64,000 nt of DNA, taken from the NCBI RefSeq assembly GCF_000364625.1, contig NZ_KB822606.1:1-64000 (forward strand), written 5' to 3'. Of this stretch, positions 1 to 64,000 are shown in pieces. Position numbers and translations under genes: made by a program. Origin of the DNA: Pseudomonas thermotolerans DSM 14292. Lineage in GTDB: Bacteria; Pseudomonadota; Gammaproteobacteria; Pseudomonadales; Pseudomonadaceae. Numbering within the stretch: the stretch's first letter is position 1; each line of letters begins with the position of its first letter. A model generated the notes under the pieces. That model ran no database searches. It had not been told where the DNA came from and saw only the letters and a program-made list of their open reading frames with translations.

Positions 1-120
1 CTCCGGCTTCAATTCAATGACTGTGTTGCACTCAGTTTCTGCATCCGCCTCTACTATTGTCCTTCGGGTCCGTGTTTTGACACTCCGACCTCGAATACAA
101 GCAACTGGGGATATTTAAGG

Positions 121-1083
121 ATGAAAGTGAAAAACACCTTAGGCGTTGTCGTAGGTTCACTGATCGGAAGTCTTTCCCTCAGCGCACTGGCCCAAGGCCA
201 AGGTGCAGTCGAGGCGGAAATTTTCGGTAAGCGCTACTTCGAGGACAGCACTCGCGATTTCGATGAAGGCAACTTGCTGGGGGGATCTATCGGATACTTC
301 CTGACCGAAGATCTGTCCGTGTCGTTGTCCTATGGCGAGTATCACGATCTTCGCGGCGACAGCACCAACAAGAACATCAAGGGCAGTTCCACCGGCCTGG
401 ACCTGGTCTATCACTTCGGCGAGCCGGGACCGGGCCTGCGTCCCTATCTGTCCGGCGGCCTGGCGCACCAGAGCATCGGCCAGGACGTGCGCAGCGGACG
501 TGACCACACTACCCAGGGCGTGATCGGCGCCGGCCTGAAGTACTACTTCACCGAGCACTTCTTCGCCCGTGCGGGCGTCGACGGTCTGTACAACTTCGAC
601 CGTGGCGACAGCGAATGGATGGCCGGCGTTGGGGTCGGCGTGAACTTCGGCGGCGCCAAGCCGGTCGCCCCGGTGATGGCCGAACCCGAGCCGATCCCGG
701 AGCCGGAACCGCAGCCGGAACCGCCGCAGACCGTGCGCGTCGAGCTGGACGTGAAGTTCGACTTCGACAAGTCGGTGGTGAAGGAAGAAAGCTACGGCGA
801 CATCAAGAACCTGGCCGACTTCATGAACCAGTACCCGCAGACCACCACCGTGGTGGAAGGCCACACCGACTCCGTGGGTACCGACGCCTACAACCAGAAG
901 CTCTCGGAACGCCGCGCCAACGCGGTGCGTGACGTGCTGGTCAACCAGTACGGCGTAAGCCCGGAGCGGGTGGACTCGGTAGGCTATGGCGAGTCCCGTC
1001 CGGTGGCGGACAATGCTACTCCGGAAGGTCGGGCGATCAACCGCCGCGTGGAGGCGGCCGTGGAAGCCCAGGTCCAGCAGTAA
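121..1083 (+). CDS. oprF: OprF-like major outer-membrane porin (OmpA family)
   Basis: Major outer membrane porin and peptidoglycan anchor. The 320-residue product has a signal peptide ending at Ala-Leu-Ala (about residue 24), an N-terminal eight-strand beta-barrel domain (about 25-178) rich in Tyr/Phe/Gly alternation, a Pro/Glu linker (about 181-205) and a C-terminal OmpA peptidoglycan-binding domain (about 207-316) with GHTDSVG and LSERRA motifs. TAAGG stands directly before the ATG. It contains no cysteine and is about 30 residues shorter than P. aeruginosa OprF, which I recall has four cysteines near the linker. Its place before cobA and the nir/nas genes agrees with PAO1 as I recall it. 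Bases 1-120 should hold its promoter, but I could not assign one convincingly. Confidence 0.95.
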   Translation: MKVKNTLGVVVGSLIGSLSLSALAQGQGAVEAEIFGKRYFEDSTRDFDEGNLLGGSIGYFLTEDLSVSLSYGEYHDLRGDSTNKNIKGSSTGLDLVYHFGEPGPGLRPYLSGGLAHQSIGQDVRSGRDHTTQGVIGAGLKYYFTEHFFARAGVDGLYNFDRGDSEWMAGVGVGVNFGGAKPVAPVMAEPEPIPEPEPQPEPPQTVRVELDVKFDFDKSVVKEESYGDIKNLADFMNQYPQTTTVVEGHTDSVGTDAYNQKLSERRANAVRDVLVNQYGVSPERVDSVGYGESRPVADNATPEGRAINRRVEAAVEAQVQQ

Positions 1084-1102
1084 GAGGACTGCCGACGAGG
1101 AG

Positions 1103-1125
1103 AACCCGGCCTTGGCCGGGTTTTT
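1103..1125 (+). terminator. Intrinsic terminator of oprF
   Basis: An inverted repeat AACCCGGC/GCCGGGTT with a four-base loop is followed by five T, 20 bases after the oprF stop. This is a typical rho-independent terminator reading on the plus strand. Confidence 0.9.
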
Positions 1126-1234
1126 CTTCGCCTGCCTTTTCCCTCACCCCGGTAGCTCTCCCGGCGAGGGGGTACGTTCCCCGATACTCTAGCGGCAGCT
1201 CGCCGAGGAGAATGGCAAGCGGCACCCGGAAGCA

Positions 1235-1969
1235 TCAGGCACTGCATGCCAGCAGAGCCTCGCGGGCGGCGGCCACCTCGCCGATCACCAGGATCGCCGG
1301 GCTCTTCAGGGCGAAGCGCGCGGCGTCCTGACGCATGCGGGCCAGGCTGCTGCGGCATTCGCGCTGCTGCGGCAGCGAGGCGTTCTCGATCATCGCCACC
1401 GGCATGTCGGCGCGCATGCCGCCGGCCAGCAAGCTGTCGCGTACCTCGCCGAGCTTGGCCACGCCCATGTAGACCACCAGGGTGGTGCCGCCTTTGGCCA
1501 GGGCCGCCCAGTCCAGGCTGCTGTCGTCCTGGGTGTGGGCGGTGACCAGGGTCACCCCGCGGGCGATGCCGCGCAGGGTCAGGGGAATGCCGCAGCCGGT
1601 GGCGCCGGCCAGCCCGGCGGTGATGCCGTTGACCAGCTCCGCCTCGATGCCGTGGGCGGCCAGCCAGTCGACCTCCTCGCTGCCGCGGCCGAAGATGCAC
1701 GGGTCGCCGCCCTTCAGGCGCACCACGCACTTGCCCTGGCGGGCGTAGCGCAGCATCAGGCGGTGGATGAAGGCCTGCGGGGTGGAACGGCAGCCGCCGC
1801 GCTTGCCTACCGGGATCACCCGGGCGTCGGGACAGTGCTCCAGCACTGCCGGGTTGACCAGGTCGTCGACCAGTACCACCTGGGCCCTGGCCAGGACCTT
1901 TACTGCCTTGAGGGTGAGCAGTTCCGGGTCGCCGGGGCCGGCGCCCACCAGCCAGACTTTGCCATTCAT
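1235..1969 (-). CDS. cobA: Uroporphyrinogen-III C-methyltransferase
   Basis: SAM-dependent methylation of uroporphyrinogen III to precorrin-2, the entry to siroheme (and cobalamin). The 244-residue, single-domain protein begins with the SUMT signature VGAGPGDP (residues 8-15) and has the second signature GGDPCIFGRG near residue 90. The start has a strong GAGGAGG site. It lies 13 bases after nasC and is the last gene of the nirB-nirD-nasC-cobA series. This fits a role in supplying siroheme to NirB. No CysG-type dehydrogenase/ferrochelatase domain is fused, so the later siroheme steps must be encoded elsewhere. Confidence 0.95.
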   Translation of the reverse strand: MNGKVWLVGAGPGDPELLTLKAVKVLARAQVVLVDDLVNPAVLEHCPDARVIPVGKRGGCRSTPQAFIHRLMLRYARQGKCVVRLKGGDPCIFGRGSEEVDWLAAHGIEAELVNGITAGLAGATGCGIPLTLRGIARGVTLVTAHTQDDSSLDWAALAKGGTTLVVYMGVAKLGEVRDSLLAGGMRADMPVAMIENASLPQQRECRSSLARMRQDAARFALKSPAILVIGEVAAAREALLACSA

Positions 1970-1982
1970 GATCGTTTCCTCC

Positions 1983-4712
1983 TCAGGTCGGCACGGCCAG
2001 GGACCGCTCCCGCCCGCTCGCGGTGGCCCCCAGCAGTCGCTTGATTTCCGGGACGCACGAGCCGCAGCTCGTGCCGCATTGCAGTTCGCGCTTGAGGGCG
2101 TCGAGGTCGAGGCCGCGGGCGATGCCCTCGCGGATCGCCTGCTCGCTGACGTTCAGGCAGTTGCACAGGGTCCTGTCGGCCACCTGGCCGCCGCCGGGCG
2201 GCGCGGACAGCGGGGCGAGCAGCCAGCGGCGCAGCTTGGCGTCGCTGCGACCCTCGTGCCACAGCACCTTGAGCCAGTCGCGGGCAGCGGTCTCGCCGGC
2301 CAGACGCAGAGCGAGGATGCGTCCGTCTTCGATGCGCACGCGTTTGCCGACGGTGCGCCGGGGGTCGTCGTAGGCCAGCACTGGGCCCACGTCGAGGCCG
2401 AGCAGCCGGTCGATGGCGGCCAGCAGCGCGGCGTCCGGGGCTTGGGCGGCGGCGGCCCTGATCTGCAGGGCGGGGCGGTCGCGGCCGGCGAGGGTCAGGC
2501 TGGCGTAGGCGAAGCCGTCGACCAGTGGGCGCAGGGCCTCGAAGCGCTCTTGCACCCGGCCCTCGACCAGGGCGAACAGCTGCCAGGGCAGTTCTACCTT
2601 GTCCACCTCGATGGCGGCGTGCTTGAGCTCTGGCTGGCGGGACAGCGGGTCGCAGGCCGGCAGGGTCAGGACGTTGGTGCCCAGCCCTTTGAGGAACCGG
2701 TCGCCCCAGTGCATCGGCAGCCAGGCCTGGCCGGGACGCAGGCTGTCATCGGCCTGCACGGGGAGGATCAGGCTGCCGCGCCGGCTGCGTACCCGCACCA
2801 GCTCGCCGGCACTCAGGCGGCGCCGACGCAGTTCGTCCGGATGTAGGCCGAGCACCGCCTCCGGGACGTGGCCGAACAGCCGCGCGGCGGTGCCGGTACG
2901 GCTCATGCCGTGCCACTGGTCGCGCAGCCGGCCGGTGTTGAGGATCAGCGGGAAGCGCGCCTCGCGACGCTCGCGGGGCGCCTGGTAGGGCTCGGCGACG
3001 AAGCGGGCGCGACCGCTTGCGGTGGGGAAGCGGCCGTCGGCGTAGAGGCGTGGGGTGCCTGCCGTGGCGCCGGTCGGGAAGGGCCACTGCTGGGGGCCGC
3101 GGGCGTCGAGGAGGGCGTAGCTCAGGCCGCTGTAGTCCAGGTCACGGCCGGCGGTGAGCGGCTTGTATTCCTCGAACAGGGCTTCGGGGCCAGTGAAGTC
3201 GAACAGGCTGGGCAGGCCGGGGCGCAGGTGGCGTTCCAGGCGGCGGGCGAAGTCGCAGGCGATCGCCCAGTCCGGCCGCGCCTCTCCGGGCGCTGGCACG
3301 GCGCGGCGCACGTGGCTGATGCGCCGTTCGGAGTTGCTCAGCGTGCCTTCCTTCTCGCCCCAGCTGGCGGCAGGCAGCAGCAGGTCGGCGTAGCGACAGG
3401 TCTCGGTGGTGGCGAAGGCTTCCTGGACCACCACGAAGGGGCAGGCGGCCAAGGCCTCGTGAATCCGCTGCTGGTCCGGCAGGGACTGCGCGGGGTTGCT
3501 GCAGGCGATCCACAGCGCCCTGATGCGCCCGTCACGCACTGCCTCGAACAGCTCCACGGCGGTCAGTCCGGGGCTCTCCGGCAGGCGCTCGACGCCCCAG
3601 TGGGCGGCCACTTCGGCGCGGTGTGCGGCGCTGGCGGCGTCGCGGTGGCCGGGCAGCAGGTTGGCCAGGGTGCCGGTCTCCCGGCCGCCCATGGCGTTGG
3701 GCTGGCCGGTGAGGGAGAAGGGGCCGGTGCCGGGGCGGCCGATCTGTCCGGTGGCCAGGTGCAGGTTGATCAGCGCGCTGTTCTTGGCGCTGCCGACGGT
3801 GGACTGGTTGAGGCCCATGCACCACAGGGAGAGGAAGCTGGGTGCCCGGCCGATCCACTCGGCGGCGCACAGCAGCTGCTCCTCGGGGATGCCGCAGAGC
3901 GCGGCGACCGCCGCCGGGGTGTAGTCGCGCACCAGCGCCTTGAGGGCCTCGAAGCCTTCGGTGTGGGCGTCGATGAAGCGGAGGTCGATCCAGCCCTCCC
4001 AGAGCAGCAGGTGGAGGATACCGTGGAACAGCGCCACGTCGGTGCCGGGCAGGATCGCCAGGTGCAGGTCGGCCAGCTCGCAGGTGTCGGTACGCCGCGG
4101 GTCGACGACGATGACCTTCAGCTCCGGGCGCGCGGCCTTGGCGGCTTCCAGCCGGCGAAAAAGAACGGGATGGGCATAGGCCATATTGCTGCCGGCAATC
4201 AGCAGGCAGTCGGTGCGCTCGATGTCCTCGTAGGAACAGGGCGGGGCGTCGGCACCCAGGCTGCGCTTGTAGCCGACCACCGCGCTGGACATGCACAGCC
4301 GCGAGTTGCTGTCGATGTTGTTGGTGCCGACCAGGGCGCGGGCCAGCTTGTTGAAGGCGTAGTAGTCCTCGGTGAGCAGCTGGCCGGAGACGTAGAAGGC
4401 CACGCTGTCCGGGCCGTGCTCGCGGATGGTGGCGGCGAAGATGCTCGCCGCATGCTCCAGGGCGCTGTCCCAGTCGGTGCGGCTGCGCGCCAGGTCCTTG
4501 CCCAGGCGCAGCTCGGGGTACAGGGCGCGGGCATCGGCATCGCCGGTCAGGTGCAGGGTCGAGCCCTTGCTGCACAGCCTGCCGAAGTTGGCCGGATGCT
4601 CCGGATCGCCCTGCACGCCGAGGATGCGCGTGCCGTCGTGCTCGATCAGCACGCCGCAGCCGACGCCGCAGTAGCAGCAGGTCGAGGCGGTGGTTCGGGT
4701 CGCTCGGGTCAT
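1983..4712 (-). CDS. nasC: Assimilatory nitrate reductase catalytic subunit
   Basis: Cytoplasmic molybdenum enzyme reducing nitrate to nitrite. The 909-residue protein has an N-terminal [4Fe-4S] motif (Cys12, Cys15, Cys19, Cys47), a large molybdopterin-guanine dinucleotide oxidoreductase domain, a molybdopterin dinucleotide-binding domain (about 590-710) and a C-terminal BFD-like [2Fe-2S] domain with CNCLNV and CGTSCGSC, as in the Klebsiella NasA type. The open frame continues 40 codons upstream, but the start at 4712 is preferred: it has AAGGGAG upstream and directly precedes the iron-sulfur motif. It is 41 bases after nirD and probably shares the nirB transcript. Confidence 0.95.
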   Translation of the reverse strand: MTRATRTTASTCCYCGVGCGVLIEHDGTRILGVQGDPEHPANFGRLCSKGSTLHLTGDADARALYPELRLGKDLARSRTDWDSALEHAASIFAATIREHGPDSVAFYVSGQLLTEDYYAFNKLARALVGTNNIDSNSRLCMSSAVVGYKRSLGADAPPCSYEDIERTDCLLIAGSNMAYAHPVLFRRLEAAKAARPELKVIVVDPRRTDTCELADLHLAILPGTDVALFHGILHLLLWEGWIDLRFIDAHTEGFEALKALVRDYTPAAVAALCGIPEEQLLCAAEWIGRAPSFLSLWCMGLNQSTVGSAKNSALINLHLATGQIGRPGTGPFSLTGQPNAMGGRETGTLANLLPGHRDAASAAHRAEVAAHWGVERLPESPGLTAVELFEAVRDGRIRALWIACSNPAQSLPDQQRIHEALAACPFVVVQEAFATTETCRYADLLLPAASWGEKEGTLSNSERRISHVRRAVPAPGEARPDWAIACDFARRLERHLRPGLPSLFDFTGPEALFEEYKPLTAGRDLDYSGLSYALLDARGPQQWPFPTGATAGTPRLYADGRFPTASGRARFVAEPYQAPRERREARFPLILNTGRLRDQWHGMSRTGTAARLFGHVPEAVLGLHPDELRRRRLSAGELVRVRSRRGSLILPVQADDSLRPGQAWLPMHWGDRFLKGLGTNVLTLPACDPLSRQPELKHAAIEVDKVELPWQLFALVEGRVQERFEALRPLVDGFAYASLTLAGRDRPALQIRAAAAQAPDAALLAAIDRLLGLDVGPVLAYDDPRRTVGKRVRIEDGRILALRLAGETAARDWLKVLWHEGRSDAKLRRWLLAPLSAPPGGGQVADRTLCNCLNVSEQAIREGIARGLDLDALKRELQCGTSCGSCVPEIKRLLGATASGRERSLAVPT

Positions 4713-4753
4713 GGCTGTCGCTCCCTTGTGGTTCGGCGCTGCCGGGCAGGTAC

Positions 4754-5080
4754 TCAGGCGCAGTGGCGGACGGCGTTCAGGGCCAGTAGCACGCGGCCGT
4801 TCTCCACCTTCGCCGGGTGGCGATGGGCACAACCGACGTCGGGGGCCACGGCCTGGCCGCTTTCCAGTTCGATCTGCCAGTTGTGCAGCGGGCAGGCGAC
4901 GCGCTTGCCGTAGATGAGGCCCTGGGACAGCGGGCCGCCCTTGTGCGGGCAGCGGTCGTCGAGGGCGAAGACTTCGTCGTCGCCGGTACGGAAGATGGCG
5001 ATGTCGCCCTTGGGGCCGGCGACCACGCGCGAGCCGAGGGGGGCGATGTCGTCGAGGGCGCAGATGTCGAGCCAGGTCAT
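4754..5080 (-). CDS. nirD: Nitrite reductase (NADH) small subunit
   Basis: Small subunit of assimilatory NADH-nitrite reductase. The 108-residue protein is a Rieske-like fold with spaced C-P-H and C-P-L-H motifs (DRCPHKGG and ACPLHNW). NirD proteins of some bacteria lack Rieske cluster ligands, but here the C-x-H and C-x-x-H pattern is intact, so a [2Fe-2S] cluster is possible. GGAG precedes the ATG. It lies 58 bases downstream of nirB and 41 bases upstream of nasC. Confidence 0.93.
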   Translation of the reverse strand: MTWLDICALDDIAPLGSRVVAGPKGDIAIFRTGDDEVFALDDRCPHKGGPLSQGLIYGKRVACPLHNWQIELESGQAVAPDVGCAHRHPAKVENGRVLLALNAVRHCA

Positions 5081-5138
5081 GGGGAGTCTCCGGAAGCGTG
5101 GTGATTCGGTGGTTGCCCGTCCTCGTCGGGGGGCACGG

Positions 5139-7589
5139 TCAGGCGGGTTCCAGCTGCTTGAGGGGAATGCGGTCGAATTCCTGCTTCAGATGCGGGGTCT
5201 CGAGGCGTTCCTTCCACGGGTCCCGCTCCAGCGAAAGCGCGTAGTGCAACCGCGCGGCCAGCTCCTTGCGGTTCTCGGCGTCCTCGAGCACTGCCTTCCT
5301 GACGTGCTCCATGCCGACCCGCTGCAGGTAGTGGACGGTGCGCTCCAGGTAGAAGGCTTCCTCGCGGTACAGCTGCAGGAAGGCGGCGCTGTATTCGCGG
5401 ACTTCCTCGGCGCTCTTGAGCTTGACGAAGAATTCCGCCACTTCGGTCTTGATGCCGCCGTTGCCGCCGACGTACAGCTCCCAGCCGGAGTCCACGCCGA
5501 TGATGCCGATGTCCTTGATGCCGGCCTCGGCGCAGTTGCGCGGGCAGCCGGAGACCGCCAGCTTGACCTTGTGCGGCGACCACATGTTGAACAGATCGTG
5601 CTCCAGGTCGATGCCCAACTGGGTGGAGTTCTGGGTGCCGAAGCGGCAGAACTCGCTGCCCACGCAGGTCTTCACGGTGCGTATGGACTTGCCGTAGGCG
5701 TGCCCGGAGGGCATGTCCAGATCCTTCCAGACCTTCGGCAGGTCCTCCTTCTTCACCCCCAGCAGGTCGATGCGCTGGCCGCCGGTGACCTTGACCATGG
5801 GCACCTGGTACTTCTCCGCCACGTCGGCGATGCGCCGCAGCTCGGCCGGGGTGGTGACCCCGCCCCACATGCGCGGTACCACCGAGTAGGTGCCGTCCTT
5901 CTGGATGTTGGCGTGGGCGCGTTCGTTGATCAGCCGCGACTGCGGGTCATCCTTGGCCTCACCCGGCCAGGTGGAGATCAGGTAGTAGTTGAGCGCCGGG
6001 CGGCAGGTGGCGCAGCCGTTCGGCGTGCTCCAGTCCATGAAGCGCATGGCCTCGGCCATGGAGGTCAGGTGGTGCTCGCGGATCGCCTGGCGCACCTGGC
6101 CGTGGTTCAGCTCGGTGCAGCCGCACACCGGCTTCTCGCTCTTCGGCTTGACGTCCGCCGCACCGCCCACGGTGCTGATCAGGATCTGTTCCACCAGCCC
6201 GGCGCAGGAGCCGCAGGAGCTGGCGGCCTTGGTATGCCTCTTGACCTCGTCCACGGAGAACAGACCGTTCTCCTGAATGGCCTTGACGATGGTTCCCTTG
6301 CACACCCCGTTGCAGCCGCACACCTCGGCGCTGTCCGGCATGCTGGCGGCGCTGTTCTGGCCCTGGTGGCCGACGTCGCCCAAGGCGCTCTCGCCGAACA
6401 TCAGGTGATCGCGGATGCCGGCGATGTTGGCGTTCTCGCGGATCTGCCGGAAGTACCAGCCGCCGTCGGCGGTGTCGCCGTACAGGCAGGCGCCGACCAG
6501 CACGTCGTCCTTGATCACCAGCTTCTTGTAGACGCCGCCGATGGGGTCGGAGAGGGTGATGGTCTCGGTGCCTTCGCCGCCCATGAAATCGCCGGCGGAG
6601 AACAGGTCGATGCCGGTGACCTTGAGCTTGGTGGAGGTCACCGAGCCGCGGTAGCTGGCGAAGCCGAGCTGCGCCAGGTGGTTGGCGCAGACCTTGGCCT
6701 GCTCGAACAGCGGGGCCACTAGGCCGTAGGCGATGCCGCGGTGGTTGGCGCATTCGCCCACCGCGTAGATGCGCGGGTCGTAGGTCTGCAGGGTGTCGTT
6801 GACCAGGATGCCGCGGTTGCAGGGCAGCCCGGCGCGTTCCGCCAGCTCGGTGCTGGGGCGGATGCCGGCGGCCATCACCACTAGATCGGCGGGAATCACC
6901 TCGCCGTTCCTGAACTTTACGGCGCAGACTCGGCCGTCGCCGTTGTCCAGCAGCTCCTCGGTCTGCTCGTTGAGGCGGAAGCGGATGCCGCGTTCCTCCA
7001 GGGCGCCCTGCAGGAGCTTGCCGGCGGTGCGATCGAGCTGGCGCTCCAGCAGCCAGTCGGCGATGTGCACCACGGTCACGTCCATGCCGCGCTGCTTGAG
7101 GCCGTTGGCCGCCTCCAGGCCAAGCAGGCCGCCGCCGATCACTACCGCATGGCTGTAGGTCCTGGCGGCTTCCATCATCAACTGGGTGTCGGCGATGTCG
7201 CGGTAGCCGATCACGCCATCCAGGCGGTTGCCGGGGATCGGCAGGATGAAGGGGGTGGAGCCGGTGGCCAGCAGCAGACGGTCGTATTCCGCCTCGCTGC
7301 CGTCCTCGGCGTAGACCTTGCGCGCGCGGCGGTCGATCTTCACCACCTTACGGCCGAGCAGCAGCCGGATGCCGTTGTCCGCATACCAGTCGAGGTCGTT
7401 GAGCACGATGTCCCCGAAGGTCTGCTCGCCGGCCAGCACGGGGGAGAGCAGGATGCGGTTGTAGTTGGGGTGCGGTTCGGCGCCGAACACGGTGATGTCG
7501 TAGAGATCGGGGGCGACCTTGAGCAGTTCCTCGAGGGTGCGCACCCCGGCCATACCGTTGCCGACCATGACCAACTTGAGCTTTTTCAT
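5139..7589 (-). CDS. nirB: Nitrite reductase (NADH) large subunit
   Basis: Six-electron reduction of nitrite to ammonium in the cytoplasm. The 816 residues contain an FAD/NAD pyridine-nucleotide oxidoreductase module (about 1-390), two BFD-like [2Fe-2S] domains with CGCNGVCKG and CGSC, then CGC and CATC (about 410-530), and a siroheme/[4Fe-4S] nitrite-sulfite reductase domain with TCVGSEFCRFG and SGCPRNCAEAG. The frame is open 9 codons further upstream, but the start at 7589 gives the normal N-terminus (MKKLKLVMVGNGMAG) and has GGAG. It is the first gene of the nirB-nirD-nasC-cobA series and is preceded by the ANTAR-type leader described separately. Confidence 0.96.
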   Translation of the reverse strand: MKKLKLVMVGNGMAGVRTLEELLKVAPDLYDITVFGAEPHPNYNRILLSPVLAGEQTFGDIVLNDLDWYADNGIRLLLGRKVVKIDRRARKVYAEDGSEAEYDRLLLATGSTPFILPIPGNRLDGVIGYRDIADTQLMMEAARTYSHAVVIGGGLLGLEAANGLKQRGMDVTVVHIADWLLERQLDRTAGKLLQGALEERGIRFRLNEQTEELLDNGDGRVCAVKFRNGEVIPADLVVMAAGIRPSTELAERAGLPCNRGILVNDTLQTYDPRIYAVGECANHRGIAYGLVAPLFEQAKVCANHLAQLGFASYRGSVTSTKLKVTGIDLFSAGDFMGGEGTETITLSDPIGGVYKKLVIKDDVLVGACLYGDTADGGWYFRQIRENANIAGIRDHLMFGESALGDVGHQGQNSAASMPDSAEVCGCNGVCKGTIVKAIQENGLFSVDEVKRHTKAASSCGSCAGLVEQILISTVGGAADVKPKSEKPVCGCTELNHGQVRQAIREHHLTSMAEAMRFMDWSTPNGCATCRPALNYYLISTWPGEAKDDPQSRLINERAHANIQKDGTYSVVPRMWGGVTTPAELRRIADVAEKYQVPMVKVTGGQRIDLLGVKKEDLPKVWKDLDMPSGHAYGKSIRTVKTCVGSEFCRFGTQNSTQLGIDLEHDLFNMWSPHKVKLAVSGCPRNCAEAGIKDIGIIGVDSGWELYVGGNGGIKTEVAEFFVKLKSAEEVREYSAAFLQLYREEAFYLERTVHYLQRVGMEHVRKAVLEDAENRKELAARLHYALSLERDPWKERLETPHLKQEFDRIPLKQLEPA

Positions 7590-7622
7590 GCGGGCTATCT
7601 CCGGCACAAAAATCACGCAAAC

Positions 7623-7663
7623 AAAAAAAGGCGTCCTGCCGGTTGCCCAGCAAGGACGCCTTT
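7623..7663 (-). terminator. Leader terminator of the nirB operon
   Basis: On the minus strand an 11-bp stem (AAAGGCGTCCT/AGGACGCCTTT) with a 15-base loop is followed by a run of seven T, ending 33 bases before the nirB start. Its place between promoter and gene, not behind a gene, marks it as an attenuator. Confidence 0.85.
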
Positions 7664-7669
7664 GTCCAG

Positions 7670-7709
7670 TCCCGATCGGTCGGGAAGTGCCCCCTCGCCA
7701 TTGAGGGGG
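7670..7709 (-). promoter_or_regulatory. Tandem hexaloop leader RNA (ANTAR/NasT target) of nirB
   Basis: Read on the minus strand, two stem-loops with six-base loops stand 4 bases apart. P1 (7709-7690) is CCCCCTC/GAGGGGG closing the loop AATGGC. P2 (7685-7670) is TCCCG/CGGGA closing the loop ACCGAT. Both loops have A at position 1 and G at position 4, the signature known for RNA targets of ANTAR antiterminators such as NasT, NasR and EutV. The leader terminator starts 6 bases after P2. I infer NasT control by nitrate. NasT and NasS are not encoded in the window. Confidence 0.8.
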
Positions 7710-7738
7710 ACGCTTTAGTGCATTGTCGAGAGGATTAC

Positions 7739-7754
7739 TGCACGGGCTGTGCCA
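7739..7754 (-). promoter_or_regulatory. Sigma-54 (RpoN) promoter of the nirB operon
   Basis: The minus strand reads TGGCAC-AGCCC-GTGCA, differing from the -24/-12 consensus (TGGCAC-N5-TTGCA) at one base. It predicts a transcript start near 7728, about 19 bases before the first leader hairpin. Inverted half-sites TGCACC (7817-7822) and GGTGCG (7848-7853) lie 90-125 bases upstream and could be NtrC half-sites, but neither is a full palindrome. Confidence 0.75.
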
Positions 7755-7862
7755 ACTTTCCCAGAGACGGATTTCCGGGCCCGGCGAGGAGGGATTGGCG
7801 GTTTGCGCGGGAAAAGTGCACCAGATCGAGGCATGGGGCGTTGTCGTGGTGCGTTTTCGCCG

Positions 7863-7887
7863 CCGGTCCCTGCGGACGAGGGACCGG
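7863..7887 (-). terminator. Hairpin after the PqiC-like lipoprotein gene
   Basis: CCGGTCCC/GGGACCGG with a 9-base loop lies just beyond the stop of the lipoprotein gene (minus strand). There is no T run, so terminator function is uncertain. It separates the MCE operon from the nirB promoter region. Confidence 0.45.
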
Positions 7888-7894
7888 GGATGGC

Positions 7895-8503
7895 TCAGCG
7901 GCCGGCCGCGGCCTGGGTAGCGGTCCAGTCGATCAACTGGCGGGCCAGGCGTTCGCTGGCCTGGCCGAAGGCGGCGACCACCGCTTCGAGCTGCTCTCCG
8001 TCGCTCGGCTGGTGCACCTCGAAGCGGCGGCTGGCGAGGATGCGTTGCGAGCCGCTGCTGGCCAGGTGAGCGTCGTAGCGGATCACCACCACCGGGCGGC
8101 CGTTCCGGTACTCGGCCTGGAAAGCCGCCAGGCTGCCCTGCAGGTCCAGGTCGGTCAGCAGGTGCTGGTCGTCGCTGCTCACCGTGGTGAAGCGGCCGTC
8201 ATCGATGAACAGTTCCACCAGGCGGTCGCGCAGCAGCGCCGGGGCCTCGTCGCTCCAGCGTGCCCCCTTGTAGCTGCTCAGCTGGCTGCCGGCGGGGATC
8301 ACCGCGATGCGTGTGCTGGAGAGGATCATGCTGGCCCGCGGACGGCTGATGCGCAGCGCGCGGTCGATTTTCGTCGTGGAGGCGGGCGGCAGGCTGGCGG
8401 CGGGCAGCAGGTAGACCTGCACCGGCTCGGCCTGGGGTAGGAGGGTACAGGCGGTGAGGGCGAAGGCGAGGCCCGCCAGGGCCAGGTAGCGGCCGATGCT
8501 CAT
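7895..8503 (-). CDS. PqiC-type ABC transport auxiliary lipoprotein
   Basis: The 202-residue protein has an N-terminal signal with a lipobox (LTACT, Cys near residue 19) and the ABC-type transport auxiliary (PqiC/YmbA) domain. In the Pqi system this family sits in the outer membrane and works with an MCE protein spanning the periplasm. Its start codon overlaps the MCE gene stop (ATGA at 8503-8500), so translation is probably coupled. It is the last gene of the STAS-MlaE/ATPase/MCE operon. I recall the PAO1 orthologue as PA3214, in another chromosomal place. Confidence 0.85.
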   Translation of the reverse strand: MSIGRYLALAGLAFALTACTLLPQAEPVQVYLLPAASLPPASTTKIDRALRISRPRASMILSSTRIAVIPAGSQLSSYKGARWSDEAPALLRDRLVELFIDDGRFTTVSSDDQHLLTDLDLQGSLAAFQAEYRNGRPVVVIRYDAHLASSGSQRILASRRFEVHQPSDGEQLEAVVAAFGQASERLARQLIDWTATQAAAGR

Positions 8504-9438
8504 GGTGCGAACTCCTTGATCTCCTGGCTGCCCTGTAGAAGGCTGCCGGGGTTTTCCGAAAGGTGGCGGGTCAGGCGCTGCAGTGCGGTGAGGGTGCTGC
8601 GCAGCTCGGCGATTGCCGGACCCAGCTCGCCGAGGCTTTGCAGGCCGCCGTCCACGGCGCCCTGGTTGCGCTCGATGATCTCGTCTAGGCGGGCGCTGCT
8701 GCGTTCCAGGGCGGCCATGGTCTGCGCCGCGCTGTCGAGAATGCTGCGGCCCTGCCGGTCGACCAGGCTGTTGGCGTTGTGCATCAGCTCGGCGGTCTCC
8801 TTCAGGGCGATGCCGGCCTGCCGGCTGACCTCGGTGAGCTGCTCCAGGGTCTGCTGGATGCCGTCGCGCTGCTCGGCCAGCACGCTGGTGGCCTGCTCGA
8901 GGTTCTCCAGGGTGCGGCCGATGCGTTCGATGTTGCTCCGCGAGAACATCCGGTTGGCGTTGAGGATCAGCCGGTTGATGTTGCTCACCAGGTCCTCGCC
9001 GTCGGCCAGCAGGCGCGACAGTGGCGAGCGGTCGGCGATGATCACCGCCGGCTTGTCGTCGTGGCTCTTCAGCGGCGGACTTTTCGGCGAGCCGGAGTAG
9101 AGCTGGATCACCGCCACCCCGGTGATGCTGGTCAGCGCCAGGCGGGCGCGGGTGTCCTCCTTGATCGGGGTGTCGCTGCCGACCCGGATGCGCGCCCGCA
9201 CCTTGCGCGGGTCGCGCGGATCCAGCTTGAGCTGCTCCACGTCGCCGACCTTGATGCCGCTGTACTGCACGGCGCTGCCCACCGACAGGCCGGTCACCGC
9301 CTCCTCGAAGACCACCTCGTAGGTGTCGAACTCCTTGTCCACGCTGGACTTGCCCAGCCAGAGGGCGAAGAGCAGTGCGCCGCTCACCGCGAGGACTGTG
9401 AAGAGGCCGATTAGGACGTGATGCGCACGGGTTTCCAT
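8500..9438 (-). CDS. MCE (MlaD-like) periplasmic lipid-binding subunit
   Basis: The 312-residue protein has one N-terminal transmembrane helix (about 8-28), an MlaD/MCE domain (about 38-120, with GLSVGSAVQYSGIKVGDV) and a long C-terminal helical region rich in Leu/Glu/Gln that should form a coiled coil or tube. MCE proteins carry lipids between inner and outer membrane. The frame is open 24 codons further upstream, but the start at 9438 overlaps the ATPase stop (TGATG), has GGAG, and gives the usual N-terminus. Confidence 0.9.
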   Translation of the reverse strand: METRAHHVLIGLFTVLAVSGALLFALWLGKSSVDKEFDTYEVVFEEAVTGLSVGSAVQYSGIKVGDVEQLKLDPRDPRKVRARIRVGSDTPIKEDTRARLALTSITGVAVIQLYSGSPKSPPLKSHDDKPAVIIADRSPLSRLLADGEDLVSNINRLILNANRMFSRSNIERIGRTLENLEQATSVLAEQRDGIQQTLEQLTEVSRQAGIALKETAELMHNANSLVDRQGRSILDSAAQTMAALERSSARLDEIIERNQGAVDGGLQSLGELGPAIAELRSTLTALQRLTRHLSENPGSLLQGSQEIKEFAP

Positions 9439-10220
9439 CAATGTTTCTCCTGCCGGGCGGCATATTCCGCGGCGCGACCGCGCGGGCCGTGGAAGTATTC
9501 GCGAATCCACGCGTCGTCGGTGGCTTCCACCACCTCGAGGCGATCGGCGACCAGCACGCGCTTCTGGGACAGTACGGCGACCCGGTCGCAGATGCTGTAA
9601 AGGGTGTCGAGGTCGTGGGTGACCAGGAAGACGCTCAGCCCCAGGGCGTCGCGCAGGGTGAGGATCAGCTGGTCGAAGGCCGCCGCGCCGATCGGGTCGA
9701 GGCCGGCGGTGGGCTCGTCGAGGAACAGGATCTCCGGATCCAGGGCCAGGGCGCGGGCCAGGGCGGCACGCTTGATCATCCCGCCGGACAGGGAGTCCGG
9801 GTACTTGTCGCCGGCATTCGCCGGCAACCCGGCCAGGGCGATCTTGACCCGTGCCAGGCGTTCGGCGGAGGGGCGGTCCAGGCCGGCGTGCTCGATCAGC
9901 GGTAGGGCCACGTTTTCGATCACGGTCAGTGAGGAGAACAGGGCGCCGCGCTGGAACAGCACGCCGAAGCGCCGTTCCAGCCGGGAGCGGCTCTCGGGGG
10001 ACAGAGCCAGCAGGTCTTCGCCGAACACCCGCACGCTGCCGGCTGCCGGACGCAGCAGGCCGACGATGCTGCGCAGCAACACCGACTTGCCGGTGCCGGA
10101 GCCGCCCACCACGCCGAGGATCTCGCCGCGGCGGATGTCCAGGTCGAGGTTGTCGTGCACCACCTGCGGGCCGAAGCGGTTGACCAGCCCGCGCACCTGC
10201 ACCAGCACTTCGCCGCTCAC
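9438..10220 (-). CDS. MlaF-like ABC transporter ATPase
   Basis: The 260-residue ATPase energises the adjacent MlaE-type permease. It has Walker A GGSGTGKSV (about residues 38-46), signature LSGGM (about 144), Walker B EILFLDEPTAGLDP and the H-loop THD. The start codon is GTG overlapping the permease stop (GTGA at 10220-10217), with GGAG upstream. It is the second gene of the four-gene operon. Confidence 0.93.
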   Translation of the reverse strand: MSGEVLVQVRGLVNRFGPQVVHDNLDLDIRRGEILGVVGGSGTGKSVLLRSIVGLLRPAAGSVRVFGEDLLALSPESRSRLERRFGVLFQRGALFSSLTVIENVALPLIEHAGLDRPSAERLARVKIALAGLPANAGDKYPDSLSGGMIKRAALARALALDPEILFLDEPTAGLDPIGAAAFDQLILTLRDALGLSVFLVTHDLDTLYSICDRVAVLSQKRVLVADRLEVVEATDDAWIREYFHGPRGRAAEYAARQEKH

Positions 10221-11356
10221 CAGCCCATCTCCATGAAGAACAGCGCTGCCAGGGCGTCCAGGAGGATCACCACGAAGATCGACTGCACCACGCTGGAGGT
10301 GGTGTGGTCGCCGACCGACTTGGCGCTGCCGCTGGCCTTGAAGCCTTCCAGGCAGCCGATGGTGGCGATCAGGAAGGCGAACAGCGGCGCCTTGACCAGG
10401 CCGATGAAGAAGTGCCGCACCGGGATGTCGGACTGCAGCACCGAAAGGAACATGGCCGGCGATACGTCGAGCATCAGGGTGCTGACCAGGCCACCGCCGA
10501 CGATGCCGCAGAGCATGGCGATGAAGGTTAGGATCGGCAGGCTGATCAGCATCGCCAGCAGGCGCGGCAGGACCAGCAGCTCCATGGGATCGAGGCCCAG
10601 GGTGCGGATGGCGTCGATCTCCTCGTTGGCCTTCATCGAGCCGATCTGCGCGGTGAAGGCGCTGGCCGTACGCCCGGCCATGAGGATGGCGGTGAGCAGC
10701 ACGCCGAACTCGCGGAGAAAGGAGAAGGCCACCAGGTGCACGGTATACAGGGTGGCGCCGAAGTCGGCGAGCACGGTGGCGCCGAGGAAGGCCACCACGG
10801 CGCCGACCATGAAGGTCAGCAGGGCGATGATCGGGATGGCGTTGAGGCCGACCTGCTCCAGGTGCGCCACCAGCGAGGTGATCCGCCAGCGGCGCGGACG
10901 CGGCAAGGTGCGCAGCAGGCTCTCCAGGCTCAGGCCGATGAAGCCGAGCAGGGCCTTGGCCTGCCGGCCGAACTCGCTGACCACGTCGCCGATGTGACCG
11001 AGCACCTCCACCACCGCCGGCCCGGCCGGCTCGCCGGGAGTGCCCGGGCAGCCGCGCAGCGCGGCAACCACGGTGCGCAGCAGGGCCAGGCGCTCGGCGG
11101 GCAGCCCCGGGGTGTGGCTGGCCACTTCCAGCAGACGCTCCTCGCCCAGCCAGCGGCCGAGCAGGGCGGCGCCGGCGGTGTCCAGCTGGCCCAGCTCGGC
11201 AAGATCCACCTCGGCCTGGCGGCCGGTCTCGCCCAGCGGCGACTCGTCGATCAGCGCACGCAGCCGCACGTAGTGGGCCAGTGTCCAGTCGCCGCGGATG
11301 CGCAGACGGGGTGGGGTGGTTGCAGTTTCCAGTTCGAGGGTGCCCGGTTGTGGCAT
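10217..11356 (-). CDS. MlaE-family permease with N-terminal STAS domain
   Basis: The 379-residue inner-membrane protein joins a STAS-like domain (about 1-95) to an MlaE/YrbE permease domain with five or six hydrophobic helices (about 135-375), including the family stretch VGAVVAFLGATVL and the RTASAFTAQIG coupling region. Pseudomonas Mla proper has MlaB as a separate STAS protein, so here the two functions are fused. It is the first gene of a tightly overlapping operon with ATPase, MCE and lipoprotein genes. Confidence 0.92.
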   Translation of the reverse strand: MPQPGTLELETATTPPRLRIRGDWTLAHYVRLRALIDESPLGETGRQAEVDLAELGQLDTAGAALLGRWLGEERLLEVASHTPGLPAERLALLRTVVAALRGCPGTPGEPAGPAVVEVLGHIGDVVSEFGRQAKALLGFIGLSLESLLRTLPRPRRWRITSLVAHLEQVGLNAIPIIALLTFMVGAVVAFLGATVLADFGATLYTVHLVAFSFLREFGVLLTAILMAGRTASAFTAQIGSMKANEEIDAIRTLGLDPMELLVLPRLLAMLISLPILTFIAMLCGIVGGGLVSTLMLDVSPAMFLSVLQSDIPVRHFFIGLVKAPLFAFLIATIGCLEGFKASGSAKSVGDHTTSSVVQSIFVVILLDALAALFFMEMGW

Positions 11357-11389
11357 GGTCGTCCTGACTTGCTGGGAAATCGAGCGCTA

Positions 11390-11418
11390 TGTATAGCCGC
11401 TCGGGCCAGCGCAGTCAT
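11390..11418 (-). promoter_or_regulatory. Sigma-70 type promoter of the MCE operon
   Basis: The minus strand carries ATGACT, a 17-base spacer and TATACA, ending 33 bases before the permease start. The fit to -35/-10 consensus is good, and it lies in the only gap upstream of this operon. Confidence 0.6.
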
Positions 11419-11454
11419 GTCTTTCTGCCAGTCTTCAGCGCCGTCTGAGGGCTT

Positions 11455-13164
11455 TCAGGCGAGCAGCCAGACCGCCAGGGCCAGGTTGACCAGCAGGGAG
11501 ACCAGCGCCACGCCGCGCCAGACCTTCAGCGGTTCGTGCTCCAGCAGCGGACGCGGGTGCTCATCCAGCGTGCGGCGTTCGCCCTGCTCGAGGTCCAGCA
11601 GCCACTGCTCGGCGGTTTCGTAGCGTTGCGCCGGGTCGGTGGCCAGGGCGCGGTTCAGGCAGGCGTCGAGCCAGGCCGGCAAGTCGGGGCGATAACGGCT
11701 GGCCGGGGTGGGCTGGCCGAAGCGCGGATGCTGGAAGGGCTCGATCTCGCCGTAGGGATAGTGGCCGGTGAGCAGGTGGTAGAGGGTCACCCCAGCGGCG
11801 TAGAGGTCCTGTTGCGGTCCCGGTGCGGCGCCGGCGAAGGCCTCCGGGGCGATGTAGCTAGGCGTGCCGGGCAGGCTGTGGGGCTCGTCGCGGGACAGCC
11901 CGGGGCAGTAGGCGAGGCCGAAGTCCAGCACGCGCAGCTCGCCGTCCTCGCCCCACAGCAGGTTTTCCGGCTTGATGTCGCGGTGCAGCAGGTTGCGCCG
12001 GTGCAGCATGCCCAGCGCGCGGAGCAGGCGCGGGGCCAGTTCCAGCCAGTCGGCCAGGGCTAGGGGGCCGTGCCGGTGCAGGTGCTCGGCGAGGGTCTGC
12101 CCGGGGTATTCGCGCTGTACGTAGTAGAGATGCTGGCGCTGCGGCAGCGGAGGCAGTTCGGGGAAATGGCGGCCGGCGACCCGGCGCAGGAACCATTCCT
12201 CCAGCAGCAGCGCCGGACCGGCCTGGGGCTCGTCGGCGCGGCCGGGCGGCAGGGTCTTCAGCAACCAGGCGCGCCCCAAGGCGTCATGCACCCGGTAGAC
12301 CAGCGACTGGCGGGTCTCGTTGAGCAGACGTTCCACCTGCCAGCCCTCGAAGGTCTGTCCGGGGCGCAGCTTCGGCGGCAGCGGCCAGTGGTCGAGCTGC
12401 GCCAGGGTGTCGCCGAGGTCGGCCTCCGGCAGGGCGTCGACCGACACCAGCAGGGCGCTGGCGTTGTCCTGGCTGCCGGCCAGATGGGCGGCGCTGACCA
12501 GAGCCTGGCAGGCGGCCTGGGGTTCCTCGGTGTCCTCCAGGATGTGGCGGATGCCTGCGTCGCCCAAGGTCGCCCAGACGCCGTCGCTGACCAACAGGAA
12601 GTGCTCGCCAGCATGCAGTTCGCCGTCCAGGTAGTCGACCACCAGGTGCTGGTCGAGGCCCAGGGCGCGCTTGAGCACGTGCTGCATGCCCGGCTGTTCC
12701 CAGACGTGATCCTCGCTGAGGCGCTGCAGCTCGCCGGCCAGCCAGCGGTAGGCGCGGCAGTCGCCGACGTGCGCCAGGGTGAAGCGCCGGCCGCGCAGGA
12801 CCAGCGCGGTGAGGGTGGTGAGTAGCGGCTGGCCGCCGCCGTTGGCGCGCAGCCAGCGGTTGTGGGCGACCAGCAGGCGCTCCAGGGACTGCGCCACCGT
12901 CCAGGTTTCCGGGGTGGCGTAGTAGTCCAGAGCCAGTGCCTGGAGGGTCGCCCGCGCCGCCAGGCCACCGTCGGCGCACTGGCTGACGCCGTCGGCGAGG
13001 GCGAACAGGTAGCCCTTGGTGGCTGCCAGGGCCGGCGTCGGGGTGACCACTCGCAGAGCATCCTGGTTCTCCGCGCGGGGGCCGCTGGCGCTGGCCTCAC
13101 CAATGCGCAGACGCAGGCAGGGCGGCGGCCCCGCGCTGCCCGGCGCCTGGCTTTCGGGGCGCAT
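11455..13164 (-). CDS. PP2C-type phosphatase fused to Ser/Thr protein kinase, membrane anchored
   Basis: The 569 residues hold opposing activities in one chain. The PP2C phosphatase (about 10-240) shows ENQD, ADGVS, HVGDCRAYR, SDGVW and SQDNAS. The Hanks-type kinase (about 255-525) shows the lysine in LLKTL, HRDIKPENLL and DFGLA. A single hydrophobic helix at 546-568 ends the protein, so the catalytic parts should be cytoplasmic and anchored. It starts 8 bases after nasA on the same strand, with only a weak binding site, so it is probably translated from the nasA transcript. I recall the same arrangement in PAO1 (PA1782-PA1783). The substrate is unknown; control of nitrate uptake is a guess from position. 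Confidence 0.92.
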   Translation of the reverse strand: MRPESQAPGSAGPPPCLRLRIGEASASGPRAENQDALRVVTPTPALAATKGYLFALADGVSQCADGGLAARATLQALALDYYATPETWTVAQSLERLLVAHNRWLRANGGGQPLLTTLTALVLRGRRFTLAHVGDCRAYRWLAGELQRLSEDHVWEQPGMQHVLKRALGLDQHLVVDYLDGELHAGEHFLLVSDGVWATLGDAGIRHILEDTEEPQAACQALVSAAHLAGSQDNASALLVSVDALPEADLGDTLAQLDHWPLPPKLRPGQTFEGWQVERLLNETRQSLVYRVHDALGRAWLLKTLPPGRADEPQAGPALLLEEWFLRRVAGRHFPELPPLPQRQHLYYVQREYPGQTLAEHLHRHGPLALADWLELAPRLLRALGMLHRRNLLHRDIKPENLLWGEDGELRVLDFGLAYCPGLSRDEPHSLPGTPSYIAPEAFAGAAPGPQQDLYAAGVTLYHLLTGHYPYGEIEPFQHPRFGQPTPASRYRPDLPAWLDACLNRALATDPAQRYETAEQWLLDLEQGERRTLDEHPRPLLEHEPLKVWRGVALVSLLVNLALAVWLLA

Positions 13165-13172
13165 GGCCTGGC

Positions 13173-14384
13173 TCACACCCGCGCGGCGGTGACCGCGGCG
13201 CTGCCCCAGGTGGTGCGCCAGCGCTGCTTGACACCGTGCAGGCCGAACCAGGCCAGTACGCCGAGGCTGGCGAACAGCCAGAGACCGAGCTGGTAGTCGC
13301 CAGTGTGCTGCTTGATGGCGCCGAGGCCGGCGGTCAGGCAGAAGCCGCCGATCCCGCCGGCCATGCCGATCAGCCCGGTCATCACCCCGATCTCGCGGCG
13401 GAAACGCTGTGGCACCAGCTGGAATACCGCACCGTTGCCGGCGCCCAGGCTGAGCATGGCGATCACGAACAGGGCCAGGGCGGCACTGGCGCTGGGCAGG
13501 TTGAAGCCCACCGCGGCGATGCAGATGGCCGCCGCGGTGTACATCACCAGCAGCGAGCGGATGCCGCCAATGCGGTCGGCCAGGGCGCCGCCGAGCGGGC
13601 GCATCAGGCTGCCGGCGAACACGCAGGCGGCGGTGTAGTAGCCGGCCTTCACCGGGTCGAAGGCGTACTGGTCGTGGAAGTAGCCGGGCAGGGTGCTGGC
13701 CAGGCCGAGGAAGCCGCCGAAGGTCACGCTGTAGAAGAACATGAACCACCAGCTGTCGCGGTCGCCGAGGGCCTTTAGGTAGTCGCCCAGTGGCTTGGGT
13801 GCCGGACGTTGCGGGGCGTTGCGGGCGGCGCCGGCGAAGATCGCCAGGGCCAGCAGCAGCGGGATCAGCGCCAGGCCGAACACGTTGCTCCAGCCGAACA
13901 GGCTGGCCAGGCTGGGGGCGAACAGGGCGGCCAGCACGGTGCCGGAGTTGCCGGCGCCGGCGATGCCCATGGCCTTGCCCTGGTGCTGCGGTGGGTACCA
14001 CTGGGAGGCCAGCGGCAGGGCGACGGCGAAGGAGGCACCGGCGACGCCGAGGAACAGGCCGAGCAGCAGCGCCTGGGCGTAGCTGTGCACGCCCAGCAGC
14101 CAGGCGGCGAGCAGGGCGCCGATGACGATCACCTGGCCGATCAGCCCGGCGCTCTTCGGCGAGGTACGGTCGGCCAGCAGGCCCATCAGGAAGCGCAGCA
14201 CGGCGCCGGAAAGGATGGGCGTGGCGACCATCATCGCCCGCTGCTGGGTGCTCAGGCCGAGGTCGGCGGCGATCTGCACGCCCAGCGGGCCGAGCACGTA
14301 CCAGATCATGAAGCTGAGATCGAAGTAGAGAAACGCGGCGAACAGGGTGGGCTTGTGTCCGGCCTTCCAGAAACTGGTATTCAT
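13173..14384 (-). CDS. nasA: Nitrate/nitrite MFS transporter (NarK/NasA type)
   Basis: The 403-residue protein is a twelve-helix major facilitator of the nitrate/nitrite porter family, with family-like segments such as GAGNSG (helix 5 region) and GAGNG (helix 10-11 region). It should import nitrate for the NasC/NirBD pathway encoded nearby. The frame is open 78 codons further upstream through the leader, but the start at 14384 has a perfect GGAGG site and a normal N-terminus. It is preceded by the RpoN promoter and ANTAR-type leader and followed after 8 bases by the kinase-phosphatase gene. Confidence 0.93.
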   Translation of the reverse strand: MNTSFWKAGHKPTLFAAFLYFDLSFMIWYVLGPLGVQIAADLGLSTQQRAMMVATPILSGAVLRFLMGLLADRTSPKSAGLIGQVIVIGALLAAWLLGVHSYAQALLLGLFLGVAGASFAVALPLASQWYPPQHQGKAMGIAGAGNSGTVLAALFAPSLASLFGWSNVFGLALIPLLLALAIFAGAARNAPQRPAPKPLGDYLKALGDRDSWWFMFFYSVTFGGFLGLASTLPGYFHDQYAFDPVKAGYYTAACVFAGSLMRPLGGALADRIGGIRSLLVMYTAAAICIAAVGFNLPSASAALALFVIAMLSLGAGNGAVFQLVPQRFRREIGVMTGLIGMAGGIGGFCLTAGLGAIKQHTGDYQLGLWLFASLGVLAWFGLHGVKQRWRTTWGSAAVTAARV

Positions 14385-14542
14385 CTGACACCTCCTTGCT
14401 ATGCCGGTGGTTGCGCGTCGCCCTGCGCATGGCACGGCGGCGGTTTCCCCCGGATGGCGCCGTGCGCGGGCACGGGGCCTGACAGGTCGTGGTTCGGAGC
14501 GCCGGATCGCGGTCGCTCCACCGGTCCCCAGCGCTGGGGCCG

Positions 14543-14605
14543 AAACGACAAAGACGCCGCACGCCCATTCGCCTCGTGGCGAAGGGCATGGCGACGTCTT
14601 TGTCG
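14543..14605 (-). terminator. Leader terminator hairpin of nasA
   Basis: On the minus strand an 11-bp outer stem (CGACAAAGACG/CGTCTTTGTCG) encloses a long imperfect inner hairpin with a UUCGCC/GGCGAA apex, followed only by TTTCG. The 5' arm contains the whole P2 antiterminator hairpin (14605-14592), so the two structures exclude each other. The U tract is short, so termination strength is uncertain. Confidence 0.7.
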
Positions 14606-14634
14606 TGGGTGGAGGCAACCGCCGTTGGTTACCC
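14592..14634 (-). promoter_or_regulatory. Tandem hexaloop leader RNA (ANTAR/NasT target) of nasA
   Basis: Read on the minus strand, P1 (14634-14613) is an 8-bp stem GGGTAACC/GGTTGCCT with the loop AACGGC. After 7 bases, P2 (14605-14592) is CGAC/GTCG with the loop AAAGAC. Both loops have A at position 1 and G at position 4, as in known ANTAR-protein targets. P1 starts about two bases after the predicted transcript start. NasT binding should hold P2 and so block the terminator. Confidence 0.82.
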
Positions 14635-14646
14635 TACCGGCGGATC

Positions 14647-14662
14647 AGCAAGAAGCAGGCCA
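14647..14662 (-). promoter_or_regulatory. Sigma-54 (RpoN) promoter of nasA
   Basis: The minus strand reads TGGCCT-GCTTC-TTGCT, keeping the invariant GG at -24 and GC at -12 with correct spacing. The predicted start (about 14636) is right at the foot of the first leader hairpin. Between here and 14775 (the remaining 112 bases upstream) I see no gene and no clear activator site. Confidence 0.7.
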
Positions 14663-14774
14663 GGTCCTCGGGAGGCCGGCGCCAGAAGCTTTCCGGTAAG
14701 AAGGTGGCGACGCGCGTGATGCACGAGGGCGCACGGCGCTCCGGGCGTGCCTCGGATTGGGGCGCCGCCGCTGG

Positions 14775-15575
14775 TCAGGGCGCGACCTTGCGCCCGGCCA
14801 TGTGGCGCAGGTAGGCGAGTAGATCGGTCAGCTCGGCATCATTGAGCACCTCCGTGGCGAAGCCCGGCATGCGCGCCTGCGGCCACTGGCGCAGGGCCTG
14901 CGGGTCGCGGATGTAGCGGGCGAGGAAGTCGCCGGCGAAGTACTCGGTGGGATTGTGGGGCAGGTTGAGGTCCGGGCCGAAGGCCGAGTCGCCAGCGCCG
15001 TTCAGACGGTGGCAGGCCAGGCAGTGCTTCTGGAAGAGGGCGAAGCCGGCCTGCACCGCAGCGCCTGCCTCGGCGGCCGGCAGCAGGGCAGGGAAGCGCT
15101 GGGCGACAGGCGCCAGCAGGTGGATGCGGGTGATCTGGAAGGGCCATTGCTCGGGGCCTATGTCGCCCAGTTGCGGATCGCTCCACACCAGGTAGAAGGG
15201 CCCGGCGCTGGGCGTACGCTGGCTGATCGGCGGCCAGGGCGCCTGTGGATCCTCCACCGCCAGCCAGGCCCTCGCGCCGCTGCTGGCGAGCAGGGGCGCG
15301 GCGGGCAGTTCGGCGGCGAAGCCGTCCAGGGCCACCAGCTGCAGGTGATCGCCCGGCTGTACGCCTTCCAGCAGGCTGGCCAGCGGTAGGGCGCGGTAGC
15401 GCATCGGGCGTTTGTAGGCGACGTCCTGGGGAATCTCGATGTCGCGGGCCTGGGGGTGGGCGAGCAGGGTGGCGCTGTCCCAGGTCCGCGTGCCGCCCGG
15501 CAGTTCCAGGCGCAGTTCGGCGGCGGCCAGCAGACCGCTGGCGAGCAGGCAGAGGCAGGTGAGGAGAATACGCAT
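14775..15575 (-). CDS. Periplasmic c-type cytochrome with N-terminal molybdopterin-oxidoreductase-like domain
   Basis: The 266-residue exported protein has a signal peptide (MRILLTCLCLLASGLLAAA), an N-terminal part (about 20-160) resembling the sulfite-oxidase-type molybdopterin-binding fold, and a C-terminal class I cytochrome c domain with CLACH near residue 182 and a Met ligand in RMPGF near residue 238. The N-terminal part lacks an obvious cysteine ligand for molybdenum, so it may only be a structural relative. The start at 15575 was chosen because the signal peptide begins there; the frame is open 24 codons upstream. The redox partner is unknown. Confidence 0.8.
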   Translation of the reverse strand: MRILLTCLCLLASGLLAAAELRLELPGGTRTWDSATLLAHPQARDIEIPQDVAYKRPMRYRALPLASLLEGVQPGDHLQLVALDGFAAELPAAPLLASSGARAWLAVEDPQAPWPPISQRTPSAGPFYLVWSDPQLGDIGPEQWPFQITRIHLLAPVAQRFPALLPAAEAGAAVQAGFALFQKHCLACHRLNGAGDSAFGPDLNLPHNPTEYFAGDFLARYIRDPQALRQWPQARMPGFATEVLNDAELTDLLAYLRHMAGRKVAP

Positions 15576-15673
15576 CGACGAATGGTTCCGGCTGACGGGA
15601 TCGTCGAACCCTAGCACATTGTCGGCGCCGCGCAGCCCCGCTAGCATGCGGCTTTTGCTCGGGGGTAAGGCGG

Positions 15674-16561
15674 ATGTTGGCCGAATTGTTCGCGGTGATG
15701 GCGCCGGTGCTGGTGGCTGCCGGGATCGGCTATGGCTGGGTGCGCTCGGGACAGGTTTACCCGACTGCCTTCATCACCCAACTGGTGCTCTACGTGGGTA
15801 CCCCCAGCCTGGTGCTCTCCACCCTCAGCCAGACCCACATCGATCACCAGGCATTCGGGCAGATCGCCCTGGCCGGCGCCCTGGTGACCCTGGCCATGGG
15901 CGCCGTCGGCCTGCTGTTCAGCCGCTTGTTCCGTCAGGACTGGAAGGTGCTGGTGCCCGCCTACCTGTTCCCCAACTCCGGTAACATGGGGCTGCCGATG
16001 AGCCTCTATGCCTTCGGCGAGCAGGGCCTGGCGCTGGCGGTGGCCTTTTTCCTGGTGCTCTCTGTGGGGCACTTCAGCCTCGGCCTGGTGCTCTCCGGCG
16101 CTGAGCGCTCGCCACGCAAGCTGCTCACCCACCCGATCCTGATCAGCCTGGCGCTGGCCCTGCCACTGGTGTACTTCGACCTGCAGCTGCCGCGCTGGCT
16201 GAGCAACACCATCGGCCTTTTGGGCGGCATGACCATCCCGCTGATGCTTATCACCCTGGGGGTGTCCCTGGCCAGCATCCGCGTTCAGCACATCGGCCAC
16301 GGCCTGCTGCTCGGTGCGCTGCGCATCCTGCTCGGCGCGGCGCTCGGCTGGGGGATCGGCGCAGCGCTGGGGCTCGGCCCGCTGGCGCTGGGCGTGCTGG
16401 TGCTTCAGTCGGCGATGCCGGTGGCGGTGTTCAACTACCTGTTCGCGGTGCGCGCCGGCCGTTCGCCGGAGCAGGTGGCCAGCCTGGTTCTGTGCTCGAC
16501 GCTGCTGGCTTTCTTGTTCCTGCCGCTGCTGCTGGCCGCGCTATTGCCCGCCACCAGATGA
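15674..16561 (+). CDS. AEC (auxin efflux carrier) family transporter
   Basis: The 295-residue inner-membrane protein has about ten hydrophobic helices and AEC family features, including conserved prolines in TPSLV and an internal repeat of five helices. Bacterial members such as MdcF carry malonate, malate or similar organic acids. The substrate here cannot be told. It is divergent from the cytochrome gene (98-base gap) and stands alone. GGTAAGG precedes the ATG. Confidence 0.85.
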   Translation: MLAELFAVMAPVLVAAGIGYGWVRSGQVYPTAFITQLVLYVGTPSLVLSTLSQTHIDHQAFGQIALAGALVTLAMGAVGLLFSRLFRQDWKVLVPAYLFPNSGNMGLPMSLYAFGEQGLALAVAFFLVLSVGHFSLGLVLSGAERSPRKLLTHPILISLALALPLVYFDLQLPRWLSNTIGLLGGMTIPLMLITLGVSLASIRVQHIGHGLLLGALRILLGAALGWGIGAALGLGPLALGVLVLQSAMPVAVFNYLFAVRAGRSPEQVASLVLCSTLLAFLFLPLLLAALLPATR

Positions 16562-16604
16562 CGGCACTGCATGTCATCCGGTGCACGAGCGGCTGGCGGT
16601 TCGG

Positions 16605-16700
16605 TCAGGTGAAGAGGCGGGTGAGATTGGGCAGGATCAGTACCACGGCAGTGGCGAAGAGGATCAGCCCGGCTTGGCGGAACTTGGTTTTGGTAGCCAT
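16605..16700 (-). CDS. 31-residue single-pass membrane protein
   Basis: A small protein that starts MATKTKFRQAG and then has one hydrophobic helix (about residues 11-30), ending LTRLFT. The basic N-terminus followed by a helix suggests an inner membrane protein with N-terminus inside. AGGCAG stands 10 bases before the ATG. The frame is open 37 codons upstream, but that part is Arg/Cys rich and not credible. No known family can be named. The length, charge pattern and isolated position on the minus strand support a real small gene, but only moderately. Confidence 0.55.
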   Translation of the reverse strand: MATKTKFRQAGLILFATAVVLILPNLTRLFT

Positions 16701-17138
16701 GAGCTTCTGCCTTTTGTTGTTGTTAGGCGGCGTTGCTACGACGATCACGCCTCGGCGTGAACAACGTGAACAAAAAGCCGCTCCGGCATGACCCGGCAGC
16801 GGCACTTGCACTGTCCACTCTAGGCCCTGCCGGGGCGGTCTTTTAGAAGACTTGGTTGCAAGTCCATTCCTTCCTGCGCCCCGACGGTTATCGTCGGGGG
16901 CTGCCTCCGGCTTCCGACCCGCAAGGCAGACGGTTTCCCGTCCACCCGCCCGGCGCCGCTCCGGGCATGACCGTTCGTCTGAGCGTTGCAGTCAATCGGC
17001 CCTGAGCGCTTCGGTCATTGAGCCTCGACTACCCTCGCGTAAGGTGTACGGGCGCCAAGAACAACAATCAGGTGGTGCACGGGTTCGCCCGATTGCCCAC
17101 TGCCAGCGATTCCTCCCCAGTGGAGGCGAGAGGACGTC
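16701..17138. other. 438-base gap between the small gene and the thiolase gene
   Basis: No credible gene is seen. It holds a perfect palindrome TCACGCC-TC-GGCGTGA (16745-16760) with GTTCAC repeats, 45 bases before the small gene's start and so a possible operator. A hairpin CCCCGACG-GTTAT-CGTCGGGG lies at 16879-16899, and GACTTG-GTTG-CAAGTC at 16848-16863. The last 150 bases should hold the promoter of the fatty-acid oxidation pair; I see no PsrA-type GAAAC/GTTTC site there. Confidence 0.4.
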
Positions 17139-18347
<1,209 letters not shown>

Positions 18348-18385
18348 GCCGGCATCGTGGCCAACCGAATTCGAGAGCAAAGCCA

Positions 18386-20530
18386 ATGACTGACGCTATC
18401 CGTTACGAGAAGGGCCAGGACGGCATCGTCGTCCTCACCATCGACATGCCCGGCCAGAGCGCCAACACCATGAACGCCGCCTACGTCGCGGCCATGGGGC
18501 AGACCATCGCCCGCCTGGAGGCGGAGAAGAACGACATCGCCGGGGTGATCCTCACCTCCGGCAAGAAGACCTTCTTCGCCGGCGGCGACCTCAACGACCT
18601 GATCAAGGTCACCAAAGACCAGGCCGCCGAGTTCTACCGCCACGTGCTGGAGCTCAAGGCCCAGCTGCGCAGCCTGGAGACCCTCGGCAAGCCAGTGGTC
18701 GCGGCCATCAACGGCGCCGCGCTGGGCGGCGGCTGGGAAATCTGCCTGGCCTGCCACCAGCGCATCGCCCTGGACGACAAGTCCGTGCAGCTCGGCTTGC
18801 CGGAAGTCACCCTCGGCCTGCTGCCGGGCGGCGGCGGAGTGGTGCGCATGGTGCGCCTGCTGGGCATCGAGAAGGCCCTGCCGTACCTCGCCGAAGGCAA
18901 GAAGTTCAGCGCTCAGGAAGGCCTCAAGGCCGGCCTGATCCACCAACTGGCCGGCGACCGCGAGGACCTGCTGGCCAAGGCCCGTGCCTGGATCGCCGCC
19001 AACCCGAAGGCCGTGCAGCCCTGGGACGAGAAGGGCTACCGGATTCCCGGCGGCACTCCGTCCAGCCCCAACGTGGCGCAGATGCTGGCCATCGCCCCCT
19101 CAGTGCTGCGCGACAAGACCAAGGGCTGCTTCCCGGCCCCGGAGAAGATCCTCTGCGCCGCCGTGGAAGGCGCCCAGGTGGACTTCGACACCGCGCAGAT
19201 CATCGAGGCGCGCTACTTCACCGAGCTGGTCACCGGCCAGGTGGCGAAGAACATGATCGGCGCCTTCTGGTTCCAGCTGAATGAGATCAACGCCGGCAAG
19301 TCCCGCCCGCAGGGCTACCCGCAGCACGTCACCCGCAAGGTCGGGGTGCTCGGCGCCGGGATGATGGGCGCCGGCATCGCCTACGTCACCGCCGCCGCCG
19401 GCATCGAGGTAGTGCTCAAGGACGTTTCCGTGGAGGCCGCGGAGAAGGGCAAGGCCCATTCCGCCAGCCTGCTCGACAAGCGCGTGGCCCGTGGCCGGAT
19501 GACCGCCGAGCAGCGCGAGGCCTTCCTGGCGCGGATCCGGACCACCGACACGGAAGCCGACTTCGAGGGCTGCGACCTGGTGATCGAGGCGGTGTTCGAG
19601 GACCGCGAGCTCAAGGGGCGGGTCACCGCCGCCGCCGAGGCTGCCGCGCTGGCGGACGCGCTGATCGCTTCCAACACCTCCACGCTACCGATCACCGGCC
19701 TGGCCCGTGCGGTGCAGAAGCCCGAGAAGTTCATCGGCCTGCACTTCTTCAGCCCGGTGGACAAGATGCCCCTGGTGGAGATCATCCGCGGCGAACGGAC
19801 CAGCGACGAGACCCTGGCCCGGGCCTTCGACTACGTGCTGCAGATCAAAAAGACCCCCATAGTGGTCAATGACAGCCGCGGCTTCTTCACCTCACGGGTG
19901 TTCGGCACCTACACCAACGAGGGCCTGGCCATGCTCGGCGAGGGCGTCAGTGCCGCGCTGATCGAGAACGAGGCGCGCAAGGCCGGCATGCCAGTGGGGC
20001 CGTTGGCGGTCTCCGACGAGGTGTCCCTGAGCCTGATGAGCCATATCCGTGAACAGACCCGCAAGGACCTGACCGCGGAAGGCAAGGAAATGCCCCAGCA
20101 CCCGGCCTATGTGGTGATCGACCTGATGCTCGAGGAGTTCAAGCGCCCCGGCAAGGCGGCTGGTGGCGGCTTCTACGAGTATCCGCAGGGCGGCAAGAAG
20201 TACCTCTGGCCGGAGCTCAAGGCGCGCTTCGAGAAGCCCGACCGGCAGATTCCGGCCAGCGACGTGCGCGACCGCCTGCTGTTCATCCAGGCCATCGAGA
20301 CGGTGCGCTGCGTGGAGGAGGGCGTGCTCCAGTCCACCGCCGACGCCAACATCGGCTCCATCTTCGGCATCGGCTTCGCGGCCTGGACCGGAGGCGCTCT
20401 GCAGTTCATCAACCAGTACGGCCTCAAGGACTTCGTCGCCCGTGCCCAGTACCTGGCCGAACAGTATGGTGAACGCTTCGAGCCACCGGCCTTGCTGCTG
20501 GAGAAGGCGGCCAGGGGAGAGAACTTCTAG
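18386..20530 (+). CDS. Multifunctional enoyl-CoA hydratase / 3-hydroxyacyl-CoA dehydrogenase (FadB-like)
   Basis: The 714-residue protein has an N-terminal crotonase domain (about 1-200; oxyanion-hole FFAGGDL and GAALGGGWE, catalytic glutamate in GLPEVTLGLLPGGGG) and a C-terminal 3-hydroxyacyl-CoA dehydrogenase (about 310-700; NAD motif GVLGAGMMGAG, HFFSPVDKMPLVEI). It catalyses hydration and oxidation in fatty-acid beta-oxidation together with the thiolase before it. A strong bidirectional terminator follows its stop. Confidence 0.95.
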   Translation: MTDAIRYEKGQDGIVVLTIDMPGQSANTMNAAYVAAMGQTIARLEAEKNDIAGVILTSGKKTFFAGGDLNDLIKVTKDQAAEFYRHVLELKAQLRSLETLGKPVVAAINGAALGGGWEICLACHQRIALDDKSVQLGLPEVTLGLLPGGGGVVRMVRLLGIEKALPYLAEGKKFSAQEGLKAGLIHQLAGDREDLLAKARAWIAANPKAVQPWDEKGYRIPGGTPSSPNVAQMLAIAPSVLRDKTKGCFPAPEKILCAAVEGAQVDFDTAQIIEARYFTELVTGQVAKNMIGAFWFQLNEINAGKSRPQGYPQHVTRKVGVLGAGMMGAGIAYVTAAAGIEVVLKDVSVEAAEKGKAHSASLLDKRVARGRMTAEQREAFLARIRTTDTEADFEGCDLVIEAVFEDRELKGRVTAAAEAAALADALIASNTSTLPITGLARAVQKPEKFIGLHFFSPVDKMPLVEIIRGERTSDETLARAFDYVLQIKKTPIVVNDSRGFFTSRVFGTYTNEGLAMLGEGVSAALIENEARKAGMPVGPLAVSDEVSLSLMSHIREQTRKDLTAEGKEMPQHPAYVVIDLMLEEFKRPGKAAGGGFYEYPQGGKKYLWPELKARFEKPDRQIPASDVRDRLLFIQAIETVRCVEEGVLQSTADANIGSIFGIGFAAWTGGALQFINQYGLKDFVARAQYLAEQYGERFEPPALLLEKAARGENF

Positions 20531-20547
20531 GACTTTCCGTGATGCCG

Positions 20548-20582
20548 AGGAAAAACCGGCCCAGGTGGCCGGTTTTTCCTTT
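20548..20582 (+). terminator. Intrinsic terminator of the thiolase-FadB operon
   Basis: A 14-bp perfect stem AGGAAAAACCGGCC/GGCCGGTTTTTCCT with a 5-base loop and flanking A and T runs lies 18 bases after the stop. Bases 20583-20776 then hold no gene; an AT-rich block TTAAATAAATT (20727-20737) may be part of the promoter of the amidotransferase gene. Confidence 0.92.
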
Positions 20583-20776
20583 CATGTCATGCCGATTGCC
20601 GCGGACTCGCTGCAGGTGTGGATCGAGCGTTCTGTTTTATGGACGGCCAGCGCCGCCTGCTGCCAGGATCGATCAGAAAATCAGGGGGGGCTGCCGGTTG
20701 GCTGTTCTCTTGTTGGGCGGCTTGTGTTAAATAAATTGCACATTTGGCAAGCCGCACCGGCATCAGGATCCTTTTC

Positions 20777-21517
20777 ATGACGCTTCGCATCTGCATTCTG
20801 GAAACCGACATCCTCCGTCCCGAGCTGATCGACCAGTACCAGGGCTACGGGAAGATGTTCGAGCAGCTCTTCCGCAACCAGCCCATCCCCGCGGAGTTCG
20901 TGACCTACAACGTGGTGCAGGGCCAGTACCCCGCCGATGACGAGCACTTCGATGCCTACCTGGTGACCGGCAGCAAGGCCGACTCCTTCGGCAGCGATCC
21001 CTGGATCCAGACCCTCAAGCAGTTCCTTCTGGAACGCTACAGGCGCGGCGACAAGCTGCTGGGCATCTGCTTCGGCCACCAGCTGCTGGCCCTGCTGCTC
21101 GGCGGCAAGGCCGAGCGCGCCGCCCAGGGCTGGGGCGTGGGCACCCACCAGTACCGCGTCGCCGATCAGCCGGAATGGATGACCCCCTCGGTGGACGACC
21201 TGACTCTGCTGATCAGCCACCAGGACCAGGTCACCGCGCTGCCGGAGAACGCCCGGCTGATCGCCACTAGCGACTTCTGCCCGAACGCCGCCTACGCCAT
21301 CGGCGACCAGGTGCTGTGCTTCCAAGGGCACCCGGAGTTCGTCCACGACTATTCCCGAGCGCTGCTCGACCTGCGCCAGGAGCAACTGGGCGCGGACACG
21401 TACCAGAAGGCGATCAAGAGCCTGGAGCGCGACCACGACGGCTACGTGGTGGCCGAGTGGATGATGCGCTTCGTGGCCAACGGCAAGCAGAAGGCGAAGG
21501 CCGCCGAGCCGGCCTGA
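20777..21517 (+). CDS. Class I glutamine amidotransferase-like protein
   Basis: The 246-residue protein has the GATase1 triad: nucleophile in GICFGHQL (Cys about 97), and His and Glu in FQGHPEF (about 186-190). It is not fused to a synthetase and is similar in plan to stand-alone gamma-glutamyl or GMP-synthase-like amidotransferases. The start at 20777 has AGGATCC upstream and gives the expected beta strand (RICILETD). I recall PA1742 as its likely PAO1 counterpart. The physiological substrate is not known. Confidence 0.88.
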   Translation: MTLRICILETDILRPELIDQYQGYGKMFEQLFRNQPIPAEFVTYNVVQGQYPADDEHFDAYLVTGSKADSFGSDPWIQTLKQFLLERYRRGDKLLGICFGHQLLALLLGGKAERAAQGWGVGTHQYRVADQPEWMTPSVDDLTLLISHQDQVTALPENARLIATSDFCPNAAYAIGDQVLCFQGHPEFVHDYSRALLDLRQEQLGADTYQKAIKSLERDHDGYVVAEWMMRFVANGKQKAKAAEPA

Positions 21518-21563
21518 TGCATCTGGCGGCCTGGCATGCCTGGGCCGCTGTCTGCCGATCCGT

Positions 21564-21606
21564 ACGCCCTGCGTCCTGGTCCCTTGTGGGGTAAGACGCA
21601 GGGCGT
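21564..21606. terminator. Hairpin between convergent genes
   Basis: A 12-bp perfect inverted repeat ACGCCCTGCGTC/GACGCAGGGCGT with a 19-base loop lies between the convergent amidotransferase and CorA genes. There is no T run on either strand, so it is only a probable terminator. Confidence 0.5.
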
Positions 21607-21614
21607 CGTCGTTC

Positions 21615-22586
21615 CTAGAGCCAGTTGAGGCGCTTGAAGTTGGCGTACAGCCCGCCGCAGCCCAGGGCGATGATCCCCAGCACCCCGAAGTAGCCGTATT
21701 CCCAGCCCAGCTCGGGCATGAAGTGGAAGTTCATCCCGTAGATGCCGGTGAGCGCGGTGGGGAAGGCGAGGATCGCCGCCCAGGCGGCGAACTTGCGCTG
21801 GGTGAGGCTCTGTCGCGAGGCCTCCAGCAGCAGGCCGATCTCGATGGCGTAGTCGGCCATCTCGCGCATGGCGGTGAGGTCCTCCAGCATGCGCTGGATG
21901 TGGATGGCCACGTTGCGGAAGTACGGGCGCATGTGCTTGTCGATGAAGGGGAAGTCCAGGCGCTGCAGCTCCTGGCAGATCTCCCCGAGCGGCGCCAGGT
22001 AGCGGCGCAGGCGCGACAGGCTGCGGCGCATGCTCTGCACGGCCTCCACGTCCGCCTGGCTCAGCGGCTGGTTGAGTACCCGCTGTTCCATGTCCTCCAG
22101 CTGGGCGTGGTAGTCGTCCAGCAGCGGGCGGTAGTTCTCGATCACGAAGCCGAGCAGCGAGTGCAGCACGTAATCCTCACCGTGCACCAGCATCTGCGGC
22201 TGGGCCTCGCAGCGCTGGCGCACCGCGGCGTAGGAGGGTGAGTCGCCGTAGCGGGCGCTGATCACGTAGCCCTTGCCGGCGAACAGCTGGGTCTCGATGA
22301 ACACCAGCTCGCCGTCGCGGCGGATCGGCGAGTAGACCACCATGAACAGCGCGTCGCCGAAGGTCTCCAGCTTCGGCCGGGTGTGCTGGAGCAGGGCGTC
22401 CTCGATGGCCAGTGGGTGCAGCTGGAACTGCCGCTGCAGGCTGAGCAGTTCCTCCCGGCCGGGATCGTGCAGGCCGATCCACACGAAGTGGCCTTCCCGG
22501 GCCGCCCACTCGGCGCCTTCGTCGAGACGGATGTCGCTGACCTTCCTGCCGTTGGCATAAACCGCCGCGGCTATGACCTGAGCCAT
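21615..22586 (-). CDS. CorA-family divalent cation transporter
   Basis: The 323-residue protein has a large cytoplasmic N-terminal domain with a long helix and two C-terminal transmembrane helices. The first ends with the selectivity signature YGMNF (about residue 288). It should move Mg2+ or, as in ZntB, Zn2+; the sequence alone does not decide. AGGAG precedes the start at 22586. The frame runs on upstream to 23102, but that part is a shadow of the crotonase gene. Confidence 0.92.
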   Translation of the reverse strand: MAQVIAAAVYANGRKVSDIRLDEGAEWAAREGHFVWIGLHDPGREELLSLQRQFQLHPLAIEDALLQHTRPKLETFGDALFMVVYSPIRRDGELVFIETQLFAGKGYVISARYGDSPSYAAVRQRCEAQPQMLVHGEDYVLHSLLGFVIENYRPLLDDYHAQLEDMEQRVLNQPLSQADVEAVQSMRRSLSRLRRYLAPLGEICQELQRLDFPFIDKHMRPYFRNVAIHIQRMLEDLTAMREMADYAIEIGLLLEASRQSLTQRKFAAWAAILAFPTALTGIYGMNFHFMPELGWEYGYFGVLGIIALGCGGLYANFKRLNWL

Positions 22587-22702
22587 GGGCTGTCGCTCTC
22601 CTGAACGGGATTTGCCCTCAGAATGCCAGAAGTCGCGCCGCCAGGGGCGCATCGGGGGGAAGACGGAGGGGAGGACCCGGCCGGGTGGCCGGGCGGGGGG
22701 AT

Positions 22703-23392
22703 TCAGAGCGGGTGCTGGCGGTCCAGCTGGATGGCCTGATCGAGGGTTTCCAGCAGGGCCTTGCGCACTTTCAGCTTGGTGTTGCGGTGGGCGGTCATGT
22801 CGATCTTCTTCAGCTCCCGGGCGACGGCCAGGGCGGTGGCCTCCAGCTGCTCGGCGGGCACCACGCGATCGAGGAAGCCTGCGTCCAGCGCGTCCTGCGG
22901 ATCGAACATCTCGCCGTTGATCACCGAGCGGTGGAAGGCCGACTTGCGCAGGCGGTCGCGGGCCAGCTCGATGCCCACGTGATGCATGGTCATGCCGATC
23001 TGCACCTCGTTCAGGCCGATTCTGAACGGGCCCTCGACGCCGATTCGGTAGTCCGCGGAGAGCAGCAGGAAGGCGCCCTTGGCGACCGCATGGCCGGGGC
23101 AAGCGACGATCACCGGGTAGGGATGGGCGAGCAGGCGGCGCGCCAGGGTGGAGCCGGCGGCGACTAGCTCGATGGCGTTCTGCGGACTGGACGTCATCAC
23201 CTTGAGGTCGTAGCCGCCGGAGAGGATGCCCGGCTGGCCGGTGATGATCACCACCGCGCGGTCCTGCTCGGCGCGGTCCAGGGCGGCGTTGAAGGCGGCG
23301 ATCACCTCGGGCGAGATGGCGTTGACCTTGCCGTTGCTCAGGGTGAGGGTGGCGATGCCGTCTTCCAACCGGTAGCTGATGAGGTCGCTCAT
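22703..23392 (-). CDS. Crotonase/enoyl-CoA hydratase family protein
   Basis: The 229-residue protein has the crotonase fold with an oxyanion-hole region ILSGGYDL and GHAVAKGAFL, and a glutamate in GLNEVQIGM at the usual catalytic place. The short length and the missing second glutamate signature leave the reaction open (hydratase, isomerase or other acyl-CoA lyase). It is a single gene on the minus strand, 116 bases upstream of corA. I recall PA1748 as the PAO1 counterpart. Confidence 0.88.
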   Translation of the reverse strand: MSDLISYRLEDGIATLTLSNGKVNAISPEVIAAFNAALDRAEQDRAVVIITGQPGILSGGYDLKVMTSSPQNAIELVAAGSTLARRLLAHPYPVIVACPGHAVAKGAFLLLSADYRIGVEGPFRIGLNEVQIGMTMHHVGIELARDRLRKSAFHRSVINGEMFDPQDALDAGFLDRVVPAEQLEATALAVARELKKIDMTAHRNTKLKVRKALLETLDQAIQLDRQHPL

Positions 23393-23547
23393 GGTGTGAT
23401 CCTTGGATTGGCGGTAGTGAAGGGGGCAGACGTTACCCAGAGCCCGCCGGCGGGTAAAGCGGCGCGTCGGACCGGCCGGTCACGCCCCAGCCGCCCGGCG
23501 ATTTTCCGTGGCCTGCCTTAAGCGCATGAATTTTTTGAAAAAAGCCT

Positions 23548-23576
23548 TTGCTTTTGGCGGACCTTTCGGCTAGATT
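23548..23576 (+). promoter_or_regulatory. Promoter of tRNA-Ser
   Basis: TTGCTT, a 17-base spacer and TAGATT are followed by a GC-rich discriminator (GCGCGCC), typical of stable RNA promoters. It ends 37 bases before the tRNA. Confidence 0.75.
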
Positions 23577-23613
23577 AGCGCGCCTCGACGGACCGACGGT
23601 CCGGCGAGATCCC

Positions 23614-23703
23614 GGTGAGGTGTCCGAGTGGTTGAAGGAGCACGCCTGGAAAGTGTGTATACAGGAAACTGTATCGAGGGTTCGAATCCCTCCCTCACCG
23701 CCA
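23614..23703 (+). tRNA. tRNA-Ser (anticodon GGA)
   Basis: A 90-base tRNA with long variable arm. The acceptor stem GGTGAGG/CCTCACC pairs fully, the anticodon loop is CTGGAAA and so has GGA, the T arm has GGTTCGAATCC, and CCA is encoded. It has its own promoter and terminator. Confidence 0.96.
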
Positions 23704-23708
23704 GATCG

Positions 23709-23743
23709 AAAAGCCCCGAAAGTGCAGACTTTCGGGGCTTTTT
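23709..23743. terminator. Bidirectional terminator after tRNA-Ser
   Basis: AAAAGCCCCGAAAGT/ACTTTCGGGGCTTTT with loop GCAG, flanked by A and T runs. It can serve both the tRNA (plus) and the oxidoreductase gene that converges from the minus strand. Confidence 0.92.
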
Positions 23744-23812
23744 GCTTTCCGGCCCGGTGCGGCGAGGCTGCTGTCGACGAAGTGTCGAAGACTTCGCCGG
23801 CCGGTCGCTCCC

Positions 23813-24814
23813 TCAGACCTTGAGCACCAGCTTGCCGAAGTTCTCCCCGCGGAACAGCTTGAGGAAGGTTTCCGGGAAGTTCTCCAGGCCCTCGTCGATG
23901 TCTTCCTTGCTCTTCAGTTGCCCGGAGGCCAGCCAGCCGGCCATTTCCTGGGCGGCCTCGGCGAACCGGGAGGCGTGGTCGAGGACGATGAAGCCTTCCA
24001 TGCGCGCCCGGTTGACCAGCAGCGACAGGTAGTTGGCCGGGCCCTTCACGGTGGTGGCGTTGTACTGGCTGATGGCGCCGCAGATCACCACCCGGGCCCT
24101 GAGGGCCAGGCAGGCGAGGGCGGCGTCGAGGATGTCGCCGCCGACGTTGTCGAAGAACAGGTCGATGCCTTGCGGACATTCGCGCCGGAGGGCGGCGGTG
24201 ACGTCCTCGTGCTTGTAGTCGATGGCCGCGTTGAAACCGAGCTCTTCGGTGAGGTAGCGGCATTTCTCCGGCCCGCCGGCGATGCCGATCACCCGGCAGC
24301 CCTTGATCCTGGCGATCTGCCCGGCCACGCTGCCGACTGCTCCGGCGGCGCCGGAGATCACCACGGTGTCGCCGCCCTTGGCGGCGCCGGTGTCGAGTAG
24401 GGCGAAGTAGGCGGTCATGCCGGTCATGCCTAGGGCCGAGAGGTAGAGCGGCAGCGGTGCATGGCGCGGGTCCACCTTGTAGAAGCCCTTGGGTTCGCCG
24501 AGGAAGTAGTCCTGCACGCCGAGGAAGCCGTTGACGTGCTCGCCCACCGCGAAATCCGGGTGCCGGGAGGCGATCACCTCACCGACGCCCAGGGCGCGCA
24601 TCACTTCGCCGATGCCCACCGGGGGAACGTAGGAGCGGGCGTCGCTCATCCAGCCACGCATCGCCGGGTCGATGGACAGGTAGTGGTTGCGTACCAGGAT
24701 CTGTCCCGGGCCGGGTTCGCCCAGCGGGGCTTCCACGAAATTGAAGGAATCGCGGCCAGGCAGGCCGACCGGGCGTTGGGCGAGCAGGAACTGGCGGTTG
24801 GTCCGAGTGGGCAT
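23813..24814 (-). CDS. NADP-dependent zinc-free medium-chain oxidoreductase
   Basis: The 333-residue protein belongs to the MDR leukotriene B4 12-hydroxydehydrogenase/CurA group. It has a catalytic N-terminal domain with SIDPAMRGWM (about 48-57), the nucleotide-binding motif SGAAGAVGSVAGQ (about 155), and FDNVGGDILD. It reduces double bonds of enones with NADPH; the natural substrate is unknown. The frame runs 83 codons further upstream, but the start at 24814 gives the normal N-terminus and has GGAAG. Confidence 0.92.
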   Translation of the reverse strand: MPTRTNRQFLLAQRPVGLPGRDSFNFVEAPLGEPGPGQILVRNHYLSIDPAMRGWMSDARSYVPPVGIGEVMRALGVGEVIASRHPDFAVGEHVNGFLGVQDYFLGEPKGFYKVDPRHAPLPLYLSALGMTGMTAYFALLDTGAAKGGDTVVISGAAGAVGSVAGQIARIKGCRVIGIAGGPEKCRYLTEELGFNAAIDYKHEDVTAALRRECPQGIDLFFDNVGGDILDAALACLALRARVVICGAISQYNATTVKGPANYLSLLVNRARMEGFIVLDHASRFAEAAQEMAGWLASGQLKSKEDIDEGLENFPETFLKLFRGENFGKLVLKV

Positions 24815-25001
24815 GGCGGCGACTTCCGGGCAGAGAAGTACAGGGTATAGACCGGGGGCGGAGCCGGGACAAGCCGGAACGGAGAGGGCCGCCAGGCGGT
24901 TCTCGCATTCTGTTACACCTCCGACCCGGCTGGCGCGCTGGGCCACTGTCGGTAGTTCAGAGGCTTGAGCAGAATCCGGAGCAGTCCCCCTCAGGAGAAC
25001 A

Positions 25002-25892
25002 ATGACAATGACGGCTAGCGTGCTGAATACCGTGTTCCTTCCCCTGGCTCTGGGCATCATCATGCTTGGCCTGGGGCTGTCGCTGACCCTGGCGGATTTC
25101 GCACGCGTGGTGCGTTATCCCAAGCCGGTGCTGGTGGGGTTGGTCTGCCAGATCGTCCTGTTGCCACTGGCCTGCTTCTTCATCGCCAAGGGCTTTCAGC
25201 TCGAGGCCGCTCTGGCGGTGGGCATGATGCTGCTGGCCGCCTCGCCGGGCGGCACCACGGCGAACCTCTACAGCCATCTGGCCCACGGCGACGTGGCGCT
25301 GAACATCACCCTGACCGCGGTGAACTCGGTGATCGCCGTGCTTACCATGCCGTTGATCGTCAACCTCTCGCTGCTGTACTTCATGGACAGCGGCCAGGCC
25401 ATCCCGCTGCAGTTCGCCAAGGTGATCCAGGTGTTCGCCATCGTCCTCGGCCCGGTGGCCATCGGCATGTGGGTGCGCCGCCGCTTCCCGGACTTCGCCG
25501 CGCGCATGCAGAAGCCGGTGAAGATCGTCTCCGCGCTGTTCCTGCTGCTGATCATCCTCCTGGCGGTGGCCAAGGACTGGCAGACCTTCCTGGACTACGC
25601 CCCGCTGGTCGGCATGGCCACCCTGTGCTTCAACCTGCTGAGTCTGGCGGTGGGTTACTGCGTGCCGCGCCTGCTCAATCTGTCGCAGCGCCAGGCGGTG
25701 GCCATCGGCATGGAGATCGGCATCCACAACGGCACCCTGGCCATCGCCCTGGCGCTCAGTCCGATGCTGCTGAACAACCCGACCATGGCCATCCCGGCGG
25801 CCATCTACAGCATCATCATGTTCTTCACCGCGGCGCTGTTCGGCTGGTGGGTCAACCGCCTGCACGACGCGCAGTTGGCTGCCGAGGCCTGA
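25002..25892 (+). CDS. Bile acid:sodium symporter (BASS) family transporter
   Basis: The 296-residue inner-membrane protein has about ten hydrophobic helices and the BASS family core segments ASPGGTTANLYSH and EIGIHNGTLAIA, which hold the crossover helices and sodium sites. Bacterial members carry organic acids or steroid-like compounds; the substrate here is not clear. AGGAG precedes the start. It is divergent from the oxidoreductase gene (187-base gap) and converges on the BenE gene with only 12 bases between. Confidence 0.9.
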   Translation: MTMTASVLNTVFLPLALGIIMLGLGLSLTLADFARVVRYPKPVLVGLVCQIVLLPLACFFIAKGFQLEAALAVGMMLLAASPGGTTANLYSHLAHGDVALNITLTAVNSVIAVLTMPLIVNLSLLYFMDSGQAIPLQFAKVIQVFAIVLGPVAIGMWVRRRFPDFAARMQKPVKIVSALFLLLIILLAVAKDWQTFLDYAPLVGMATLCFNLLSLAVGYCVPRLLNLSQRQAVAIGMEIGIHNGTLAIALALSPMLLNNPTMAIPAAIYSIIMFFTAALFGWWVNRLHDAQLAAEA

Positions 25893-25904
25893 TCCGGGCG
25901 TGAT

Positions 25905-27095
25905 TCAGCCCTTGCGCCAGTTGAGGATCAGCAGCGTCAGCAGGCCGGCGACTATCCCCCAGAACGCCGAGCCCACCGAGAACAGGGTCATTCCCGAGGC
26001 GGTGACCAGGAAGGCGATCAGCGCCGCGTCCCGTTCCTGCGGCTCGCTCATCGCCTGGGTCAGGCCGCCGATGATCGAGGCGAACAGCGCCAGGGCGGCG
26101 ATGGAGAGGATCAGCGCCTTGGGTAGCGCGGCGAACAGTGCGGCCAGGGTGGCGCCGAAGATCCCGGCGATGCCGTAGAACAGCCCGCACCAGATCGCCG
26201 CGGTGTAGCGCCGTCGTGGGTCCTCGTGAGCCTCTGGACCGGCGCAGATCGCCGCGCTGATTGCCGCCAGGTGGATGCCGTGGGAGCCGAACGGCGCCAG
26301 CAGAATGGAGGCCAGGCCGGTGCTGGTCAGCAGCGGCGAGGCCGGCACCTCGTAGCCGTTGGCACGCAGCACCGCCATGCCCGGCAGGTTCTGCGAGGCC
26401 ATGGCGACGACGAACAGCGGGATGCCGATGCTGATCGCCGCAGCGAGGGAGAACTCCGGCGTGGTCCATTCCGGCACCGCCAGCTGCAGCTCGAAGTCGC
26501 TGAAGTCGAGCAGGCCGAACAGCGCGGACAGCAGGCAGCCGACCAGCAGCGCCGCGAGCACCGCGTAGCGCGGCAGCAGGCGCTTGCCGAGCAGGTAGGC
26601 GAGCAGCATGGCGACCACCAGCAGGGGCTGCTGCTCGGCGGCGGCGCAGATCTCCAGGCCGATCCGGAACAGCACCCCGGCCAGCAGCGCGGCGGCGATG
26701 GAGGCGGGGATGCGGCGCATGATGCGGTCGAAGCTGCCGGTCAGGCCGATCAGCACGATCAGCCCGGAGGCCAGGATGTAGGCGCCGATCGCCTCGCCGT
26801 AGGGCACTCCTGGCAGGCTGCTGATCAGCAGGGCGGCGCCGGGGGTGGACCAGGCGACCATCACCGGCGCGCGGTAGCGCAGCGACAGGCCGATGGAGCA
26901 GATGGCCATGCCGATGGACAGCGCCCAGATCCACGAGGAGACCTGGCCGCTGCTGAGGCCGGCGGCCTGGCCGGCCTGGAACATCAGCACCAGGGAGCTG
27001 GTGTAGCCGGTGAGCATGGCGATGAAGCCGGCGACCACGGCGGAGGTGGAGCTGTCGGCGAGGGGACGCAGGCGGGATTGGGTGGCTTCGTTCAT
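25905..27095 (-). CDS. BenE-family (benzoate/H+ symporter-like) transporter
   Basis: The 396-residue inner-membrane protein has about twelve helices and BenE signatures such as VAWSTPGAALL (about 95-105) and QNLPGMAVLRANGY (about 238-251). No aromatic degradation gene is close by, so benzoate as substrate is only a family name. It stands 13 bases downstream of a LysE exporter gene and may share its transcript. Confidence 0.92.
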   Translation of the reverse strand: MNEATQSRLRPLADSSTSAVVAGFIAMLTGYTSSLVLMFQAGQAAGLSSGQVSSWIWALSIGMAICSIGLSLRYRAPVMVAWSTPGAALLISSLPGVPYGEAIGAYILASGLIVLIGLTGSFDRIMRRIPASIAAALLAGVLFRIGLEICAAAEQQPLLVVAMLLAYLLGKRLLPRYAVLAALLVGCLLSALFGLLDFSDFELQLAVPEWTTPEFSLAAAISIGIPLFVVAMASQNLPGMAVLRANGYEVPASPLLTSTGLASILLAPFGSHGIHLAAISAAICAGPEAHEDPRRRYTAAIWCGLFYGIAGIFGATLAALFAALPKALILSIAALALFASIIGGLTQAMSEPQERDAALIAFLVTASGMTLFSVGSAFWGIVAGLLTLLILNWRKG

Positions 27096-27108
27096 CGGGG
27101 ACTCGGGG

Positions 27109-27708
27109 TCAGAGGGTAGTGAGGACGGGGTACAGCGAGGCCACCAGCAGCAGGGCCATGCTGACGTTGAATAGGCGCAGGGTGCGCGGATTGTCCAGCC
27201 AGTGGCGCAGTAGGCTGCCGGCCACCGTCCAGAGGCCGACGCTCGGGCAGTTGACCAGGGCGAACAGCGCGGCGATCAGCACCACTTGGAGCAGGCCGCT
27301 GCCCTGCGGCAGGTAGGTGGTGATGGCGCCGATGGCCATGATCCAGGCCTTGGGGTTGACCCACTGGAAGGCCGCCGCCTGCAGGAAGCCGAACGGTCGG
27401 CCACGGGGCTCGCCGCCTTCCGGGGCGCCGGCCCTGGCGATCTTCCAGGCCAGGTAGAGCAGGTAGGCGGCGCCGGCGTAGCGCAGTGCGGTGTGCAGCT
27501 GCGGATAGCTCTCGAACAACTGGCCCAGCCCCAGGCCGACGGAGATCACCAGGACCATGAAGCCCAGGCTGATGCCGAGCATGTGCGGCACGCTGCGGCG
27601 CACCCCGAAGTTCACCCCGGAGGCCAGCAGCATCATGTTGTTGGGCCCCGGAGTGACCGAGGTCACGAAGGCGAAGAGCACGAAGGCGAGCAGCAGGTCC
27701 AGGCTCAT
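27109..27708 (-). CDS. LysE/RhtB-family amino-acid exporter
   Basis: The 199-residue, six-helix membrane protein has the family motif TPGPNNMMLLASG near residue 20. Members export amino acids or related metabolites. The start at 27708 was chosen because the hydrophobic first helix follows directly; upstream codons are not credible. It is the first of two same-strand transporter genes (lysE-like, benE-like). Confidence 0.92.
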   Translation of the reverse strand: MSLDLLLAFVLFAFVTSVTPGPNNMMLLASGVNFGVRRSVPHMLGISLGFMVLVISVGLGLGQLFESYPQLHTALRYAGAAYLLYLAWKIARAGAPEGGEPRGRPFGFLQAAAFQWVNPKAWIMAIGAITTYLPQGSGLLQVVLIAALFALVNCPSVGLWTVAGSLLRHWLDNPRTLRLFNVSMALLLVASLYPVLTTL

Positions 27709-27876
27709 GGGCGGCGACTCTTGTTGTTCCGAGCCTGCCAGCCTATGCATCCGGCGGCCAGGCGTCGCGATACAGCGGGCGGAGCAATCGACGGAACAGT
27801 TCGCCGGCGAGGAGGAGAACGGGTGAAGTGTGCTGCCGAATGGTTCGGGGCCACCCGAGCGCGCGGCCCCGGGGGC

Positions 27877-28311
27877 TTAGGCGCGGTGGTGCAGGGCCTG
27901 GTTGACCGCCAGCCAGCCCCGGGCGGCTTCCTCGCCGGCTTCGGCGAAGGCCTGCTGTAGCAGGCGGCTCTGTTCGCGGCGCAGGGCAGCTTCCAGCTTC
28001 GCGCCTTCGGCGGTGAGGCCGAGGCGGCGTTTGCGCTTGTCGTCCTCGGCGGCGACGCTCTCCACCAGGTGCATCTCCATCAACTGGCGCAGCGGCGGGT
28101 TGAGAGCCTGCTTGCTGACGCCGAGGACCTCGAGCAGCTCCTTCATGCTCAGCCCGGGGTAGCGGGCGATGAAGAACAGGATGCGGTGGTGCACCCGGCT
28201 CAGCCCGCGGCGGGCGAGCATCTCGTCGGGCTTGGCGGTGAACGCCTGGTAGGCGAAGAAGAAGGCTTCCGCGGCAAGCCGCTGGGCGGTCGGATTTTTC
28301 AGGTCAAGCAT
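27877..28311 (-). CDS. MarR-family transcriptional regulator
   Basis: The 144-residue winged-helix repressor-type protein has LSMKELLEVLGVSKQALNPPLRQL (helix-turn-helix, about 54-77) and a basic wing with DDKRKRRLGLT. It is divergent from the aminotransferase-GST-GFA genes, and the gap holds two matching palindromes, one across its own start codon. This suggests self-repression and control of the aminotransferase gene. I recall the same trio as PA1653-PA1655. Confidence 0.92.
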   Translation of the reverse strand: MLDLKNPTAQRLAAEAFFFAYQAFTAKPDEMLARRGLSRVHHRILFFIARYPGLSMKELLEVLGVSKQALNPPLRQLMEMHLVESVAAEDDKRKRRLGLTAEGAKLEAALRREQSRLLQQAFAEAGEEAARGWLAVNQALHHRA

Positions 28312-28317
28312 ATTGAC
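28303..28317. promoter_or_regulatory. Operator candidate 2 (over the marR start codon)
   Basis: GTCAA-N5-TTGAC, the same arms and spacing as the palindrome at 28344-28360, lies across the marR ATG (28311-28309). Its right arm is also the TTGACG that serves as a -35 candidate of the aminotransferase promoter (TTGACG-N18-TAGTTT, 28313-28342). The centres of the two sites are 42 bases apart, about four helical turns. Confidence 0.6.
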
Positions 28318-28343
28318 GTAATTGGATGCAGCGGCGTAGTTTC

Positions 28344-28360
28344 GGTCAAACAGTTTGACC
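28344..28360. promoter_or_regulatory. Operator candidate 1 (marR/aminotransferase gap)
   Basis: A perfect palindrome GGTCAAA-CAG-TTTGACC directly downstream of the -10 candidate of the aminotransferase gene. The size and symmetry are those of MarR-family operators. Binding here would block transcription of the aminotransferase gene and cover the -35 region of the opposite gene. Confidence 0.7.
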
Positions 28361-28390
28361 CATTTGCTTCTGCCCCGCTACCGGTGTCCC

Positions 28391-29557
28391 ATGGCCTTCT
28401 CCGAACGCGTCACCCGTCTGAAAAGTTCCCTGATCCGTGAAATCCTCGCCGCCGCGCAGCGTCCCGAGGTGATGTCGTTCGCCGGCGGCCTGCCGGCCGA
28501 GCCGATGCTGCCCAGGGTGGACTGGGCCGAGATGCCGGCGAGCATGGGTCAGTACGGGATGAGCGAGGGCGAGCCGGAGCTGCGCGAGCGCATCGCCGCC
28601 GAGGCCCGGGCCCTGGGGATTCCCTGCCAGGCCAGCCAGGTGCTGATCATCAGCGGTTCGCAGCAGGCCCTCGACCTGGCCAGCAAGCTGTTCATCGATC
28701 CGGGTACCGAGGTGCTGCTCGAAGGCCCCACCTACCTGGCTGCGCTGCAGGCCTTCCAGCTGTTCGGCGCCGACTGCCTGTCGGTACCCCTGGAAGCCGA
28801 CGGTCCGGACCTCGCCGTGCTGCGCCAGCGCCTGGAAAGCCACAAGCCGGCCTTCGCCTACCTGATCCCTACCTTCCAGAACCCGTCCGGAGTGCGCTAC
28901 AGCGAGGCCAAGCGCCAGGCGGTAGCCGAGCTGCTCGACCAGTTCGGCGTCACCCTGATCGAGGATGAGCCCTACCGCGAGCTGGTCTATGACGAAGGCC
29001 GCGCCGTGCCCATCGTCAGTCGCCTGGGCAAGGCCAGCTGGATCTACACTGGCACGGTATCCAAGACCCTGCTGCCTGGCCTGCGGGTCGGTTACCTGAT
29101 CGCCACCCCGGACCTATTCCCCCATCTGCTGCGCCTCAAGCAATCGGCCGACCTGCACACCAACCGCATCGGCCAGTGGCAGGCCCTGCAGTGGCTGGGC
29201 AGCGCCCAGTACCAGGAGCACCTGGCCGCGCTGCGCGACTTCTACCGGGCGCGCCGCGACGCCATGCAGGCGGCGCTGGAGGAGCACTTCGCCGAGCTGG
29301 CCGAGTGGAACCTGCCAGAGGGCGGTCTGTTCTTCTGGCTGACTCTCAAGCAGCCGATCGACACCCGCGGCCTGCTGCAGGAGGCGCTTGAGCAGCAGGT
29401 GGCCTTCATGCCCGGCGAGCCGTTCTTCGCCGAGCCGGAGCAGAACCCCGGCTACCTGCGTCTGAACTTCAGCCACGTGGTCCCGGAACGGCTGGGCGAG
29501 GGGCTAAGGCGCCTGGCTGGGGTGATTCGCAGGGCCCAGCAGGCTGCAGCCGCATAA
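28391..29557 (+). CDS. PLP-dependent class I/II aminotransferase (MocR/Lys-N-type, 2-aminoadipate-like)
   Basis: The 388-residue fold-type I PLP enzyme has the lysine in TGTVSKTLLPGLRVGY (Lys about 229), the PLP-contact segments SGSQQALDL and FQNPSG, and the C-terminal LRLNFS substrate-arginine motif. It resembles 2-aminoadipate/multisubstrate aminotransferases. No GntR domain is present. The start at 28391 follows the operator region. A GST gene follows after 12 bases, so the two are co-transcribed. Confidence 0.9.
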   Translation: MAFSERVTRLKSSLIREILAAAQRPEVMSFAGGLPAEPMLPRVDWAEMPASMGQYGMSEGEPELRERIAAEARALGIPCQASQVLIISGSQQALDLASKLFIDPGTEVLLEGPTYLAALQAFQLFGADCLSVPLEADGPDLAVLRQRLESHKPAFAYLIPTFQNPSGVRYSEAKRQAVAELLDQFGVTLIEDEPYRELVYDEGRAVPIVSRLGKASWIYTGTVSKTLLPGLRVGYLIATPDLFPHLLRLKQSADLHTNRIGQWQALQWLGSAQYQEHLAALRDFYRARRDAMQAALEEHFAELAEWNLPEGGLFFWLTLKQPIDTRGLLQEALEQQVAFMPGEPFFAEPEQNPGYLRLNFSHVVPERLGEGLRRLAGVIRRAQQAAAA

Positions 29558-29569
29558 GGAGGAGAGGGC

Positions 29570-30172
29570 ATGTACAAGGTCTACGGCGATTACCGTTCCG
29601 GCAACTGCTACAAGGTCAAGCTGATGCTTCACCTGTTGGGTCGCGACTACCAGTGGGTGCCGGTGGACATCCTCTCGGGCGAGACCCGCGAGCCGGCCTT
29701 CCTGGAGAAGAACCCCAATGGCAAGGTGCCGGTGCTGGAACTAGAGGACGGCTCCACCCTCTGGGAGTCCAACGCCATCCTCAACTACCTGGCCGAGGGC
29801 ACCGAGCTGCTGCCCAGGGAGCCACGCTTGCGCACCCAGGTGCTGCAGTGGCAGTTCTTCGAGCAGTACAGCCACGAGCCCTACGTGGCGGTGGCGCGCT
29901 TCATCCAGCTCTACCAGGGGCTGCCGGAGGAGCGCCGCGAGGAGTACGAGATGTGCCTGAACCTCGGCCACAAGGCGCTGCGGGTGATGGAGAAGCAGCT
30001 GCAGAGCACGCCCTACCTGGTCGGCGACAGCTGCACCATCGCCGACATTGCCCTGTACGCCTACACTCACGTGGCTGACGAAGGCGGCTTCGACCTCTCC
30101 GGCTACCCGGCGATCCTGGCCTGGCTGCAACGCGTGGCCAGCCATCCCCGCTATGTCGGCATGTTCGACTGA
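29570..30172 (+). CDS. Glutathione S-transferase family protein
   Basis: The 200-residue protein has an N-terminal thioredoxin-like domain (about 1-80; catalytic-region Ser/Asn in YRSGNCYKVKL, cis-Pro in NGKVPVLEL, ESNAIL glutathione site) and a C-terminal helical domain (DIALYAYTHVADEG). A strong GGAGGAGAGG precedes the start. It is 12 bases after the aminotransferase gene under likely MarR control. Confidence 0.93.
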   Translation: MYKVYGDYRSGNCYKVKLMLHLLGRDYQWVPVDILSGETREPAFLEKNPNGKVPVLELEDGSTLWESNAILNYLAEGTELLPREPRLRTQVLQWQFFEQYSHEPYVAVARFIQLYQGLPEERREEYEMCLNLGHKALRVMEKQLQSTPYLVGDSCTIADIALYAYTHVADEGGFDLSGYPAILAWLQRVASHPRYVGMFD

Positions 30173-30239
30173 GGAAACTGGCGCGCAGGCAGCCGCGGGT
30201 CTAGCTTGTCCTTCCCCGGACCTGCACAGGAGACCCGGC

Positions 30240-30593
30240 ATGAGCACTTACCAAGGCGGCTGCCACTGCGGCAGGATTTCCTTCAGCGTCAGCGGCGAGA
30301 TCGACCGGCTGCTGGACTGCAACTGCTCGCTGTGCAGCAAGCGCGGCGGGTTGCTGTGGTTCGTGCCTCGCGCGCAGCTGACCCTGAACTCCCCTCGGGC
30401 CGATGAGCTGCCCACTTACCGCTTCAACAGCAGACGCATCGCCCACCACTTCTGCGACCGCTGTGGCTGCGCGCCTTTCAGCGAGGCGCCAGGCCCGGAC
30501 GGCAAGCCCATGGCGGCGGTCAACGCTCGTTGCCTGGAGGGGGTGGACCTGTCCGTCTATCCGGTGAGCCACTACGACGGCCGCAACCACTGA
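30240..30593 (+). CDS. GFA (glutathione-dependent formaldehyde-activating-like) family protein
   Basis: The 117-residue zinc protein has the complete family cysteine set: GGCHCG (about 8-12), CNCSLCSK (about 33-38) and CDRCGC (about 78-83). Most GFA-fold proteins are of unknown function; some bind glutathione adducts. CAGGAGA precedes the start. It is 67 bases after the GST gene and probably in the same operon, which gives the glutathione link some support. Confidence 0.88.
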   Translation: MSTYQGGCHCGRISFSVSGEIDRLLDCNCSLCSKRGGLLWFVPRAQLTLNSPRADELPTYRFNSRRIAHHFCDRCGCAPFSEAPGPDGKPMAAVNARCLEGVDLSVYPVSHYDGRNH

Positions 30594-30610
30594 GCGGACG
30601 GCCGGAAACG

Positions 30611-30637
30611 AAAAAACCGGCCAGAGGGCCGGTTTTT
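30611..30637. terminator. Bidirectional terminator between GFA and folE genes
   Basis: AAAAAACCGGCC-AGAG-GGCCGGTTTTT lies between the convergent GFA and folE genes, with A and T runs suited to both strands. Confidence 0.92.
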
Positions 30638-30651
30638 CTGGGCGGCATCCT

Positions 30652-31197
30652 TCAGCGGATCAGACTGAGGAACTCGCTGCGGGTTGCGGCGTTGTTGCGG
30701 AACTCGCCGAGCATCACCGAGGTGACCATGGAGGAATTCTGCTTCTCCACGCCGCGCATCATCATGCACATGTGCTGGGCCTCGATGACCACCGCCACGC
30801 CCAGGGCGCCGGTAACCTGCTCGATGGCCTCGGCGATCTGCCGGCTGAGGTTCTCCTGGATCTGCAGGCGCCGCGCGTACATGTCGACGATGCGAGCCAC
30901 CTTGGACAGGCCGAGCACCTTGCCGTTGGGCAGATAGGCGACGTGGGCCTTGCCGATGAACGGCAGCAGGTGGTGTTCGCACAGCGAGTACAGCTCGATG
31001 TTCTTGACCAGCACCATTTCGCTGTTGTCGGAGCTGAACAGGGCACCGTTGGTGACTTCTTCCAGGGTCTGCTCGTAACCGCGACAGAGAAAACGCATGG
31101 CTTTCGCGGCGCGCTTGGGGGTGTCGCGCAGGCCTTCGCGAGTCACGTCCTCGCCGAGCTGATCGAGGATCGCTACGTAGTGCTGTTCCAGAGACAT
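30652..31197 (-). CDS. folE: GTP cyclohydrolase I (type IA)
   Basis: Converts GTP to 7,8-dihydroneopterin triphosphate, the first step of folate/tetrahydropterin synthesis. The 181-residue protein has the zinc ligands in LCEHHLLPF (Cys about 72, His 75) and in QHMCMMMRG (Cys about 143), and RLQIQENL. It is the zinc type FolE, not the FolE2/QueF-like type. AGGA precedes the start at 31197. The frame runs 60 codons further upstream without support. Confidence 0.94.
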
Positions 31198-31291
31198 GGG
31201 GGTTCCTGTGGAGGGGGGTTGTTGCAAAGGGGCAGGGTAGGGGGTGACGGCTTCGCTGGCAAGGGCGGGAGCGCCGGGGCGCTCCGCCGTC

Positions 31292-31849
31292 TCATTCGTC
31301 GCGACCGTCGAGCATGGTGCGTCGCAGCAGCACGTAGACCGCGCCGGTGCCGCCATGCCGGGGCAGGCAGGAGGCAAAGCCGAGCACCTGGGGATGCTGG
31401 CGCAGCCAGGTGTTGACGTGGCTCTTGATCAGCGGGCGCTTGCCGTCCAGACGCGCCGCCTTGCCGTGGGTGACGCGCACGCAGCGGATTTCCCGGCGCA
31501 CGGCCTCGGCGATGAATTCCCAGAGAGTGTCGCGTGCCTGCTCCACCTTCATGCCGTGCAGGTCGAGGCTACCCTCGAAGCCGACCTGGCCCTGTTTGAG
31601 CTTGCGCATCTGGCCTTCCTGGAGTCCTTCGCGGGCCCAGTACAGCTCGTCCTCGGCACCGACGTCGATGACGAACTGGTCGGACAGGCCATCCACCTTG
31701 ATGGTCTCCACGCGCTGGGTTGCGGCCTGACGTAGGGTGGCCAGGCGGGCACGGTCGGGCTTCGGCTTGCCGGTGTCCGCGCGGTCGTACTTGAGCGGCT
31801 TGACGCCGCGCATCTCGCTCTTGAACAGGGAAAAATCGTCGTCTTGCAT
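31292..31849 (-). CDS. Smr-domain protein (SmrB-like putative endonuclease)
   Basis: The 185-residue protein has a basic N-terminal half and a C-terminal Smr domain (about 93-175) with the LDLHGM motif, VRVTHGKA and a Gly-rich [16 protein letters not shown] end. SmrB in E. coli cuts mRNA at collided ribosomes, and the DLHG and HGK/HGG motifs needed for this are present. It stands 94 bases upstream of folE. In E. coli, smrB is next to prmB, and prmB is also near here (33140). Confidence 0.9.
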
Positions 31850-31896
31850 AGGGCCTCCGCGAAGCCCTCCAGTTTACCCGTTCCAGGGCGGCGCGG

Positions 31897-32217
31897 TCAG
31901 TCGTGTTTCTTCAGCAGGTGCGGGGCCAGGCTGAGATCGTCGCTGCACCGCAGGCGGCGCCGGCAGGCCCGCCAGATCAGCAGGCCGAGCAACAGCAGCA
32001 GGAGGCTGGCGATCAGCAGCACCAGGCCGGCGCCAGTGGAGGCCTCGAGGTTCGCGATGAGCGGCGGGCGGCCCAGCAGGATGGCGGCACCCGCCAGGGT
32101 CAGCAGCCCCCCGAGAATGGCGAACAGGGCCCCGAGCGCCGCGCCGAAGCGCCAGCGCCACAGCCTGGGACCGCGGGGGCGCAGACGGCGGGCATCAAAA
32201 TCACCGGATAGTTTCAT
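31897..32217 (-). CDS. Small inner-membrane protein of unknown function
   Basis: The 106-residue protein has a basic N-terminus (about 1-22), two hydrophobic helices (about 24-48 and 62-84) and a basic C-terminal tail with three Arg followed by polar residues. Both ends should be cytoplasmic. GAGGAA precedes the ATG. I do not recognise a family. An inverted repeat TGACCGGAA/TTCCGGTCA (32246-32276) lies just upstream. Confidence 0.7.
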   Translation of the reverse strand: MKLSGDFDARRLRPRGPRLWRWRFGAALGALFAILGGLLTLAGAAILLGRPPLIANLEASTGAGLVLLIASLLLLLLGLLIWRACRRRLRCSDDLSLAPHLLKKHD

Positions 32218-32320
32218 GCCGATTCCTCGCTCGTTATCGGCGCTATGACCGGAAGCCAGTGCCGAGGTTCCGGTCAGCGTCCAGGGCGATGGGCGGTCGG
32301 TTGCCGCGGGGCGTCCTGCT

Positions 32321-32914
32321 TCAGATCAGGACGGCGGCACGCGGCACCACGGCCGCGAAGTTGTCCGCCAGGGCGGCCATTTCCGCGCGGTGCAGGTCGG
32401 CGGCGCTGATCACGCCCTCGCCGCAGGGCAGGTCACGGGTGGCGCAGGCGGTCTCCACCAGGGTGCAGCGGTAACCGTAGTCTTTGCAGGCACGCACCGT
32501 GGTACTGATGCTGGAGTGTGTCATGAAGCCGCAGATGATCAGGTCCAGGCGGCCGAGGGCCTGCAGGCGGTCGTGCAGGTCGGTGCCGGAGAAGGCGTTG
32601 GGCAGGCGCTTTTCCACCACCACTTCGCCGGGCAGCGGCGCCAGCTCGGGGAGGAACTGCCCGCGCGGGCCGCGCGGGTCGAGGAAGCCGTCCGGTACGC
32701 CGAGATGTTTGACGTGCACGATTGGGGTTCCCGAGCTGCGGGCGGCGCTCAGCAGGCTGGCGATCTCCGCCACCGCGGCATCCAGCCCCGGCAGAGGCAC
32801 CACGCCGCTGCGGTATTCCTCCTGGGCATCGATGATGATCAGACAGGCGCTCTGCAGGCTGGCAGGCGCATGACTGCGACCGGTGATCTGGAGGAGGGTC
32901 TGGGGACGAGACAT
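32321..32914 (-). CDS. Isochorismatase-family cysteine hydrolase
   Basis: The 197-residue protein has the family triad: Asp in LIIIDAQEEY (about 30), Lys in VVEKRLPNAF (about 103) and the nucleophilic Cys at the position given by DLIICGFMTHSSISTT (about 128). Cis-peptide residues are present. Substrates in this family range from isochorismate to nicotinamide; none can be chosen. AGGAG precedes the start at 32914. I recall PA1677 as a PAO1 counterpart, also beside prmB. Confidence 0.9.
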   Translation of the reverse strand: MSRPQTLLQITGRSHAPASLQSACLIIIDAQEEYRSGVVPLPGLDAAVAEIASLLSAARSSGTPIVHVKHLGVPDGFLDPRGPRGQFLPELAPLPGEVVVEKRLPNAFSGTDLHDRLQALGRLDLIICGFMTHSSISTTVRACKDYGYRCTLVETACATRDLPCGEGVISAADLHRAEMAALADNFAAVVPRAAVLI

Positions 32915-33139
32915 GCAAGGTACTCCTGGCGAACGCGCAATGCCCTTCATTGTCACTCCCCGCGGCGGCGCTGTGAACCTCCTTGCGCACCTGCTGGGCG
33001 AAAATCCGTGAACGCGTCGGGAAAAGGTCACGAAAAGGTCGTTCGAGGATGATCGTGGCGGCGCTGAAAACCCTCCGTGCCGCTCGCCTGCGGAGGTCGA
33101 CAGGCCCTACAATGCGCGCCCGTTCACCGGAGGTTCGCC

Positions 33140-34060
33140 GTGACCGTCTCTACTTCCCAATTGCGCACCCTGCGCGACTACATTCGCTGGGCCGTCAGTC
33201 GTTTCCACGCCGAAGGCCTGTATTTCGGCCATGGCACCGACAACGCCTGGGACGACGCCCGGCAACTGATCCTCGGCGCCCTGCACCTGCCCTGGGAGAT
33301 CGCCGACAGCTACCTGGACTGCCGCCTCGAGGACGACGAGCGCGAGCACCTGCGCGAGCTGCTGCGCCGGCGCATCGAGGAGCGCGTGCCGACCGCCTAC
33401 CTGCTCGGCGAGGCCTGGTTCTGCGGCCTGCCGTTCGTGGTGGACGAGCGGGTGCTGATTCCCCGCTCGCCGATCGCCGAGCTGATCCAGAACCGCTTCG
33501 AGCCCTGGCTGCCCAAGGAGCCGGCACGCATCCTCGACCTCTGCACCGGTTCAGGCTGCATCGGCATCGCCTGCGCCTACGCCTTTCCGGAAGCCGAGGT
33601 GGCTCTCGCCGACCTGTCCTTCGAGGCCCTGGAGGTGGCCTGGCGGAACATCGAGCAGCACGGCCTGGAAGACCGCGTCTACACCGTGCAGGGCGACGGC
33701 TTCGACGGTCTGCCGGGGCAGCGCTTCGACCTGATCGTCAGCAACCCGCCCTACGTGGACGCCGAGGACTTCGCCGACATGCCCGCCGAGTTCCACCACG
33801 AGCCGGCCCTTGGTCTGGCCTGCGGCGAGGACGGCCTGGATCTGGTACGGCGCATCCTCGCCGAGGCCGCCGACCACCTGACCGAGCAAGGTGTGCTGAT
33901 CGTCGAGGTGGGTAACAGCCAGGTGCACGTACAGGCGCTCTATCCGGAGGTGGACTTCACCTGGCTGGAGTTCGAGAACGGCGGCCATGGCGTGTTCCTG
34001 CTCGCCGCCCGGCAGTGCCGTGACTACCAGAGGCTGTTCCGCTCGCGCCTGAAGCGCTGA
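33140..34060 (+). CDS. prmB: 50S ribosomal protein L3 glutamine N5-methyltransferase
   Basis: Methylates a glutamine of ribosomal protein L3. The 306-residue protein has a helical N-terminal domain (about 1-110), SAM motif [14 protein letters not shown] (about 136-148) and the catalytic NPPY (about 206-209). The start is GTG at 33140, with GGAGG six bases upstream; the ATG 21 codons earlier is not supported. It stands alone on the plus strand. Confidence 0.95.
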
Positions 34061-34185
34061 ACGGCCGTTCCGACAGGCGGGGAGTGCGTAGCAGTTCCCG
34101 CCTCCATTGAATAAGCCCCGCGCGGGCTCTTTGCCGCGGTGCCGGCGCCCAGTAGCATCGGTCTTCCAATCTATGAGGAGGCTGC

Positions 34186-35103
34186 ATGTCGAATCCACTG
34201 GACGCCTGTCTGCACGCGGTCAATCAGGTGCTGCTCGGCAAGGAGGCCCAGGTGCGCCTGGCCATGACCTGCCTGCTGGCCCGTGGTCACCTGCTGATCG
34301 AGGATCTGCCGGGGATGGGCAAGACCACCCTCGGTCACGCCCTGGCCAGGGTGCTTGGGCTGAGCTTTCAGCGCATCCAGTTCACCTCCGACCTGCTGCC
34401 CGGCGACATCCTCGGCACCTCGGTATTCGACAAGGAGAGCGGGCAATTCGTCTTCCATCCGGGACCGATCTTCGCCGAACTGGTTCTCGCCGACGAGATC
34501 AACCGCGCCACCCCGAAGAGCCAGAGCGCGCTGCTCGAGGCCATGGAGGAGGGCCAGGTGACCATCGAGGGCGCCACCCGGCCGCTGCCCAAGCCGTTCT
34601 TCGTCATCGCCACCCAGAACCCGGCCAGCCAGGGTGGCACCTTCGCGCTGCCCGAGTCCCAGCTCGACCGCTTCCTCATGCGCCTGTCCCTCGGCTACCC
34701 GGCCAAGGCGGCGGAGAAGGCGCTGCTGCTCGGAGAGGCGCGCCGCGAGCTGCTGCCGCGCCTGGAACCGATCCTCGACCACGAACGCCTGGCCGCTCTG
34801 CAGGCCCAGGTGCCCCAGGTGCGCGCCAGCGATGCCCTGGTGGAGTACGTGCTGCGTCTGGTGGAGGCCACCCGCAGCCAGCCGCAGTTCGCCTGGGGCC
34901 TGTCGCCGCGGGCCAGTCTGGCGCTGCTGGCGGCGGCGCGGGCCTGGGCGTTCCTCGCCGGGCGCGACTACGTGATCCCCGAGGACGTGCAGGCGGTGCT
35001 GCCGGCAGTGGTCGGCCACCGCCTGCGCGAGCGCGCCGATCCGGCCGGGCACGGCGGCGGTGCCCTGGTGCAGTGGCTGTTGCGCGAGGTGCCGGCGCTT
35101 TGA
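34186..35103 (+). CDS. MoxR-family AAA+ ATPase
   Basis: The 305-residue ATPase has Walker A in LPGMGKTTL (about 42-50), Walker B VLADEINRATPKSQ (about 102-115) and a sensor/arginine region FVIATQNP. MoxR ATPases act as chaperones with VWA or DUF58 partners. GAGGAGG precedes the start. It overlaps the DUF58 gene and is followed by a TgpA-like transglutaminase, the standard three-gene unit. A weak hairpin AGGCGGG/CCCGCCT lies at 34075-34103 before it. Confidence 0.93.
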   Translation: MSNPLDACLHAVNQVLLGKEAQVRLAMTCLLARGHLLIEDLPGMGKTTLGHALARVLGLSFQRIQFTSDLLPGDILGTSVFDKESGQFVFHPGPIFAELVLADEINRATPKSQSALLEAMEEGQVTIEGATRPLPKPFFVIATQNPASQGGTFALPESQLDRFLMRLSLGYPAKAAEKALLLGEARRELLPRLEPILDHERLAALQAQVPQVRASDALVEYVLRLVEATRSQPQFAWGLSPRASLALLAAARAWAFLAGRDYVIPEDVQAVLPAVVGHRLRERADPAGHGGGALVQWLLREVPAL

Positions 35104-36053
35104 TCGCCAGACTACGCAGCCACTGGCGGCGCTGGCTGGCGGCACGGCTGCCGCCGGCGTCGCGCATCCGTCTGGTGCAGCGACGCATCTTCATCATTCC
35201 CACCCGAGTCGGCGGCGCCTTCGGAGTGGCCCTGATCCTCATGCTGCTGGCCGCCATCAACTACCAGAACAGCCTGGCCTACGCGCTGACCTTCCTGCTC
35301 GGCTCGCTCTTCGTGGTCGCCATCCTGCACACCTACCGGAATCTGGCTGGTCTGCAGCTCAGCGCGGCGGGCGGCGCGGCAGTGTTCGTCGGCGAGCGAG
35401 CACGCTTCCGAGTGCGTCTGGAAAGCGACAGCCATTCCCACCAGGCCATCGCCCTGGGCTGGCCGCCAGCGCCTCTGCAGGTGCTCGACGTGCCGGCGCG
35501 CGGCGTGGTGGAGTGCGAACTGGACCGTCTGGCCGAGCGGCGCGGCTGGCTGCGTCCGGGGTGGCTGCGGGTGGAGAGCCGCTTCCCCCTCGGCCTGCTG
35601 GTGGCCTGGAGCTGGGTGAACCTGGACCAGACCCTGCTGGTCTATCCGCGGCCGGAGGCGGGCGACCTGCCGCTGGCTGCTGGTCGTGACGCCGATCCCG
35701 ACGAGGAAGGCGCGCGCCCGACCGGGCCGGGCGTGGACGACTTCCAGGGGCTGCGCGACTACCAGCCCGGCGACTCCCGGCGGCGCCTGCACTGGAAGGC
35801 CTACTCGCGGGGCCAGGGTCTGCTGGTCAAGGACTTCGCCGCGCTCGGCGGCCGTGACCTGTGGCTGGACTTCGCCGCCCTGGAGGGCGACGTGGAGACG
35901 CGCCTGTCGCGGCTCTGCCACTGGGTGCTGCAGTTCAGCCAGCGTCAGCAGCCCTTCGCCCTGCGCCTGCCCGGCGTCGAACTGGGTCCGGACGTCGGCG
36001 AGCGGCACCGCGAGGCCTGCCTGCGCGCCCTGGCCCTCTACGGAGCCGCGTGA
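35100..36053 (+). CDS. DUF58 domain protein
   Basis: The 317-residue protein has two transmembrane helices near the N-terminus (about 35-80) and a DUF58 domain with the DYQPGDSRRRLHWKAYSR motif (about 215-233). The start is taken as TTG at 35100, overlapping the moxR stop (TTGA), since no ATG fits and GAGG lies about 10 bases upstream. It ends in TGATG shared with the transglutaminase gene. Function is inferred only from the conserved MoxR-DUF58-TgpA unit. Confidence 0.85.
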   Translation: MIARLRSHWRRWLAARLPPASRIRLVQRRIFIIPTRVGGAFGVALILMLLAAINYQNSLAYALTFLLGSLFVVAILHTYRNLAGLQLSAAGGAAVFVGERARFRVRLESDSHSHQAIALGWPPAPLQVLDVPARGVVECELDRLAERRGWLRPGWLRVESRFPLGLLVAWSWVNLDQTLLVYPRPEAGDLPLAAGRDADPDEEGARPTGPGVDDFQGLRDYQPGDSRRRLHWKAYSRGQGLLVKDFAALGGRDLWLDFAALEGDVETRLSRLCHWVLQFSQRQQPFALRLPGVELGPDVGERHREACLRALALYGAA

Positions 36054-38035
36054 TGAGCGCCGCTCAGCCGGTTCCGCGCATCGGCCTGACCTGGCTGCTG
36101 GTCGCCCAGGTGCTGGTGATCCTCCCGCACCTGCCGCACCTGCCGCTATGGATCGTCGGCCTGTGGCTGGGCTGCGCCGCCTGGCGCCTGCAGATCTTCC
36201 TGATGCGCGCCGAGTTCCCCAGTGCCTGGGTCAAGCTCGGCCTGATGCTGGCGGTGCTCGGCGGGGTGTTCTTGTCCCGCGGCAGCCTGGTGGGCATGGA
36301 GGCGGCCACGGTGCTGCTGGTCGCCGCCTTCATCATCAAGCTGGTGGAGCTGCGCACCAAGCGGGATGCCCTGGTACTGATCCTCCTCGGCTTCTTCACG
36401 GTGGTCACGGGCTACCTGTTCGACGACGGCATCCTCGCTGCGCTCTACAGTCTACTGCCGGTGACCGTGCTGCTCGCCGCACTGATCGGCCTGCAGCAGA
36501 GCACCTTCGCCGCGCGTCCCTGGGCGACCCTGCGGTTGGCCGCCAGCCTGTTGCTCCAGGCGCTGCCGCTGATGGTCCTGCTGTTCGTGTTCTTCCCGCG
36601 CATGGGACCGCTCTGGGCTCTGCCGCTGCCCGGCGACAAGAGCATCACCGGACTGGCCGACAGCATGGCGCCGGCGGACATCGCCGAGCTCAGCCGTTCC
36701 CCCGAGCTGGCCTTCCGGGTCAGCTTCGACGGTACGCCACCGCCCCGTTCGCAACTCTACTGGCGGGCCCTGACCCTGGACCGCTTCGACGGCCGGCGCT
36801 GGTCCCAGGCCGAGATCGTCGCCTTCGCCCCACCGCCGCGTTGGCAGGCACGCGGCCGTTCGCTCGACTACGAGGTGATCATGCAGCCCAGTGCGCAGCG
36901 CTGGCTGTTTGCCCTCGACGTGGCCACCACCGACCTGCCGGACACCCGTTTGCTCGGCGATTTCCGCCTGCAGCGCGCGCGGCCGGTGCAGCGCCCACTG
37001 CGCTACCGGGTGACCTCCTGGCCGGAGGCGCTGCGCGAGCCGCAGGCCTCGCCGCTGCTGCTGCGCCGGGCCCTGCAGCTGCCGGCGCAGGGCGACCCGC
37101 GCAGCCGCGCCTGGGCCGCGGAGCTGCGCGCCCAATACGGGCAGCCGGATGAGCTGGTCCGCGCGCTGCTCAAGCATTTCCGCGAGCAGCCGTTCCGCTA
37201 CACCCTGAGGCCGCCGACCCTGGGCGCCGACAGCATCGACGGCTTCCTGTTCGACACCCGCAGTGGCTTCTGCGCCCACTACGCCGGGGCCATGGTATTC
37301 GTGCTGCGTGCCGCGGGAGTTCCCGCCCGGGTGGTGGCCGGCTACCAGGGCGGCGAGTGGAATGCCGGCGGTGGCTATCTGCAGGTGCGCCAGTTCGATG
37401 CCCACGCCTGGGTCGAGTACTGGCAGCCGGAGCGCGGCTGGACCAGCGTCGACCCGACCTTCCAGGTCGCCCCCGAGCGCATCGAGCTGGGCCTGGAGGA
37501 AGCTCTCGGCGAGGAGCGGAGCTTTCTCGAGGATTCGCCGCTGTCCCTGTTGCGCTACCGGCAGATCGACTGGCTGAACCGCCTGCGCCTGTCCTGGGAC
37601 GAGCTCAACTACGACTGGCAGCGCTGGGTGCTCGGTTACCAGGGCGAGCGCCAGCTGGAAGTGCTGGAGGGTTGGTTCGGGCGCATCCACGGCCGCGACC
37701 TGGCGCTGGCCCTGGTGGGCGGCGGGGCGTTGCTGCTCGGCGCCTTGGCGCTCTGGCTGTTCAAGCCCTGGCGGCGCACCCGCGACGGCTGTCTGCGCCA
37801 GTTCCAACGCTTCGAGCGCCTGCTGGCCCGCCACGGCGTGCACCGCGCGCCGGGGGAGGGGGCGCGGAGCTTCGCCGAGCGGGCCTGCGAGGTCCTGCCA
37901 GACCAGGCCGATGCGATCCGTGCCTTCGTCGCCGCCTACGAGGTGCAGCGCTACGGCGGCCAGCCGGCGGCTCCGGGCGAGCTGCGCCGGCGCTTGCGCC
38001 GGGTGCGGCGCAGCCTGCCCTGGCTGCTGGGCTGA
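36053..38035 (+). CDS. tgpA: TgpA-like membrane transglutaminase (DUF3488/DUF4129)
   Basis: The 660-residue protein has about six N-terminal hydrophobic helices (about 10-185), a periplasmic transglutaminase core with catalytic triad Cys in SGFCAHYAGA (about 406), His in FDAHAWVEYW (about 449) and Asp in SVDPTF (about 464), then another helix (about 545-565) and a C-terminal cytoplasmic DUF4129 region. I recall that TgpA is essential in P. aeruginosa PAO1. It is the third gene of the moxR-DUF58-tgpA operon. Confidence 0.93.
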   Translation: MSAAQPVPRIGLTWLLVAQVLVILPHLPHLPLWIVGLWLGCAAWRLQIFLMRAEFPSAWVKLGLMLAVLGGVFLSRGSLVGMEAATVLLVAAFIIKLVELRTKRDALVLILLGFFTVVTGYLFDDGILAALYSLLPVTVLLAALIGLQQSTFAARPWATLRLAASLLLQALPLMVLLFVFFPRMGPLWALPLPGDKSITGLADSMAPADIAELSRSPELAFRVSFDGTPPPRSQLYWRALTLDRFDGRRWSQAEIVAFAPPPRWQARGRSLDYEVIMQPSAQRWLFALDVATTDLPDTRLLGDFRLQRARPVQRPLRYRVTSWPEALREPQASPLLLRRALQLPAQGDPRSRAWAAELRAQYGQPDELVRALLKHFREQPFRYTLRPPTLGADSIDGFLFDTRSGFCAHYAGAMVFVLRAAGVPARVVAGYQGGEWNAGGGYLQVRQFDAHAWVEYWQPERGWTSVDPTFQVAPERIELGLEEALGEERSFLEDSPLSLLRYRQIDWLNRLRLSWDELNYDWQRWVLGYQGERQLEVLEGWFGRIHGRDLALALVGGGALLLGALALWLFKPWRRTRDGCLRQFQRFERLLARHGVHRAPGEGARSFAERACEVLPDQADAIRAFVAAYEVQRYGGQPAAPGELRRRLRRVRRSLPWLLG

Positions 38036-38115
38036 ACACCTTCTGTGACAATCCGTCACTTGTCTGTAGGGGCTGCTCCACTAAGCTCCCGGGACGCTGG
38101 TCCGAGGAAGCCGCC

Positions 38116-38886
38116 ATGTCGCGATTCATCGACGATCTGATCGCCCAGGTGCTGGGGCTGGAGGTGACCCTGCGCGCCTGTCAAGCCCGGCTGGCCGCGC
38201 GTACCGACGCCGAGGCGCTGCACGATTTGCGCATTGGCCTGCGCAAGCTGCGCAGCCTGCTGCGGCCCCTGAACCGCCTGCCGCTGGTGGCGTCGCTGGA
38301 TGCCGCCGCGGCAGCGCTCGGCCGGCTCAGCGGCCCGCTGCGCGACCGCGAGGTGCTGCTCGCCGAGCTGGCCCGGCAGGGCCATACTGCGCTGTTCGCC
38401 GCCCGCCAGCCGGCGCTGGAGGCGGGCTACCAGACCCTGCTGGAGGAGCCCGCGCTGCGTCATCTGTTCGCGGTGCTCGACGGCTGGCCGGCACAGCTGC
38501 GCCAGGCGGCCTTCGCGGGCGAACTGCCGGACCTGCGCCGCCAGGTGCGCAAGGTCCTGCGTCGCCAGGTGACACGCCTGGCCGAGGCGCTGGCCGACCC
38601 GGCTCACGACCGCCATCGCCTGCGCCTGCTGATCAAGCGGGTGCGCTACGGCGACGAGGCCTATCCGCGGCTGTCGCCGGTCGGCGCTTCCGGCTGGGCG
38701 GCGCTCAAGGCCGCGCAGTCGGCGCTTGGCGACTGGCACGACCATCTGCAATGGCTTGCCCAGGCCGAACGGCAGGCCGACCTGGCGCCGCTGGTGCCCA
38801 CCTGGCAGGTCGCCCTGGGGCGGGCTGAGGTCCTGGCCGACGAGGCCTGCGAGCGGCTGCGTGGATATTTGCCGACGGAGCGGTGA
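38116..38886 (+). CDS. CHAD domain protein
   Basis: The 256-residue all-helical CHAD protein has the conserved histidines and basic residues in [18 protein letters not shown] (about 34-51) and [12 protein letters not shown] (about 165-176). CHAD domains bind polyphosphate and often stand near polyP or phosphate genes; none are visible here. A palindrome GTGAC-AATCC-GTCAC (38045-38059) lies in the gap before it. GAGGAAG precedes the start. Confidence 0.9.
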
Positions 38887-38938
38887 CCTGAAGGCCGGCT
38901 TTGCGCGACAATGGGCGCCTGATTTCCGGAGTAGCCCG

Positions 38939-39193
38939 ATGTCCCGAAGCGAAGAACTCAGGGTCGATGACGTGCTCGATGCCAGCGGCCTGAACTGTCC
39001 CGAGCCGGTGATGATGCTGCACAACAAGGTGCGCGACCTGGCCGCCGGCGGCCTGCTCAAGGTGATCGCCACCGATCCCTCGACCCGCCGCGACATTCCC
39101 AAATTCTGCCTGTTCCTCGGCCACGAACTGCTCGACCAGCAGGAAGAGGCCGGCACCTACCTGTACTGGATTCGCAAGAAAGGCGAAGCCTGA
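38939..39193 (+). CDS. tusA: Sulfur carrier protein TusA
   Basis: The 84-residue protein has the TusA signature with the active cysteine in [15 protein letters not shown] (Cys about 20) and ends in the normal YLYWIRKK strand. It passes sulfur from IscS to tRNA thiolation or molybdenum cofactor synthesis. GGAG precedes the start at 38939. It lies 52 bases after the CHAD gene. Confidence 0.95.
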
Positions 39194-39211
39194 TCCCTTC
39201 GACCGGGCCGC

Positions 39212-40624
39212 TCAGCACTGCGCGGCCGCCTGCAGACCTTCCCGGTCCTTGGCCAGGCGGATGTGTCGTCGGGCGCTGCTCTGTAGGCGCAGCACCAGCA
39301 TGGCCGCGGCTACCGTCAGGCCGGCCACCAGCCCCTGCCAGAGACCGCTCGGCCCGCGCGGCGCGCCGAACCAGTCGCTCAGCCCCAAGCCGTAGCCCAC
39401 CGGCAGGCCGATTCCCCAGTAGGCGAACAGGGTCATCAGCATGGTGATGCGGGTGTCCTGGTAGCCGCGCAGGGCGCCGGCGCAGCTGACCTGGATAGCG
39501 TCGGAGAACTGGAACAGCGCCGCGTAGACCAGCAGGGTTGCGGCCACCCCGATCACCTCGGCATCCGCGGTGTAGATGCCCGCCAGCTCGTGGCGGGCGA
39601 GAAGCATCAGACTGGCGGACAGGCAGGAGTAGCCGAGCGCCGTAGCGATGCCTACACCGGCGGAGAAGCGAGCATCGCGTGGCGCGCCGCGGCCCAGGGC
39701 CTGGCCGACCCGCACGGTGATCGCCATGCTCAGCGAGTAGGGGATCATGAACACCAGCGAGCTGAGGTTCAGGGCGATCTGGTGGCCAGCCACCACGGCG
39801 GCGCCCAGGCTGCCGATCAGCAGGGCGATCACCGCGAAGATGCTGGATTCGGCGAACACCGCGATGCCGATCGGCAGACCGATGCCGAGCAGGCGGCGGA
39901 TAGGCTCGCCGCGCGGCCGGTCGAAGGCGGCGAACAGTCCGCAGGCCTGGTAGCTCGGGGCACGGCGCACCCAGAACAGCATGCCGAGGAGCATGAACCA
40001 CATCACCGCACCGCTCGCCCAGCCGCAGCCCTCCCCGCCGAGGGCCGGGAAGCCCAGGTGACCGTAGATCAGCACGTAGTTCAGCGGAATGTTCAGCAGC
40101 AGGCCGAGGAGCGCCAGCACCATGCTCGGCCGGGTCAGCCCCAGGCCGTCGCTGAAGCAGCGCAGCACGTGGTACAGGGCCACCGCCGGAAAGCCCGCGG
40201 CGATGCCGTACAGGTAACCCTGGCTCGGCGCGATCAGCTCGGCATCCACTTCCATCCACAGCAATACCGGCCGGGAGCCCAGGGTCAGCAGCGCGGCGGC
40301 CAGGCTGCCGACCAGCAGGCCCAGCCACAGCGCCTGACGCACCAGCGGGCCGATCTCGGCATGCCGGCCGGCGCCGAAGTGCTGGGCGACCTTGGGCGTG
40401 GTGGCCAGCAGGATGCCGGTCATCAGCAGGAACACCGGCACCCAGATGGAGTTGCCGAGGGCCACCGCGGCCAGGTCGCGGGGGCCGACGCGGCCGGCCA
40501 TCACGGCGTCGACGAAGCCCATGGCGGTCACCGCCAACTGGCCGATCATGATGGGCGCGGCGAGGGTCAATAGGGCGAACAGCTCGCGCTGGATCCGGGC
40601 GAGACGGGAGCGTGTGGCAGACAC
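39212..40624 (-). CDS. MATE-family multidrug exporter (NorM/PmpM-like)
   Basis: The 470-residue protein has twelve hydrophobic helices and MATE landmarks GQLAVTAMGFVDAVMAGRVG near helix 1, and the conserved Asp/Glu positions of the NorM branch. It should export cationic drugs with H+ or Na+. The start is uncertain: GTG at 40624 was chosen from the usual N-terminal length, but its binding site is weak. Bases 40625-40757 between it and ogt hold nothing I can assign. Confidence 0.88.
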   Translation of the reverse strand: MSATRSRLARIQRELFALLTLAAPIMIGQLAVTAMGFVDAVMAGRVGPRDLAAVALGNSIWVPVFLLMTGILLATTPKVAQHFGAGRHAEIGPLVRQALWLGLLVGSLAAALLTLGSRPVLLWMEVDAELIAPSQGYLYGIAAGFPAVALYHVLRCFSDGLGLTRPSMVLALLGLLLNIPLNYVLIYGHLGFPALGGEGCGWASGAVMWFMLLGMLFWVRRAPSYQACGLFAAFDRPRGEPIRRLLGIGLPIGIAVFAESSIFAVIALLIGSLGAAVVAGHQIALNLSSLVFMIPYSLSMAITVRVGQALGRGAPRDARFSAGVGIATALGYSCLSASLMLLARHELAGIYTADAEVIGVAATLLVYAALFQFSDAIQVSCAGALRGYQDTRITMLMTLFAYWGIGLPVGYGLGLSDWFGAPRGPSGLWQGLVAGLTVAAAMLVLRLQSSARRHIRLAKDREGLQAAAQC

Positions 40625-40757
40625 GGGATCAGTCCATCGAGCGGCACTGTGACGGCAGTGCGTTCCGGGCACGCCTGCCGCGAAGTGGCAGGGCTTGCAT
40701 GAGAAGGCGCCTAGTCTAAGGACGCCGCGCCGTGCTGGAAAGCCCTTGGCGCCTGGC

Positions 40758-41231
40758 TCAGAGCAGCCAGGCACCTTCCAGTTGGAGCAGCTGGCGCTTG
40801 CGCTCCAGGCCGCCAGCGTAGCCGGTGAGGGTGCCGTTGCTGCCGATCACCCGGTGGCAGGGAATGATCACCGCGATGGGGTTGGCGCCGTTGGCGCTGC
40901 CCACTGCACGAACTGCCGAAGGCTGGCCGATGTGCCGGGCCAGCTCGGCATAGCTCCAGGTATGTCCGTAGGGGATCTCCAGCAGGGCCGCCCAGACCAG
41001 GCGCTGGAAGGCGCTGCCGGTCGGCGCCAGGGGCAGCTCGAAGCGCTGGCGGCGGCCAGCGAAGTACTCGTCCAGCTGGCGGCAGACCTCATCCAGCCTG
41101 CCCCGGTCCGGTTGCCAGTCGGGAGCGGTGCTCCAGGCGGGTGAGGCGTCCATGTGCAACAGGCGCAGGCCCGCCCGGTCGCCGGCCAGCAGCAGCGGGC
41201 CGAGGGGACTGTCGTGGTAGCGGTAGTGCAT
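40758..41231 (-). CDS. ogt: Methylated-DNA--protein-cysteine methyltransferase
   Basis: Direct reversal of O6-methylguanine. The 157-residue protein has the acceptor motif IPCHRVIG (Cys about 124), the helix-turn-helix and [11 protein letters not shown] Asn hinge, and no Ada-type regulatory domain. It starts two bases after the alkA stop, so both are made from one transcript. Confidence 0.93.
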
Positions 41232-41233
41232 CT

Positions 41234-42124
41234 TCAGCCACCTTCTGCGTAGTCGTGCCAGAGATAGATCGCCGCATAGGCGCGCCAGGGCCGCCAGGCC
41301 TCGGCGCGGGCGGCCAGTTCCCGGGCGCGAATGCCGCCCGGGCCCCAGAGTGGCGCCTTGAGCAGGCCGAGGTCGCTGGCCGGGAAGGCATCCGCGGCGC
41401 CGAAGGCGCGCAGGGCGATGTACTCGGCGGTCCAGGGGCCGATGCCGGGAAGCGCGCAGAGCCGCTCGACCAGCGCCTCGATGCCGTCGGCAAGGCTCAG
41501 CGCCAGCTCGCCCTCGGCTACCGCGCGAGCGAAACGGCGCAGGGTCTGCACCCGCCGGCCGGGCATGCCGATGTTCTCCAGCGGAGCCTCGGCAAGGGCC
41601 GCAGGAGTGGGAAACAGCCACATCGGCTCGCCGTCCGGGGAGTCCGCCAGCGGTTCGCCTAGGCGCCGGACCAGTCGATCGCTGATGGTCACCGCAGCCT
41701 TCACCGACACCTGTTGGCCGACGATTGCGCGCACCGCCTGCTCGAAGGGGTCGAAGGCCACGGGCAGGCGCAGTCCCGGGACGCGCTCGAGCAGGGGCGC
41801 GAGCAGCGGGTCGCGGCCGAGATGGGCGGCGATGCCCTCGGGGTCGCTGTCCAGGTCGAACATCCGCCGCACCCGTGACGCCAGTTGGTCGGTCAGGTCG
41901 GCGCAGCCAGGCGGCAGGCTCAGCTCCAGTGCTGCCCGGTGCTCCAGCGAGCGGACCCGGAACCAGCCGTGGCGGGTGCCGAGGCGGAAGCTGCGGGAAT
42001 AACTGTACGCCTCCAGGCGTTCGACGCCGGGCAGGCGACGCAATGCGAAATGGGCATGGAACTGTGGCCAGTGCCAGGGTTCGCGGTAGGCCAGGCATAG
42101 CCTGAGCGGCGGGGAAACGTCCAT
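41234..42124 (-). CDS. alkA: DNA-3-methyladenine glycosylase II
   Basis: Removes alkylated bases. The 296-residue protein has an AlkA N-terminal domain (about 1-110), the helix-hairpin-helix [18 protein letters not shown] (about 208-225) and the catalytic aspartate in FPASDLGL (about 233). The start at 42124 has CAGGG upstream; the frame runs 31 codons further without support. It forms a two-gene alkylation repair operon with ogt. No adaptive regulator Ada is in the window. Confidence 0.94.
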
Positions 42125-42287
42125 GCCCTGACGATACGCCGCGCTGACCGACTTGTCGCTGCGGAAGACAGCAGGGAATTCGCCGGAGGTTCGGCAAGCC
42201 CCGTTTGGCAGAGGCATCAGTGCTGTGCGATGGCCCGGAGGGAGCGGGGCAGCGTCGTCGTCATGGGCAATGTCCGCCAGATGGGGG

Positions 42288-42314
42288 CTTGAAATCCATC
42301 TGGCCGTCCCTAAT
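42288..42314 (+). promoter_or_regulatory. Sigma-32 (RpoH) heat-shock promoter of ibpA
   Basis: CTTGAAA, a 13-base spacer and CCCTAAT match the sigma-32 consensus (CTTGAAA-N13-15-CCCCATNT) well. The predicted start is a few bases before the leader hairpins described next. Confidence 0.8.
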
Positions 42315-42320
42315 TCAGAA

Positions 42321-42384
42321 AGTGCCGGGATGCCGAAGTCGGGTTCCGGCCACTCTCTTCGCTGAATATCAGGAGGAAACCATG
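42321..42384 (+). promoter_or_regulatory. ROSE-like RNA thermometer of ibpA
   Basis: The 5' leader has a first hairpin closed by GUG-CCGG/CCGG-CAC (42322-42353) and a second in which UCGCU (42359-42363) can pair with AGGA of the ribosome binding site (42371-42374) across the loop GAAUAUC. A U(U/C)GCU anti-Shine-Dalgarno element is the hallmark of ROSE thermometers, known for small heat-shock genes, including P. aeruginosa ibpA. Confidence 0.75.
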
Positions 42385-42837
42385 AGCAACGTACTTTCCC
42401 TGGCTCCGCTGTTCCGTCAATCCGTCGGCTTCGACCGTTTCAATGATCTGTTCGAGGCGGCGCTGCGCAATGGCGAGGCCACGTCCTATCCGCCCTACAA
42501 CATCGAGAAGCACGGCGATGACCAGTACCGCATCGTGGTCGCGGCCGCCGGCTTCCGGGAAAGCGACCTGGAGCTGCAGGTCGAGCGCGACGTGCTGACC
42601 GTGAGCGGCGGCAAGCGCGACAAGGGCGACGAAAACGTCACCTATCTGCACCAGGGCATCGCCCAGCGCGCCTTCAAGCTGTCCTTCCGCCTCGCCGACC
42701 ATATCGAGGTCAAGGGCGCGTCGCTGCAGAACGGTCTGCTGAGCATCGAGCTGCAACGCATAGTGCCGGAAGAGGATCGGCCGAAACGCATCCCGATCAA
42801 CACCACCATCGAGCGGCCGGCGTTGGAAAACGACTAA
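42382..42837 (+). CDS. ibpA: Small heat-shock protein (Hsp20/IbpA)
   Basis: ATP-independent holdase. The 151-residue protein has an alpha-crystallin domain (about 35-130) with YNIEKHGDDQYRI at its start and the ending ...GLLSIELQR, and a C-terminal IPI-type motif (RIPIN). AGGAGG precedes the start. A sigma-32 promoter and a ROSE-like leader stand upstream, so control is at both transcription and translation. Confidence 0.95.
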   Translation: MSNVLSLAPLFRQSVGFDRFNDLFEAALRNGEATSYPPYNIEKHGDDQYRIVVAAAGFRESDLELQVERDVLTVSGGKRDKGDENVTYLHQGIAQRAFKLSFRLADHIEVKGASLQNGLLSIELQRIVPEEDRPKRIPINTTIERPALEND

Positions 42838-42857
42838 GCCGTGTGATTGCCGCCAAG

Positions 42858-42883
42858 CAAGGGGCGCCCTCGGGCGCCCCTTG
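42858..42883. terminator. Hairpin between convergent ibpA and lysR
   Basis: CAAGGGGCGCCC/GGGCGCCCCTTG, 12 perfect base pairs with a two-base centre, stands 20 bases after ibpA and 12 bases after the end of the converging lysR gene. The T run is interrupted (TTGTCGTTT). Confidence 0.75.
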
Positions 42884-42895
42884 TCGTTTCCGGAG

Positions 42896-43777
42896 TCAAC
42901 CGGCCAGCGTGCGCTGGGCGTCCAGGTGGGCCATGAAGGCCCGCGCGGCGTTCGACAGGGTGCGCTCGGTGTGCAAGATGTAGCCCAGCTGGCGGGTCAG
43001 CTGGATGCCCGGCAGAGGCAGGCGCACCACCTGGTCGTCGAGCATGGTGCGCGGCAGCACGCTCCAGGCCAGGCCGATGGATACCATCATCTTGATGGTT
43101 TCGAGGTAGTTGGTGCTCATGGCGATGTTCGGCGTCAGCCCCTCGGCCTCGAATAGCCCCTGGACGATGTAGCGGGTGAAGGTGTTGCCGCCGGGGAACA
43201 CCGCTGGATGGCGTGCCACGTCGGCCAGGCTGACGGCCCGGTTTCGGGCCAGCGGGTGTTCAGGGGCGGCGACGAAGTCCAGCGGATCTTCCCAGACCGG
43301 TACGGCGCGCACCGGCGCGTGGGTTTCCGGGGCCAGGGTGATCACCGCCAGCTCGGCGCGGCCGTGGAGAATCTCCTCGTAGGCCACTTCCGAGTCGAGG
43401 AAGCGGATGTCCAGGGCCACCTGCGGGTAGGCGCGGGTGAAGGCGCGCAGCAGCGGCGGCAGGCGGTGCAGACCGATGTGGTGGCTGGTCGCCAGGGTCA
43501 GCCGGCCACTCACCTCGCCGTTGAGGTTGCTCAGGGCGCGGCGGGTGTCGTCCAGTACGTTGAGGATCTGGTAGGCGCGCGGCAGCAGGGCGCGGCCCGC
43601 TTCGGTGAGGCTCACCTCGCGACCCAGACGGTCGAACAGGCGCACCTTGAGCTGCTGTTCCAGTCCGGCGATGCGCTTGCTGACCGCCGGTTGGGTCAGG
43701 TGCAGGCGTTCCCCGGCTTCCGAGAAGCTGCCGGTCTCGGCGATGGCGATGAAGGTATTGAGGCTGGCGAGGTCCAT
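42896..43777 (-). CDS. LysR-family transcriptional regulator
   Basis: The 293-residue protein has an N-terminal winged helix (FIAIAETGSFSEAGERLHLTQPAVSKRIAGLE, about 9-40 overall) and a substrate-binding domain (about 90-290). It is divergent from leuC with a 201-base gap that holds two palindromes. Control of the leu genes is a fair guess from position, but not shown. I recall PA3122 as its PAO1 counterpart. Confidence 0.93.
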   Translation of the reverse strand: MDLASLNTFIAIAETGSFSEAGERLHLTQPAVSKRIAGLEQQLKVRLFDRLGREVSLTEAGRALLPRAYQILNVLDDTRRALSNLNGEVSGRLTLATSHHIGLHRLPPLLRAFTRAYPQVALDIRFLDSEVAYEEILHGRAELAVITLAPETHAPVRAVPVWEDPLDFVAAPEHPLARNRAVSLADVARHPAVFPGGNTFTRYIVQGLFEAEGLTPNIAMSTNYLETIKMMVSIGLAWSVLPRTMLDDQVVRLPLPGIQLTRQLGYILHTERTLSNAARAFMAHLDAQRTLAG

Positions 43778-43846
43778 TGTGGGCTCCGGACTGCGGCTGC
43801 GGGCGGCGCTGCCTGTTATTGGCTACGGGCTGCCTGGATGTCTTTT

Positions 43847-43865
43847 GGATTCCTTTTGGGAATCC
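43847..43865. promoter_or_regulatory. Palindrome A in the lysR-leuC gap
   Basis: GGATTCC-N5-GGAATCC, 70 bases upstream of the lysR start. It could be a LysR-type operator. The nearby AT-rich block ATAAAAAATATGAATT may be a promoter core. Confidence 0.4.
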
Positions 43866-43900
43866 TTTGGATAAAAAATATGAATTTGAGTTATTCGTCC

Positions 43901-43918
43901 GGGAATCATAGCATTCCC
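43901..43918. promoter_or_regulatory. Palindrome B in the lysR-leuC gap
   Basis: GGGAAT-CATAGC-ATTCCC lies 61 bases before the leuC start. Its arms share GGAAT with palindrome A, which supports one protein binding both. Confidence 0.45.
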
Positions 43919-43978
43919 CCCATAAGCGCAAGGGCTTTGTGTCCTGGGCACAGAAAGACGCTGATGAGGTAAATCCGA

Positions 43979-45406
43979 ATGGCCGGCAAGACGCTGTACG
44001 ACAAGCTCTGGGAGATGCACGAGGTGAAGCGGCGCGACGACGGCTCGTCGCTGATCTACATCGACCGCCACATCCTCCACGAGGTGACCTCGCCGCAGGC
44101 CTTCGAGGGCCTTCGCCTGGCCGGGCGCAAACCCTGGCGCATCGACGCCAACATCGCCACCCCGGACCACAACGTGCCCACCACCCAGGCCGAGCGCCGG
44201 GGCGGTCTGGAGGCCATCGTCGACGAGGTATCGCGCATCCAGGTCAAGACCCTCGACGAGAACTGCGACGATTTCGGCATCCTCGAGTTCAAGATGAACG
44301 ATGTCCGCCAGGGCATCGTCCACGTGGTCGGCCCGGAGCAGGGCGCCACCCTGCCGGGCATGACCGTGGTCTGCGGTGACTCGCACACCTCCACCCACGG
44401 CGCCTTCGGTGCCCTGGCCCACGGCATCGGCACCTCCGAGGTGGAGCACGTGCTCGCTACCCAGTGCCTGGTGGCCAAGAAGATGAAGAACATGCAGGTG
44501 CGCGTGGAAGGCAAGCTGCCCTTCGGCGTCACCGCCAAGGACATCGTCCTGGCCGTCATCGGCAGGATCGGCACCGCCGGCGGCACTGGCCATGCCCTGG
44601 AGTTCGCCGGCAGCGCGATCCGCGAGCTGTCCATGGAAGGCCGCATGACCCTCTGCAACATGGCCATCGAGGCCGGTGCGCGGGTCGGTCTGGTGGCCGT
44701 CGACGAGAAGACCATCGCCTACGTCAAGGACCGTCCGTTCGCGCCCAAGGGCGCCGACTGGGACAAGGCCGTGGCGCTCTGGCAGACCCTGGTCTCCGAC
44801 CCGGACGCGCACTTCGATACCGTGATCGAACTGAAGGCCGAGGACATCAAGCCGCAGGTCTCCTGGGGCACCTCGCCGGAGATGGTGGTGGCGGTCGACG
44901 AGCGCGTGCCGGATCCGGACGCCGAGGCCGATCCGGTCAAGAAGGATTCGATCATCCGCGCCCTGAAGTACATGGGCCTGCAGGCCAACCAGCCGATCAC
45001 CGAGATCAAGCTGGACCGCGTCTTCATCGGTTCCTGCACCAACTCGCGGATCGAGGATCTGCGCGCCGCGGCGGCCGTCGCCAAGGGCCGCAAGGTGGCG
45101 CCGAACGTCAAGCAGGCGCTGGTGGTGCCGGGTTCCGGTCTGGTCAAGGCGCAGGCCGAGGCGGAAGGGCTAGACAAGATCTTCATCGAGGCCGGCTTCG
45201 AGTGGCGTGAGCCCGGCTGCTCCATGTGCCTGGCCATGAACCCGGACAAGCTGGGCAGCGGCGAGCATTGCGCGTCCACCTCCAACCGCAACTTCGAAGG
45301 CCGGCAGGGCGCCGGCGGCCGTACCCATCTGGTCAGCCCGGCGATGGCCGCGGCGGCCGCGGTGACCGGCCATTTCATCGATGTGCGCGAACTGCTCCAG
45401 GCCTGA
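43979..45406 (+). CDS. leuC: 3-isopropylmalate dehydratase large subunit
   Basis: Isomerises 2- to 3-isopropylmalate with LeuD in leucine synthesis. The 475-residue aconitase-family protein has the three [4Fe-4S] cysteines in IGSCTNSR (about 349) and [12 protein letters not shown] (about 410 and 413), and [15 protein letters not shown] precedes the start. It is 10 bases upstream of leuD. Confidence 0.97.
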
Positions 45407-45416
45407 GGAACGACAG

Positions 45417-46064
45417 ATGAAAGCCTTTACCCAACACACCGGCCTGGTCTGCCCGCTGGACCGTGCCAACGTCGACACCGACCAGATCATTCCCAAGCAG
45501 TTCCTGAAATCGATCAAGCGTACCGGCTTCGGCCCCAACCTGTTCGACGAGTGGCGTTACCTGGATGTGGGCCAGCCCGGCCAGGACTGCTCGCAGCGGC
45601 CGGTCAACAAGGATTTCGTGCTGAACTTCCCGCGCTACCGGGGCGCCAGCGTGCTCCTGGCCCGCGAGAACTTCGGCTGCGGCTCGTCCCGCGAGCACGC
45701 CCCCTGGGCGCTCGACGAGTACGGCTTCCGCGCCATCATCGCACCAAGCTTTGCCGACATCTTCTACAACAACAGCTTCAAGAACGGCCTGCTGCCGATC
45801 GTGCTGAAGGAAGAGGAAGTCGATGTCCTGTTCGAGCAGACCGAGGCCAACGAGGGTTACCAACTGACCATCGATCTGGAAGCGCAGACCGTGACCCGCC
45901 CGGACGGCGTGCAGTACCGCTTCGAGGTGGATGCCTTCCACAAGCACTGCCTGCTCAACGGCCTGGACGACATCGGCCTGACCCTGCAGGACCAGGACGC
46001 CATCCGCGCCTTCGAAGAGCGTCACCGCGCGGCCCAACCCTGGCTGTTCGGCGCCATCAAGTAA
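45417..46064 (+). CDS. leuD: 3-isopropylmalate dehydratase small subunit
   Basis: The 215-residue swivel-domain partner of LeuC has [14 protein letters not shown] (about 19-32) and [15 protein letters not shown] (about 81-95). The start at 45417 has AGGA upstream, and the frame runs 12 codons upstream into leuC without support. A very strong hairpin stands 9 bases after its stop. Confidence 0.97.
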
Positions 46065-46072
46065 CCGGCAGC

Positions 46073-46112
46073 GCCGGGCCTCGGGTGGAGCGTTCCTCCC
46101 GAGGCCCGGCGT
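46073..46112. repeat. 14-bp perfect hairpin between leuD and leuB
   Basis: CGCCGGGCCTCGGG/CCCGAGGCCCGGCG with a 12-base loop that can itself pair (GGA/TCC). It is followed by TTTCG on the plus strand. It is the most stable hairpin in the window and stands inside the leu series, so it may be a partial terminator or an mRNA end-protecting element. Confidence 0.7.
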
Positions 46113-46147
46113 TTCGAGCCCATAGCTGATTCCCCAAGGAAACGTTC

Positions 46148-47230
46148 ATGTCCAAACAGATTCTGGTTCTTCCCGGCGACGGCATTGGTCCGGAAATCGT
46201 CGCCGAAGCAGTCAAGGTGCTCGAGGCGGCCAACGAGAAATACCGCCTGGACCTGCAGCTGAGCTTCGACGAGTTGGGCGGCGCCGCGGTCGACAAGTAC
46301 GGCGTGCCCCTGGCCGACGAGACCCTGGAACGCGCCCGCGCCGCCGATGCGGTGCTGCTTGGTGCGGTGGGTGGCCCCAAGTGGGACGGCATCGACCCGG
46401 CCATCCGCCCCGAGCGCGGTCTGCTGAAGATCCGTTCCCAACTGGGTCTGTTCGCCAACCTGCGCCCGGCGATCCTCTACCCGCAGCTGGCCGAGGCCTC
46501 GACCCTTAAGCCGGAAGTGGTGGCCGGCCTGGACATCCTCATCGTCCGCGAACTGACCGGCGGCATCTACTTCGGTCAGCCCCGCGAGACCCGCGTGCTG
46601 GAGAATGGCGAGCGCCAGGCCTACGACACCCTGCCGTACAGCGAGAGCGAGATCCGCCGCATCGCCAAGGTGGGCTTCGACATGGCCCGCCTGCGCAACA
46701 AGAAGCTGTGCTCGGTGGACAAGGCCAACGTGCTGGCCTCCAGCCAGCTGTGGCGCGCCGTGGTGGAGGAGGTGGCCAAGGACTACCCGGACGTGGAGCT
46801 CTCCCACATGTACGTGGACAACGCCGCCATGCAGCTGGTGCGCGCGCCCAAGCAGTTCGACGTGATCGTCACCGACAACATGTTCGGCGACATTCTGTCG
46901 GATGAGGCTTCCATGCTGACCGGTTCCATCGGCATGCTGCCCTCGGCGTCCCTCGACGCCAACAACAAGGGGATGTACGAGCCGTGCCACGGCTCCGCGC
47001 CGGACATCGCCGGCCAGGGCATCGCCAACCCGCTGGCGACCATCCTCTCGGTGTCCATGATGCTGCGCTACAGCTTCGCCCAGGCCGTGGCTGCCGACGC
47101 CATCGAGAAGGCGGTCAGTCAGGTGCTCGACCAGGGGCTGCGTACCGGGGACATCTGGTCCCAAGGCACCACCAAGGTCGGTACCCGGGAAATGGGCGAT
47201 GCGGTAGTCGCCGCGCTGCGTAATCTGTAA
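46148..47230 (+). CDS. leuB: 3-isopropylmalate dehydrogenase
   Basis: NAD-dependent oxidative decarboxylation of 3-isopropylmalate. The 360-residue protein begins [11 protein letters not shown], and has the metal-binding signature [26 protein letters not shown] (about 240-265) and GSAPDIAG. An AAGGAAA site precedes the start. It is separated from leuD by 83 bases with a strong hairpin. Confidence 0.97.
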
Positions 47231-47287
47231 TCTCTCCGGTTCGCCGTTCGCGCGGTGAACTGGATCCCAATCAAAGGTGTAGTTGCG

Positions 47288-48400
47288 ATGAAACGTGTAG
47301 GTCTGATTGGTTGGCGAGGCATGGTGGGTTCCGTGCTCATGCAGCGCATGCTGGAAGAGCGTGACTTCGACCTGATCGAGCCGGTGTTCTTCACCACCTC
47401 GAACGTGGGTGGCCAGGGCCCGGCCATCGGCAAGGACATCGCCCCGCTCAAGGATGCCTACAGCATCGACGAGCTGAAGAGCCTCGACGTGATCCTGACC
47501 TGCCAGGGCGGCGACTACACCAGCGAGGTGTTCCCCAAGCTGCGTGAAGCCGGCTGGCAGGGCTACTGGATCGACGCTGCCTCGACCCTGCGCATGGACG
47601 ACAGCGCGGTGATCGTGCTCGACCCGGTCAACCGCAAGGTGATCGACCAGTCGCTGGACGCCGGGGTGAAGAACTACATCGGCGGCAACTGCACCGTCAG
47701 CCTGATGCTCATGGCCCTGGGTGGTCTCTACGAGGCCGGCCTGGTCGAGTGGATGAGCGCCATGACCTACCAGGCCGCTTCCGGCGCCGGCGCGCAGAAC
47801 ATGCGCGAGCTGATCCGCCAGATGGGCGCCATTCACGGCGCGGTGGCCGACGATCTGGCTGACCCGGCCAGCGCCATCCTCGAGATCGACCGCAAGGTCG
47901 CCGAGACCATGCGCAGCGACAGCTTCCCGGTCGACCACTTCGGCGTGCCGCTGGCCGGCAGCCTGATTCCCTACATCGACAAGGAGCTGCCCAACGGGCA
48001 GAGCCGCGAGGAATGGAAAGGTCAGGCCGAGACCAACAAGATCCTCGGCCGCTTCAAGAATCCGATCCCGGTGGACGGCCTCTGCGTACGCATCGGCGCC
48101 ATGCGCTGCCACAGCCAGGCGCTGACCATCAAACTGAACAAGGACGTGCCGCTGTCCGACATCGAAGGGCTGATCAGCCAGCACAACCCCTGGGTCAAGC
48201 TGGTGCCCAACAACCGTGAGGCGAGCATCCGCGAGCTCGGCCCGACCGCAGTCACCGGCACCCTGAGCGTGCCCGTCGGTCGTCTGCGCAAGCTCAACAT
48301 GGGCTCGCAGTTCCTCGGAGCCTTCACCGTCGGCGACCAGCTGCTGTGGGGCGCCGCCGAGCCGCTGCGGCGCATGCTGCGCATCCTCCTGGAGCGTTGA
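47288..48400 (+). CDS. asd: Aspartate-semialdehyde dehydrogenase
   Basis: Reduces aspartyl phosphate in lysine, threonine and methionine synthesis. The 370-residue protein has the NADP motif [10 protein letters not shown] (about 8-17), the nucleophile in [10 protein letters not shown] (Cys about 135) and the Glu/Arg/His residues in the C-terminal half (MRCHSQAL). The start at 47288 has AAAGGTG; the frame runs 11 codons upstream. It is of the gamma-proteobacterial long type. Confidence 0.96.
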
Positions 48401-48409
48401 TCCTCCCGG

Positions 48410-48430
48410 CGCCGGCCGCCTTGGCCGGCG
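48410..48430. repeat. Hairpin after asd
   Basis: CGCCGGCC-GCCTT-GGCCGGCG, 8 perfect pairs, 9 bases after the asd stop, without a T run. It is a weak terminator candidate between asd and usg. Confidence 0.45.
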
Positions 48431-48497
48431 TCAAATTGCCTGCGCGCGAGGGCGGCGCTACAGTGCCGTCCTTCCAATCGTGCGTTAGGGTTTTCCG

Positions 48498-49508
48498 ATG
48501 TCCCAATCCCTTGCCATTGCCGTGGTCGGCGCTACCGGTACCGTCGGCGAAAACCTCGTCCAGCTGCTCGAAGAGCGCGAATTCCCCGTTTCCGATCTGC
48601 ATCTGCTGGCCAGTCGCGAGTCGGTCGGCCAGTCCCTGGCGTTCCGCGGCAAGAACCTGCGGGTGCGCGCGGTCGACGATTTCGACTTCACCCAGGTGCG
48701 CCTGGTGTTCTTCGCCGCCGCCGAAGCCATCACCTGCGAACAGGCTCCGCGGGCCCTGGCTGCCGGCTGCTCGCTGATCGACCTGAGCGGTGCACTTCCG
48801 GCGGAGCAGGCCCCGCGGGTGGTACCGGAGGCCAATGCTGGGGTGCTGGCCGGGCTCTCGGCGCCCTACCAACTGTCCAGTCCGAGCTCCGCGGCAACCG
48901 CATTGGCCGTGGCTCTTTCGCCGCTACGCGATCTGCTGCGCCTGCGCCGGATCAACGTCACTGCCTGTCTGGCCGTTTCGACGTTGGGCAGGGAAGGGGT
49001 CAACGAGCTGGGCCGGCAGACCACCCAACTGCTCAACATGCGTCCGCTGGAGCCGCAGGTTTTCGACCGCCAGATCGCCTTCAACCTGCTGGGGCGTGTC
49101 GGTTCGTCGGATGCAGACGGGCACACCTCTTCAGAGCGGCGTCTGGCGGCCGAAATCCGGGAAGTGCTGGGCCTGCCGGACCTGAAGGTGTCGGCCACTT
49201 GCGTGCAGGCGCCGGTGTTCTATGGCGATAGCCTGAGTGTGTCCCTGGAGCTGGAGGAAGCGCTGGATCTGCCCGCGGTGCGCACGGCACTGGAGGAGGC
49301 GCCGGGGGTGGAACTGGTCGAGGAAGACGACTATCCGACGGCTGTCGGTGATGCGGTGGGCCAGGATGCGGTATATGTAGGCCGCCTGCGTTCCGGGCTG
49401 ACCGACGATGCCGAACTGAATTTGTGGATTACGTCTGATAATGCGCGTAAAGGCTCGGCTCTGAACGCTGTGCAGTTAGGTGAATTATTGATAAAACACT
49501 ATCTGTAA
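48498..49508 (+). CDS. usg: Asd-like protein without the catalytic cysteine (Usg family)
   Basis: The 336-residue protein has the Asd fold, with GATGTVGENLVQLLEER (about 10-26). Where Asd proteins have NPNCST, this one has SSPSSAATALA (about 129), so the nucleophile is replaced by serine. Usg proteins are thus Asd paralogues of unknown function found between asd or leuB and truA/fimV in many gamma-proteobacteria. It is 97 bases after asd. Confidence 0.92.
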   Translation: MSQSLAIAVVGATGTVGENLVQLLEEREFPVSDLHLLASRESVGQSLAFRGKNLRVRAVDDFDFTQVRLVFFAAAEAITCEQAPRALAAGCSLIDLSGALPAEQAPRVVPEANAGVLAGLSAPYQLSSPSSAATALAVALSPLRDLLRLRRINVTACLAVSTLGREGVNELGRQTTQLLNMRPLEPQVFDRQIAFNLLGRVGSSDADGHTSSERRLAAEIREVLGLPDLKVSATCVQAPVFYGDSLSVSLELEEALDLPAVRTALEEAPGVELVEEDDYPTAVGDAVGQDAVYVGRLRSGLTDDAELNLWITSDNARKGSALNAVQLGELLIKHYL

Positions 49509-49656
49509 AAGATACTTAACGAGCAGTTTGAAGATTTTTTCTAGCTTGTCATCTATTGACTGGCGCATTGCTGGTGGGGACCCGTCATAGGACGGAAAAG
49601 GGCAGCAACCAACGCCAATCTCGCCCGTCGAGAAAGCAAAAACAAGGGATCACGCT

Positions 49657-52428
49657 ATGGTTCGGGTACGCAAACTGGTACTGGCAATTGCAGCCGCTTC
49701 GACGCTTACGTCCGGCATGGCGCACGCATTGGGGCTGGGGGACATCACGCTCAAATCCGCGCTCAATCAGCCTCTGGATGCGGAAATCTCCTTGCTGGAC
49801 GTCAAGGATCTCGAGACCAGTGAAGTATTGCCGAAACTGGCATCTCCCGAGGACTTCAACAAGGCGGGCGTGGATCGCCAGTATTTTCTGACCGATCTCA
49901 AGTTCACCCCGGTCATCAAGCCCAATGGCCAGAGCGTCATTCGGGTCACTTCCAGCAAGCCGGTGCGCGAGCCCTATCTGAACTTCCTCGTCGAGGTGCT
50001 GTGGCCGAACGGCCGTCTGCTGCGCGAATATACCTTGCTGCTCGACCCGCCGCTGTATTCCCCGGAAGTGGCAACTGCGGTCGCGCCGCAGCTGCCGGTC
50101 GCCGCGCCGGCGCCGCGTCTCGCCACCACTCAGGCAGTGCGCCCGGCCGCGCCGGTGGCCAGCCGTCCGGTCGCGCCGGCCCGTTCGAGGATCGCAGGCA
50201 ACGAGTACCGTACCAACGCCAACGACACCCTCTGGCAGATCGCCGAGCGCACCCGCTCCGTCGGTTCGGTGCACCAGACCATGCTGGCCATCCAGGATCT
50301 CAACCCGGACGCCTTCCTCGACGGCAACATCAACCGCCTGAAGCGTGGTCAGGTGCTGCGCCTGCCCGACGAGCAGCAGGTGCTGCGTCGTTCCCAGTCG
50401 GAAGCCATCGCCCAGGTAGCGGCGCAGAATGCCGCCTGGCGTGAAGGTCGCTCGCTGGCCGGCGGCAGTGCCCGCCAGCTGGATGCTACCCACCGTGCTG
50501 CTGCGGGGGCGGCTCCGGCTCAGGCTCCGGCCGGAGACAGCCTCAAGCTGGTGGCCGCCGATGCCAAGGTGTCCGACAAGGGCGCGGCCGGCGATGCCAA
50601 GGTTCTCAACGACAAGCTGGCGGTGACCCAGGAAAGCCTCGATACCACCCGGCGTGAGAACGAGGAACTGAAGAGCCGTATGTCCGATCTGCAAAGCCAG
50701 CTGGACAAGCTGCAGCAGCTGATCGAACTGAAGAACGCCCAGCTCGCCAAGCTGCAGGCCGACCTGGCCAACGAAGGGCAGGCTGCCGCCGACGAAGCGG
50801 CGGCACCGGATGCGCCCGAACAGCCCGCTGCCCAGCCGGAAACCGTCCAGGCTGCCGCCGAGCAGTCCGCCACTCCAGCGTCTCAGTCCGAGCAGGCCAA
50901 AGCGCCCGCCGAAGAGCCGGATTACAACTACAGCGAGGAGCCAGCCGCCCAGCCCGCCGGGCAGTCCGCTGCACCTCAGGCCGAAGCGGCAGCCCAGGCT
51001 CCGGCAGAGCAGCCCAAGCCGGAGGAGAAGACCTCCGCTCCGGCCCCGGTTGCCGAAGAGCCGCAGCCGAGCTTCGTGGATGACCTGCTGGCCAACCCTA
51101 TGCTTCCCTGGATCGCCGGCGGCAGCGGTCTGCTGGTGCTGCTGATCCTGCTCATGGCAGTGTCGCGCCGCAACGCGCAGAAGGAGCAGGAGCATCAGCA
51201 GAGCCTGGCGGCCCAGGGCAGCGAAGATGCCGACTTCGCCAGCGACCAGGATCTGCCGGAGTCGACGTTCGAAGGCCTGGAGCCCGAGGCGCCCGCCGTT
51301 CAGGCTGCGACCGTCGCCGAAGCGGCGAGCGAGCAGGTGACCGCCCAGACCAGCGACGTGCTGGCGGAGGCTGACATCTACATCGCCTACGGCCGCTTCA
51401 ATCAGGCCGCCGAGCTGCTTCAGAACGCCATCAACGACGAGCCGAACCGCAGCGACCTGCGTCTGAAACTGATGGAAGTCCAGGCTGAGCTGGGAGACCG
51501 CGACGGCTTCCAGCGCCAGGAACAGGAACTGCGCGAGATCGGCGGCGCGAATGCCGAAATCGAACAGCTGAAAAGCCGCTACCCTGCCATGGCGGCGGTA
51601 GCGACCGCAGCTGCCAGCGCCGTGACCCTGGCTGCTACGGATGCCGCGTCCTTCAACGAGGCGGCGGAAGAACTGAATCTGGACGACTTGAGCTTCGACG
51701 AGGAGCCGGCTGCTCCCCAGGCTGAAGAAGAAGCCTTCGATCTCAGCCTGGACGATCTTGCCGCCGAGCTGGAAAGCGACCTCTCCGACACCCTCGCCGA
51801 GAAGTCCTCGTTTGACTTCGATCTGGGCGAGGAGCACAAGGCCGACGCTGCCTTGGCTGACAGCGCTCTGGACTTCGATCTGGAGCTTTCGGAGACCCCG
51901 GCTGCCAGTGCCGAGGCCACCGACTTCGGCCTGGATCTGGATGTCTCGGCCGCAGCGCTGGATGACGAGTTCGCCCTGAGTCTGGACGACGACTTGGCCG
52001 CCGAGCCCAAGGCCGAGGAAGGCTCGGAGATGGATTTCGAGCTACCGGAAGTCGCCAGCGACCTGCCGGCCGACTTCGACCTGTCACTGGGCGACGAAGT
52101 GGCGTCGAGTGCTGAGAGCGAGCCCGTGGACTTCGCGGCCCAGCTGGAAGACGCCAGTGCCGAGCTGGCGCAGCCCGAAGACTCCGAGAGCGTGGTGGAG
52201 GCGGCGCCTGCTGCTTTGGCCCAGTCGGCCGACGACGCTCTCGGCGAAGACGATGATTTCGATTTCCTCTCTGGTACGGACGAAACTGCGACCAAGCTGG
52301 ATCTGGCACGTGCCTACATCGACATGGGCGACATGGAAGGGGCCCGCGACATCCTCGATGAGGTTCTGGCCGAGGGGAATGATGGTCAACAACAGGAAGC
52401 GCGCGAACTGATCGCCCGTCTCGTATAG
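49657..52428 (+). CDS. fimV: FimV polar hub protein
   Basis: Inner-membrane/periplasmic hub needed for type IV pili, twitching and polar organisation. The 923-residue protein has a signal peptide (cleavage near Ala24), the FimV N-terminal domain (about 25-130), a LysM peptidoglycan domain (about 183-240), a coiled coil (about 318-375), a Pro/Ala/Glu-rich part, one transmembrane helix (about 483-505), a long acidic cytoplasmic domain and the conserved C-terminal TPR-like motif (about 880-923). AAGGGAT precedes the ATG. The 148-base gap upstream holds no assignable element. Confidence 0.95.
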   Translation: MVRVRKLVLAIAAASTLTSGMAHALGLGDITLKSALNQPLDAEISLLDVKDLETSEVLPKLASPEDFNKAGVDRQYFLTDLKFTPVIKPNGQSVIRVTSSKPVREPYLNFLVEVLWPNGRLLREYTLLLDPPLYSPEVATAVAPQLPVAAPAPRLATTQAVRPAAPVASRPVAPARSRIAGNEYRTNANDTLWQIAERTRSVGSVHQTMLAIQDLNPDAFLDGNINRLKRGQVLRLPDEQQVLRRSQSEAIAQVAAQNAAWREGRSLAGGSARQLDATHRAAAGAAPAQAPAGDSLKLVAADAKVSDKGAAGDAKVLNDKLAVTQESLDTTRRENEELKSRMSDLQSQLDKLQQLIELKNAQLAKLQADLANEGQAAADEAAAPDAPEQPAAQPETVQAAAEQSATPASQSEQAKAPAEEPDYNYSEEPAAQPAGQSAAPQAEAAAQAPAEQPKPEEKTSAPAPVAEEPQPSFVDDLLANPMLPWIAGGSGLLVLLILLMAVSRRNAQKEQEHQQSLAAQGSEDADFASDQDLPESTFEGLEPEAPAVQAATVAEAASEQVTAQTSDVLAEADIYIAYGRFNQAAELLQNAINDEPNRSDLRLKLMEVQAELGDRDGFQRQEQELREIGGANAEIEQLKSRYPAMAAVATAAASAVTLAATDAASFNEAAEELNLDDLSFDEEPAAPQAEEEAFDLSLDDLAAELESDLSDTLAEKSSFDFDLGEEHKADAALADSALDFDLELSETPAASAEATDFGLDLDVSAAALDDEFALSLDDDLAAEPKAEEGSEMDFELPEVASDLPADFDLSLGDEVASSAESEPVDFAAQLEDASAELAQPEDSESVVEAAPAALAQSADDALGEDDDFDFLSGTDETATKLDLARAYIDMGDMEGARDILDEVLAEGNDGQQQEARELIARLV

Positions 52429-52432
52429 CTAG

Positions 52433-53314
52433 ATGACAGATGTCCCCGACTTGCCAGGGGCAGCCGAATCGGCTGCCCCTGGCTTTTTCAGAATCGCCCT
52501 TGGCGTGGAGTACAAGGGTTCCGCCTACCGCGGCTGGCAGCGCCAGGAGTCCGGCGTGCCCACGGTGCAGCAAGCTCTGGAAGCCGCACTCTCCAAGGTA
52601 GCCGCTGCGCCAGTCAGCGTGGTTTGCGCCGGGCGTACCGACGCAGGTGTGCATGCTAGCGGCCAGGTGGTGCATTTCGACACCCGGGCCGAGCGTCCCA
52701 TGATGGGGTGGGTGATGGGGGCCAACGCCAACCTGCCGCACGACATCAGCGTGACCTGGGCCAAGGTGATGCCGGCGCATTTCCATGCCCGCTTCAAGGC
52801 TGTTGCCCGGCGCTATCGCTACGTGATCTACAACGATCAGATCCGTCCGGCCCATCTGGCTCAGGAAGTTACCTGGAACCATCGGCCGCTGGACATCGGG
52901 CGGATGCGCGAGGCCAGCCGCTGCCTGCTCGGCACGCACGACTTCAGCGCCTTCCGCGCCACCCAGTGCCAGGCCAAGTCTCCGATCAAGCACATCCACC
53001 ACCTGGAGCTGATCCCCTACGGCAAGCTGATCGTTCTGGACATCCGTGCCAACGCCTTCCTGCACCACATGGTGCGCAACATCGCCGGGGTGCTGATGAC
53101 CATCGGTGCCGGCGAGCAGCCGGTGAGCTGGGCCAAGGCGGTACTGGATGGCCGGGATCGCCGCGAGGGCGGGGTGACGGCCCATCCCTACGGCCTTTAC
53201 CTGGTGCGGGTGGAGTATCCGGAGGAGTTCGAGGTACCGCAGCGCTTCCTGGGCCCGCACTTCCTGTCCGCGCTGCCGGATTGCGCGGCTGACGGCGCCG
53301 GGCACCTTTGCTAA
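52433..53314 (+). CDS. truA: tRNA pseudouridine(38-40) synthase
   Basis: Makes pseudouridine at tRNA positions 38-40. The 293-residue protein has the catalytic aspartate in CAGRTDAGVHASGQV (about residue 66) and the C-terminal HHMVRN and RREGGVTAHPYGLYL. The annotated start is ATG 4 bases after the fimV stop, without a clear binding site, so coupled translation is likely. The first 18 codons hold a strong intrinsic terminator; no better start exists downstream, since the core strand RIALGVEYKG follows it directly. Confidence 0.92.
   Translation: MTDVPDLPGAAESAAPGFFRIALGVEYKGSAYRGWQRQESGVPTVQQALEAALSKVAAAPVSVVCAGRTDAGVHASGQVVHFDTRAERPMMGWVMGANANLPHDISVTWAKVMPAHFHARFKAVARRYRYVIYNDQIRPAHLAQEVTWNHRPLDIGRMREASRCLLGTHDFSAFRATQCQAKSPIKHIHHLELIPYGKLIVLDIRANAFLHHMVRNIAGVLMTIGAGEQPVSWAKAVLDGRDRREGGVTAHPYGLYLVRVEYPEEFEVPQRFLGPHFLSALPDCAADGAGHLC
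52453..52488 (+). terminator. Intrinsic terminator inside the 5' end of truA
   Basis: A 13-bp perfect stem GCCAGGGGCAGCC/GGCTGCCCCTGGC with loop GAATC is followed by five T. It lies 25 bases after the fimV stop, so it fits a fimV terminator, yet it is within the reading frame of truA (codons 7-19). Confidence 0.85.
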
Positions 53315-53342
53315 CATCTTGAGTCTTTCCAGCAAAGGTGCC
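53301..53342 (+). promoter_or_regulatory. Hairpin sequestering the trpF ribosome binding site
   Basis: GGCACCTTTGCT/AGCAAAGGTGCC, 12 perfect pairs with an 18-base loop. The 3' arm holds the AAAGGTG binding site of trpF, and the 5' arm lies over the last codons and stop of truA (53312-53314). Ribosomes ending truA would open it, a sign of translational coupling. Confidence 0.75.
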
Positions 53343-53347
53343 GCAAC

Positions 53348-53980
53348 TTGTCAGTCGTTCGCAGCAAAATCTGCGGGATCACCCGCATCGAGGATGCCCT
53401 GGCCGCCGCCTCGGCGGGTGCCGATGCCATCGGCCTGGTGTTCTATGCGGCCAGCCCCCGTGCGGTGAACTTGCAGCAGGCGCGGGCGATAGTCGCCGCT
53501 CTGCCGCCCTTCGTGACTACGGTTGGACTGTTCGTCAACGCCTCGCGCTGCGAAATCGGCGAGATTCTCGATGCCGTTCCCTTGGATCTGTTGCAGTTTC
53601 ATGGCGACGAGCGCCCCGAGGACTGCGAGGGGCACGGCCGCCCTTACATCAAGGCGCTGCGCGTCAGGTCCGGCGACGATATCGTCGCACTGGCGGCGCG
53701 CTATTCCGGTGCGCGGGGCATCCTCCTGGACACCTATGTGGCAGGGGTGCCCGGCGGTACCGGTGAAGCCTTCGACTGGAGCCTGGTACCACAGGGGCTG
53801 GGCAAGCCGCTCATTCTCGCCGGCGGGCTGAACCCGGCCAACGTGGGGGCGGCCATCGCCCAGGTGCGCCCCTATGGGGTGGACGTCAGCGGCGGCGTGG
53901 AGGCCGGCAAGGGCATCAAGGATGCCGGCAAGGTGCGCGCCTTCCTGGAGGAAGTGCGGCGCGCCGCAACGCAAGTGTGA
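53348..53980 (+). CDS. trpF: Phosphoribosylanthranilate isomerase
   Basis: Tryptophan synthesis step from PRA to CdRP. The 210-residue TIM barrel has the catalytic cysteine in KICGITR (about 9), aspartate in LLDTYV (about 131) and the phosphate site LAGGLNP and VDVSGGVE. The start codon is TTG at 53348, 7 bases after AAAGGTG. No ATG in frame would keep the first strand. Translation is probably low and coupled to truA through the hairpin described. Confidence 0.94.
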
Positions 53981-54208
53981 CGGGCCGGGCGTCTGCGCCG
54001 TCCATTAGCGAACCGCCATCGGCGGCGGGACCTCGCCCGCGGGGTGCAGTGCTTGCATGGCGGAGCGAGGAGAAAGGGCGGCGGACTGGCCGCCGGCGGT
54101 CGACCAAGGTGCCAGGCATCGCGACGGAGTCGGCCATGAATTCGCGCATGGATGTCGTGTCGGCCTTCTGCGGCGGCGTCCGGACAACAGCTTTGGAGAG
54201 ATGAGAGC
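53981..54208. other. 228-base gap between trpF and accD
   Basis: GC-rich, with short inverted repeats (for example TCGGCGGCGGGACC) but no terminator with a T run and no clear promoter. The accD frame is open through the last third but has no supported start there. Confidence 0.4.
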
Positions 54209-55084
54209 ATGAGCAACTGGCTGGTAGACAAGCTGATCCCTTCGATCATGCGTTCCGAGGTGAAGAAGAGCTCGGTTCCCGAAGGACTCTGGCACAAGTG
54301 CCCCTCCTGCGATGCGGTGCTCTACAAGCCGGAGCTGGAGCGCTCCCTCGAGGTCTGCCCGAAGTGCGACTACCACATGCGCATCAGCGCGCGTGCGCGC
54401 CTGAACATGTTCCTCGATGAAGCCGGTCGCGAGGAGATCGGTGCCGAGCTGGAGCCGGTGGATCGCCTCAAGTTCCGCGACAGCAAGAAGTACAAGGATC
54501 GCCTGGCTGCTGCCCAGAAACAGACCGGCGAAAAGGATGCCCTGGTGGCGATGAGCGGCAGCCTGCGCGGCATCCCGGTGGTGGCCTGCGCCTTCGCCTT
54601 CGAGTTCATGGGCGGCTCCATGGGGTCCATCGTCGGCGAGCGTTTCGTGCGCGCCGCCAACGTGGCCCTGGAAAAGCGCTGCCCGCTGATCTGCTTCTCC
54701 GCCTCCGGCGGCGCGCGCATGCAGGAGGCGTTGATCTCCCTGATGCAGATGGCTAAGACCTCCGCGGTCCTGGCGCGCCTGCGCGAGGAGGGCGTGCCCT
54801 ACATCTCCGTGCTGACCGACCCGGTGTATGGTGGGGTGTCCGCCAGCCTAGCCATGCTCGGCGATGTCATCGTCGCCGAGCCCAAGGCGCTGGTCGGCTT
54901 CGCCGGCCCGCGGGTGATCGAGCAGACCGTGCGCGAGAAGCTCCCGGAAGGCTTCCAGCGCAGCGAGTTCCTCCTCGAGCACGGCGCCATTGACCTGATC
55001 GTGCATCGCCGCGAGATGGCCGACCGCCTAGCCCGCCTGGTGGCTCAACTGATGGGCCTGCCCAGCCCCTCCGCTGCGGCATGA
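54209..55084 (+). CDS. accD: Acetyl-CoA carboxylase carboxyltransferase beta subunit
   Basis: Transfers carboxyl from biotin to acetyl-CoA, with AccA. The 291-residue protein has the N-terminal zinc ribbon (CPSC and CPKC, about 31-53) and the crotonase-like carboxyltransferase core ([35 protein letters not shown]). GGAGAG precedes the start at 54209. The end overlaps folC by ATGA. Confidence 0.97.
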
Positions 55085-56370
55085 GCGAACGAACCCTGGC
55101 CGACTGGCTGAGCTACCTTGAGCAGCTCCACCCCACGGCCATCGACATGGGTTTGGAGCGCTGCCGTGAGGTGGCCCGGCGCCTCGGCCTGGGCCGTCCG
55201 GCGAAGCGGGTGATCACCGTCACCGGCACCAACGGCAAGGGCTCCACCTGCGCCTTCCTGGCCTCGCTGCTGCGCCGCCAGGGACTGCGCGTGGGCGTGT
55301 ACAGCTCGCCGCACCTGTTGCGCTACAACGAGCGGGTGAGCATCGATGGCGTCGAGGCCGGCGATGCGCAGCTCTGTGCGGCCTTCGCCGCGGTCGAGGC
55401 GGCGCGTGGCGAGATTTCCCTGACCTACTTCGAGATGGGCACCTTGGCGGCCTTCTGGCTGTTCGAGCAGGCCAAGCTGGATGTCGCGGTGCTCGAGGTC
55501 GGTCTCGGCGGCCGTCTGGATGCGGTCAACCTGATCGACGCCGACCTGGCACTGATCACCAGCATCGGCCTGGATCATGCCGAGTGGCTGGGCGACAGTC
55601 GCGACTCGGTGGCCTACGAGAAGGCCGGCATCCTCCGTCCGGGACGCCCGGCGCTCTGTGGCGACCTGGAGCCGCCGCAGCCGCTGGTCGACCAGGTAGT
55701 GGCCCTGGCCGCGCCCTTCTTCCTGCGCGGGCGCGACTACGACCTGCGCATCGGCGATCAGGGCTGGAGCTGGCGCGGCCGCGACCTGCAGGGCCGGACG
55801 CTAGAGCTTGAGGGGCTGCCGCTGCTCGACCTGCCCATGGAGAACGCCGCGCTGGCCGTGCAGGCCTATGCGTTGCTGGATCTGCCGTGGAATGCCGCGG
55901 AGATCGCGGCGGCCCTGGCCGCTGCCCGGGTGACCGGCCGTCTGGAGCGGCGCCGGCTGAGCTGGAAGGGCAAGCCTCTGGACTTGCTGCTGGACGTCGG
56001 CCACAACCCCCATGCCGCCAACTACCTGGCCAGCCGGCTGCGCGAGCTGCCGGCCGGCCGCCGGCGCCGGGCGGTTTTCGGGCTGCTCGCGGACAAGGAC
56101 CTGCCGGGTGTCTTGGCACCGCTGCTGGTTCAGGTGCAGGATTGGGCGGTGGCTCCATTGCCCACGCCGCGCAGTCGCCCGGCCGTCGAACTGGAAGCAG
56201 CCCTGCGCAATGTCGGGGCTTCCGTGACGGCCTATCCCGACGTGGCGGCGGCACTCATGGCACAATGCGAGCGTGCGGCGGCGGGAGACGAGATTTTGCT
56301 GTTCGGCTCCTTCTACTGTGTGGCAGAGGCCCTGGAATGGCTGGCAGGCCAGGCGGGGCAGGGTGGCTGA
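55081..56370 (+). CDS. folC: Bifunctional folylpolyglutamate/dihydrofolate synthase
   Basis: Adds glutamate to folates. The 429-residue Mur-ligase-type protein has the ATP motif [11 protein letters not shown] (about 43-53), [15 protein letters not shown], the Mg2+ region GLDHAEWLG and the C-terminal HNPHAANYL. The start overlaps accD (ATGA), so translation is coupled. Confidence 0.96.
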
Positions 56371-56415
56371 GGCTGGCGCGTACTGAGCGCGGGCAGGTTC
56401 GAAGTGGGGGACGGG

Positions 56416-57045
56416 ATGGCTTTGCTAGATAGAGGACTCAAGCAGCGTATCGTGGGTGCCTTGGTCCTGGTGGCACTGGCGGTGATTTTCCTGCCGATGC
56501 TGCTGAGTCGCCAGGACGAGGTGCGCCACGTGGTGGTCGATGCTCCGCCCATGCCGCAGACGCCTGTCGTTCCCGAAATTCAGATGGATCCGGTGGCGGT
56601 GCCCGAGCCGCAGCAGCTGCCGGACGAGCCGGTGCCCGCCGACCCGGTCGAGGAGCCGATGGTCGAGCAGCCGGTTGCCGAGGCGCCGGCCCCGGCTGCT
56701 CAGCCTGCGCCCCAGCAGCCCGTCACTCCGCCGCCGGCCCGGGTGAGCGTGGCCAAGCCCGCCGCACCGGTAACCCCGCCGGTCCAGCGCCTGGATGCCA
56801 ACAACCTGCCGGTCAGTTGGTCGGTGCAGTTGGCCAGTCTGTCCAATCGCGCCCGCGCCGAGGAGCTGCAGCGTTCCCTGCGCAGCCAGGGCTACAACGC
56901 CTACATCCGCACCGTGGACGGCATGAATCGGGTGTTCGTCGGTCCCGTGGTGGAGCGGGCCGAGGCCGATCGACTGCGCGACCAGCTCAATCGCCAGCAG
57001 AAGCTCAACGGCTTCGTGGTGCGCTTCCAGCCGGAGCGTGGATGA
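56416..57045 (+). CDS. SPOR-domain membrane protein (DedD-like)
   Basis: The 209-residue protein has a transmembrane helix (about 14-33), a long Pro/Val/Glu-rich linker (about 45-130) and a C-terminal SPOR domain (about 137-207) that binds denuded glycan at the septum. The plan and place between folC and cvpA are those of dedD. The start at 56416 is preferred over the GTG four codons upstream. Confidence 0.92.
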   Translation: MALLDRGLKQRIVGALVLVALAVIFLPMLLSRQDEVRHVVVDAPPMPQTPVVPEIQMDPVAVPEPQQLPDEPVPADPVEEPMVEQPVAEAPAPAAQPAPQQPVTPPPARVSVAKPAAPVTPPVQRLDANNLPVSWSVQLASLSNRARAEELQRSLRSQGYNAYIRTVDGMNRVFVGPVVERAEADRLRDQLNRQQKLNGFVVRFQPERG

Positions 57046-57062
57046 GCACGCCCACGGGCGGC

Positions 57063-57091
57063 TTACCGCGGGACCAGGCGTCTGCTAAAAT
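57063..57091 (+). promoter_or_regulatory. Promoter upstream of cvpA-purF
   Basis: TTACCG, a 17-base spacer and TAAAAT, with an extended -10 TG at 57083-57084. It ends 30 bases before the cvpA start. Confidence 0.6.
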
Positions 57092-57121
57092 ATCGCGCCT
57101 TTCCCGTTCGTAGGCTGCACC

Positions 57122-57634
57122 GTGGTACTGACCTGGTTCGATTGGGCGATCATCGCCGTCATCGTGATTTCCAGTCTGATCAGCTTGAAGCGGGGCTTCG
57201 TCAAGGAAGCCCTGTCGCTGGTCACCTGGATCGTCGCCGGGGTGGTGGCCTGGATGTTCGGCGGTGCGCTGGCCGAACATCTCTCCGAATTCATCGCCAC
57301 GCCGTCCGTGCGGGTGATCGCCGCCTGCGCGCTGCTGTTCATAGTCACCCTGCTGGTCGGGGGGCTGGTCAACTTCCTCATCGGCGAGCTGATTCGCGTC
57401 ACCGGTCTGGACGGCACCGACCGGGTGCTCGGCATGGTTTTCGGCGCGGCGCGCGGCGCCCTGCTGGTGGTAGTGGCGGTCGGGCTGCTCAGCCTGGCGC
57501 CGGTGCAACAGGATTCCTGGTGGCAGCAGTCGGTGCTGCTGCCGCACTTCTTGATGGTTGCCGACTGGTCGAAATCCCTCATCCTGGGCTTCGCCAACCG
57601 GTGGTTTTCCAGTGGCCTGGCCACGCCTGGCTGA
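57122..57634 (+). CDS. cvpA: Colicin V production protein homologue
   Basis: The 170-residue protein has four hydrophobic helices and begins VVLTWFDWAIIAVIV, with RGFVKEALSLVTWI. The function of CvpA is not well known; mutants are affected in envelope stress. The start is GTG at 57122. As in E. coli it is followed by purF. The gap to purF holds the hairpin GAGCCGG/CCGGCTC (57651-57677). Confidence 0.93.
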   Translation: MVLTWFDWAIIAVIVISSLISLKRGFVKEALSLVTWIVAGVVAWMFGGALAEHLSEFIATPSVRVIAACALLFIVTLLVGGLVNFLIGELIRVTGLDGTDRVLGMVFGAARGALLVVVAVGLLSLAPVQQDSWWQQSVLLPHFLMVADWSKSLILGFANRWFSSGLATPG

Positions 57635-57650
57635 GCCGTCCTTGGTCAAG

Positions 57651-57677
57651 GAGCCGGCGCCGCGCGGCGGCCGGCTC
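57651..57677. repeat. Hairpin between cvpA and purF
   Basis: GAGCCGG...CCGGCTC with an inner CGCCGC/GCGGCG stem, 16 bases after cvpA. No T run follows, so read-through to purF is likely. Confidence 0.5.
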
Positions 57678-57714
57678 GTCATTTAGCCTGAACTACTAGC
57701 AGGGGTTGCGTCAC

Positions 57715-59223
57715 ATGTGTGGCATCGTCGGTATCGTCGGTAAGTCGAACGTCAATCAGGCGCTGTATGACGCGCTAACCGTCCTTCAGCATCGCGGCCA
57801 GGACGCTGCCGGCATCGTCACCTGCCATGAGGGACGGCTCTATTTGCGTAAGGACAACGGTCTGGTTCGCGACGTCTTCCAGCAGCGCCACATGCAGCGC
57901 CTCATCGGGCATATGGGCATCGGTCACGTGCGCTATCCCACCGCCGGCTCCTCCAGCTCCGCCGAGGCGCAGCCGTTCTACGTCAACTCGCCCTACGGGA
58001 TCACCCTGGCGCACAACGGCAACCTGACCAACGTGGAGCAGCTGGCCAAGGAGATCTACGAGTCCGATCTGCGCCACATCAACACCTCGTCCGACTCCGA
58101 GGTGCTGCTCAACGTGTTCGCCCACGAGCTGGCCCAGCGCGGCAAGCTGCAGCCCACCGAGGAGGACGTGTTCGCCGCGGTGAGCCACGTGCACCAGCGC
58201 TGCGTCGGCGGCTACGCGGTGGTGGCGATGATCACCGGCTATGGCATCGTCGGCTTCCGAGACCCCAACGGCATCCGCCCGATAGTCTTCGGCCAGCGAC
58301 ACACCGACGAGGGCGGCGTGGAGTACATGATCGCCTCGGAAAGCGTGGCCCTCGACGTGCTTGGCTTCACCCTGATCCGCGACCTGGCGCCGGGTGAGGC
58401 GGTGTACATCACCGACGACGGCAAACTGTATACCCGCCAGTGCGCCACCAACCCGAAATACTCGCCGTGCATCTTCGAGCACGTCTACCTGGCCCGCCCG
58501 GATTCCATCATGGATGGCGTGTCGGTCTACAAGGCGCGTCTGCGCATGGGCGAAAAGCTCGCCGAGAAGATCCTCCGCGAGCGCCCTGACCACGACATCG
58601 ACGTTGTCATCCCGATCCCCGACACCAGCCGTACCGCCGCTCTGGAGCTGGCCAACCGCCTGGGTGTGAAGTTCCGTGAGGGCTTCGTGAAGAACCGCTA
58701 CATCGGTCGCACCTTCATCATGCCCGGCCAGGCTGCCCGCAAGAAATCGGTGCGCCAGAAGCTCAATGCCATCGAGCTGGAGTTCCGTGGCAAGAACGTG
58801 ATGCTGGTGGACGACTCCATCGTCCGCGGCACCACCTGCCGTCAGATCATCCAGATGGCCCGCGAGGCCGGCGCCAAGAAGGTCTACCTGAGCTCGGCGG
58901 CCCCGGCGGTGCGCTACCCGAACGTCTACGGCATCGACATGCCGAGTGCCCGCGAACTGATCGCCCACGGCCGCACCACCGAAGAGGTATGCGAGCTGAT
59001 CGGCGCCGACTGGCTGGTCTACCAGGATCTGCCGGACCTGATCGAGGCGGTCGGCGGCGGCAAGGTGAAGATCGAGAACTTCGACTGTGCGGTCTTCGAC
59101 GGCAACTATGTGACCGGCGACGTCAACGAGGCCTATCTGAACAAGATCGAACAGGCCCGCAACGACGCCAGCAAGGCCAAGGCTCAGGCGGTGAACGAGA
59201 TCATCGACCTGTACAATAACTGA
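57715..59223 (+). CDS. purF: Amidophosphoribosyltransferase
   Basis: First committed step of purine synthesis. The 502-residue protein begins MCGIVGIVG, in which Cys2 becomes the N-terminal nucleophile after Met removal, and so fixes the start at 57715. The C-terminal phosphoribosyltransferase domain has [13 protein letters not shown] (about 362-374). No propeptide is present. Confidence 0.97.
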
Positions 59224-59260
59224 GCCCTGGCCAACCCGTAAGGCGATAGAGGATTGCACC

Positions 59261-60472
59261 ATGACGATCGAATGGGATGCCGGCAGGCTGGACAGTGACC
59301 TCGAGGGTGCCTCCTTCGATACCCTGGCGGTACGTGCCGGCCAGCAGCGTACCCCGGAAGGCGAACACGGCGAGCCGCTGTTCTTCACCTCCAGCTATGT
59401 GTTCCGCACCGCTGCCGATGCCGCCGCGCGCTTCGCCGGCCAGGTGCCGGGCAACGTCTACTCCCGCTACACCAACCCCACGGTGCGCATGTTCGAAGAG
59501 CGCATCGCCGCCCTTGAGGGCGCCGAGCAGGCGGTGGCCACCGCCTCCGGCATGTCGGCGGTGCTCGCCACCGTGATGTCGCTGTGCAGCGCCGGCGACC
59601 ACGTGCTGGTGTCGCGCAGCGTGTTCGGCTCGACCATCAGCCTGTTCGAGAAGTACTTCAAGCGCTTCGGCGTGCAGGTGGACTACCCGGCGCTGTCCGA
59701 CGTCGACGGCTGGCGCGCGGCCTGCAAGCCCAACACCAAGTTGTTCTTCGTCGAGTCGCCGTCTAACCCGCTGGCCGAGCTGGTGGACATCGCCGCGCTG
59801 GCCGAGGTGGCCCACGCCAACGGTGCTCTGCTGGTGGTGGACAACTGCTTCTGCACCCCGGCGCTGCAGCAGCCGCTGAAGCTGGGCGCGGACATCGTAG
59901 TGCACTCGGCGACCAAGTACATCGACGGCCAGGGCCGCTGCCTGGGCGGTGTGGTGGCCGGGCGCAGCAAGGAGATGCAGGAGGTGGTCGGTTTCCTGCG
60001 CACCGCTGGGCCGACCCTCAGTCCCTTCAACGCCTGGGTGTTCCTCAAGGGCCTGGAGACCCTGCGCATCCGCATGCAGGCCCACAGTGCCAACGCCCTG
60101 GCCCTCGCCGAGTGGCTGGAGCAGCAGCCGGGCATCGAGCGCGTGCACTACGCCGGTCTGCCCAGCCATCCGCAGCACGAGCTGGCCAAGCGTCAGCAGT
60201 CGGCCTTCGGTGCGGTGGTCAGCTTCGAGGTCTCCGGTGGCAAGGAGGCGGCCTGGCGCTTTATCGACGCCACCCGGATGATTTCCATCACCACCAACCT
60301 GGGGGACACCAAGACCACCATCGCCCATCCGGCGACCACCTCCCACGGTCGCCTGTCTCCCGAGGAGCGCGCCAACGCCGGGATCGGCGACAACCTGATC
60401 CGCGTGGCGGTCGGCCTTGAGGACCTCGAGGACCTCAAGGCCGACCTGGCGCGCGGTCTGGCGGCGCTCTGA
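59261..60472 (+). CDS. metZ: O-succinylhomoserine sulfhydrylase
   Basis: Makes homocysteine from O-succinylhomoserine and sulfide. The 403-residue Cys/Met-metabolism PLP protein has the lysine in [16 protein letters not shown] (Lys about 212), YSRYTNPT (about 67-74) and the C-terminal SLGDTKT-like [23 protein letters not shown] precedes the start. The stop overlaps the next start (TGATG-type, base 60472 shared). Confidence 0.95.
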
Positions 60473-61260
60473 TGACCGAGCCGACCCTCGACTGGCAGGC
60501 CGGGGACATCCTGGCCAGCAACGGCAAGGTGGCGTTGGTCACTGGCGCTGCCCGCGGCATCGGCCTGGGCATCGCTGCTTGGCTGATCGCCGAGGGCTGG
60601 CGGGTGGTACTCGCCGACGTGGACCGCGAGCGGGGGTCCCGGGTGGCCAAGGCGCTGGGCGGCAACGCCTGGTTCGTGGCCATGGACGTGGCCCAGGAAA
60701 GCCAGGTGATGGTCGGGGTGGCCGAAGTGCTCGGCCAGTTCGGTCGGCTGGATGCGCTGATCAACAATGCCGCCATTGCGGAGCCCCATGGCACGCCGCT
60801 GGAAAGCCTGGATCTGGCTCGCTGGCAGCGTACCCTTGCGGTCAACCTGACCGGGCCCATGCTGTTGGCCAAATACTGCGCGCCCTATCTGCGCGCCCAC
60901 TGCGGCTCGATCGTCAACATCTGCTCGACTCGTGCCCACCAGTCCGAGCCGCACAGCGAGGCCTACGCGGCCAGCAAGGGTGGCCTGCTGGCGCTGACCC
61001 ACGCCCTGGCCCTGAGCCTGGGACCGGACATCCGCGTCAACGCGGTGAGCCCCGGCTGGATCGATTCCCGCGATCCTCGCGAGCGCCGGGCCGAGCCGTT
61101 GAGCGAGGCGGATCACGTCCAGCACCCGGCCGGACGGGTCGGCACTGTGGAGGACGTGGCGGCGCTGGTCGGCTGGCTGCTGTCCGGCTGTGCCGGCTTC
61201 GTCACCGGCCAGGAGTTCGTGGTCGATGGCGGCATGACCCGCAAGATGATCTACGTCTAG
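60472..61260 (+). CDS. Short-chain dehydrogenase/reductase
   Basis: The 262-residue classical SDR has the cofactor motif [12 protein letters not shown] (about 23-34), NNAA (about 99), the catalytic Ser in CSTRAHQS region and YAASKGG (Tyr about 163, Lys 167). Substrate unknown. It is translationally coupled to metZ. I recall PA3106 as its PAO1 counterpart, next to metZ as here. Confidence 0.93.
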
Positions 61261-61281
61261 TTTGCAGACCTTTTCCCCTAT

Positions 61282-61309
61282 GCGGAGCCGGGGAGCATCC
61301 CGGTTCCGC
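61282..61309 (+). terminator. Hairpin after the SDR gene
   Basis: GCGGAGCCGGG/CCCGGTTCCGC (one G-T pair) with a 6-base loop, 21 bases after the stop. There is no T run. Confidence 0.5.
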
Positions 61310-61475
61310 GACGGCTGTTGTCTTGGTTCCCGAGCGTTTCGGCCGTTTCCGGGGGAGGCGGTTGCGTTCGCGACTTCCCGTCGCTTGTCGTCGGCACCCA
61401 GTAGCGGGCAGGCCCTCGCAGGTCTAGACGGCGCTGGCCGGAAACCTGATTTCAAGAAAATTTCCAGGCAGGGTA

Positions 61476-61504
61476 TTGACTTAGCTTCAGGCTCTGCGTA
61501 AATT
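61476..61504 (+). promoter_or_regulatory. Promoter of the tRNA-Val/Asp operon
   Basis: TTGACT, a 17-base spacer and TAAATT, followed by a GC-rich discriminator (GCGCGCC). This form is typical of tRNA promoters under stringent control. It ends 23 bases before tRNA-Val. Confidence 0.85.
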
Positions 61505-61527
61505 GCGCGCCTCGCAAGGCAAGCAAT

Positions 61528-61603
61528 GGCTGATTAGCTCAGCTGGGAGAGCACCTGCATCACACGCAGGGGGTCGGCGGTTCGATCCCGTCATCAGCCA
61601 CCA
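61528..61603 (+). tRNA. tRNA-Val (anticodon CAC)
   Basis: A 76-base cloverleaf: acceptor GGCTGAT/ATCAGCC, D arm GCTC/GAGC, anticodon stem CCTGC/GCAGG with loop ATCACAC (anticodon CAC), T arm with TTCGATC, encoded CCA. It is the first of three tRNA genes after one promoter. Confidence 0.95.
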
Positions 61604-61637
61604 AACCTTGCCCTTTGGACATCAGTCCAGCCGACAC

Positions 61638-61714
61638 GCAGCGGTAGTTCAGTCGGTTAGAATACCGGCCTGTCACGCCGGGGGTCGCGGGTTCGAGTCC
61701 CGTCCGCTGCGCCA
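61638..61714 (+). tRNA. tRNA-Asp (anticodon GTC), copy 1
   Basis: A 77-base tRNA: acceptor GCAGCGG/CCGCTGC, anticodon loop CTGTCAC with GTC, T loop TTCGAGT, encoded CCA. Its sequence is identical to copy 2, and 14 bases of 5' flank (61623-61636) are repeated too. Confidence 0.96.
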
Positions 61715-61805
61715 TCTTCCCATGCCCCACCTTTGGCATGAGGAGGCTTGGAAACGAGCCTCCAGACGTTGTGAATGCTTCACCGGACGCCAGTCCAGCC
61801 GACAT

Positions 61806-61882
61806 GCAGCGGTAGTTCAGTCGGTTAGAATACCGGCCTGTCACGCCGGGGGTCGCGGGTTCGAGTCCCGTCCGCTGCGCCA
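61806..61882 (+). tRNA. tRNA-Asp (anticodon GTC), copy 2
   Basis: Identical to copy 1, 168 bases downstream, with the same 14-base 5' flank (61791-61804). The spacer between copies holds the hairpin GGAGGCT/AGCCTCC, perhaps a processing site. Confidence 0.96.
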
Positions 61883-61889
61883 TACACCG

Positions 61890-61920
61890 AAAGCCCCGAG
61901 TCTCACGACTCGGGGCTTTT
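61890..61920. terminator. Bidirectional terminator after the tRNA operon
   Basis: AAAGCCCCGAGTC-TCAC-GACTCGGGGCTTTT, 13 pairs with T and A runs. It serves the tRNA operon and the converging AraC-type gene. Confidence 0.92.
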
Positions 61921-61954
61921 CGTTTAGGCTCCGCAGAGCCTGGCGTCGCCGCGC

Positions 61955-62992
61955 TCAGGTACCTTGCCGCTGGGTGCGGCGGTAGTCGCCCGGGGTCTGC
62001 TCGCTCCAGCGCTTGAAGGCACGCTGGAAGGCCTCGGCGGAGGCGAAGCCGAGCAGGTAGGCGATCTCCCCGAAGGTCAGGTCGGTGTCGCGGATGTAGG
62101 TCATCGCCAGGTCGCGGCGGGTATCGTTGAGGATGCTGCGAAAGCCCGTGCCTTCCTCGGCCAGCTTGCGGCGCAGGGTCCAGCTGGGCATCTGCAGGCG
62201 CGTGGCGACTTCCTCTAGGTCGGGCTCGCGGCCGTGCAACAGTGGGCCGAGCAGATGCACCACTCGCTCGCGCAGGCTGCGGGTGCGGGTCAGCCGCTCC
62301 AGCTCACGTTCGCAGATCTCCAGCAACTGCCGCCAGGTGCCCGGGCTGTGCTCGGGGTTGCGCAGGGCCAGGTTGGCCTGGTCGAGGCGCAACTGGTTGG
62401 TGGTGGCAGCGAATTCCACCGGGCAGCCGAAGACTTCCTGATAGCGCTCGCCGTAGCCGGGATCGGGGAACTCGATCTGGACCCGCTCCAAGCGCAGTTG
62501 GCCACCGCACAGGCGGTTAAGCTGGCAGAACCAGCCGGTCAGGACAGCATCCACCACGAAGCGGTTGTAGGCGTTGTAGGGACTGATCGAGTAAAAGCGC
62601 AGCCAGGCGCCGCGGCTGTCCTCCAGCAGGCTCGACTGGCCCCGGTAGTTCTGTGCGTAGAGCGGCTCGAAGCGGGTCAGCAGGCGTGCCGCCTCGCGTA
62701 CCGTGGGCGCCTGCTGCGCGGTTACGCCAGCCAGTCCCAGGCGGTTGAGCAGGCCGAGCTGGCCCATGCGCAAGCCCAGGGCGGGGTCGCCAGTGAACTG
62801 GATGGCGGCGTGGCCGAGCCGCATGTAGCGGGGGATCGACAGGCGCGCGCGCGGTTCGGCACGGCGCGCGGCGTCCAGACCGTACTCTTCGAGCAGAGGG
62901 CAGGGGTCGAGGCCGTGGCTGCGCACGGCATCGGCCAGGTTGTCGACGAAGGCGACGCTGAGGTCGCCGAGACGCACGCGCTGGGAGTTCAT
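61955..62992 (-). CDS. AraC-family transcriptional regulator
   Basis: The 345-residue protein has an N-terminal arabinose-binding-like ligand domain (about 20-210) and a C-terminal double helix-turn-helix (about 245-340) with LTFGEIAYLLGFASAEAFQRAFKRW-type second helix pair. The start at 62992 overlaps the stop of the nitrilase-like gene (ATGA); a GTG three codons upstream is possible. I recall PA3094, next to these tRNA genes in PAO1, as similar. The target is unknown. Confidence 0.92.
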   Translation of the reverse strand: MNSQRVRLGDLSVAFVDNLADAVRSHGLDPCPLLEEYGLDAARRAEPRARLSIPRYMRLGHAAIQFTGDPALGLRMGQLGLLNRLGLAGVTAQQAPTVREAARLLTRFEPLYAQNYRGQSSLLEDSRGAWLRFYSISPYNAYNRFVVDAVLTGWFCQLNRLCGGQLRLERVQIEFPDPGYGERYQEVFGCPVEFAATTNQLRLDQANLALRNPEHSPGTWRQLLEICERELERLTRTRSLRERVVHLLGPLLHGREPDLEEVATRLQMPSWTLRRKLAEEGTGFRSILNDTRRDLAMTYIRDTDLTFGEIAYLLGFASAEAFQRAFKRWSEQTPGDYRRTQRQGT

Positions 62993-64000
62993 CACAGCCA
63001 CAGGTTGATCAGGCGGGCTCCGGAGCCGACCTCGGCGTGCTGTGCCTCCAGCGGAGTGACGACCAGGCTGCGTCCCCCGCAGCCCAGTTCCCAGAGCCGG
63101 CAGCCCATGAACACGGCGATCGCCGGCGCCGGGGCGTTTTCCGCCAGCCTCTCCAGCGTGCTGTCGTCCTGTGGAGGATGATGCGGATTGGCGGCCAGGA
63201 AGGCGGGCACCGCAAGCAGCTGCACGCCTTGCCGGCGGAGCAGGGCGTGCAGCTGCGGCTGATCGGCATCGGCACCGATCAGCACGCCCAGACGGCCGGC
63301 GGGGGTCTCCAGGGGCTGCAGCTCGTCATCCGCCGCGGCGGCGAGGAAGGGCCGTTCGGCATTCGTCGGGCGGTGTTTGCGCTGCGGCTGGCCGAGCGGT
63401 TCGCCGTCACTGCCGAACACCAGGCTGACGTTGTATAGCGGTCCCTGGCCGACCCGCAGCTGACCAGCCTCCAGGCGCGGCTCGGGAAGGATGATGGAGC
63501 CGGCCACCAAGGTCACTCCGAAGCGCCGGGCCAGGCCGCCGAACAGCGTCTGGTAGTCGTTGGCCATGCGCCTGGCCTTCATGCGCAGCAGGGCGTCGGT
63601 CAGGCGGTCGTCGCCTCGTGCGGCGAGCCAGGCGAGGCCGAGGCGCAGAGGGTTGCTGGCGGCCATCCAGGTCATCGCCTCGCGCAGACTGCTCGCCTGG
63701 TAGACCTCCGGCTTCTCGCCGCTGAGCAGCAGCCAGGTGCCGACGTGCTCGGGCAGCACCACCACCGTCCGGGCATTGAGCAGACCGGCAGCGCGGGCCT
63801 TCTCCAGGTAGGCGGCGAACTTCAGCTCCAGGCGGTCGCGGCTCTGGTAGTCGCCGGCGAACAGCTCCGGCTGGATACCCAGCAGGTTGCCCCTGGCGCC
63901 GGGCTCGCCACGGTCTAGGGCGAGCTCGCTGCGCAGGTCGGACAGGTAGTGGCCGCTCGGGCGCAACTGGGTCCACAGCAGATAGCTGCCGAGCAGGGCG
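62992..64000 (-). CDS. Carbon-nitrogen hydrolase (nitrilase) fold protein, 5' end outside window
   Basis: The gene enters from the right edge: the frame is open to base 64000 with the residues ALLGSYLLWTQ before LRPSGHY, so at least 336 residues are seen and the start is missing. It has nitrilase-fold signs: the first-glutamate region VVLPEHVGTW, the lysine region QRKHRPTNAER, and VLIGADADQP at the nucleophile elbow. The usual cysteine at this elbow (ICYD type) is replaced by glycine, so hydrolase activity is doubtful. The stop overlaps the AraC gene, and the two are probably one operon. The hydrophobic start region suggests a membrane link. Confidence 0.75.
   Translation of the reverse strand, partial: ALLGSYLLWTQLRPSGHYLSDLRSELALDRGEPGARGNLLGIQPELFAGDYQSRDRLELKFAAYLEKARAAGLLNARTVVVLPEHVGTWLLLSGEKPEVYQASSLREAMTWMAASNPLRLGLAWLAARGDDRLTDALLRMKARRMANDYQTLFGGLARRFGVTLVAGSIILPEPRLEAGQLRVGQGPLYNVSLVFGSDGEPLGQPQRKHRPTNAERPFLAAAADDELQPLETPAGRLGVLIGADADQPQLHALLRRQGVQLLAVPAFLAANPHHPPQDDSTLERLAENAPAPAIAVFMGCRLWELGCGGRSLVVTPLEAQHAEVGSGARLINLWL

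Follow-up and report, generated by a model that had tools for sequence, protein, structure and literature searches.

The window, by which is meant the whole stretch of 64,000 nucleotides that was analysed, carries on its minus strand a nasA gene (13173..14384) for a NarK-family nitrate/nitrite transporter of the MFS type (TIGR00886, 317.9 bits against a cut-off of 311.7) and, after it, a gene in which a PP2C phosphatase is fused to a Ser/Thr kinase (11455..13164, minus; PF13672 and PF00069). The kinase-phosphatase gene begins 8 nt past nasA by coordinates, exactly as the original prediction had it, and from the sequence it is plausible that this gene is placed under the control of the nasA leader. 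It is found downstream of nasA in 79 of 80 named loci, the exception being L109, and a NirB match falls within the fetched locus in 66 of the 80; the NirB query set, which also served the P11 loci discussed below, included one misframed NirB record. Farther along the minus strand lies nirB (5139..7589), encoding the large subunit of assimilatory nitrite reductase (TIGR02374, 948.5 bits), with a leader of its own. Genes for an MlaE-like permease, an ABC ATPase and MlaD (8500-11356, minus) separate the kinase gene from the nirB leader, and elsewhere in the window there is a match to the Rfam heat-shock RNA thermometer ROSE_3 (42324-42387, plus, 57 bits).

Read along the minus strand, the nasA leader consists of a sigma54 promoter, a hairpin P1, a hairpin P2, a terminator and a TTT run, followed by nasA. 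The promoter, a -24/-12 element of the RpoN type with the sequence TGGCCTGCTTCTTGCT (GG-N10-GC; 14647..14662, minus), was predicted before nasA and is found there; it is backed by its sequence, by its conservation and by the presence of an rpoN gene in the genome. Counting from the C of the -12 element at 14648, the predicted start is recomputed to about 14636 (14635 in the original prediction), 2 nt ahead of P1. P1 (14613..14634, minus) is the anticipated 8-bp hairpin, GGGTAACC-AACGGC-GGTTGCCT, with a G-U outermost pair and an A1/G4 hexaloop at 14626-14621. Seven nucleotides further on comes P2 (14592..14605, minus), likewise foreseen, which closes the A1/G4 hexaloop AAAGAC with four pairs, CGAC and GUCG. 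The bases of P2 double as the 5' arm of an intrinsic terminator hairpin (14546..14605, minus; -48.1 kcal/mol and z -8.6 by folding), the 3' arm of which ends at 14546. The 11 Watson-Crick pairs that had been proposed for its stem are present, but the stem is longer, with 15 pairs before the first interruption. Mutual exclusion of P2 and the terminator, the core of the earlier proposal, agrees with the folds: the 47-nt nascent RNA (14637-14591) folds into exactly P1 and P2 (z -1.9), and the stretch 14663-14533, which includes promoter bases, folds into P1 and the terminator without P2 (-71.6 kcal/mol, z -6.5).

The T-rich tract after the stem, TTTGTCGTTT (14543..14552, minus), is weaker than in nearly all relatives scanned, as the original remark on a short U tract implied. 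Its longest T run is 3, among the weakest in a scan of 80 leaders, the window's and those of 79 relatives, of which 77 have a run of at least 4; a T score of 3 or less is given to three leaders, those of the window, L068 and L117, and the low score of L117 reflects a misplaced end, its tract having 8 T. The terminator stem and the T tract overlap because the AAA and CGAC of P2 pair with that tract. Directly 3' of the tract there is a GC hairpin, P3 (14526-14539, minus), in which a CCCC/GGGG core is accompanied by outer pairs that vary in many nasA leaders. It was considered as a third ANTAR hairpin of the nasA leaders and dropped because its loop length varies from 4 to 8, these lengths coming from a rough scan in which some rows were misplaced. 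Long nasA leaders contain a further hairpin, P4 (14496-14519, minus; stem GGAGCG/CGCTCC in the window), near whose top GATCC recurs and whose stems, by inspection, seem to differ among species.

How unusual this arrangement is was judged by scanning both strands of the 64 kb for an A1/G4 hexaloop with a stem of at least 6 pairs, followed by a second with a stem of at least 4 that overlaps an arm of at least 9 pairs. Two places were found, the nasA leader and the nirB leader, and none in each of 10 shuffles that preserved 2-mers within 1-kb blocks. The promoter pattern is not rare alone: its loose form TGGC-N8-TGCW occurs 20 times in the window against 8.7 expected, the strict form TGGC-N7-TTGCW twice, and its weight lies in its place and conservation, not in its rarity. 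A scan for NtrC sites upstream of the promoter gave no convincing candidate, the best in the window scoring 9 of 12 at -199; among the relatives, 31 of 79 upstream regions score at least 9 of 12 against about 18% of shuffles, only a mild excess.

The element has an Rfam counterpart. The narK RNA model RF03032 matches promoter, P1 and P2 (14591..14661, minus) with 68.3 bits against a gathering score of 43.2, and the match spans all 72 model positions. Positions 1-15 of the model, GGCaCAgcucUUGCU, are a sigma54 -24/-12 promoter; the single hairpin that it draws, with loop AACGGC, is P1; and its last 16 positions, ACGACAAAGACGUCGC, are P2, drawn unpaired. Because the promoter lies within it, the model combines an antiterminator with DNA that should itself stay untranscribed. 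Model and leader are the same element, the model beginning inside the promoter and stopping before the 3' arm of the terminator. Rfam lists RF03032 as type Cis-reg and names no ligand, protein or regulator; the nasA leader is thus already catalogued, though not there as an ANTAR leader. Outside the family it is scarce: a match at E 1e-5 or better is present in 4 of 274 Gammaproteobacteria genomes, two of which are Pseudomonadaceae, and therefore narK RNA is, at that sensitivity, mainly a Pseudomonadaceae element.

Conservation was followed in the 80 named nasA loci. Only the NasA protein was used to gather them, and their selection was therefore independent of the leader. Of the 80, 79 retain promoter, P1 and P2; L109 (Stutzerimonas urumqiensis) still has the promoter and P1 and has lost P2. 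The promoter takes the form TGG[C/T]-N8/9-[G/T]C in the 79 relatives, and its distance to the P1 loop is 34-39 nt in 78 of these; the remaining value, 27 in L083, is due to a false loop match, the true loop AACGGT lying, by eye, at 37. This narrow range of spacing puts P1 at the very start of the predicted RNA. An alignment of nasA leaders was made from 75 relatives and the window (76 leaders, leaving out four exact duplicates and L109, which has no P2), and a wider one from 39 hand-picked rows (26 of the 79 nasA leaders, 12 other narK loci and the window, leaving out L083, whose P1 start was mis-set). In the 76 leaders the P1 loop has A1 and G4 without exception, and the P2 loop has G4 in all and A1 in 75.

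The covariation sought in the leader alignment is present in P1 and almost absent from P2. Double changes occur in 5 of the 7 P1 pairs among the 76 leaders (6 of 7 in the wider alignment) and in none of the 4 P2 pairs (1 of 4 in the wider one), P2 being nearly invariant, with 98.4% of its cells paired in the 76 leaders. Low covariation is expected of P2, because its bases also serve the terminator. Counted over P1 and P2 together, the 76 leaders contain 50 double-change cells, where shuffles average 11.4 and slid pairings give no more than 18. Two measures do not exceed the shuffles of this alignment, 182 of 500 having at least as many double-changed pairs (5) and 455 at least as many further pair types (14); the excess is confined to cells, score and percentage paired, and related sequences alone can yield it. 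In the wider alignment the double-change cells number 55 (11.7 in shuffles) and the further pair types 26 (16.7 in shuffles), and none of 500 shuffles reaches either figure. The terminator pairs in 91.5% of cells over the 76 leaders and contains one compensated pair, G-C in 48 and A-U in 28; its double-change pairs and pair types are not above the shuffles (reached by 302 and 426 of 500). The support that the sequences lend to P2 consists of its invariance, the identity of its loop and the one compensated terminator pair.

A candidate partner for these loops is encoded in the genome. It has a single ANTAR protein, of receiver-ANTAR architecture and 192 aa, directly after a binding protein of the NMT1_2 family; judging by the family layout, we take the former to be NasT and the latter NasS. 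The best solved relatives of NasT by sequence are 1s8n (a putative antiterminator) and 6wsh (a response regulator), then AmiR, and it also matches 4akk, a nitrate regulatory protein that is presumably NasR. In Pseudomonadaceae, narK RNA is found in 190 of 248 genomes (177 over the gathering score) and ANTAR genes in 203, which include all 190, leaving 13 ANTAR-bearing genomes with no narK match. For NasT itself, 185 genomes have both, 5 narK RNA only, 3 NasT only and 55 neither (Fisher p 2.6e-45, a value overstated by the relatedness of the genomes); since NasT and narK RNA share ancestry inside one family, the co-occurrence does not amount to 248 independent trials. The best E-values of the five genomes with narK RNA only range from 5.5e-6 to 1.9e-4, and judging by the printed scores these matches should fall below the gathering score; in three of the five, the listed ANTAR match belongs to an open frame of 430-452 aa and in this differs from NasT.

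The second place found by the scan coincides with another Rfam family. The nirB leader (7630..7766, minus) matches RF00625, sRNA P11, with 109.2 bits, and the match ends 40 nt ahead of the nirB start codon at 7589. The P11 consensus has the sigma54 element GUUGGCACAagcaCUGC near its start, and in the window the parts are a sigma54-like promoter (7754-7739), P1 with loop AATGGC (7709-7690), a middle hairpin (7685-7670), P2 with loop AAAGGC (7667-7654) and a terminator at about 7663-7627, all on the minus strand. P11 thus has the same promoter type, P2 and terminator layout as the nasA leader in the same window and differs by the extra hairpin between P1 and P2; the spacing between these is 22 nt, and the linker is itself a hairpin. 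The P11 family was surveyed in 30 of the 37 listed places, a set that includes the window's own locus. nirB follows P11 directly in all 30 (true-frame matches from residue 1 in 29 rows, the window's nirB being assigned by TIGR02374), and 21 have a kinase match no more than 1.5 kb upstream. P2 reads GGAC-AAAGGC-GTCC in all 30, and P1 has A1/G4 and at least 4 pairs in 19, the others having shorter or broken stems. The middle hairpin of the window can be drawn with ACCGAT as a hexaloop or with CCGA closed by an A-U pair. Twenty-two of the 30 loci can form a 6-nt loop here; 19 of these 22 loops have A1 and G4, while positions 2 and 3 vary; the A1/G4 hexaloop is the best hairpin by score in 14 of the 30, and in 5, including the window, a 4-nt loop with an extra A-U pair scores better. 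Many nirB leaders may therefore represent a variant form that carries three A1/G4 hexaloops in tandem.

A third leader, before nasS-nasT (L002; G000:C15:23216-23290), gives 36.7 bits with the narK model, under the gathering score. It has TGGCATATCGCTTGCT, a P1 whose loop is AACGGC, and TTTTTT after its terminator; its P2 loop, by eye, starts with G instead of A, and the P2 hairpin is not the best state of its fold, which makes it the weakest of the three. A promoter-free P1-P2 model, trained on sequences that included the window's nasA leader and the nasS leaders of other genomes and left out the nirB leaders and this genome's own nasS leader, ranks nasA (57.4 bits), nirB (24.2) and nasS (22.7) at the top of the genome. 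With matches inside long open frames reaching 21.2 and 21.1 bits, score is no stronger an argument for the nirB and nasS leaders than their position, promoter and terminator. The next matches were rejected as additional ANTAR leaders of this genome, since they fall within such frames. Other genes preceded by narK elements in relatives encode a molybdopterin oxidoreductase, a PilJ-domain protein, PilJ-HAMP-PAS sensors and, in one case, a protein that is porin-like by eye and has no Pfam match; the elements before PilJ-domain, PilJ-HAMP-PAS and porin-like proteins are at L165, L166, L167, L169 and L170 (Pfam was applied to L165, L167 and L169, with no match for L169). These five elements suggest a wider NasT regulon, and the leaders of genes other than nasA keep mainly the two hexaloop hairpins.

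Among characterized systems, the ANTAR leaders of eutP, nasF and amiE, as described in the available part of PMC3369931, likewise have two A1/G4 hexaloop hairpins with P2 overlapping the terminator. For the E. faecalis eut leaders the same part gives linkers between P1 and P2 of 5-12 nt, a range that includes the 7 nt of the nasA leader, and states that in eutP linkers of 3 nt and 14 nt both cut induction. Unlike those three, the nasA leader has NasT with NasS as its probable regulator, a sigma54 promoter and a P1 at the predicted 5' end of the RNA. A close known counterpart is NalA, the leader of nirBD in Pseudomonas, which according to the accessible portion of a review (PMC12830290, citing Romeo 2012 and Nie 2024) is transcribed from a sigma54 promoter and released through NasT; it shares with the nasA leader the sigma54 promoter and a terminator hairpin and has the NtrC and NasT control that is proposed for nasA. 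NalA precedes nirB, whereas the RF03032 leader precedes nasA, and the counterpart of NalA in the window is P11 at 7766-7630, an assignment that the account in this review fits. Among the literature matches listed, which mostly leave subscription papers uncovered and so are weak evidence of absence, the parts available contain no statement that narK RNA or P11 is an ANTAR leader.

The nasA leader is very probably a sigma54-dependent antitermination leader under the control of NasT. The textbook ANTAR layout claimed for it at the outset is borne out by its anatomy, its conservation, the covariation of P1, the co-occurrence with ANTAR genes and NasT and the Rfam match; beyond these, we infer the start site, the participation of NtrC, the binding of NasT and the direction of control. 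Under nitrogen limitation, RpoN and an activator presumed to be of the NtrC type would start transcription about 2 nt before P1. When nitrate is absent, NasS would hold NasT, as is known from Paracoccus, and the nascent RNA would pass into the long terminator, with a stop before nasA. Nitrate or nitrite would free NasT to grip the A1/G4 loops of P1 and P2, and a P2 so held would occupy the 5' arm of the terminator, allowing the polymerase to read through to nasA and on into the kinase-phosphatase gene. An equivalent switch would stand before nirB, as the P11 element, and in a weaker form before nasS-nasT. Binding of NasT to nasA leader RNA is reported for Paracoccus in the part of PMC3795266 that was accessible.

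Other explanations account for pieces of this pattern. A sigma54 promoter followed by a constitutive attenuator or partial terminator, which lowers nasA expression and involves no ANTAR protein, would suit both a terminator that is strong by folding and a T tract that is weak here; we consider it improbable, given that it leaves unexplained why A1 and G4 of the loops are invariant, why P1 carries double changes, why the spacing from promoter to P1 stays at 34-39 nt and why NasT co-occurs. Still less probable is a metabolite-binding riboswitch. The filing of narK RNA as Cis-reg with neither ligand nor protein would accommodate one, but the element comprises just two short hairpins with no large conserved pocket, an ANTAR gene is present in all 190 genomes that have narK RNA, and it is mainly the two hexaloop hairpins that the leaders of other genes keep. 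Equally hard to credit is the view that P1 and P2 are a DNA operator for another regulator and that the terminator is incidental: the inverted repeat at 14546-14605 is long, and its opposite strand gives a weak narK match (17.1 bits), yet the P1 stem changes on both sides instead of preserving a fixed operator sequence, and P1 and P2 lie downstream of the predicted start.

With NasT-controlled antitermination as the preferred reading, the mechanism itself is known and the nasA element is new in detail. Two Rfam families and the literature on the nirBD leader probably describe the same switch, and we lean, with some reserve, towards regarding narK RNA (RF03032) and P11 (RF00625) as one kind of element, sigma54 promoter DNA fused to an ANTAR leader bound by NasT. 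Rfam lists RF00625 as a Gene and not as a leader. If the two are of one kind, P11 would in the main be nirB 5' leader RNA that ends at the terminator (NalA RNA), and not a trans-acting sRNA; deleting the whole annotated P11 would remove the nirB promoter and so act in cis, and short P11 would be most abundant where sigma54 is active but nitrate is absent. The available part of a paper on learned avoidance in C. elegans (PMC12080996) describes P11 as regulating the nitrogen assimilation operon and cites work in which its loss lowers ammonia; in a 2026 study, in the portion accessible (PMC13086519), overexpression of P11 or of seven other sRNAs caused no significant change in nitrite accumulation in denitrification. 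A cis-acting leader would fit both reports, though the latter assay concerns denitrification and not assimilation.

The proposed reading assigns a likely function and a likely protein partner to an RNA motif for which the Rfam listing gives neither, and it points out that two Rfam models include promoter DNA. The place and shape of P11 as the nirB leader make specific tests possible of the claims about P11 as an sRNA read by worms. For the biology of these bacteria, it would tie nasA, nirB, nasST and the kinase-phosphatase gene into one nitrate-gated regulon.
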